Shown here: positions 1 through 22,446 of the stretch, piece by piece
Layout of the letters: the number at the start of each line of letters is the position of its first letter
How positions within the stretch are numbered: position 1 is the first letter of the stretch
Virus record (IMG/VR): IMGVR_UViG_3300013094_003682
Span: 1 to 22,446 of that record
Strand: one strand, 5' to 3'
Source: a virus
Length of the DNA stretch: 22,446 bases
Made by a program: the position numbers and the translations under genes
The notes under the pieces: model-generated
What the model was told of the DNA's origin: nothing
Database searches by the model: none
Seen by the model: only the letters and a program-made list of their open reading frames with translations

Positions 1-64
1 ATTGGCTATCGCATCAGATTCATATCCTGATTAAAGTGGGTTCGACGCCCACCACTCGGCACCA
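1..64 (+). tRNA. tRNA-Met(CAU), 5' end outside window
   Basis: This is the 3' part of a tRNA. The anticodon loop TTCATAT (19-25) gives anticodon CAU, and a T arm GTGGG/CCCAC encloses the loop TTCGACG. The gene ends in ACCA at 61-64. Eight nucleotides separate the T stem from ACCA where seven are usual, and the last anticodon-stem pair is A·C. CAU could also be a lysidine-modified Ile tRNA; the missing 5' part prevents a choice. Confidence 0.75.
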
Positions 65-77
65 AATTAAGAATTGT

Positions 78-153
78 TCGGGGATGGTGTAATGGTAACA
101 TCTCGGCCTTTGACTCCGTAAGATTGCAGGTTCGACCCCTGCTCCCCGATCCA
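78..153 (+). tRNA. tRNA-Gln(UUG)
   Basis: The 7-bp acceptor stem TCGGGGA/TCCCCGA is perfect, the T arm is GCAGG/CCTGC with loop TTCGACC, and the CCA end is encoded. The anticodon loop CTTTGAC gives UUG. The anticodon stem has three good central pairs and mismatches at both ends, so it is weaker than usual. Confidence 0.9.
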
Positions 154-161
154 AATTTAAT

Positions 162-237
162 GCTTCTCTGGTGTAACTGATGTGCACGTGCGTCTGAAGA
201 ACGTGAGGATACGGTTTGATTCCGTGGGGAAGCTCCA
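162..237 (+). tRNA. tRNA-Phe(GAA)
   Basis: The acceptor stem is GCTTCTC/GGGAAGC, the D stem GTGT/GCAC, the anticodon arm TGCGT/ACGTG with loop CTGAAGA (anticodon GAA), and the T arm TACGG/CCGTG. CCA is encoded at 235-237. The D loop lacks a clear GG pair. A register giving CUG (Gln) is possible but pairs less well. Confidence 0.82.
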
Positions 238-242
238 TTAAT

Positions 243-332
243 GGAGAGTTGGCCGAGCGGTCTAAGGCACCTCACTGCTAACGAGACGTAGGGGAAACTC
301 TACCGAGAGTTCGAATCTCTCACTCTCCGCCA
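243..332 (+). tRNA. tRNA-Ser(GCU)
   Basis: Class II tRNA. The acceptor stem GGAGAGT/ACTCTCC is perfect, the anticodon loop CTGCTAA gives GCU, and the long variable arm forms GTAGGG-GAAA-CTCTAC. The T arm is GAGAG/CTCTC and CCA is encoded. The two outer anticodon-stem pairs are mismatched. Confidence 0.93.
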
Positions 333-333
333 T

Positions 334-341
334 TATAAATA
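334..341 (+). promoter_or_regulatory. TATAAATA box before tRNA-Trp
   Basis: An exact match to the T4 late-promoter octamer lies between tRNA-Ser and tRNA-Trp. With T4 spacing, transcription would start near 347, three bases before the mature tRNA-Trp 5' end. The spacer is AT-rich, so a chance match is possible. Confidence 0.35.
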
Positions 342-349
342 GAAACAAT

Positions 350-425
350 ACCTCGTAAGCATTTAGGGGCGATGTTTCGGTCTCCAAAACCGAAGAGCAG
401 GGTTCGAGTCCTTGACGGGGTGCCA
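350..425 (+). tRNA. tRNA-Trp(CCA)
   Basis: The acceptor stem ACCTCGT/ACGGGGT has one T-G wobble. The anticodon arm TCGGT/ACCGA with loop CTCCAAA gives CCA. The T arm is CAGGG/CCTTG with loop TTCGAGT. The CCA tail is encoded at 423-425. Confidence 0.92.
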
Positions 426-434
426 AAATAATGC

Positions 435-463
435 TTGACTTTAAACAAGTCTTAGAATATACT
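435..463 (+). promoter_or_regulatory. Sigma70-like promoter, second tRNA group
   Basis: TTGACT at 435-440 and TATACT at 458-463 are separated by exactly 17 nt, just upstream of tRNA-Ser(UGA). An inverted repeat, GACTT-N5-AAGTC, overlaps the -35 box and could be an operator. Confidence 0.8.
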
Positions 464-477
464 ATATAAAGAATAAT

Positions 478-567
478 GGAAAGGTGGCCGAGTGGTTGAT
501 GGCTCTAGTCTTGAAAACTAGCGAACCTGAAAGGGTTCCGTGAGTTCGAATCTCACCCTTTCCGCCA
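478..567 (+). tRNA. tRNA-Ser(UGA)
   Basis: Class II tRNA with a perfect acceptor stem GGAAAGG/CCTTTCC, anticodon arm CTAGT/ACTAG with loop CTTGAAA (anticodon UGA), long variable arm, T arm GTGAG/CTCAC and encoded CCA. It is the first gene after the promoter at 435-463. Confidence 0.95.
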
Positions 568-571
568 TTAT

Positions 572-648
572 GCGACGGTCTTCTAACGGCCTAGGAAACC
601 TGACTTTCAATCAGGGCAATGAGGGTTCGACTCCCTTCCGTCGCGCCA
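572..648 (+). tRNA. tRNA-Glu(UUC)
   Basis: The acceptor stem GCGACGG/CCGTCGC and anticodon arm CCTGA/TCAGG are perfect. The loop CTTTCAA gives UUC. The T arm has GAGGG with the loop TTCGACT, and CCA is encoded at 646-648. It lies four bases after tRNA-Ser. Confidence 0.95.
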
Positions 649-692
649 ATACGCCGGATTAGCACAGAGGTAGAGCAACCTAAAATAATTTT

Positions 693-766
693 GGGGGATT
701 AACTTAAAAGTAGAGTGCCTGTTTTACACGCAGAAAGAAGAGGAGCGTTACCTCTATCCCCTACCA
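693..766 (+). tRNA. tRNA-Val(UAC), nested in a split tRNA
   Basis: A complete cloverleaf can be drawn. The acceptor stem GGGGGAT/ATCCCCT has a G·T first pair, the D stem is ACTT/GAGT, and the anticodon loop TTTACAC gives UAC. The T arm is AGAGG/CCTCT and CCA is encoded at 764-766. The T loop AGCGTTA is not the usual TTCGANT and one anticodon-stem pair is C·A, so function is uncertain. It lies wholly between the halves of an older tRNA. Confidence 0.7.
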
Positions 767-907
767 TTTCTTTAATTGACTCTAAATTAATGTGTTTTTT
801 GCCAATAACAATTACATATATATTGTTTTGGTTTGATGCATTTATAATTTTATTAATATCTGTCTTTATAAGATATTCGTTTTTAGGGTCTAAATATAAT
901 AAATGAG
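767..907 (+). other. AT-rich filler after tRNA-Val
   Basis: About 140 nt of very AT-rich sequence complete the insert in the split tRNA. The minus strand is open here and reads like a protein fragment (for example IYVIVIGKK), but the frame runs through tRNA on both sides and has no credible start. I see no recognisable element; it may be a decayed gene remnant that came in with the inserted tRNA. Confidence 0.4.
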
Positions 908-947
908 ATTTTAGGCGGTTCGAATCTCTCATCCGGCACCATTTAAT

Positions 948-1021
948 GCTTCTGTAATTCAATGATAGAATAATCGACTGATAATCGATCTACCGTGGTT
1001 TGATTCCGCGCAGAAGCACCA
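948..1021 (+). tRNA. tRNA-Ile(GAU)
   Basis: The acceptor stem GCTTCTG/CAGAAGC is perfect. The anticodon arm ATCGA/TCGAT encloses loop CTGATAA (anticodon GAU). The T arm is CGTGG/CCGCG with loop TTTGATT, and CCA is encoded at 1019-1021. It is the last clear tRNA of the left cluster. Confidence 0.93.
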
Positions 1022-1031
1022 AAAATACTAC

Positions 1032-1060
1032 TTGACTTTTAACTTAAGTCGCGGTATTAT
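1032..1060 (+). promoter_or_regulatory. Sigma70-like promoter of the structured RNA
   Basis: TTGACT (1032-1037) and TATTAT (1055-1060) have a 17-nt spacer; the start point would be near 1067, nine bases before the first paired base of the RNA at 1076. An inverted repeat, GACTT-N7-AAGTC, overlaps the -35 region, as in the promoter at 435. No terminator is seen before the gene at 1454, so this promoter may drive both. Confidence 0.82.
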
Positions 1061-1075
1061 AAATGATAAGAATTA

Positions 1076-1293
1076 AGGTTAGATACAGCACACAACCTAT
1101 GTTTGAAATCGCGATAACAGCGAAGGCAGTGATTAGAGGCATCTTCTGGAAAGCTTGACTTTCCTTCTGAGATTTAGCCATCGAAAGATGGGGGAACTTT
1201 GATGAACACTGGGTGGTCGAGAATCCTTCGGGGTTACTCGTAATAACCTGAACCTCTTCGGAGGATGGTGGACCACAACACCGCGACTAACCT
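1076..1293 (+). ncRNA. Structured RNA beside the Ro60-like gene
   Basis: No good coding frame, but several nested, non-conflicting helices. The ends pair as AGGTTAG/CTAACCT (1076-1082 with 1287-1293), followed by TCGCG/CGCGA (1109-1113 with 1282-1286) stacked on it. CAGTG/CACTG (1127-1131 with 1207-1211) encloses a 6-bp hairpin with loop CTTGA (1148-1164) and CCATC-GAAA-GATGG (1178-1191). GTGGTC/GACCAC (1213-1218 with 1271-1276) encloses two UUCG-capped hairpins (1219-1239 and 1253-1264). It has its own promoter and lies 160 nt before a TROVE-like gene, as Y RNAs often lie beside Ro60 orthologues in bacteria. I do not recognise an RNase P, tmRNA or group I intron core. It could instead be a structured 5' leader. 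Confidence 0.72.
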
Positions 1294-1303
1294 GATAAGT
1301 TTA

Positions 1304-1366
1304 AGTATCATTTCAGCAATCCAAAATGCATTTGACTTGTAATCAAAAAAAGCAAAAAGTGATACT
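1304..1366 (+). ncRNA. tRNA-Thr(UGU)-like element lacking a T arm
   Basis: AGTATCA and TGATACT form a perfect 7-bp acceptor-like stem 63 nt end to end. Inside is a textbook anticodon arm, TTTGA/TCAAA with loop CTTGTAA (anticodon UGU), and a weak D arm (GCA/TGC). Twelve A-rich bases stand where the variable loop and T arm should be, and there is no CCA. It is either a decayed tRNA-Thr or a tRNA-like module of the same transcript as the upstream structured RNA. Confidence 0.5.
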
Positions 1367-1453
1367 GTTTAATTAAGATTGAGTTCAGCAATAATAAAAT
1401 CTATATGCAAAATAGAAAAAAGTTCAATCTGTTGATAACAAAGGAGAAGTGAA

Positions 1454-2887
1454 ATGTCAACATTTGTTAATGCCGTTAAGAACCAGACTGCTCGTACTAC
1501 TAATGGTATGAAGGCTCGTAAGTCTACTGCCAATTCAGTTACTGATCTTTTCTATAAGATTGGTGCATCTCGCGGTAAGAACGTAATTCCTGACTTTACG
1601 GCAGCTTATGTTCAAGATAAGGAATTGGCTGGCCGTGTTGTTCTTTGGGCGCGTGATATTCGCGGAGGCGCTGGTGAGCGTAAGATTTTCCGGGATATTC
1701 TAGAATATGCTTGTGATCATGATCCTGCATATGCGGAGCGTCTTTTGAAGCGTGTTCCCGAGCTTGGACGTTGGGACGATATCTTTGTTACCAAGGGTGA
1801 TTTGCGTCAGATCGCATTTGCGATGGTTCGTGATGCTCTTGAAGCCAAGAATGGTCTTGCTGCTAAGTGGATGCCACGTAAGGGTAAGGAAGCCGCTGAA
1901 CTTCGTTCGTTCCTTGGAATGTCACCTAAGCAGTATCGTAAGACACTGGTTAGCTTGACCAAGGTTGTTGAGCAGGACATGTGCGCTAAGAATTGGGATG
2001 AAATTAATTTCAACCATGTTCCTTCGCTTGCTTCTTCTAGATATAAGAAGGCATTCTCTCGTCATACCGAAAAGTATAAGGAGTGGACTACTGCTCTTGT
2101 TTCGAAGGATCCTGAAGTAGCAAAGACTGTCAAGGTCAATGCTGGTGCGGTTTATCCGTATGATGTGCTGAAGGGTGTTTCTCCTTACGGTTACAATGCG
2201 TCATATAATCAGTCGAACCTCGATCACATTCGTGCTCAGTGGGATGCTCTTCCTAACTTTGTTGGTGATGCAAACATCCTTCCGCTCGTTGACGTTTCTG
2301 GTTCAATGACTTCACCTGCTGGTGGCTATAACTCCAAGTCGAAGGTAACTTGCCTTGACGTTTCTGTTTCTCTTGGTCTTTACCTTGCTGAAAAGAACAC
2401 TGGTAAGTTTAAGGATACGTTCTTGACTTTCTCTGGCAAGCCTGAGCTGCTTCATCTTCGTGGTAACATCCTCGATAAGGTTAAGCAGATGGTAACTTCG
2501 AAGTGGGACATGAACACTAACCTGCATCTCGCGCTGGATAAAATCCTTCTCACTGCAATTGAAGGTAATGTTCCTCAGTCAGAAATGCCTGCAATGCTGC
2601 TGATTCTTTCGGACATGCAGTTTGATCAGTGCACTACTCACGATGACTCTGCTATGGAAATGATTGCTCGTAAGTATATCTATCATGCTTACAATATGCC
2701 TAACATCGTTTTCTGGAACTTGAATGCACATGAAAATGTGCCTGTTAAGTTCGATGAACGAGGCGTTGCTCTTGTTTCTGGTTTCTCTCCAACTATCGTT
2801 AAGTCGGTGTTGGCTGCTGATTTGGAGGACTTTACTCCGGAGGCGATCATGCTTAAGACATTAATGTCTGATCGCTACGACTTCTAA
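1454..2887 (+). CDS. TROVE/vWA Ro60-like protein (DUF2828 type)
   Basis: The protein has 477 residues. The N-terminal two thirds resemble the helical-repeat TROVE/DUF2828 fold, with the signature ARDIRGGAGERK near residue 70. The C-terminal part is a von Willebrand A domain with a MIDAS motif, DVSGSMT near 280, and a later SDMQFD. In cellular Ro60 proteins the TROVE ring binds misfolded RNAs and Y RNAs; the same role here is inferred. The start has AGGAG seven bases upstream. It follows a tRNA cluster and a structured RNA and ends at a terminator, so it appears to be a one-gene unit. The domain call is strong; RNA binding and any link to tRNA repair or decay are hypotheses. Confidence 0.88.
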   Translation: MSTFVNAVKNQTARTTNGMKARKSTANSVTDLFYKIGASRGKNVIPDFTAAYVQDKELAGRVVLWARDIRGGAGERKIFRDILEYACDHDPAYAERLLKRVPELGRWDDIFVTKGDLRQIAFAMVRDALEAKNGLAAKWMPRKGKEAAELRSFLGMSPKQYRKTLVSLTKVVEQDMCAKNWDEINFNHVPSLASSRYKKAFSRHTEKYKEWTTALVSKDPEVAKTVKVNAGAVYPYDVLKGVSPYGYNASYNQSNLDHIRAQWDALPNFVGDANILPLVDVSGSMTSPAGGYNSKSKVTCLDVSVSLGLYLAEKNTGKFKDTFLTFSGKPELLHLRGNILDKVKQMVTSKWDMNTNLHLALDKILLTAIEGNVPQSEMPAMLLILSDMQFDQCTTHDDSAMEMIARKYIYHAYNMPNIVFWNLNAHENVPVKFDERGVALVSGFSPTIVKSVLAADLEDFTPEAIMLKTLMSDRYDF

Positions 2888-2897
2888 ATTTCTAATT

Positions 2898-2925
2898 AAG
2901 GGTGGGTTCATCCCCGCCCTTTTTT
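2898..2925 (+). terminator. Intrinsic terminator after the Ro60-like gene
   Basis: AAGGGTGGG (2898-2906) pairs with CCCGCCCTT (2913-2921) across a 6-nt loop, with one T-G pair. The run of T continues to 2925. It starts 11 bases after the stop codon. Confidence 0.92.
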
Positions 2926-2938
2926 AATATCCATATTT

Positions 2939-2946
2939 TATAAATA
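2939..2946 (+). promoter_or_regulatory. T4-type late promoter of the lysis-like cassette
   Basis: TATAAATA matches the T4 late-promoter octamer exactly, with no -35 box. The start point would be near 2952. It sits between a terminator and three overlapping genes that look like lysis genes, which T4-like phages express late. Confidence 0.7.
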
Positions 2947-2984
2947 AGAATGACCCTTTGGGTAATAAAAATATGGAGGTTATA

Positions 2985-3182
2985 ATGGATAAAGTTATTA
3001 AAGCACTTGTATGGGTAGCAGATAGAGTTAAAGAGCCTAGCACATGGGCTGGCGGCGGACTAGTGGCAGTATCAATACATACATTATTCCCCGGTGCTTT
3101 GGGAGATAGTATAATTGCTGTTGGTGTTGCTGTTGGCGGACTTCTAGCTATTGTTATGCCTGAAACTCCAGCAAGTAAATGA
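2985..3182 (+). CDS. Small membrane protein, holin-like
   Basis: The protein has 65 residues with two hydrophobic segments (about 24-40 and 42-58) after a short amphipathic N-terminus containing VKEPSTWAG, a motif I associate with small phage membrane proteins often called holins. The GGAGG five bases before position 2985 selects this ATG over upstream in-frame ones. It is the first gene behind a late promoter and overlaps the next gene by four bases. A holin role (timing of membrane lesions) fits size, topology and late expression but is inferred. Confidence 0.65.
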   Translation: MDKVIKALVWVADRVKEPSTWAGGGLVAVSIHTLFPGALGDSIIAVGVAVGGLLAIVMPETPASK

Positions 3183-3742
3183 TTAATATAGACGATCAAA
3201 CAATAGCGAATTTAAAAAACGCTATTCAAATTGCATCTAATCTTAATTGGTTTGAATTACGTCAAAAATTTCAAAATTCAGATTGGTTAGGATTAGGTGT
3301 TGTTTCTTTGGAAGATGCTTTTGAAATTGCAAAACCTTTTGTTCCTCAAGCAAATGTTGCCGAGGCAGTAATTAAAATGTTGGCTGGATTTGCCGACAGT
3401 TATCCAAAATCAAATTCTGAAAAATTAGATATTAAGAAAATTATTCAGTCTATTCTAATAGCAGAAGGAATAGATTGGAAAGGCATAAAAGATGCATTAA
3501 TGGGAAACAACCCATTTCTTGCTGGTAGTTCATTAATAGACGATATAGCTAAACTTATTTCGCCATTTGTTCCTCTATCAGCACCAGTTTTAAAAATATT
3601 GGATATTTTGGTGTTTTTAGGTAAAAACACAACGCCGATGGACGCTGAAATGATGGTGATTATTCAAAAATTAAAAGATGGTCAAGAATTAGACCCAACA
3701 GAACAAAAAATTTATCAACAATATATAGGAGAATCTAAATGA
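3179..3742 (+). CDS. Helical protein with internal duplication
   Basis: The protein has 187 residues, is mostly helical by composition, and has no signal peptide or clear membrane span. Two related halves can be seen. The segment with LNWFELRQKF ... EIAKPFVPQANV (about 23-75) resembles the one with IDWKGIKDAL ... LISPFVPLSAPV (about 98-153), each having an 'A-K-x(2-3)-PFVP' core followed by a hydrophobic helix. I do not recognise the family. It sits between a holin-like gene and a lipoprotein gene, overlapping both by four bases, so a role in lysis or exclusion is possible but unproven. Confidence 0.75.
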   Translation: MINIDDQTIANLKNAIQIASNLNWFELRQKFQNSDWLGLGVVSLEDAFEIAKPFVPQANVAEAVIKMLAGFADSYPKSNSEKLDIKKIIQSILIAEGIDWKGIKDALMGNNPFLAGSSLIDDIAKLISPFVPLSAPVLKILDILVFLGKNTTPMDAEMMVIIQKLKDGQELDPTEQKIYQQYIGESK

Positions 3743-4095
3743 ACAAGAATATTTTAATTGGAACAGTATTAGTATCAGGATTAGCTTTGGCTGGTTGTAA
3801 TGTTGCGGGAACAGCTATCACTTCTGCACAGATTCAAGCGGCAACTCTTCAGGCTTGTCAATTCATTCCAACCGCTGTTGAACTTGCTGGAATGATTCCT
3901 AATGTATCATCTAACGTAACCACTGATGCAAATTCTATTGCTAACGCTATTTGTGCTGCTGTTAAGAATGCTTCAGTAACACCAGCCGCTCCTGTTAAGG
4001 CAGGCGCTGTACGTAAATCTAATTCACCTGTTGTCGCTAACGTAGTACTGCCTAACGGTCAGGTTGTTAAAGTTACTGGTGTGTTTGTTCAGTAA
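3739..4095 (+). CDS. Small lipoprotein of the lysis-like cassette
   Basis: The protein has 118 residues. The N-terminus is a lipoprotein signal: MNKN, a hydrophobic stretch and the lipobox LALAGC, with the lipidated Cys at position 19. The mature part is rich in Ala, Val, Thr and Asn. Translation is coupled to the upstream gene by ATGA. An outer-membrane lipoprotein after a holin-like gene suggests an outer-membrane spanin (Rz1 type), but no inner-membrane spanin partner is visible and the protein is longer than most Rz1 proteins. Confidence 0.7.
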   Translation: MNKNILIGTVLVSGLALAGCNVAGTAITSAQIQAATLQACQFIPTAVELAGMIPNVSSNVTTDANSIANAICAAVKNASVTPAAPVKAGAVRKSNSPVVANVVLPNGQVVKVTGVFVQ

Positions 4096-4132
4096 TGAAA
4101 TTGTTACTTTAATATATCATTTAAAATACGAA

Positions 4133-4140
4133 GATAAATA
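4133..4140 (+). promoter_or_regulatory. Late-type box overlapping the leader hairpin
   Basis: GATAAATA differs from the T4 late octamer only at its first base. With T4 spacing the start is near 4146, the last base of the 5' arm of the hairpin at 4136-4166. A late RNA from here would lack the 5' arm and expose the GGAG used by the gene at 4170. Confidence 0.5.
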
Positions 4141-4169
4141 CTCCGGAATGCGCTCCCGGAGTATTTTTT
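4136..4169 (+). terminator. Terminator hairpin that also hides a Shine-Dalgarno site
   Basis: AAATACTCCGG (4136-4146) pairs perfectly with CCGGAGTATTT (4156-4166) over 11 bp and is followed by T to 4169, so it can terminate the lysis-like transcript. The 3' arm contains GGAG (4158-4161), spaced 8 nt from the ATG at 4170, so any read-through RNA would also hide that ribosome site. Confidence 0.8.
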
Positions 4170-4523
4170 ATGGCAAACTGGGTTAAAAGAACAATAAAAG
4201 GTCCTGGCGGAGTTAGATTTACCACAACAACGAATTATGGTAAAGGATTTACCCATTCACAATCTATTGGTAATAAAAATGGTAGAACTACGATTTCTCA
4301 ATCTCCAAACGGAAAAACTAAACTAACACAAACATATCACGCTGGTGGTATGACTATGAGAAAAACTATTTTTTCTTCTGGTCCTAAGAAAATTAAATAC
4401 AAAAAAATGAGATCAAAGAAATTATCCAAAGCCGAAACAGAAGCTTTGAATTCTTTGATCTCATCGAAATATTTTTGGGGAGTTTTAATTTTCGTGTTAT
4501 TAATTTTTATGTTTATGAAGTAA
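4170..4523 (+). CDS. Basic protein with C-terminal membrane anchor
   Basis: The protein has 117 residues. Residues 1-80 are basic and rich in Gly, Thr and Ser, with alternating short segments (TIKGPGGVRFTTTTNYGKGF) suggesting a beta-rich fold. A single membrane segment lies at the C-terminus (about 100-116, YFWGVLIFVLLIFMFM). I do not recognise a functional family. The only Shine-Dalgarno site lies in the 3' arm of a terminator-like hairpin, and a late-type box overlaps the 5' arm, so late-only expression is likely. Its 3' end overlaps the convergent nuclease gene by 11 bases. Confidence 0.75.
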   Translation: MANWVKRTIKGPGGVRFTTTTNYGKGFTHSQSIGNKNGRTTISQSPNGKTKLTQTYHAGGMTMRKTIFSSGPKKIKYKKMRSKKLSKAETEALNSLISSKYFWGVLIFVLLIFMFMK

Positions 4524-5175
4524 ACACTTCCAACACTCTTTTAACATATTGAGAACGCTCCAGTTTAAATACTTGGGGCGTTTTTTCATTATCAACTGTG
4601 ATAATAATAACGATTTGTGGAACTGCTATTTTATACGTCCATTCAAACATCATGGAATAAACTGTGGATTGAAGTAAATAGTTTTCGATCCATTCTAATT
4701 TCTTAGGTTTCCTTGAAGTTTTGAAATCTATGATAGACAAAACGCCATCATATTCACCAACCAAGTCTGTTCGACCGGCACACTTAAGAGATTTAGAATA
4801 AAGAGGTAACTCAACGCCGAATAAATTATCAACATGTTTATCTAGTATTTGTTTAATAGGATCAAATGATTCTATATTAACAGGCATTTGATTTTCAAAT
4901 ATGTTGTTTTCGTTTAGAACATATTTCTCAGCCATTTTATGTATGGCTGTGCCTCTTCGAGCGGCTTGAGTTGAAATTCTTTGAGCTTCAGCTTCACCGA
5001 CTCTTTTCTTCCACTCAATCAATGCAGTTTTGTCTAATTTTTCGCCTAGTATAGTTGTTACTGATTTAAGTTTAGTGACGCCATCGGGCAGCACGTAGTG
5101 GCGCCGCCCGTTAATATTTTCGGTTTTTAATTCGACGAATGGTACAAAATTATGTTTGAATATTTTACGTGACAA
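4513..5175 (-). CDS. PD-(D/E)XK exonuclease-like protein
   Basis: The protein has 220 residues. The core resembles phage and MGME1/RecB-type single-strand nucleases: a helical N-terminal half with ARRGTAIHKMAEKY, then AGRTDLVGEYDG and SIIDFKTSRKPKK (the D...DXK active site, about residues 132-160), then a conserved helix with NYLLQSTVYSMMFE. The reading frame opens with TTG, which overlaps the PhoH-like stop region; the ribosome site is weak and no ATG lies near. It probably acts in recombination or DNA processing with the neighbouring PhoH-like ATPase and RNase H. Confidence 0.82.
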   Translation of the reverse strand: MSRKIFKHNFVPFVELKTENINGRRHYVLPDGVTKLKSVTTILGEKLDKTALIEWKKRVGEAEAQRISTQAARRGTAIHKMAEKYVLNENNIFENQMPVNIESFDPIKQILDKHVDNLFGVELPLYSKSLKCAGRTDLVGEYDGVLSIIDFKTSRKPKKLEWIENYLLQSTVYSMMFEWTYKIAVPQIVIIITVDNEKTPQVFKLERSQYVKRVLEVFTS

Positions 5176-5911
5176 TTCTTAATTCTTCTTTTGATATAAT
5201 ATAATCTTTTACCATTTTTGATCTAACAATATCCTCGCGTTGAAAATCTATGAATTCAAAAGATTTCATTCTTTTAATAATACGCATGAAATCGTTGAGA
5301 CCATTCTTTTCTTGATCTTTAGTGAAATCAGATTGTCTAAAGTCTCCAGAGAATATAATTTTACAATTTTTACCAACACGAGTAATTACAGAATCAAGCT
5401 CGTGGAGAGTTAGATTAGCTATTTCATCAACGACAATAATACAATCATTAAGAGTAACACCGCGTATGAAAGAAGTTGATATAAACTCAACAAGGTTCTT
5501 GTTTTTGAGGTAATCATAGGCATCTCCTCTTCCAAATAATTCAGAACATATCGCATAATAAGGAGATTCATAAACTTTGGCCTTTTCTTTAGGACTTCCG
5601 GGTAGGAATCCCATATCTCTTGTTGGAACAACGCTTCTAACAATAACAAGCTTTTTGTAAACGCTGTTTTCAGATAATATCTGGTTCAAACTTAGATATA
5701 AAGATATGAAGCTCTTACCCGTTCCAGCAATCCCGTGAAGCATTAAATTTTTGCCTTGTTGATAGGCTTCGAAAGAACGTTTTTGATTTTCGGTTAATGG
5801 TTCTACGTGTTTAAGATTAAAATTTAATTTTTCTTGATTTGTATTTTCTTTTCCGTTTTGCTGACGAAGGATTCTTTTTTCTTTTCTTGTTAGACGCTTA
5901 CTATGTTCCAT
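5165..5911 (-). CDS. phoH: PhoH-like ATPase
   Basis: The protein has 248 residues. A charged tail (1-35) precedes a P-loop domain with Walker A GIAGTGKS (60-67) and Walker B CIIVVDEIANL, then a sensor segment IIFSGDFRQSDF. This is the PhoH-type arrangement common in T4-superfamily phages, in which GDxxQ follows Walker B. PhoH domains are RNA/DNA helicase-like ATPases of uncertain phage function. AGGA precedes the ATG by five bases, and the 3' end overlaps the nuclease gene by 11 bases, suggesting coupled translation. Confidence 0.92.
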   Translation of the reverse strand: MEHSKRLTRKEKRILRQQNGKENTNQEKLNFNLKHVEPLTENQKRSFEAYQQGKNLMLHGIAGTGKSFISLYLSLNQILSENSVYKKLVIVRSVVPTRDMGFLPGSPKEKAKVYESPYYAICSELFGRGDAYDYLKNKNLVEFISTSFIRGVTLNDCIIVVDEIANLTLHELDSVITRVGKNCKIIFSGDFRQSDFTKDQEKNGLNDFMRIIKRMKSFEFIDFQREDIVRSKMVKDYIISKEELRIVT

Positions 5912-5922
5912 TTTTATCCTGA

Positions 5923-6165
5923 TTAAAAAGTATTAACGGTGCTTCTACTTATTCCTCTCTGGGCTTCTCTTTTCACCTTTTTAAGTACATCCCTAAATCC
6001 AGAGTCTGGTTTTTTTAGACCTCTACCGGAATGGATTAACGGAGCTCCGTTAACGAGTTGAGTTACTTGGGGATTTTCTTTCAAATAGATTTCAAGAGCT
6101 GAAATGCTCATGAAATTTTCATACTCTTCGCCGGTTTCATTGTTAATAAACAAATAAGTTGGCAT
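5923..6165 (-). CDS. Small conserved phage protein, FmdB-like N-terminus
   Basis: The protein has 80 residues. MPTYLFINNETGEEYENFMSI resembles FmdB-type or T4-like small proteins that start with MPTY, but the zinc-binding cysteines of FmdB are absent. The C-terminal half has KKPDSGFRDVLKKVKRE, a segment I recognise from T4-like phage hypotheticals. I chose the ATG at 6165, with GGA nearby; an in-frame TTG at 6177 would overlap the upstream gene. A regulatory role is only suggested by family naming. Confidence 0.7.
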   Translation of the reverse strand: MPTYLFINNETGEEYENFMSISALEIYLKENPQVTQLVNGAPLIHSGRGLKKPDSGFRDVLKKVKREAQRGISRSTVNTF

Positions 6166-6167
6166 AT

Positions 6168-6359
6168 CTATTTCCAATCATCTTCGTGATAGTCGTCTTC
6201 ATCTTCTTCGAGCAACCCGGAAATATCCTTAGTTTTAAGGGCTTTTTCTATTCGCTTTTGTTTCTTTTTTTCTAGGTAATAACTACGGTTGTCATAGTTA
6301 TCTTCTTCTTCGTAAGAAAAATCGTTCTTTTTGAACTTTTTAACGTTCTGTTTGCTCAT
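6168..6359 (-). CDS. Small highly charged protein
   Basis: The protein has 63 residues, lysine-rich in its first two thirds (KKKQKRIEKALK) and very acidic at the end (EEDEDDYHEDDWK), with no hydrophobic core. It is probably partly disordered, perhaps a nucleic-acid or protein adaptor. It is coupled to the upstream DUF6433 gene by an ATGA overlap and ends a few bases before the next start. No family recognised. Confidence 0.65.
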   Translation of the reverse strand: MSKQNVKKFKKNDFSYEEEDNYDNRSYYLEKKKQKRIEKALKTKDISGLLEEDEDDYHEDDWK

Positions 6360-6766
6360 CGAATAAGTCCGGGTAATGCCTCTACTACGTGTTGAAGGGT
6401 AATTCCTTTAAGGGGTTTCTTATCTTTAATATGACAAAGAAGCTCAGCGTCCTTGGGAGCTAAATTTTCAAGTAGTTGAACGAACATCGTTTCTCTTTTG
6501 TTTTGATTTAGATTATCGTGAAACCCTTTGATGAAATATCTAAGTTTCGTACATTCTCTAATTAGAACACCTTCCTGGTCGTTAAGATCGTTCGGCTTAT
6601 ATGGAGGTGCACCTTCTGGTAACAACCAAACAATAGAGGGATCGTAACATCCTTGAAGAACCACACGTAAAACCAAACTATCGTTGGCTTTTATTGCGGC
6701 TACTTTTTCTTCAGTTTTCTTGAGTTTCCCAACCTTTTCTAGGAACTCAGCTACACCAACCTGCAT
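6356..6766 (-). CDS. DUF6433-like conserved phage protein
   Basis: The protein has 136 residues. The pattern EEKVAAIKANDSLVLRVVLQGCYDPSIVWLLPEGAPPYKPN, shown here only as recognisable pieces (AAIKAND, LLPEGAPPY), matches the conserved T4-superfamily family usually called DUF6433. Function is unknown; in these phages it typically sits near replication and recombination genes. The ATG directly follows the RNase H stop codon, with GGAG at the end of that gene. Soluble, no membrane span. Confidence 0.78.
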   Translation of the reverse strand: MQVGVAEFLEKVGKLKKTEEKVAAIKANDSLVLRVVLQGCYDPSIVWLLPEGAPPYKPNDLNDQEGVLIRECTKLRYFIKGFHDNLNQNKRETMFVQLLENLAPKDAELLCHIKDKKPLKGITLQHVVEALPGLIR

Positions 6767-7606
6767 TTAGAAATCTCCAATATTTTCCATTAAATTTTTA
6801 AGTTTGTTGCTGATGAAATAATTCATCAACTTAGATTTATCTTTATTGTTTTGATTATTATATTGCTCTATAACCTTACTTCTAATTTCTTCTGGAGTAA
6901 AGTTAAGATCAATAAGCTCTTTATTACGTTGATAGTTTCTAGCTACCATACTATCGTATTTAGACGGGTCTAAATTCATATAATGATCGAATTTTTTAGA
7001 AGTCAACGGTTTCTGACGGTCCCCAACAACAAAGCAATTATCAGCAGAAAGTACGTTAGGTACGCCATCGCCAGAGTCACCTTTTAAAATATGTTCTTTA
7101 AGGAATTTTTGGGGATCGTTATGAGACAACCACTTTTTTCTAGTGGGGTCATATTGTTTAATGTTGTTGCGATTATGAAGTTGAACGAAATCTTTATCCC
7201 CAGAAAGTATAAGAATTTTATCGTCAAATTCTCTAACCAGAGTTCCTATAATATCGTCAGCCTCAGCAGATTCAACATCAATAACTCTATACGGGAAAAA
7301 TTCTTTGAGCTCTGCCCTAATCTTATTCATACATTCGAAAATAGATTTCCAATCTAACTCTGAAGCAAGACGATTCTTTTTACGGTTGGCTTTATAATAA
7401 GGAAAAGCTTGTTTACGCCAATAGTTTGTATTGTCGCAAGCAATAATCATTTCTCCATATTCATCACCAAACTTTGACTTATAAGAACGAAGCGAGTTGA
7501 GGACCATATGTCTAATCATATTTTCTTCAACTTGAGCGTTTGTATGGTTGCCTAGTTGCATCATAAGATTAGACAACATCACCTGAGACAGATCAACGAT
7601 AATCAA
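6767..7606 (-). CDS. rnh: T4-type RNase H, 5'-3' exonuclease
   Basis: The protein has 279 residues, close to T4 RNase H (about 305). FEN/5'-exonuclease landmarks are in order: MIIVDLSQ (catalytic Asp near 5), ACDNTNYWRK, ESAEADDIIGTL (clustered acidic metal ligands), LSGDKDF and the helix-hairpin segment GDSGDGVPN. In T4 this enzyme removes RNA primers and adjacent DNA during lagging-strand synthesis. The first codon is TTG, preceded by AGGTG five bases away, so a Met-only start would truncate the active site. It is the second gene of the unit driven from 8050. Confidence 0.9.
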   Translation of the reverse strand: MIIVDLSQVMLSNLMMQLGNHTNAQVEENMIRHMVLNSLRSYKSKFGDEYGEMIIACDNTNYWRKQAFPYYKANRKKNRLASELDWKSIFECMNKIRAELKEFFPYRVIDVESAEADDIIGTLVREFDDKILILSGDKDFVQLHNRNNIKQYDPTRKKWLSHNDPQKFLKEHILKGDSGDGVPNVLSADNCFVVGDRQKPLTSKKFDHYMNLDPSKYDSMVARNYQRNKELIDLNFTPEEIRSKVIEQYNNQNNKDKSKLMNYFISNKLKNLMENIGDF

Positions 7607-7610
7607 AATT

Positions 7611-7994
7611 TCACCTTTTGTTTGAGATATTTTTCAATTCTATATTAAGAGAGTCAGTTATTTTTAGAGCACCAGTTTCTTCTTTATCCGGAACAAACAC
7701 GCTATCGGCAATTTTTTGAAATGGATGATATATACCGTAATATTTACACATTATAGATCTTAACGATTCTACGACAAAAGCGCCATCTTTAATATCTTCA
7801 TCTTCTTCGTCAGAAATATTAAATCCAGCAATTTCTAATTGATTGAAAATGATTGGGGCTAAATTGGATAGAGTTTCTTGAATATGATAGTGTTTCATCA
7901 TTTCGACGTTACGATTTATTTCTTCCATAGAAAATTCAGGAATCTTAACATTTAAATTTTGTTTTGGAAAAATTACGACGTTGTTACTATCCAT
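7611..7994 (-). CDS. Conserved T4-superfamily hypothetical protein
   Basis: The protein has 127 residues. The order is a short N-terminal beta segment, helices (MEEINRNVEMMKHYH), an acidic linker SDEEDEDIKDG, and a helix with SLRSIMCKYYGIYHPFQ. I recognise the general pattern from T4-like and cyanophage hypotheticals, but no function. It is the first gene behind a strong promoter, and RNase H follows after four bases, so it probably belongs to the early replication unit. No signal peptide or membrane span. Confidence 0.72.
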   Translation of the reverse strand: MDSNNVVIFPKQNLNVKIPEFSMEEINRNVEMMKHYHIQETLSNLAPIIFNQLEIAGFNISDEEDEDIKDGAFVVESLRSIMCKYYGIYHPFQKIADSVFVPDKEETGALKITDSLNIELKNISNKR

Positions 7995-8021
7995 TTAATT
8001 TCTCTTTGGGTTTCATAATAT

Positions 8022-8050
8022 ATTATACCTTATAATTTATTTTTCGTCAA
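8022..8050 (-). promoter_or_regulatory. Strong sigma70-like promoter, replication unit
   Basis: On the minus strand TTGACG (8050-8045) and TATAAT (8027-8022) are separated by 17 nt. The start near 8015 leaves a short leader before the ATG at 7994. It would drive the leftward run of genes to 4513. Confidence 0.88.
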
Positions 8051-8066
8051 GCACTATTATTTAGGT

Positions 8067-9065
8067 TTAGCAGCTGCTTGTTATTCTTGAACCGTAATCC
8101 GTGAAACCGAAATCGTAAATTTTACAGTTGGTGTCTCTAGTTACTGATTGTATCACTTTATCGCGATTATTGGGATCGACGTAAAATAAGAAGAAACCAC
8201 CACCGCCTGCACCGAGAAGTTTTCCGCCTAGAGCGCCAGCCTTTAGAGCTCTATCATATATCTGGTCGAAGTAGTCGTTAGTGATGTCGGCGGCGACACC
8301 CTTTTTATCCATCCACGCTTCATGGAGCAAACTACCGAAATCGTCGAGTTTATTTTCGCTCAGCAATTTTGCACCAATAAAAGCTTTATCTCTAGACCTT
8401 CTGACTAAGTCAAACTTATCTTTTTCGTTCATTGCAGCCGCTTGTTTCTGTAAAATAGAATTTGCATTACGTCCGCGACCAGAATAAACAAGTAACAATC
8501 TCCTTTCTAGATTACTCCAAAGATTTCGATCGTAAGTTAAAGGTTTAATATCAACAGAACCGTCACCATGAAACTCAAATAGGTTCATACCGCCATAAGC
8601 CGAGGCGTATTGATCTTGCTTACCGACTGGATACTTACATAGTTCTCGTTCGATATAATATGCCTTTTGAGCTAGATACTCGCGCGTCAACAACGAGTAA
8701 CGGCTCTGTTCGTCTCTATGCGCCAGACAATTAACCAGACCGATAGTGAAGGCCGAAGAAGATCCAAGTCCAGATCCTTTAGCTAAAATATCGGCGATCG
8801 AAGCGATCGTATACTCTTTAATCACGTCGTAGTGTTTCAAACTTTCTCTAGTAATAGCGTGTTGCATCTGTTCGACGTCGGGGAATTCTTCGATCGTGTC
8901 GTACATGATCTTAATTCCCAAATGAGGAGTCTTATGAAGCATCACGTAGATGTACTTATCAATCGTAACAGACAAAGCAGCGCCGCTTTCCTTTTCAAAG
9001 AAAGAAGGCATGTCGCTGCCGCCGGAAAAGAAACTAATACGCAAAGGCGTTTTAGAAAGAATCAT
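8067..9065 (-). CDS. hddA: GHMP kinase, heptose 7-phosphate kinase (HddA type)
   Basis: The protein has 332 residues, the usual length of HddA kinases. It starts ILSKTPLRISFFSGGSD, has the GHMP ATP-binding motif KGSGLGSSSAF (near 95-105), a segment GKQDQYASAYGG and the C-terminal glycine-rich AGALGGKLLGAGGGG. HddA phosphorylates D-glycero-D-manno-heptose 7-phosphate at C1. It is last in an operon with transaldolase, GmhA, GmhB, a nucleotidyltransferase and a glycosyltransferase, which supports this over related fucokinase or galactokinase-like members. Start and upstream stop overlap by one base (TAATG). Confidence 0.85.
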   Translation of the reverse strand: MILSKTPLRISFFSGGSDMPSFFEKESGAALSVTIDKYIYVMLHKTPHLGIKIMYDTIEEFPDVEQMQHAITRESLKHYDVIKEYTIASIADILAKGSGLGSSSAFTIGLVNCLAHRDEQSRYSLLTREYLAQKAYYIERELCKYPVGKQDQYASAYGGMNLFEFHGDGSVDIKPLTYDRNLWSNLERRLLLVYSGRGRNANSILQKQAAAMNEKDKFDLVRRSRDKAFIGAKLLSENKLDDFGSLLHEAWMDKKGVAADITNDYFDQIYDRALKAGALGGKLLGAGGGGFFLFYVDPNNRDKVIQSVTRDTNCKIYDFGFTDYGSRITSSC

Positions 9066-10069
9066 TAAATTGTCCTGTAAATAAATTTTTGTTGTGGCTT
9101 GCCACGAGACTCAACAGTCTTATATTTACCGAGTTGATCCTCAATCATCACATCCCACTTATGTTTGATTAGATTGATGTTGTAACGAGTATCAACAAAA
9201 ACCTTATTGAACATAATCATATTTTGTTCCTGATTGCTTTTCACAAAATTAATTGCATTATTCAGATGATTGATGAAAATATTCGCGTGATGATTTTTGT
9301 CCATAAGATCGGCATGATACATAAGATTCAATCCGCCAGAAGTTTCTGGTAATGCACCAACATCAGAATGAACACAGACCAATCCAGCTGACATAGCTTC
9401 TAACATAGCTCTACAGCTGGTTTCGTACCAAATACTTGGATAAGCAAAAATATGAGCCTTGTTCAACGCTTCCTTCAATTCTTCATTAGGAACGTATCCA
9501 TGATAAGTCATTTGAGGATGATTTCTGATTTGATCATACATAGGCTCAAACGACTTATCAGCATCTTCCCAACCGTAAATCTTAAAACTTGAATATACAT
9601 CTAGATGAATTTCTGGATGCATCTTCGCCAATGAATCAAACACCGGCAAAAGAATTTCCAATCCTCTTTGCGGGGTTGAAGTGTACACCAATCGAATCTT
9701 GTCTTTTGGTTTAACCAAAGCTGATTGTGGCGCTGGTTCAATACCGGATTCAATTACGATTGACTTAGGATCGTGAGCCAATCCATGAATTAGCTGATAC
9801 CTTTGCATCTGCCAGTTAGAAATAAAAACAAACTTATGATAGTTATCCCTAAAAGATTGATCCCTGAACTTCGCCGATTCAGGATCTTCTGGTAGATCAT
9901 GACACCAGAAAACTCTAATTTTTTCCCAATTTAGTTCGCGTTCCCTTGAACATACAATTTGAAATTCTTCCAAATCTTTTGGATTAATTAGAGAAGCTAG
10001 CTTACGTTTAGCAAGCTCAGTTCCGCCGTTAGCCTTTATAGAAATTTCGTTTTCTTCAAATCCAATCAT
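9065..10069 (-). CDS. GT4-family glycosyltransferase
   Basis: The protein has 334 residues. The donor-binding half shows the GT4 (GT-B fold) pattern: RLVYTSTPQRGLEILL, then YHGYVPNEELKEAL and IFAYPSIWYETSCRAMLEAMSAG, which includes the E-x7-E motif. The N-terminal half has NGGTELAKRKL and FWCHDLPED. No signal or membrane span, so it acts in the cytoplasm. ATGA overlaps with the transaldolase gene couple translation. The donor is probably the NDP-heptose made by the same operon; the acceptor (LPS, capsule, protein or DNA) cannot be read. Confidence 0.85.
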   Translation of the reverse strand: MIGFEENEISIKANGGTELAKRKLASLINPKDLEEFQIVCSRERELNWEKIRVFWCHDLPEDPESAKFRDQSFRDNYHKFVFISNWQMQRYQLIHGLAHDPKSIVIESGIEPAPQSALVKPKDKIRLVYTSTPQRGLEILLPVFDSLAKMHPEIHLDVYSSFKIYGWEDADKSFEPMYDQIRNHPQMTYHGYVPNEELKEALNKAHIFAYPSIWYETSCRAMLEAMSAGLVCVHSDVGALPETSGGLNLMYHADLMDKNHHANIFINHLNNAINFVKSNQEQNMIMFNKVFVDTRYNINLIKHKWDVMIEDQLGKYKTVESRGKPQQKFIYRTI

Positions 10070-10797
10070 ATTGTGTACCCCGATTTAATAGCATCATTAT
10101 AGAACATTTGGCAAGTTTCTTTAGAAAATTGTGTTAAATCTTTACCGAAACCCTTAACCTTTTTGATGAGATCAGGAGTCATGGTTATAATATCACAACC
10201 GGACCATTCGGCGTGTTTAATGTTATAAGCTTCTCTAGAAGAAGCCCATAGAAATTCTGCTTTACCGCCTTCGTTTCTAATATCATCATACAAACCAACA
10301 CAACGAGAAACAATTGATTCCGGATCTTCACCAGCGTCCGCAATACGACCAGCGAAAATTGAAATTATACTAGGAACTTCTGGGCAAAATCTATCGATTA
10401 TATTGCTTACTTGATATTCGGTAAAAACCGCAGTAACGTTAAGATTAATTCCTTCATAACTTAAACTTTGAATCAAATCATAAGTATCTTCGCCCGAAGT
10501 ATACATGACAGGAATTTTTACATATACTTGATAATTCTTTTCGTTACCCCAATCACTGATAATTCTAGCTTGTCGACGAATTTCGTCAGGTTCATCGGCG
10601 AACACTTCTAAACTTAGAGTTGTTTCGGGCCTATTCCTTGCCAAAAATTTAATAACGTTTTTGGCAAATTCTTCATAATTCATAACGCCAGCTTGACGCA
10701 TCAAAGTTGGATTAGTTGTAAACCCCGTTATTGTTTTATCTCCAGCCGCATCGATTATTCCCACCATATCGGCGCCATCGGCGTATAATTTAATCAT
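10066..10797 (-). CDS. tal: Transaldolase-like enzyme
   Basis: The protein has 243 residues, similar to the short transaldolase/fructose-6-phosphate aldolase subfamily. Motifs are GFTTNPTLMRQAG (25-37), LSLEVFAD (61-68) and QVYVKIPV, in which Lys94 is the expected Schiff-base residue, then INLNVTAVFT and ISIFAGRIAD. Transaldolase forms or uses sedoheptulose 7-phosphate, the first substrate of heptose synthesis, which fits the next genes. Cyanophages carry a similar short transaldolase as a carbon-flow gene, but here the company is heptose enzymes. Overlaps both neighbours by four bases. Confidence 0.85.
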   Translation of the reverse strand: MIKLYADGADMVGIIDAAGDKTITGFTTNPTLMRQAGVMNYEEFAKNVIKFLARNRPETTLSLEVFADEPDEIRRQARIISDWGNEKNYQVYVKIPVMYTSGEDTYDLIQSLSYEGINLNVTAVFTEYQVSNIIDRFCPEVPSIISIFAGRIADAGEDPESIVSRCVGLYDDIRNEGGKAEFLWASSREAYNIKHAEWSGCDIITMTPDLIKKVKGFGKDLTQFSKETCQMFYNDAIKSGYTI

Positions 10798-11324
10798 TTA
10801 TTAATCTCCTCAATCAAGGTACAAGCTTCTAAAACATTAGAAACAATATAATCAGGTTGTATATTTCTATATTCGTAAGGGTATGTGTATTCTTCACCAA
10901 CGAAAATAGTTTTTAGTTTGCTTCTATTACCAGCAACTATATCTTTCCAACGATCACCTATTATATAGGATTTACTACGATCGATCAAGTATTTTTTAAT
11001 TATATCTTCAATCATACCGTTGTTGGGTTTATACATATTGGAATTTCTATCGTCAGCGTAGTATATATCATCTATTCTCAACCAATTAGAAATCATTCTA
11101 TGCATATTATCTAAATCTTTGTAAGACAATGGACCTTTGACGTCAGGTTGATTTGTTACAACAAAAGTTTTATAGTCCATATTTCTGACGATATTCACCG
11201 CTACTTTAACATTATCAATAAATTGAAACTCGTCGAGAAACCAAGGGGCTGTTTTAGAACCATCTGGTCTTTCGACGAGTTTATTAATTACACCATCACG
11301 ATCAAAAAAAATTGCTCGATTCAT
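10794..11324 (-). CDS. gmhB: HAD phosphatase, GmhB-like (heptose bisphosphatase)
   Basis: The protein has 176 residues and is of the histidinol-phosphatase/GmhB type: FFDRDGVIN (catalytic Asp8 and Asp10), VVTNQPDV (motif II Thr) and YIIGDRWKDIVAG (motif IV). GmhB removes the C7 phosphate of heptose 1,7-bisphosphate. The loop that normally carries the zinc-binding Cys/His cluster reads YYADDRNSNMYKPNNGM here and has no cysteine, so this form is probably zinc-free. It lies directly after GmhA and overlaps transaldolase, so the pathway role is well supported. Confidence 0.8.
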   Translation of the reverse strand: MNRAIFFDRDGVINKLVERPDGSKTAPWFLDEFQFIDNVKVAVNIVRNMDYKTFVVTNQPDVKGPLSYKDLDNMHRMISNWLRIDDIYYADDRNSNMYKPNNGMIEDIIKKYLIDRSKSYIIGDRWKDIVAGNRSKLKTIFVGEEYTYPYEYRNIQPDYIVSNVLEACTLIEEINK

Positions 11325-11325
11325 T

Positions 11326-11910
11326 TCACCACTTTGTTTTATTAACCTGTAAAGAAGGATTGGAAACTATAGCATGCCAAATAACAGCTTGAAAAGCTTC
11401 GCTATGTGGCGTGATTCTAGAAGGTTGAATAGGAGGAACTACTACACAATAATCAGCGTTGTAAGCGGTGTATCCGTCTTTCTTACCGACTATACCCAAT
11501 ACGACGGCGTTTTTTGATTTTGCTTGATCGATGGCCTTAATTAATCCTACAGAAACGTTTTTATTCTTATCGCCACCACCAACAGATAAAATAAAAAGAG
11601 CATCTTTTGAACTTAACTTACTGATTTTAAGATATTCATCAAATACGGTGTCAAACCCTTCGTCATTTGTTCTAGCAGTAAGCTCTGGAACGTTATCTGT
11701 GGGGCAATAAGACTCGATACCACAAAGCTTACGTAGGTCGTTGACCAGGTGAGAAGCGTTTCCTGCTGATCCTCCAACACCGAGAACGAAAACCCTCCCG
11801 TTTGATTCTCTGACTCTTTTGAGAGCGGCAACTAACTTCTCCACCATATTTTTATCTATAGCTTCGGTAATAGAAACTACTTCTTCAAAGTATTTATCAC
11901 TAAAACTCAT
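11326..11910 (-). CDS. gmhA: SIS-domain sedoheptulose 7-phosphate isomerase
   Basis: The protein has 194 residues, the standard GmhA length. A helical N-terminus precedes the SIS domain, with VLGVGGSAGNASHLVNDLRK (sugar-phosphate loop), an acidic segment with ELTARTNDEGF, ILSVGGGDKNKNV, and a C-terminal helix TPHSEAFQAVIWHAIV. GmhA converts sedoheptulose 7-phosphate to D-glycero-D-manno-heptose 7-phosphate. GAGG lies ten bases before the ATG. It overlaps the nucleotidyltransferase gene by 11 bases and precedes the phosphatase gene, giving a continuous heptose operon. Confidence 0.88.
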   Translation of the reverse strand: MSFSDKYFEEVVSITEAIDKNMVEKLVAALKRVRESNGRVFVLGVGGSAGNASHLVNDLRKLCGIESYCPTDNVPELTARTNDEGFDTVFDEYLKISKLSSKDALFILSVGGGDKNKNVSVGLIKAIDQAKSKNAVVLGIVGKKDGYTAYNADYCVVVPPIQPSRITPHSEAFQAVIWHAIVSNPSLQVNKTKW

Positions 11911-12310
11911 TCAACTTATTCCTCAATCTAGAAGAGCTCCACCGGTGGAATCTCTTATTGTAAATTATTTCAATATTTCTATGAATACAAAGAGCTTGAC
12001 CAGTATGTACTTCCCCGTAATGATCATAACCTATAAATCTTTTTTGAATGTCTATGATACTTAGTAAATTTTCTAGATCACCTTCAGTCTCGTAGGGATA
12101 TATCTCGTCTACGTAACGAATAGATTTGAGTTGTATAAACCTTTCGAGCAAACTTTGAACGGGTTTATTTTTTAATTTTGGTCTGTCGATAGTCGGATCG
12201 GTTTGTAGACCGACGATCAGCCTGTCACATTGACTACGACATTCTTCAAGCATAGCGCAATGACCAGCATGAAGAATATCAAATGTACCACACGTAAATC
12301 CAGTAATCAC
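11900..12310 (-). CDS. Cytidylyltransferase-fold nucleotidyltransferase (HldE/TagD type)
   Basis: The protein has 136 residues. TCGTFDILHAGH has the nucleotidyltransferase HxGH motif (14-17), followed by RLIVGLQTDPTIDRPK, a ligand region FIGYDHYG, and the C-terminal RWSSSRLRNKL in place of the ISTT-type motif. Size and motifs match TagD and the HldE C-terminal domain. In this operon it most likely joins heptose 1-phosphate to a nucleotide; whether ATP, CTP or another cannot be decided. It starts with GTG in a GTGA overlap with the SpeD-like gene. Confidence 0.82.
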   Translation of the reverse strand: MITGFTCGTFDILHAGHCAMLEECRSQCDRLIVGLQTDPTIDRPKLKNKPVQSLLERFIQLKSIRYVDEIYPYETEGDLENLLSIIDIQKRFIGYDHYGEVHTGQALCIHRNIEIIYNKRFHRWSSSRLRNKLNEF

Positions 12311-12672
12311 GCCTGTCTCGTCAAATAGTTTGGTCTAATATACTTAGCACCAAAGAATTCCTTAACCAAATTGATTACCACTTGATCATCATATTCCTTA
12401 CATGAAAAAACATCGAGGTAAAGTGCGTTACCACCATTTCCGTCATCAGGAACAAAATGAGCACAAATATTCGATGTTTCAATAAGCTGGACCAAAGTAT
12501 AGCCAGCCTTATTACCAGAACCAAATTCAACAATCTGTGGCTCTCCGTAAGCGACCATATCAATATCCTTGACTAGTCTCTTAGTGAAATTGTAAATATT
12601 TTCATAACTCGTGATTGCTTCGTGATCGAGTTCGGCACAATCCAAAAGTAAGCTATAGCCCCAATAACCCAT
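12307..12672 (-). CDS. speD: SpeD-like pyruvoyl decarboxylase proenzyme
   Basis: The protein has 121 residues, the size of bacterial class 1b S-adenosylmethionine decarboxylase proenzymes. The motif LIETSNICAHF aligns with the family's ESHISIHTW: Ser67 would become the pyruvoyl group, His72 keeps its five-residue spacing and Cys91 (VFSCKE) matches the catalytic Cys. The residue before the cleaved Ser is Thr, not Glu, and other substrate residues differ. Some SpeD homologues are known to decarboxylate ornithine or arginine, so the substrate is open. AAGGAG precedes the ATG. It is coupled to the heptose operon by a four-base overlap. Confidence 0.78.
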   Translation of the reverse strand: MGYWGYSLLLDCAELDHEAITSYENIYNFTKRLVKDIDMVAYGEPQIVEFGSGNKAGYTLVQLIETSNICAHFVPDDGNGGNALYLDVFSCKEYDDQVVINLVKEFFGAKYIRPNYLTRQA

Positions 12673-12693
12673 TAATTTTCTCCTTTAAGTTAA

Positions 12694-13140
12694 TTAAAAA
12701 TCGCCCGGCTGGACTTGCAAACAACGAAGACCTTCTGTTCTCCACATATCAACAACACGTTGACGATCTTCAAATACTATTGTCGGATTATAACCGTCTT
12801 TACGAATCTGGTCAAGAAGTTCTTTCTTAACAACATCATCCGATCTATAATCATTGAGTGGTCGCATATAAAGCTTGTCAAAAAGAAAGTCTAGATAATG
12901 CATTCTCAACCAATTAATGGTGTCGTCTCGCTCGTTTTCCATTCTTCCTGTACAGAGTACCAGCTTCGAACCAGAAGCTTTAAGTGATTCTAGAATATAG
13001 ATGATGTCAAAATGCGGCTCGTCTTCCATGACACCCTTTTCATAAGACTTCCAATCTTTGGGAGACTTACGGATATGGTGAACTCTATGGGAATTGTCGG
13101 CTATGGTGCCGTCGATATCAACAATAACATCATGCATCAT
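12694..13140 (-). CDS. HAD phosphatase, polynucleotide kinase 3'-phosphatase-like
   Basis: The protein has 148 residues. DIDGTIADNSHR (catalytic Asp8/Asp10), LVLCTGRMENERDDT (motif II) and IVFEDRQRVVDMWRTEGLRCLQV (motif IV) match the phosphatase half of T4 polynucleotide kinase and similar single-domain phage proteins. No kinase P-loop is present. In T4 the domain removes 3' phosphates during RNA and tRNA repair. Such a role would fit a phage rich in tRNAs and carrying a Ro60-like protein, but a nucleotidase function cannot be excluded. AGGA precedes the ATG. Confidence 0.8.
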   Translation of the reverse strand: MMHDVIVDIDGTIADNSHRVHHIRKSPKDWKSYEKGVMEDEPHFDIIYILESLKASGSKLVLCTGRMENERDDTINWLRMHYLDFLFDKLYMRPLNDYRSDDVVKKELLDQIRKDGYNPTIVFEDRQRVVDMWRTEGLRCLQVQPGDF

Positions 13141-13414
13141 AATTAATCCTGTTGATGTATTTAAGTTTTTGTTCTTCAGGCCATCCCTTTAGATAAGGAC
13201 TATCTTCATCGAACATACGAAGGTATTCTTCTTTATTTATTTCTCTATGAGAAAAGATCACTTGGCCGAGATGTTGCTGACTAAACTCATGAAAATTTTC
13301 AGCGTCACTTTCTCTAACGACTTCATCAAGAGCAGGATCAATATTATCTTCAACCTCAACACAATAACGAATACGGTGTTGAGATATGCATTCGACTATA
13401 ACCAACTTTTTCAT
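13130..13414 (-). CDS. Conserved phage protein
   Basis: The protein has 94 residues. It has a beta-rich N-terminus (KKLVIVECISQHRIRYCVEVED), then an acidic DEVVRESDAENFHEFSQQHLGQ and EEYLRMFDEDSPYL. I recognise this pattern from cyanophage and T4-like hypotheticals but know no function. It overlaps the HAD phosphatase gene by 11 bases and lies in the leftward run started by the promoter at 14109. No membrane segment. Confidence 0.72.
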   Translation of the reverse strand: MKKLVIVECISQHRIRYCVEVEDNIDPALDEVVRESDAENFHEFSQQHLGQVIFSHREINKEEYLRMFDEDSPYLKGWPEEQKLKYINRINYDA

Positions 13415-13421
13415 TTTATCC

Positions 13422-13685
13422 TCAGTAATTGTGGCTCACGTTCTGAACGTAAGTTACGGAATCTACACGGAAAGAACGCCAACCGTTGTTAAGGATATCC
13501 CAAACAGCAATAACGTCGGTATTTTCCCTATGAAATTTATGATCTTCATTGATATTATACTTTGGAGGCAAAAGATCAGGCCTTAGAGTACAACGCATTG
13601 TGCGCTGTTCGCCGTTAACTTTATTAAACTGAACTTCAATCACGTACATACGTAGATCGTTCAAAAGATCGTCGCGATTAATCAT
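13422..13685 (-). CDS. SH3-like beta-barrel phage protein (DUF2693 type)
   Basis: The protein has 87 residues. The pattern VIEVQFNKVNGEQRTMRCTL, then DLLPPKY, then VIAVWDILNNGWRSFRVDSV is typical of small phage proteins annotated as SH3 beta-barrel or DUF2693. The function is not established. I chose the ATG at 13685, which has GAGGG at the end of the upstream gene at good spacing; the in-frame ATG at 13700 lacks a ribosome site. It starts next to the glutaredoxin stop. Confidence 0.78.
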   Translation of the reverse strand: MINRDDLLNDLRMYVIEVQFNKVNGEQRTMRCTLRPDLLPPKYNINEDHKFHRENTDVIAVWDILNNGWRSFRVDSVTYVQNVSHNY

Positions 13686-13686
13686 A

Positions 13687-13950
13687 TTAAATTCCCTCAT
13701 TCAAAAGTTTACGATTATCCTGTGTTTCTTCAGTTAGATACTTTTTAAGATTTTCAAACCCGCCAATGTTGAAACCATCTATAACAACAACAGGAAAAGA
13801 TTTCGCGTTCGGAAAAATTTCCAAAAGGCTTTCTCTAGAAAAATCTTCGTCTAACTTTAGTTCTGTATAATTAATTCCTTTAGAGCTAAGTAGCATCTTA
13901 GAATTAACGCAGAATTTACAATTCGATTTAGTATATATTGTAACGTTCAT
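13687..13950 (-). CDS. nrdC: Glutaredoxin
   Basis: The protein has 87 residues. MNVTIYTKSNCKFCVNSK carries the redox motif CKFC (11-14), followed by SFPVVVIDG with the cis-proline and IGGFENLKKYL, the glutathione-binding end. It probably supplies electrons to ribonucleotide reductase or maintains thiols, as phage glutaredoxins such as T4 NrdC do. The start at 13950 lies in an ATGA overlap with a 35-codon gene that has its own strong ribosome site, so translation is coupled. The symbol is by analogy. Confidence 0.88.
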   Translation of the reverse strand: MNVTIYTKSNCKFCVNSKMLLSSKGINYTELKLDEDFSRESLLEIFPNAKSFPVVVIDGFNIGGFENLKKYLTEETQDNRKLLNEGI

Positions 13951-14054
13951 CCTAGCATAATCTCCCAATATTTCTTAATATCCTCAGAATTTGAGGAATC
14001 AAATCCCAAAATAAACATATCATATTCAACAAGCAGTTCTAGATCGCTTTTCAT
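13947..14054 (-). CDS. 35-residue leader-like protein
   Basis: A short reading frame, MKSDLELLVEYDMFILGF through KKYWEIMLG, is preceded by a near-perfect AAGGAG seven bases before the ATG and by a promoter 27 bases further up. Its stop overlaps the glutaredoxin ATG (ATGA). The sequence is acidic and amphipathic, with no family recognised. It could be a real small protein or a device that carries ribosomes into glutaredoxin. Confidence 0.65.
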   Translation of the reverse strand: MKSDLELLVEYDMFILGFDSSNSEDIKKYWEIMLG

Positions 14055-14080
14055 ATTATATCTCCTTCATAACCTTACTT

Positions 14081-14109
14081 AGTATAACCTGATACGGTTC
14101 AAAAGTCAA
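14081..14109 (-). promoter_or_regulatory. Sigma70-like promoter, glutaredoxin-heptose run
   Basis: TTGACT (14109-14104) and TATACT (14086-14081) on the minus strand have a 17-nt spacer. Transcription would start near 14074, 20 bases before the 35-codon gene. No terminator is visible before 8067, so it may drive the whole heptose operon. Confidence 0.85.
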
Positions 14110-14110
14110 G

Positions 14111-14299
14111 TCATTCATCTTCTTTAACCACCTTTAGCCCCATTTTTACAAGGTATTTAATTTGGTCAATATCCGAATAATCTATGACTGCATAACCATT
14201 CTGAGTGCTCGGAAAACGGTTAGTTATACTTTCTATTCTTTTAAGAATGTCTACGCACCAATTAAGGTCAGCTGATTTAACTAATTCTTCTGTTGTCAT
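14111..14299 (-). CDS. Small soluble protein
   Basis: The protein has 62 residues: MTTEELVKSADLNWCVDILK, then a middle segment with NGYAVIDYSDIDQIKYLVKMGLKVVKE. No family recognised. GGAG lies six bases before this ATG; the in-frame upstream ATG falls in the terminator of the preceding gene, so 14299 is the better start. Its transcript must come from read-through of that terminator or an unseen promoter. Confidence 0.68.
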   Translation of the reverse strand: MTTEELVKSADLNWCVDILKRIESITNRFPSTQNGYAVIDYSDIDQIKYLVKMGLKVVKEDE

Positions 14300-14314
14300 A
14301 ACAAACTCCAAATT

Positions 14315-14338
14315 AAAAGGGTGGGATTTCTCCCACCC
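14315..14338 (-). terminator. Intrinsic terminator after the secreted hydrolase
   Basis: On the minus strand GGGTGGGA and TCCCACCC form a perfect 8-bp stem (14338-14319) with a GAAA loop, followed by TTTT (14318-14315). It lies right behind the stop at 14341. Confidence 0.88.
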
Positions 14339-14340
14339 CA

Positions 14341-14982
14341 TTATATATATCTGTATGCTACTACTCTGCTTCTAGCATAAGTACCAACACCGACTTTTCT
14401 GCCATGGTTTCCCGAAATCAAAATAGGATTACCATGTTTATCATAACCAGAAACAACCCCGACGTGACCACCGCCTCGACGAGTTGTTACGGCAACACAG
14501 TTAACACAACCATAAGATGCTGGTTGTCCCCTGTGTTTATATGACATAGCAGTTCGATCATTACCAGAATGTGTGATCATATTCATGAAATCAGCACACC
14601 AAAGGCTACGAGGAAGTCCTAGTTGTCTAGCTGTTGCACCAACATATCTTAATGCTTTATTAGCCAAACCGTTTCCTTGTCTGATCGACTGTTCGATAAA
14701 CCCAAAATGTTCTTGGGTCTTTCTTTTGTTATTATCAAGAGTTTCAACTACATTTCTTGCTCTATCTTTCGCAAAAAATGCGGCTGGACTATTGTCATCA
14801 TTCGAATAATATATTTGCGGTTCTTGTTTTTGACCAATCACCATATTCACTTTTTTGTTTTTATGCTTGTATACTACAACATGATGATAATGATGTCTCT
14901 TATGTCTTGGTCTAGCATTAGCTGTAGAAACTACGCCAATACTAACTAGTATTGCTACTAGTGAAAATATAAGCTTTTTCAT
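14341..14982 (-). CDS. Secreted CHAP/NlpC-like peptidoglycan hydrolase (TIGR02594 type)
   Basis: The protein has 213 residues. A Sec signal peptide (1-23, cleavage after ANA) is followed by a His/Lys-rich linker. The C-terminal cysteine-peptidase domain has LPRSLWCADF (Cys129), GGGHVGVVSGY (His173) and ISGNHG (Asn192), matching TIGR02594/CHAP-like amidases. It probably cuts peptidoglycan peptides in the periplasm and may be the endolysin or an accessory cell-wall enzyme. The signal peptide would let it leave without a holin. It has its own terminator. AGGA precedes the ATG. The catalytic triad is inferred by pattern. Confidence 0.82.
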   Translation of the reverse strand: MKKLIFSLVAILVSIGVVSTANARPRHKRHHYHHVVVYKHKNKKVNMVIGQKQEPQIYYSNDDNSPAAFFAKDRARNVVETLDNNKRKTQEHFGFIEQSIRQGNGLANKALRYVGATARQLGLPRSLWCADFMNMITHSGNDRTAMSYKHRGQPASYGCVNCVAVTTRRGGGHVGVVSGYDKHGNPILISGNHGRKVGVGTYARSRVVAYRYI

Positions 14983-15022
14983 TACTTTTCCTTTTGTTTA
15001 CGTCGCTATTAAGAGAAATATA

Positions 15023-15391
15023 TTATCTCAAAACTTCCATTATCAATCTAGTTTTACCTTGACTAATAAAACCAAGTTTTTGAGCACCGCCTCTTGTAAC
15101 GTCCAACCCCGTCCCTCTTACGAATGGACCCCTGTCATTGACAATAGCAACTATGGACTTTCCGTTAAATGGATTAGTCAGTTTGAGTTGAGTTCCAAAT
15201 GGTAGGGTACGATGTGCGACAGTATTTCCATTTGGATCGAAATGTTGACCGCTGGCAGTTCTCCTTCCGGAGGAATACCAGGAGGCAACAATACCGCTTT
15301 TTTGAGCGGTAATTTTATTTATAGGATAAGAATTTGTAGTTTGACAGCCGCCAAGGAAAAAGAAAATCGGCAAAAGATACAAATATTTCAT
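15023..15391 (-). CDS. rlpA: RlpA-like lipoprotein, double-psi beta-barrel
   Basis: The protein has 122 residues. It starts with a lipoprotein signal with lipobox LGGC (Cys16), then a DPBB domain: GIVASWYSSGRRTASGQHF, TLPFGTQLKLTN, VNDRGPFVRGTGLDVTRG. RlpA proteins are outer-membrane lytic transglycosylases acting on denuded glycan at the septum; a phage copy may help lysis or cell-wall remodelling. I chose the ATG at 15391; a TTG five codons upstream is possible. It starts 21 bases after tRNA-Ile, suggesting co-transcription with it. Confidence 0.82.
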   Translation of the reverse strand: MKYLYLLPIFFFLGGCQTTNSYPINKITAQKSGIVASWYSSGRRTASGQHFDPNGNTVAHRTLPFGTQLKLTNPFNGKSIVAIVNDRGPFVRGTGLDVTRGGAQKLGFISQGKTRLIMEVLR

Positions 15392-15411
15392 GATGTAGAC
15401 TTTCAAAATAG

Positions 15412-15487
15412 TGGTTGTCCTACCGGGAATTGAACCCAGATCTGACGCTTATAAGGCGCCTGCTCTAACCGATTGAGCTATAGGACG
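15412..15487 (-). tRNA. tRNA-Ile(UAU)
   Basis: D stem GCTC/GAGC, anticodon arm GGCGC/GCGTC with loop CTTATAA (anticodon UAU), T arm CTGGG/CCCGG with loop TTCAATT, and encoded CCA. The acceptor stem CGTCCTA/TAGGACA has six pairs and an initiator-like C1·A72 mismatch. Reads AUA codons, common in AT-rich genomes. Its 5' 23 bases overlap the end of an endonuclease gene. Confidence 0.88.
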
Positions 15488-16151
15488 ATAATTTACTAAT
15501 TATATCATAATTCTGTTTTTTTATTAAGTCAATTTCTTTTTGTTTGATTACTAATATTTTTTTATCTAATTGGCTCCATTTAGCCCTATCACGATCTGTT
15601 TCATATCCCTTTACTTCAATATAACAATTATATTCTTCAATTAAAAAATCTGGAAAATATAAATGCCAATCATCATTCCAAAAATAAGAAATTGGTTTTA
15701 TATTACTTCTGATCCATTTAATATTATTTTTATCTAAAAATTTTGCAACTTCATATTCCCAAGTGCTATTAAATCTAACACCATCGATTGTAAAATGTTT
15801 TGATCTTCCAACTATGTTTTTATCAGAATAAGATTCTGGGTGTTCTAATACCGCCTTTTTCATTATTTTTGAATGTTTTTTTCTATTTTCAGGATTAGAA
15901 TAGTATTCTTTTGTTTTTATAGAAGCTTTTTGTCTTTGTTCTAAAGAAGCGGGAGGACACAATAATCTTTTTTGTCTTTGTTTTTCTTTATATTCAGGCG
16001 ATTGATGAAAATCAAATTTAATTTCTATTCCCGCTTCTTTTCGTTTTTGAATCCAAGTTTTTTCTTTATTTGTATTTTCTTTACATAGTCTCTCATGATT
16101 TCTTAAAGAATTCAAATTTTTCTTTAATTGATTGCAGAATTTACATTTCAT
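15465..16151 (-). CDS. Homing-type endonuclease, PD-(D/E)XK with zinc finger
   Basis: The protein has 228 residues. An N-terminal CxxC...HxxxC finger (Cys3, Cys6, His19, Cys23) is followed by NUMOD-like basic repeats (about 75-110) and a C-terminal nuclease core. The core has NSTWEYEVAKFL, then PDF (167-169) and EVKGY (Glu179, Lys181), a PD-(D/E)XK/Vsr-like active site. It sits between a tRNA half and tRNA-Ile, and its last codons and stop lie inside the tRNA, as if it had moved next to it. A leader hairpin covers its AGGAG, and an exact late box overlaps that hairpin. Confidence 0.78.
   Translation of the reverse strand: MKCKFCNQLKKNLNSLRNHERLCKENTNKEKTWIQKRKEAGIEIKFDFHQSPEYKEKQRQKRLLCPPASLEQRQKASIKTKEYYSNPENRKKHSKIMKKAVLEHPESYSDKNIVGRSKHFTIDGVRFNSTWEYEVAKFLDKNNIKWIRSNIKPISYFWNDDWHLYFPDFLIEEYNCYIEVKGYETDRDRAKWSQLDKKILVIKQKEIDLIKKQNYDIISKLSSYSSIG
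15504..15532 (-). promoter_or_regulatory. Promoter for tRNA-Ile inside the endonuclease gene
   Basis: TTGACT (15532-15527) and TATGAT (15509-15504) on the minus strand have a 17-nt spacer. It lies within the last codons of the endonuclease gene, about 17 bases before the tRNA 5' end, so the tRNA can be made without reading through the endonuclease gene. Confidence 0.75.
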
Positions 16152-16154
16152 ATA

Positions 16155-16183
16155 AAATACTCCTATTAATTATAGAAGTATTT
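16155..16183 (-). promoter_or_regulatory. Leader hairpin covering the endonuclease ribosome site
   Basis: On the minus strand AAATACTTCTAT (16183-16172) pairs with ATAGGAGTATTT (16166-16155) over 12 positions with one wobble and a 5-nt loop. The 3' arm contains AGGAG, the Shine-Dalgarno site nine bases before the ATG at 16151. Confidence 0.75.
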
Positions 16184-16186
16184 ATA
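16179..16186 (-). promoter_or_regulatory. T4-type late box overlapping the hairpin
   Basis: TATAAATA on the minus strand is an exact T4 late octamer. The predicted start is near 16173, which removes nearly all of the 5' hairpin arm and frees the ribosome site, as known for T4 I-TevI and lysozyme mRNAs. Confidence 0.65.
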
Positions 16187-16200
16187 AAAATTAAATTTTA

Positions 16201-16234
16201 AAGAGCGACCGGCTTCACCTTTAAGCTACGCGCC
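16201..16234 (-). pseudogene. tRNA 5' half before the endonuclease
   Basis: On the minus strand GGCGCG, T8-A9, a D stem GCTT/AAGC and the first strand of an anticodon arm (GGTCG) with CTCTT can be followed, then the likeness stops in AT-rich DNA. No matching 3' half was found nearby. It looks like the 5' half of a tRNA cut at the anticodon loop, possibly tRNA-Lys(CUU), left when the endonuclease gene arrived. Confidence 0.5.
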
Positions 16235-16242
16235 TGTATTAT

Positions 16243-16731
16243 TTAAGCAGCAATACTTTCGTTGTTCGTTAGAATTTCCTTCAAACGATCAGCACAAAAT
16301 GAAGCTGCTGGTGCCTCTGGCTTAACCTTTGGAGTAACACCACACATACCACGAATATAACCAGTTGCCTGTGTGATAACACAAGACGAACCATGCATTT
16401 CGTTTGGATTGATATCAAGGTGCAACTCGAAATGACGATCACCAATGGCTTCGGCAAGGTCGATATACATCTGAGCAGCACGATAAACTTCGTTCATCAG
16501 ACGAAAAGCTGGCTTTTCTTTCTTCTGATCAAAATCACGTTCTACATCTGACTTACCAAATACCTTACAACCCTTGTTGCCATCAATATGAACAACAATA
16601 GCCACAGTATAATCAGCATACCAAACCTCATTCTTACGATAACGTTCGGAATCAGCGCCGATATAAATCTTTGTCTCGTTAGAAGAATTCTTGATGAAAT
16701 CAATTACTTCCTTAAGATCAAACTCTTTCAT
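16243..16731 (-). CDS. RNase H-fold protein, YkuK/DUF458 type
   Basis: The protein has 162 residues. KIYIGADSERYRK, ADYTVAIVVHIDGNKGCKVFG, RLMNEVYRAAQMY, FELHLDINPNEMHGSS and VKPEAPAASFCAD follow the DUF458 (YkuK) pattern, a predicted RNase H-like nuclease with acidic residues in the first strand and in HLDIN. The substrate is unknown. AAGGTG lies before the ATG. The final segment has rather different base composition from the adjacent endonuclease gene, consistent with the latter being the newcomer. Confidence 0.8.
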   Translation of the reverse strand: MKEFDLKEVIDFIKNSSNETKIYIGADSERYRKNEVWYADYTVAIVVHIDGNKGCKVFGKSDVERDFDQKKEKPAFRLMNEVYRAAQMYIDLAEAIGDRHFELHLDINPNEMHGSSCVITQATGYIRGMCGVTPKVKPEAPAASFCADRLKEILTNNESIAA

Positions 16732-16758
16732 TTTACACCTTTTCAGTTTTATTAAAAT

Positions 16759-17289
16759 TTATTCGTGTTCGTACTCTTCAACATCAATACCATTTTTGGT
16801 AACCGCAACACACACATGATCACCAAACAGGTTTTGATAAACTTCTGATGGAATAGAGTATAACATCTTTTCAACAACTTTACAAGTCTCTGAAATATGT
16901 TTCATACGTTCCGAAGATGGAAGTTCTACGCCTTCCATACCAATATAACAATAGTATGGATCATCTCCATACAAAATAATTGAATATTCTTCCGCATATC
17001 CGCCACCATTTTCTTTCCATTCTTGCATCATAAAATCAGGAACAAACCAAAAATCATCAACCCTAAAAACACAAGTATCACCATCATTAAAATATGGCGT
17101 ATATTGCGTCCAAGTAATAGCTGCAATCTCAGGAACAATTTCAAAAAATTCCTTAAAAGCAGAATTCAAAGCTTCCTCGGAATCCTTACGCATTTTTTCC
17201 TGCATAATTTTCATTTGAAGACTCATTTGACTAATTTTATATTCAAAATTCTTACCAATTTCATTAATCTTATTTAGATCGATAACCAT
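16759..17289 (-). CDS. Conserved phage hypothetical protein
   Basis: The protein has 176 residues. The first 50 residues are a probable coiled coil (KINEIGKNFEYKISQMSLQM). A mixed domain rich in aromatic and acidic residues follows (ITWTQYTPYFNDGDTCVFRV, YGDDPYYCYIG), then a C-terminal helix. I recognise similar phage proteins but no function. AAGGAG lies seven bases before the ATG. It is in a leftward series of genes of unrelated type with individual ribosome sites. Confidence 0.72.
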   Translation of the reverse strand: MVIDLNKINEIGKNFEYKISQMSLQMKIMQEKMRKDSEEALNSAFKEFFEIVPEIAAITWTQYTPYFNDGDTCVFRVDDFWFVPDFMMQEWKENGGGYAEEYSIILYGDDPYYCYIGMEGVELPSSERMKHISETCKVVEKMLYSIPSEVYQNLFGDHVCVAVTKNGIDVEEYEHE

Positions 17290-17301
17290 AATATATCTCC
17301 T

Positions 17302-17697
17302 TTAGGCCACTTCGTCAATAGTATCATTTTTGGATGGATCGCGGTTTAATTTAGCATACGAAGATTTACGACGATTACGCATTGTTCCGCTCATCCAAGG
17401 TTGGATTTGCATATTCTTAAGGTAATTTTCCATTGTCGGAATAAAACCTAAATCCTCGATGATATGATCCTCGGCCACGTCTCTAACTGATACGTCTTTA
17501 CCTTGTGAGTTTTTAAAATAAGTTCCAAAAACTTTTTCGACAAGATAACAACCGAATGCAGAATGCAATATAGCACGGTGCCTTACATCTGGACAAGCTG
17601 ATTTGGTCGAATCCATAAAGTCATGAATAGGAAGATAATCTTCAATCACACCACCGTATTTACGCACAGAAGATTTAGAGTGGATCAGCGGTTTCAT
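17302..17697 (-). CDS. DUF6915-like conserved protein
   Basis: The protein has 131 residues. MKPLIHSKSSVRKYGGVIEDYLPIH, then RHRAILHSAFGCYLVEKVFG, then SVRDVAEDHIIEDLGFIPT and IQPWMSG, shown here in pieces, match a family I know as DUF6915. Conserved His and Asp/Glu residues (HSAFG, EDHIIEDLG) could bind metal. Function unknown. AAGGA precedes the ATG by six bases. Confidence 0.72.
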   Translation of the reverse strand: MKPLIHSKSSVRKYGGVIEDYLPIHDFMDSTKSACPDVRHRAILHSAFGCYLVEKVFGTYFKNSQGKDVSVRDVAEDHIIEDLGFIPTMENYLKNMQIQPWMSGTMRNRRKSSYAKLNRDPSKNDTIDEVA

Positions 17698-17721
17698 AAT
17701 ATATCCTTATGTAAAAAGGTA

Positions 17722-17811
17722 TTACTTCTTCTTATTACGACGAGCCCTACGCTTCTTAGAACCAACCTTACGGCGACCCTTACGCGGGCGATTCTTATGC
17801 GGATGACTCAT
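17722..17811 (-). CDS. 29-residue very basic peptide
   Basis: The reading frame starts MSHPHKNRPRKGRRK and continues VGSKKRRARRNKKK; about two thirds of residues are Lys, Arg or His. GGAG at the end of the upstream small gene lies nine bases before the ATG, so it is translated as part of that unit. Composition suggests nucleic-acid binding or charge neutralisation, as in ribosomal or head-internal peptides. No family recognised. Confidence 0.6.
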   Translation of the reverse strand: MSHPHKNRPRKGRRKVGSKKRRARRNKKK

Positions 17812-17812
17812 G

Positions 17813-17917
17813 TTACAGTTCTCCATTCTTCTTCATTTGAATCCAAAGAGCCTTACCAGCATCTTTACCAAACTTATTCTGCATCTTAATCAACTTCTTA
17901 TGTGCCTTCTTATTCAT
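17813..17917 (-). CDS. 34-residue basic peptide
   Basis: The frame starts MNKKAHKKLIKMQNKFGKDA and ends IQMKKNGEL. AGGAGG lies five bases before this ATG; an adjacent ATG at 17920 is too close to it. The gene overlaps the end of the upstream gene by eight bases and its stop is one base before the next ATG. The peptide is probably a single amphipathic basic helix. No family recognised. Confidence 0.62.
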   Translation of the reverse strand: MNKKAHKKLIKMQNKFGKDAGKALWIQMKKNGEL

Positions 17918-18179
17918 CATTACCTCCTTCGAAAATATCAACAAACTCAGTTTTACGTTGTTCGTCACTTGTATAATACTCTAGAACGCGCTTAAAACAT
18001 TCAAGATATATCATATCGTCTTGTAAGTCTCTTACTTCATGTTGACGAATCGACTCCTTAGATAAGAACCTATCTATCTCTTCGATAAGAGTTCTTGCCG
18101 AATCTGCTAGACTTTGGATTAGCACAGTTTCCTCAAGCGAACTAAAGGCTTCGGGTGTCAATTCCAACATAACTTTCAT
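17910..18179 (-). CDS. Helical, possibly coiled-coil small protein
   Basis: The protein has 89 residues, acidic and almost all helical (SLEETVLIQSLADSARTLIE, then EVRDLQDDMIYLECFKRVLE), ending in an acidic tail. GGAG spaced seven bases from position 18179 picks this ATG. The frame stays open upstream only because it runs through tRNA-Leu. No family recognised. It follows the tRNA directly, so it may share its transcript. Confidence 0.68.
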   Translation of the reverse strand: MKVMLELTPEAFSSLEETVLIQSLADSARTLIEEIDRFLSKESIRQHEVRDLQDDMIYLECFKRVLEYYTSDEQRKTEFVDIFEGGNDE

Positions 18180-18200
18180 CATATATCTCCGATCAGAAAT

Positions 18201-18279
18201 TGGTGCCCGTGGTGGGATTCGAACCCACACTGTATTGATTTTAAGTCAATTGCCTACTAACCTGTTGGGCTACACGGGC
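18201..18279 (-). tRNA. tRNA-Leu(UAA), short variable loop
   Basis: The acceptor stem GCCCGTG/CACGGGC is perfect, the anticodon arm ATTGA/TCAAT has loop CTTAAAA (anticodon UAA), the T arm GTGGG/CCCAC has loop TTCGAAT, and CCA is encoded. The variable loop is only five bases (ACAGT), although Leu tRNAs normally have a long arm; the D loop is large. Its first bases provide the stop codon of the HNH gene. Confidence 0.88.
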
Positions 18280-18896
18280 GTTAATAATTTATAAGCTCTA
18301 TCGTAATTTTTACCTTTGGGTGTTAACCCAACTTCGAGTAAAGCTTGTCTTATATTACTATGTTTTTTAAGAGAAGTCAATAATTTTTCATCAGAAACTT
18401 TCATTTTACCATTATTTATGTTTTTACCTCTATAAAACTTTGTTTTAGCATGACAATTTGGACATAATAACAATAAATTATTTTTTATATTATTTAGATT
18501 ATCACCGTCACAATGTTCCAATTCTAGAGGTATAGGTTCGTTTAACCATTCTGACAAATTACAAGATTCACATTTATAACCTCGTTCCTTTATTAAGACT
18601 TTTTTGTGTGATCCTTTACCATTATAAGAAAAATCAGCATTATATTTTTCTTTGTTCCAATTCATTTTTCTTTTAGATTCTTCTGACGTATTTAAATATC
18701 TGTTAATGTTTTTATATTTTTGATACGCTTTTATAGAACCTTCACTATTTTTTCTTCTAATTTCTGGACATTTTGTTGCTCTAATTTCGCACATCAATTT
18801 ATTAGACCCATTTCTGAATCTAGCAATATTACCACATCCGTAAGAACATAATTCTGTTGTTTCTATATTTTCTGCTATTCTTTTCAATTTTATCAT
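18270..18896 (-). CDS. HNH homing endonuclease
   Basis: The protein has 208 residues. An N-terminal Cys-rich part (ELCSYGCGNIARF, then KCPEIRRKNSEG) is followed by the HNH domain, with Cys109/Cys112, LELEHCDGD with the catalytic His128, NLNNIKNNLLLLCPNCH with Cys145/Cys148 and His149, then a C-terminal helix-turn-helix-like segment. It is a T4-like free-standing homing endonuclease. The stop codon TAG is formed by bases 8-10 of tRNA-Leu. A CGCC/GGCG hairpin ends two bases before the ATG and no good ribosome site is free, so translation from long transcripts should be weak. Confidence 0.85.
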   Translation of the reverse strand: MIKLKRIAENIETTELCSYGCGNIARFRNGSNKLMCEIRATKCPEIRRKNSEGSIKAYQKYKNINRYLNTSEESKRKMNWNKEKYNADFSYNGKGSHKKVLIKERGYKCESCNLSEWLNEPIPLELEHCDGDNLNNIKNNLLLLCPNCHAKTKFYRGKNINNGKMKVSDEKLLTSLKKHSNIRQALLEVGLTPKGKNYDRAYKLLTPV

Positions 18897-18898
18897 TC

Positions 18899-18911
18899 CG
18901 CCAAGGGGGCG
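18899..18911 (-). promoter_or_regulatory. Leader hairpin at the HNH gene start
   Basis: On the minus strand CGCC (18911-18908) pairs with GGCG (18902-18899) around CCCTT, two bases before the ATG. A late-like box TATAAAAA (18923-18916) would start transcription near 18910, inside the 5' arm. Confidence 0.5.
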
Positions 18912-18922
18912 TCTATTTTTAT

Positions 18923-18951
18923 ATACTACCCTATTTCTTCAGGAAAGTCAA
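18923..18951 (-). promoter_or_regulatory. Sigma70-like promoter of the HNH/tRNA-Leu unit
   Basis: TTGACT (18951-18946) and TAGTAT (18928-18923) on the minus strand have a 17-nt spacer. The start near 18917 leaves the whole CGCC/GGCG hairpin in the RNA. Confidence 0.7.
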
Positions 18952-18965
18952 ACTCTTTTTTTCGC

Positions 18966-19003
18966 TAAATAATGTAGGTCGCGAGATTGCCGTCTCCACC
19001 TAC
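18966..19003 (+). promoter_or_regulatory. Late-like box and leader hairpin of a GIY-YIG gene
   Basis: TAAATA (18966-18971) is followed two bases later by GTAGGT (18974-18979), which pairs with ACCTAC (18998-19003); GAGA/TCTC pairs inside. A late start near 18977 would fall in the 5' arm. Here the hairpin ends 12 bases before the AGGAGG, so it does not directly cover it, although CTCC in the hairpin could pair with GGAG instead. Confidence 0.45.
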
Positions 19004-19028
19004 TCTAAACCTGATAGGAGGTCCAGCA

Positions 19029-19499
19029 ATGTTTATTTATTACGTATACGCATATCTTCGAGAAGATGGTACGCCATATTATATTGGCAAGGGCAAAAAT
19101 AAAAGAGCTTTCTCTAAAGATCATAGTTGCGAAATTCCATCAGATAAATCTAAAATCGTTTTCTTAGAACGTAATTTATCTGAAATCGGAGCTTTTGCTT
19201 TAGAGAGAAAATACATCGCTTGGTATGACCGTTCAAACCTTCTCAATAAAACAGATGGTGGTGATGGAACCACAGGAGCTACATTTTCTTTAGAATCTCG
19301 TCAACGTATGAGTAAAATGCGTAAAGGGATTCCTAAGAAACCGTTTTCTGAAGAAACTCGATTAAAAATGCGATTAGCAAAATTAGGCAAAAAACAATCA
19401 GAAAAACATAAAGAAAATCTCAGTAAAGTTCGAAAAGGAAGAACTTTAAGCGAAGAACATAAAGCCAAAATTAAAGCTGCTTTTGCTTCAAAAAAGTAA
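19029..19499 (+). CDS. GIY-YIG homing endonuclease with NUMOD3 repeats
   Basis: The protein has 156 residues. MFIYYVYAYLREDGTPYYIGKGK has the GIY-YIG motif in the form YVY...YIG, followed by the catalytic-type FALERKYIAWY and LLNKTDGGDG. The C-terminal part carries NUMOD3-like DNA-binding repeats (SLESRQRMSKMRKG, FSEETRLKMRLAKLG, LSEEHKAKIKAAF). AGGAGG seven bases upstream fixes the start at 19029 over an earlier in-frame ATG. It is the only plus-strand gene in this half of the window and converges on a second GIY-YIG gene with a 29-base overlap. Confidence 0.88.
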   Translation: MFIYYVYAYLREDGTPYYIGKGKNKRAFSKDHSCEIPSDKSKIVFLERNLSEIGAFALERKYIAWYDRSNLLNKTDGGDGTTGATFSLESRQRMSKMRKGIPKKPFSEETRLKMRLAKLGKKQSEKHKENLSKVRKGRTLSEEHKAKIKAAFASKK

Positions 19500-19878
19500 G
19501 ATGTTTTTTGTGAACACGACACATTATATGAGAGTTGTACCATTCGTCCGAAAAAAGCACAGCATTTTCAAACTGATATTTTGCCTCGTAATATGTCGCT
19601 TCTCCTTTGGATTTACAGAGACGAATTATTTCACGAGTAAAACTATTTTCGCCGTATTTTTTAACGTCTTCCTGAAGATCTTCGGAAGAACCAAAATATG
19701 ATTTCCAATCCGATTCAACTTTGGTTCTTTTTTTCTTTCCCTTAACTTGTTTAGTTTTCAGAAAAAAGAAAGTTTTCTTTCCGATATATTTTCTATTGTT
19801 TGCAGTATTAGTTATTATATACACAAACGAAGTATATTCATTATTAAATTCATATTCTTTATTTTCGTAAATCCACAT
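19471..19878 (-). CDS. GIY-YIG endonuclease, Seg-like
   Basis: The protein has 135 residues. SFVYIITNTANNRKYIGKKTF is the GIY-YIG core; SDWKSYFGSSEDLQEDVKKYG, FTREIIRLCKSKGEATYYEAKYQ and NAVLFSDEWYNSHI match a family common in T4-like phages. No separate DNA-binding repeat is visible, so it may be a minimal nuclease. GGAG spaced six bases selects the ATG at 19878 over 19890. A perfect 9-bp hairpin places that GGAG in the loop edge and part of the ATG in the stem. Unrelated in sequence to the convergent GIY-YIG gene beyond the core motif. Confidence 0.85.
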   Translation of the reverse strand: MWIYENKEYEFNNEYTSFVYIITNTANNRKYIGKKTFFFLKTKQVKGKKKRTKVESDWKSYFGSSEDLQEDVKKYGENSFTREIIRLCKSKGEATYYEAKYQFENAVLFSDEWYNSHIMCRVHKKHLTFLKQKQL

Positions 19879-19907
19879 CCCAAACTCCATTGTTTGGGAT
19901 ATTTAGT
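19877..19907 (-). promoter_or_regulatory. Hairpin and late-like box at the GIY-YIG start
   Basis: On the minus strand ATCCCAAAC (19900-19892) pairs perfectly with GTTTGGGAT (19885-19877), with loop AATGGA. The last two stem bases are the AU of the start codon, and GGAG lies at the loop edge. ACTAAATA (19907-19900) resembles a late box; its start near 19894 would remove most of the 5' arm. Confidence 0.6.
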
Positions 19908-19911
19908 AATG

Positions 19912-20061
19912 TCAACAACCTTCGTCGTCTTGTGCTTCCCATTCATCGGATGTATCATCATCATAAACCAATTTTGACCCACAAAAAGGACAAAATTCTG
20001 GTTCATCTAATTCGTCGTGTTCAATTGTAAATTCTGCCTCACAATCTTGACAAGTAATCAA
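19912..20061 (-). CDS. Zinc-ribbon protein with TTG start
   Basis: The protein has 49 residues. It begins at TTG (ITCQDCEAEFTIEHD) and has CQDC and CPFCG pairs 17 residues apart, a small zinc ribbon, then an acidic tail ending in EGC. AGGAG lies ten bases before the TTG. Small zinc ribbons of this type are common in phages and may regulate transcription or fold as adaptors; no specific partner is evident. No ATG exists in the frame before the first Cys. Confidence 0.75.
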   Translation of the reverse strand: MITCQDCEAEFTIEHDELDEPEFCPFCGSKLVYDDDTSDEWEAQDDEGC

Positions 20062-20131
20062 TTTTTTGGTTCTCCTATGTATTTCTTATATGTTTTAATC
20101 CAGTCTGTTGAAATTTGTTGTTGAGCATCGA

Positions 20132-20923
20132 TTACCCCTTACATTGAGCTTTCTTATCAGCAGCAATCTTTGCTAGATCAGCTGCCAGTGGAGGATTCTT
20201 CACGTTCTTAGCATCAGGAACTGGGAAGATATTGCCAGTTGCCTTTTCAATATCAGCAACAGTTACCTGATACTGAGTGAAGTCGGCTGACAATCCGTCA
20301 TGATGAGGGAACAAGAAAGCATATGACTTCTTTGTCACGTCATCAATAACAATCTTGAAAAGGAAGTCAGGAACGACAACCTTATCAGCGCCAATGGTCT
20401 TGGTACCGCCAATATTACCAGCATAGATTGTATGAGCATGCTTAGTCGAATACACCCAAGCACGTGCAGCTGATTCGAGGTTCTTCCATGTGCCACGATT
20501 TACAGATGGAAGCTGTGGCGACATGTTAGACATATAAAACGACTCGTGTTCAACCTGATTATCCCAGGACATATCAGCATCGTTAGCTAAGTGACCCTGA
20601 TCATAACCAGAACCAGCATAGTCGGATGGCTTGGCGGAACCAGGAAGTGACTGATCAGCAGCGAATGCATTAGTGCGAACAACGCAACCAATAGCATGTT
20701 CAGGCGTCAAAGTCCAGGCAACCCAATCAGGTGTTTTAGTTTGGGGATTGAATGATAGCAAATAAGCAGCACGACAAACAACAGTATCGCCAGCCTTTAC
20801 GGTTGGTTCACCATAAGGGATCTGAGCAGCGCACTGAGCAATTGGATGAGGCGCAACCTGATCAGCTGCTAGAGCTGGAGTTGCTAGAAAAAATATCGAA
20901 GTCAGTAAGATCTTATAATTCAT
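20132..20923 (-). CDS. Secreted DNA/RNA non-specific endonuclease (ββα-Me)
   Basis: The protein has 263 residues. A Sec signal peptide (cleavage after TPALA, residue 19) is followed by the NUC/ββα-metal domain: GSGYDQGHLAND with the catalytic His111, the Mg ligand Asn in SVNRGTWKNLE (Asn142) and the neighbouring Glu150, then TIYAGNIGG. The usual DRGH is DQGH here. Such enzymes cut DNA and RNA outside the cytoplasm; it may degrade host nucleic acid in the periplasm or after lysis, or block rival DNA. The ATG lies in an ATGA overlap with the upstream gene. A TATAAATA box lies 74 bases upstream. Confidence 0.88.
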   Translation of the reverse strand: MNYKILLTSIFFLATPALAADQVAPHPIAQCAAQIPYGEPTVKAGDTVVCRAAYLLSFNPQTKTPDWVAWTLTPEHAIGCVVRTNAFAADQSLPGSAKPSDYAGSGYDQGHLANDADMSWDNQVEHESFYMSNMSPQLPSVNRGTWKNLESAARAWVYSTKHAHTIYAGNIGGTKTIGADKVVVPDFLFKIVIDDVTKKSYAFLFPHHDGLSADFTQYQVTVADIEKATGNIFPVPDAKNVKNPPLAADLAKIAADKKAQCKG

Positions 20924-21207
20924 GTTGCTGTCCCTATTGTTGTACAAGTTACTCTTGTTGAGCATTGTGGGTTATTACAAACATATGACATTGCTTTATT
21001 TATATCGCCACCTATGCCACAAACACCACAGGCTTGATAAACTACTGTTTTTGGTGGGAAAGGTGATGTGGTTGGCAATCTATCTGGCCACATAATATCT
21101 TCTGTTTTAGCAGGAAGAGGCTGTGTTGGATAAATTTTTGTACTATCTTTTTGCGCAGCCTGATATCCATCGTACCATCCACGCTTGTAATCATCTGATT
21201 CAGTCAT
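20920..21207 (-). CDS. Small phage protein with C-terminal Cys cluster
   Basis: The protein has 95 residues. MTESDDYKRGWYDGYQAAQK is a phage motif I know from many small ORFs (RGWYDGYxAA). A proline-rich middle is followed by ACGVCGIGG and CNNPQCSTRVTC, probably a zinc-binding unit. GGAGGGG precedes the ATG at 21207 and settles the start. Four-base overlap with the nuclease gene. Function unknown. Confidence 0.75.
   Translation of the reverse strand: MTESDDYKRGWYDGYQAAQKDSTKIYPTQPLPAKTEDIMWPDRLPTTSPFPPKTVVYQACGVCGIGGDINKAMSYVCNNPQCSTRVTCTTIGTAT
20997..21004 (-). promoter_or_regulatory. T4-type late box before the secreted nuclease
   Basis: TATAAATA on the minus strand, exact match, within the preceding gene. 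Transcription would start near 20991, about 68 bases before the nuclease ATG. Late expression would fit a nuclease acting outside the cell. Confidence 0.5.
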
Positions 21208-21409
21208 CTTTCCCCTCCAGTGCTTCGCGAGCAATTGCTATTATATGGACGACAACGGGATGCGCTGTTTGCCGTTCCTGTTCAACAATCTCCCGCAGCG
21301 CCGCCTCCAACTGTTTGATGCGGTCGGCTTGCTCTTTAAGTTTGCGAGCCAACGGTCCTTCTATGCCAGACAGTTCTTGATGGCACGGCTTCTCAAGATC
21401 ATCAGTCAT
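21200..21409 (-). CDS. Small coiled-coil protein
   Basis: The protein has 69 residues. MTDDLEKPCHQELSGIEGPL precedes a heptad-rich helix (KLKEQADRIKQLEAALREIV) and a hydrophobic end (HPVVVHIIAIAREALEG). GGAGGAAAAAG just before 21409 fixes the start. It overlaps the next gene by eight bases. No family recognised; base composition is richer in GC than the nearby endonuclease genes. Confidence 0.7.
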   Translation of the reverse strand: MTDDLEKPCHQELSGIEGPLARKLKEQADRIKQLEAALREIVEQERQTAHPVVVHIIAIAREALEGKDD

Positions 21410-21617
21410 CTTTTTCCTCCGGGTGTGCTTCTGCGATGGTCTTGCGGCAACGCTTGCGCCAATCATCACGCTGCCACTGTGCCTTATCGTAACTCAACTC
21501 TATATAGTCATTGGCGATGTAGTGGACCATAGACTCATACTTCTGTAGTCGTTTAATTTCTTGAATTAGAAGCTCACGCCCCCAATGCTCACAAGGTAAT
21601 TGTATTGACGTTACCAT
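21402..21617 (-). CDS. Small helical protein
   Basis: The protein has 71 residues. MVTSIQLPCEHWGRELLIQE, then IKRLQKYESMVHYIANDYIE, then basic WQRDDWRKRCRKT. Mostly helical and probably soluble. It overlaps its upstream neighbour by seven bases and its downstream neighbour by eight, so the four small genes from 21901 to 20920 form a tightly coupled chain. No family recognised. Confidence 0.68.
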   Translation of the reverse strand: MVTSIQLPCEHWGRELLIQEIKRLQKYESMVHYIANDYIELSYDKAQWQRDDWRKRCRKTIAEAHPEEKDD

Positions 21618-21901
21618 TCTGGACCTGTTGTCTTTTTTGTGCGTTGATAGATATAGCTGAAGTCAACACCGTAAGCAGGCACTACCATCAGACGCTCTGG
21701 CATACCGTTATGATCAGTCTCCCCTAAGCCACTGTGGATAAAGTATGTGCCCGGAAACTTCTCAGCATCCAAGCGACGCAGCATCATTGTCTGAAGATCA
21801 CACTTCTTTGTAAGACGTTCAACTTCATGACGCAGGCGCTCATTTTCTTTGCTCACTGCTTCAGCAAATTGTTCAACTGGCATTTCAAGTTTATCACTCA
21901 T
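21611..21901 (-). CDS. Small coiled-coil protein with beta-rich tail
   Basis: The protein has 96 residues. The N-terminal half is a coiled coil (FAEAVSKENERLRHEVERLT). The C-terminal half has TYFIHSGLGETDHNGMPERL and VVPAYGVDFSYIYQR. GAGG precedes the ATG. The ATG overlaps the stop of the truncated endonuclease gene upstream (ATGA), so the chain begins behind an endonuclease gene. No family recognised. Confidence 0.68.
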   Translation of the reverse strand: MSDKLEMPVEQFAEAVSKENERLRHEVERLTKKCDLQTMMLRRLDAEKFPGTYFIHSGLGETDHNGMPERLMVVPAYGVDFSYIYQRTKKTTGPEW

Positions 21902-22446
21902 TTTATTTTACCTCTTCCTCTAACAAAACCTTTGGGCGGATATGTATATTTTAACTCCCAATCCAAACATCTCCAGGTTTGCTGTGTTTCAGGATTGTAA
22001 AACCATAACATAGAATCAAATTTTTTAATAGCATTAAATTTTTCAACAAATACATCTAAAATATCTTTACCATTGAATCTAAATGTTTTTCTAAGCGTTG
22101 GTATATCTTTTGTAGTACACCACCATATCCATTTTTTTGAAGAAATTTCATAATTAAAATGCTGACAGAAAACTTTTCCTGTTTCAAGCAATTGTTCTTC
22201 TGTTATATTTGAAGAATTTGCATTAGTTATTCCAGCACTTTTTTCTTTATATTTTTGCTTTGTTTCTTCTGAATGTTTACGACCTTTAAACCAACCACCA
22301 GCTTCTAATTGTAGTTTATGTCTTTTTTCTCTCTGTTCTTCTGCCTTCTCTCCATAAATTTCTTTATATGTTTTACCCTTGTGATTGGGCGGTCTTGAAC
22401 CCTCGCAAATATTTAAAAGAACCCCATCGGCATCATATCCTTTGCG
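21898..22446 (-). CDS. Homing-type endonuclease, C-terminal 182 residues
   Basis: The frame is open from the window edge to the stop at 21898, so the N-terminus and nuclease core lie outside. The visible part has KGKTYKEIYGEKAEEQREKR, then a NUMOD3-like motif GWFKGRKHSEETKQKYKEKS, then an aromatic-rich domain (KWIWWCTTKD, SMLWFYNPETQQTWRCLDWE) and a tail PPKGFVRGRG. This arrangement is typical of phage free-standing endonucleases of the HNH or GIY-YIG class; which one cannot be told. It is the fifth such gene in the last 7 kb. Confidence 0.72.
   Translation of the reverse strand, partial: RKGYDADGVLLNICEGSRPPNHKGKTYKEIYGEKAEEQREKRHKLQLEAGGWFKGRKHSEETKQKYKEKSAGITNANSSNITEEQLLETGKVFCQHFNYEISSKKWIWWCTTKDIPTLRKTFRFNGKDILDVFVEKFNAIKKFDSMLWFYNPETQQTWRCLDWELKYTYPPKGFVRGRGKIK

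Follow-up and report, generated by a model that had tools for sequence, protein, structure and literature searches.

Why do two unrelated endonuclease genes in one phage genome end inside the tRNA genes that follow them? The window considered here comprises 22,446 nucleotides of IMG/VR record IMGVR_UViG_3300013094_003682 (positions 1 to 22,446), and an earlier note had pointed out both overlaps. ARAGORN and ORF coordinates bear it out: the ORF at 15465-16151 (minus strand, as are all features below) takes its stop from the TAG in the D-loop GGTTAG and overlaps by 23 nt with tRNA-Ile(TAT) (15412-15487; Rfam RF00005, 65.3 bits), and the ORF at 18270-18896 stops at T8-A9-G10 of tRNA-Leu(TAA) (18201-18279; 64.5 bits), an overlap of 10 nt. 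PHROGs matches likewise place the two products in unrelated families, one annotated as an endonuclease and the other as an HNH endonuclease. The TAG is probably a real stop, since no CTA suppressor tRNA was found in the tRNA array of a near-identical 78.9-kb record. Taken alone, however, a stop within a tRNA 5' end is weak evidence of insertion, because an ORF that adjoins a tRNA gene without a spacer will tend to be terminated by TAG(8-10) or by the D-loop stop. Further ORFs in related tRNA arrays (e.g., L038, L047, L064, L069, and L078) end in the same way, and we therefore discarded the overlap as a special signal. The tRNA-Ile promoter that the note placed within the endonuclease gene fared no better; a TTGACT-17-TATGAT site is present at 15532-15504, but the window, with 18 promoter-like sites, does not stand out from its shuffles (16.6, sd 4.5), which leaves the idea unproven.

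More telling is what lies upstream of each gene. Outside the tRNA genes themselves, the window shares an exact 16-mer with a tRNA 5' end at two places only, one upstream of each endonuclease. The first lies in a relic at 16203-16235, the first 33 nt of a tRNA(CAT), probably tRNA-Ile2, running to C34, the first anticodon base. Relatives without the endonuclease were the proper check on insertion, and one was found in L009, a single contig of 6.8 kb that is collinear with the window, with flanks 98–99% identical, and that carries a single intact tRNA(CAT) at the site (584-658). The relic matches this tRNA at 33 of 33 positions and forms the left end of the inserted segment, and the flank beyond it is also identical to L009. 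Past these 33 nt the tRNA(CAT) is replaced in the window by the endonuclease gene and tRNA-Ile(TAT), which is absent from L009, and identity resumes at base 73, the discriminator base (ACCACTATTTT, 15405-15415). The junctions are thus exact on both sides: the break in the tRNA(CAT) lies in the anticodon, between C34 and A35; the 5' half survives upstream of the endonuclease, and the 3' half has been lost. On this comparison the intact allele is the older of the two, because the L009 3' half and the 5' half kept as a relic pair to form the acceptor stem, a match that a deletion could not recreate, and tRNA-Ile(TAT), identical to the L009 tRNA(CAT) at 15 of 30 positions, arrived with the endonuclease or was added to it.

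The inserted gene (15465-16151) encodes a 228-aa protein with an N-terminal C2H2-like zinc finger and, by PHROGs, PDB profile and fold matches, a PD-(D/E)XK nuclease domain of homing-endonuclease type. It matches the PHROGs endonuclease family phrog_15137 (1.4e-28) and the profile of T7 endonuclease I (2.2e-7), and the top PDB fold match of its AF2 model is the phage homing endonuclease I-Bth0305I (3r3p; probability 1.00, E 9.4e-3, TM 0.65 by target length), which to our knowledge is not linked to tRNA genes. Between the relic and the ATG, in the window (16179-16186) as in relatives, stands the motif TATAAATA, read from the sequence, which we take to be a T4-type late-promoter-like element. 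A predicted hairpin at 16152-16188 (fold z -3.95) covers the ribosome-binding site AGGAG (16160-16164), and the corresponding leaders of AB-Navy97, CkP1, and PhaxI give fold z values of -3.9 to -5.6.

At the second locus, the 208-aa HNH endonuclease (18270-18896; phrog_14736, 1.7e-28, and phrog_10822) is preceded by a relic of a class II tRNA-Leu, namely its first 16 nt (18895-18910), which agree with tRNA-Leu(TAG) of L092 at 16 of 16 positions; the HNH start codon (18896-18894) begins within this relic. A reversed-sequence control for this relic returned zero matches at 0 or 1 mismatches. Before it lies a sigma-70-like candidate promoter, TTGACT-17-TAGTAT (18923-18951), identified by consensus match only. 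Beyond the relic the history of the HNH locus is one that we infer: an empty site would hold an intact class II tRNA-Leu beginning GCCCCCTTGGCGGAAT. Two DNA patterns designed for such an allele both gave the same 5 contigs, all with the HNH start, and empty alleles are thus seen for the PD-(D/E)XK family only. Elsewhere, L096, which was left out of our counts, holds a tRNA-Leu 5' half, an antisense HNH gene, and a full tRNA-Leu, and the T-even phage ACG-C40 has an HNH relative immediately upstream of tRNA-Leu, with no relic visible. A tRNA-Leu 5' half in L088 was ruled out as a relic, being part of an intron-split tRNA.

We consider it probable, on the strength of these sequence arrangements, that the genes encode homing endonucleases of the free-standing kind, each of which disrupts a tRNA gene and brings a substitute for it, in the manner of the yeast WHO elements. 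Each endonuclease would form one mobile cassette with the tRNA that it overlaps. The enzyme would cut an intact phage tRNA gene, which for the PD-(D/E)XK family would mean cleavage between C34 and A35 in the anticodon loop of tRNA(CAT), and repair would draw on a cassette-bearing phage, with the upstream flank and the tRNA 5' half serving as the left homology arm and the sequence beyond the tRNA as the right. The recipient would thereby gain the endonuclease and a complete substitute tRNA, retain the old 5' half as a relic, and lose the 3' half. A substitute that reads the same codon from a different sequence would preserve decoding, with tRNA-Ile(TAT) translating AUA in the window, and should allow the cassette to escape its own enzyme. 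The gene overlaps would arise because endonuclease and tRNA are fused without a spacer, such that the reading frame ends at a stop in the new tRNA.

Other phages repeat the pattern in several forms. PD-(D/E)XK family members in Acinetobacter and Aeromonas phages are cleanly inserted at the same anticodon position, as is evident from AB-Navy97 vs. AB-Navy4 (flank identity 355/360 and 398/404), from AB-Navy97 vs. Abraxas at the same point, and from AsFcp_1 vs. Aeh1 (236/280 and 302/348). PhaxI, compared with dinky and BSP101, has both a relic and a new tRNA(CAT). The relic is usually of the same kind as the adjoining full tRNA: CAT with CAT in L087, L128, L129, L131, L133, PhaxI, Kuja, cp19, and L119; Asn with Asn in L086, L130, L137, and L140; and Pro with Pro in a second, HNH family at tRNA-Pro. 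The clear exception is L090, where a Thr-like relic lies beside tRNA-Trp. In L119, L145, L149, and L150 both halves of the target are kept around the endonuclease and its substitute. The substitute is missing at the site in AB-Navy97, AsFcp_1, PX29, and CkP1, and is therefore not obligatory; no other annotated CAT tRNA occurs within the 24 kb examined of AB-Navy97. Resistance of the substitute to its own enzyme is unproven, because the PhaxI substitute, identical to its target at 19 of 30 positions, retains the CTCATAA loop and agrees with the target at 14 of the 20 positions within 10 nt of the break.

Across the PD-(D/E)XK family, a 5' tRNA relic scoring above the best control was found at 18 of 50 loci, as opposed to none of 145 control ORFs from the same loci. 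The 50 loci include near-duplicates; counted by clusters at 80% protein identity, the relic is present in 15 of 45 (p 5e-11). ORF borders were set by hand in this count for L092, L106, L118, L124, L126, and L134. Of one set of 80 loci only L117-L150 were analyzed, L151-L196 (weaker and mostly shorter matches) being left out, and L087 and L091 stand outside the 50, with L134 on the same contig as L087. Among the 32 family loci without a relic above threshold, some look decayed or otherwise arranged and others show nothing. Joining the flanks yields a tRNA at 11 of 49 family loci (L089, whose ORF runs off the contig, was omitted) and for 2 of 143 controls. Loci with an Asn target form one clade (100/100) in a family tree built without L089, L106, L108, L132, L134, L143, and L147, and also without L118 and L124, whose hand-set borders are out of frame.

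The strongest competitor to a cassette that carries its own substitute is a plain free-standing homing endonuclease acting on the anticodon loop, with the following tRNA either a neighbor or the product of later repair by recombination with tRNAs of other phages. Clean insertions without a substitute (AB-Navy97, AsFcp_1) speak for it, as does the scattering over the tree of forms with and without one. Dense tRNA arrays also make neighbors common: a complete tRNA lies at the stop of 23 of 143 control ORFs, compared with 27 of 50 family loci. Nevertheless, the tRNA after the endonuclease agrees in kind with the relic in most of the resolved cases, L119 and L145 hold endonuclease and tRNA together between the halves of one tRNA, and the window's occupied allele differs from the empty one in both its tRNA and the endonuclease. 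We regard this alternative as unlikely.

Far less credible is the proposal of the earlier note itself, namely that the insertion lies at the 5' end of the tRNA now in place and leaves that tRNA intact. Mobile-looking genes do sit at tRNA genes, the reading frame does run into the tRNA that follows it, and Kuttervirus STP07 offers a case in which an HNH gene overlaps tRNA(CAT) by 10 nt and no 5' relic is seen. However, the empty allele L009 has no junction at such a 5' end; it carries a different tRNA, broken in the window at the anticodon, which, unless that contig is misassembled, rules out this form of insertion for the PD-(D/E)XK gene, and which strengthens the broader idea of tRNA-directed insertion. 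Relative to BSP101, moreover, the STP07 tRNA differs within its 5' 43 columns (35/43) and matches throughout its 3' half (33/33), so the 5' part of the tRNA seems to have been replaced even there. Still less probable is a self-splicing group I intron with its endonuclease in the anticodon loop, the tRNA being restored by splicing as with I-Ssp6803I; the region is that of known tRNA introns, the broad nuclease fold is the same, and one group I intron does exist in a tRNA-Leu of L088. The scan that recovers the L088 intron as a positive control finds no ribozyme core in four split tRNAs down to E 10, and we reject this reading; the endonuclease stop also lies at or inside the 3' half, leaving little room for such a core, and the window no longer has that half at all. 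An integrase-type element at a tRNA attachment site, marked by an integrase gene and a direct repeat of the tRNA 3' end, can be set aside, as the insert holds one endonuclease ORF, the junction overlap is 1 bp, and the broken tRNA keeps its 5' half.

Known systems resemble the proposed substitute-bearing cassettes in part. I-Ssp6803I, an intron endonuclease of PD-(D/E)XK fold, likewise has its target in a CAT tRNA, in the anticodon region of tRNA-fMet, but its gene lies within a group I intron whose splicing restores the tRNA, whereas no intron was found at the phage loci; nor was I-Ssp6803I among the sequence matches of the 228-aa protein in a PDB search. Work on an intron endonuclease of this tRNA-fMet anticodon kind is cited in PMC3984707. 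T4 SegB, as portrayed in the accessible text of PMC2988022 and PMC13096335, is also a free-standing phage endonuclease in a tRNA array, with a late promoter and a hairpin over the ribosome-binding site; it is, however, a GIY-YIG enzyme located between tRNA genes rather than inside one, and that text describes no substitute tRNA or relic. Closest in layout are the yeast WHO elements, whose cleavage of the target FBA1 has been demonstrated, and in which part of the target gene, in a resistant version, travels as a unit with the endonuclease while the old end stays as a fragment (excerpts of PMC7282813). These elements differ in host, in their protein-coding target, in their intein-like enzyme with a zinc finger, and in replacing the 3' end (PMC7282813, same excerpts). 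The phage cassettes, recognized from sequence alone, instead have a tRNA target, a PD-(D/E)XK or HNH nuclease, and usually a whole substitute tRNA with a 5' relic. The layout of a carried target version beside an old part left as a relic recurs in the window, PhaxI, L119, L145, L149, and L150, with L090 the exception. By analogy the phage cassettes may work like WHO elements; the nuclease classes differ, and we claim no membership in that group. Synthetic home-and-rescue gene drives also destroy a useful gene with a nuclease and carry a rescue copy, but they are engineered, Cas9-based, and built in insects (PMC7968924). In the open-licence literature, searched by title and abstract opening, we found no report of endonucleases inserted in phage tRNA anticodons.

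In the broadest form of the idea, to which we would give even chances, at least two unrelated nuclease families (PD-(D/E)XK and HNH) would represent widespread natural home-and-rescue drives in phage tRNA arrays, which destroy a tRNA at its anticodon, bring a recoded tRNA that reads the same codon, can exchange tRNA-Ile2(CAU) for tRNA-Ile(UAU), and constitute a main cause of tRNA gene turnover in phages. If substitute-bearing cassettes are real, they would supply a mechanism for the endonuclease-rich and changeable tRNA arrays of phages, in which tRNAs would be target and cargo alike, and the odd overlaps between endonuclease and tRNA genes would be a by-product of spacer-less fusion. They would likewise be a natural counterpart, in phages and at RNA genes, of yeast WHO replacement homing and of engineered rescue drives.

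The window, 22,446 bases of an IMG/VR virus record, carries a tRNA array and comes from a T4-like phage (T4 RNase H and PhoH-like genes). Both gene overlaps claimed in the earlier note are present: the PD-(D/E)XK ORF (15465-16151, minus strand) has its stop within the D loop of tRNA-Ile(TAT) (15412-15487, minus), and the HNH ORF (18270-18896, minus) ends on T8-A9-G10 of tRNA-Leu(TAA) (18201-18279, minus). The two endonuclease genes are AT-rich (GC 25.5% and 27.0%, vs 37% in 26 other window genes). A NUMOD3/GIY-YIG-like gene (19029-19499, plus) and a SegE-like GIY-YIG gene (19471-19890, minus) bring the endonuclease-like total to four in about 4.4 kb, and a sugar-metabolism-like run (GHMP kinase, glycosyltransferase, transaldolase, SIS isomerase) occupies 8067-12310 (minus).

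An empty allele bears on the PD-(D/E)XK overlap. A neighbouring RNase H-like gene recurs at 99-100% protein identity in eight contigs, seven of which hold the PD-(D/E)XK gene; the eighth, L009, carries at that place a single intact tRNA(CAT) (RF00005, 53.9 bits). The upstream stretch compared is identical between window and L009 (98/98), and identity runs through the first 33 bases of tRNA(CAT) up to C34, is then lost, and returns at base 73 (ACCACTATTTT; 64/65 identical over the aligned stretch). Between these junctions lie the tRNA 3' half in L009 and the endonuclease with tRNA-Ile(TAT) in the window. The two halves of the L009 tRNA match each other in their acceptor stem (AGGCGCG/CGCGCCT), so the simplest view is that the uninterrupted tRNA came first. 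The overlaps had been attributed to insertion at the 5' ends of the present tRNAs, which for the PD-(D/E)XK locus the loss of identity at C34 of tRNA(CAT) contradicts; the cause favoured instead is homing endonucleases that would disrupt a tRNA gene and supply a replacement tRNA.

When 973 16-mers from tRNA 5' ends were run against both window strands with real tRNAs masked, only two matched exactly, at 16235(-), where the 16-mer derives from L009's own tRNA, and at 18910(-), each immediately upstream of an endonuclease gene, PD-(D/E)XK and HNH respectively. As a control, the window sequence in reverse gave no match with 0 or 1 mismatches. The second match, GCCCCCTTGGCGGAAT, is a class II tRNA-Leu start that follows a sigma-70-like promoter and contains the beginning of the HNH start codon, and the tRNA downstream is also Leu (anticodon TAA). 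Since a search for an empty allele of the HNH locus found none, it is this relic that suggests insertion into a tRNA-Leu. The tRNA-Leu(TAA) itself, unlike the class II-like relic, has a class I shape, without the long variable arm, and similar short TAA tRNAs occur in contigs L010-L012. Endonuclease-free 5' D-arm pieces, which may be relics or leader elements, lie at window 653-680 and in other contigs (L032, L035, L038, L039, L040, L052 at 7456, L014 at 8635, L077 at 851), and in several of these a conserved sequence resembling GTAAAAAGNATCCTGTTG comes next.

Relatives of the PD-(D/E)XK gene occur in 50 GenBank phage records, and ten (L098-L106, L116) plus a more distant one (L108) were inspected closely. 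In AB-Navy97, AsFcp_1, PX29 and CkP1 a single tRNA(CAT) is split in two by the gene, at C34|A35 of the anticodon or right beside that point. Empty relatives give the same break point with a 1-bp overlap (AB-Navy4 and Abraxas for AB-Navy97, Aeh1 for AsFcp_1); for PX29, whose endonuclease gene is interrupted by a stop codon in frame, the automatic downstream match fell elsewhere and the 3' half was taken from the split-locus reading. In PhaxI, S115, Kuja and cp19 a 5' relic of 24-27 nt precedes the gene, which ends at base 10 of a full tRNA(CAT). At the IME341 locus the relic is partial and the tRNA is tRNA-Arg(TCT); IME13 has a full tRNA before the gene and a tRNA-like end after it, with no relic seen at the locus. 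In CAT tRNAs (window, L087, L101, L102, L105, L106, L128, L129, L131) the break follows C34 or lies one base further along; in Asn tRNAs (L086, L130, L137, L140) it follows T33, and the Asn-target loci form one clade (support 100/100). Counting against the proposed cause, the relic at L090 is Thr-like although the tRNA there is tRNA-Trp, and a substitute is absent from some loci; in L092, L100, L145 and the Arg clade, relics were assigned by manual reading of short pieces. CTA-anticodon tRNAs reported as tRNA-Pyl, possibly amber suppressors, are found in related phages (L102, L023, L035, L036, L039, L040, L065, L080), and L090 holds a tRNA inside a GOLLD RNA (9798-10263; 152.4 bits).

Three architectures recur: split (type 1: 5' half, endonuclease, 3' half), replaced (type 2, as in the window: 5' half, endonuclease, full tRNA) and complete (type 3, L119 and L145: 5' half, endonuclease, full tRNA, 3' half), with a type 3 variant in which a full tRNA-Arg(TCT) precedes the endonuclease (L149, L150). 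In type 3 both the endonuclease and a full tRNA sit within a single interrupted tRNA. Loci of types 1 and 2 are scattered over the family tree. Separately, in virus contig L088 a tRNA-Leu 5' half is followed by a group I intron (6695-6993; RF00028, 55.4 bits); PMC3984707 places all phage introns known by 2014 in protein genes.

Over 50 family loci (the window, 34 out of an 80-locus set and 15 others), with 145 other ORFs from the same loci as controls and the best control score, 33.3 bits, as threshold, an upstream 5' tRNA piece scored above it in 18/50 vs 0/145 (15/45 vs 0/145 after 80% identity clustering, p 5e-11). The other 32/50 family loci had no relic above the threshold, which counts against the proposed cause. 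ARAGORN found a tRNA in the joined flanks of 11/49 family loci vs 2/143 controls, and a complete tRNA began between -45 and +60 relative to the stop codon in 27/50 family loci vs 23/143 controls.

HNH genes show comparable settings. That of L052 has a tRNA-Pro 5' piece upstream and tRNA-Pro(TGG) downstream, and six of its 11 matching loci (L201, the same contig as L052; L202-L205; L209) lie at tRNA-Pro(TGG), with upstream Pro-like pieces, whole or worn, whose ends (TTTG, CTTG or CTTGG) were judged by eye; the other five sit at other tRNAs. This gene represents a second nuclease family with a tRNA 5' piece and a tRNA of the same kind. Another HNH gene, in Kuttervirus STP07 (L114, 894-1307), ends at base 10 of a tRNA(CAT) that differs from that of the empty relative BSP101 in its 5' 43 columns (35/43) and equals it in the 3' half (33/33), a further form beside types 1-3.

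Between relic and start codon, most loci read have TATAAATA-like late-promoter sequences, and in four leaders the ribosome-binding site is covered by a predicted hairpin (z -3.9 to -5.6), an arrangement like that described for segB and mobE in PMC2988022. In profile searches with the PD-(D/E)XK protein, residues 121-184 matched T7 endonuclease I (2.2e-7), and C2H2 zinc fingers were matched as well. The best fold match of its structure model (mean pLDDT 87.3, pTM 0.54) is I-Bth0305I, and the fold search returned nothing at E <= 0.001.

The sequence difference around the break (15/30 and 19/30 identical) suggests that the substitute tRNA may resist the enzyme. Since yeast WHO elements (PMC7282813) already combine a break with a substitute, the tRNA-breaking cassettes would be a variation on that known principle. 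The tRNA(CAT) may be tRNA-Ile2: its anticodon loop, CTCATAA, is consistent with the phage tRNA-Ile that carries lysidine at position 34, Abraxas and Aeh1 annotations call their CAT tRNAs tRNA-Ile or similar to it, and CAU tRNAs of T4-like phages, themselves highly conserved, have in common signatures that IleRS recognises (PMC1524935). The sole other CAT tRNA found in a near-identical 78.9-kb record has a different loop, and AUA accounts for 22% of the isoleucine codons across 26 window genes. If tRNA(CAT) is tRNA-Ile2, AUA would be read both by it, the tRNA that was lost, and by the newly acquired tRNA-Ile(TAT).
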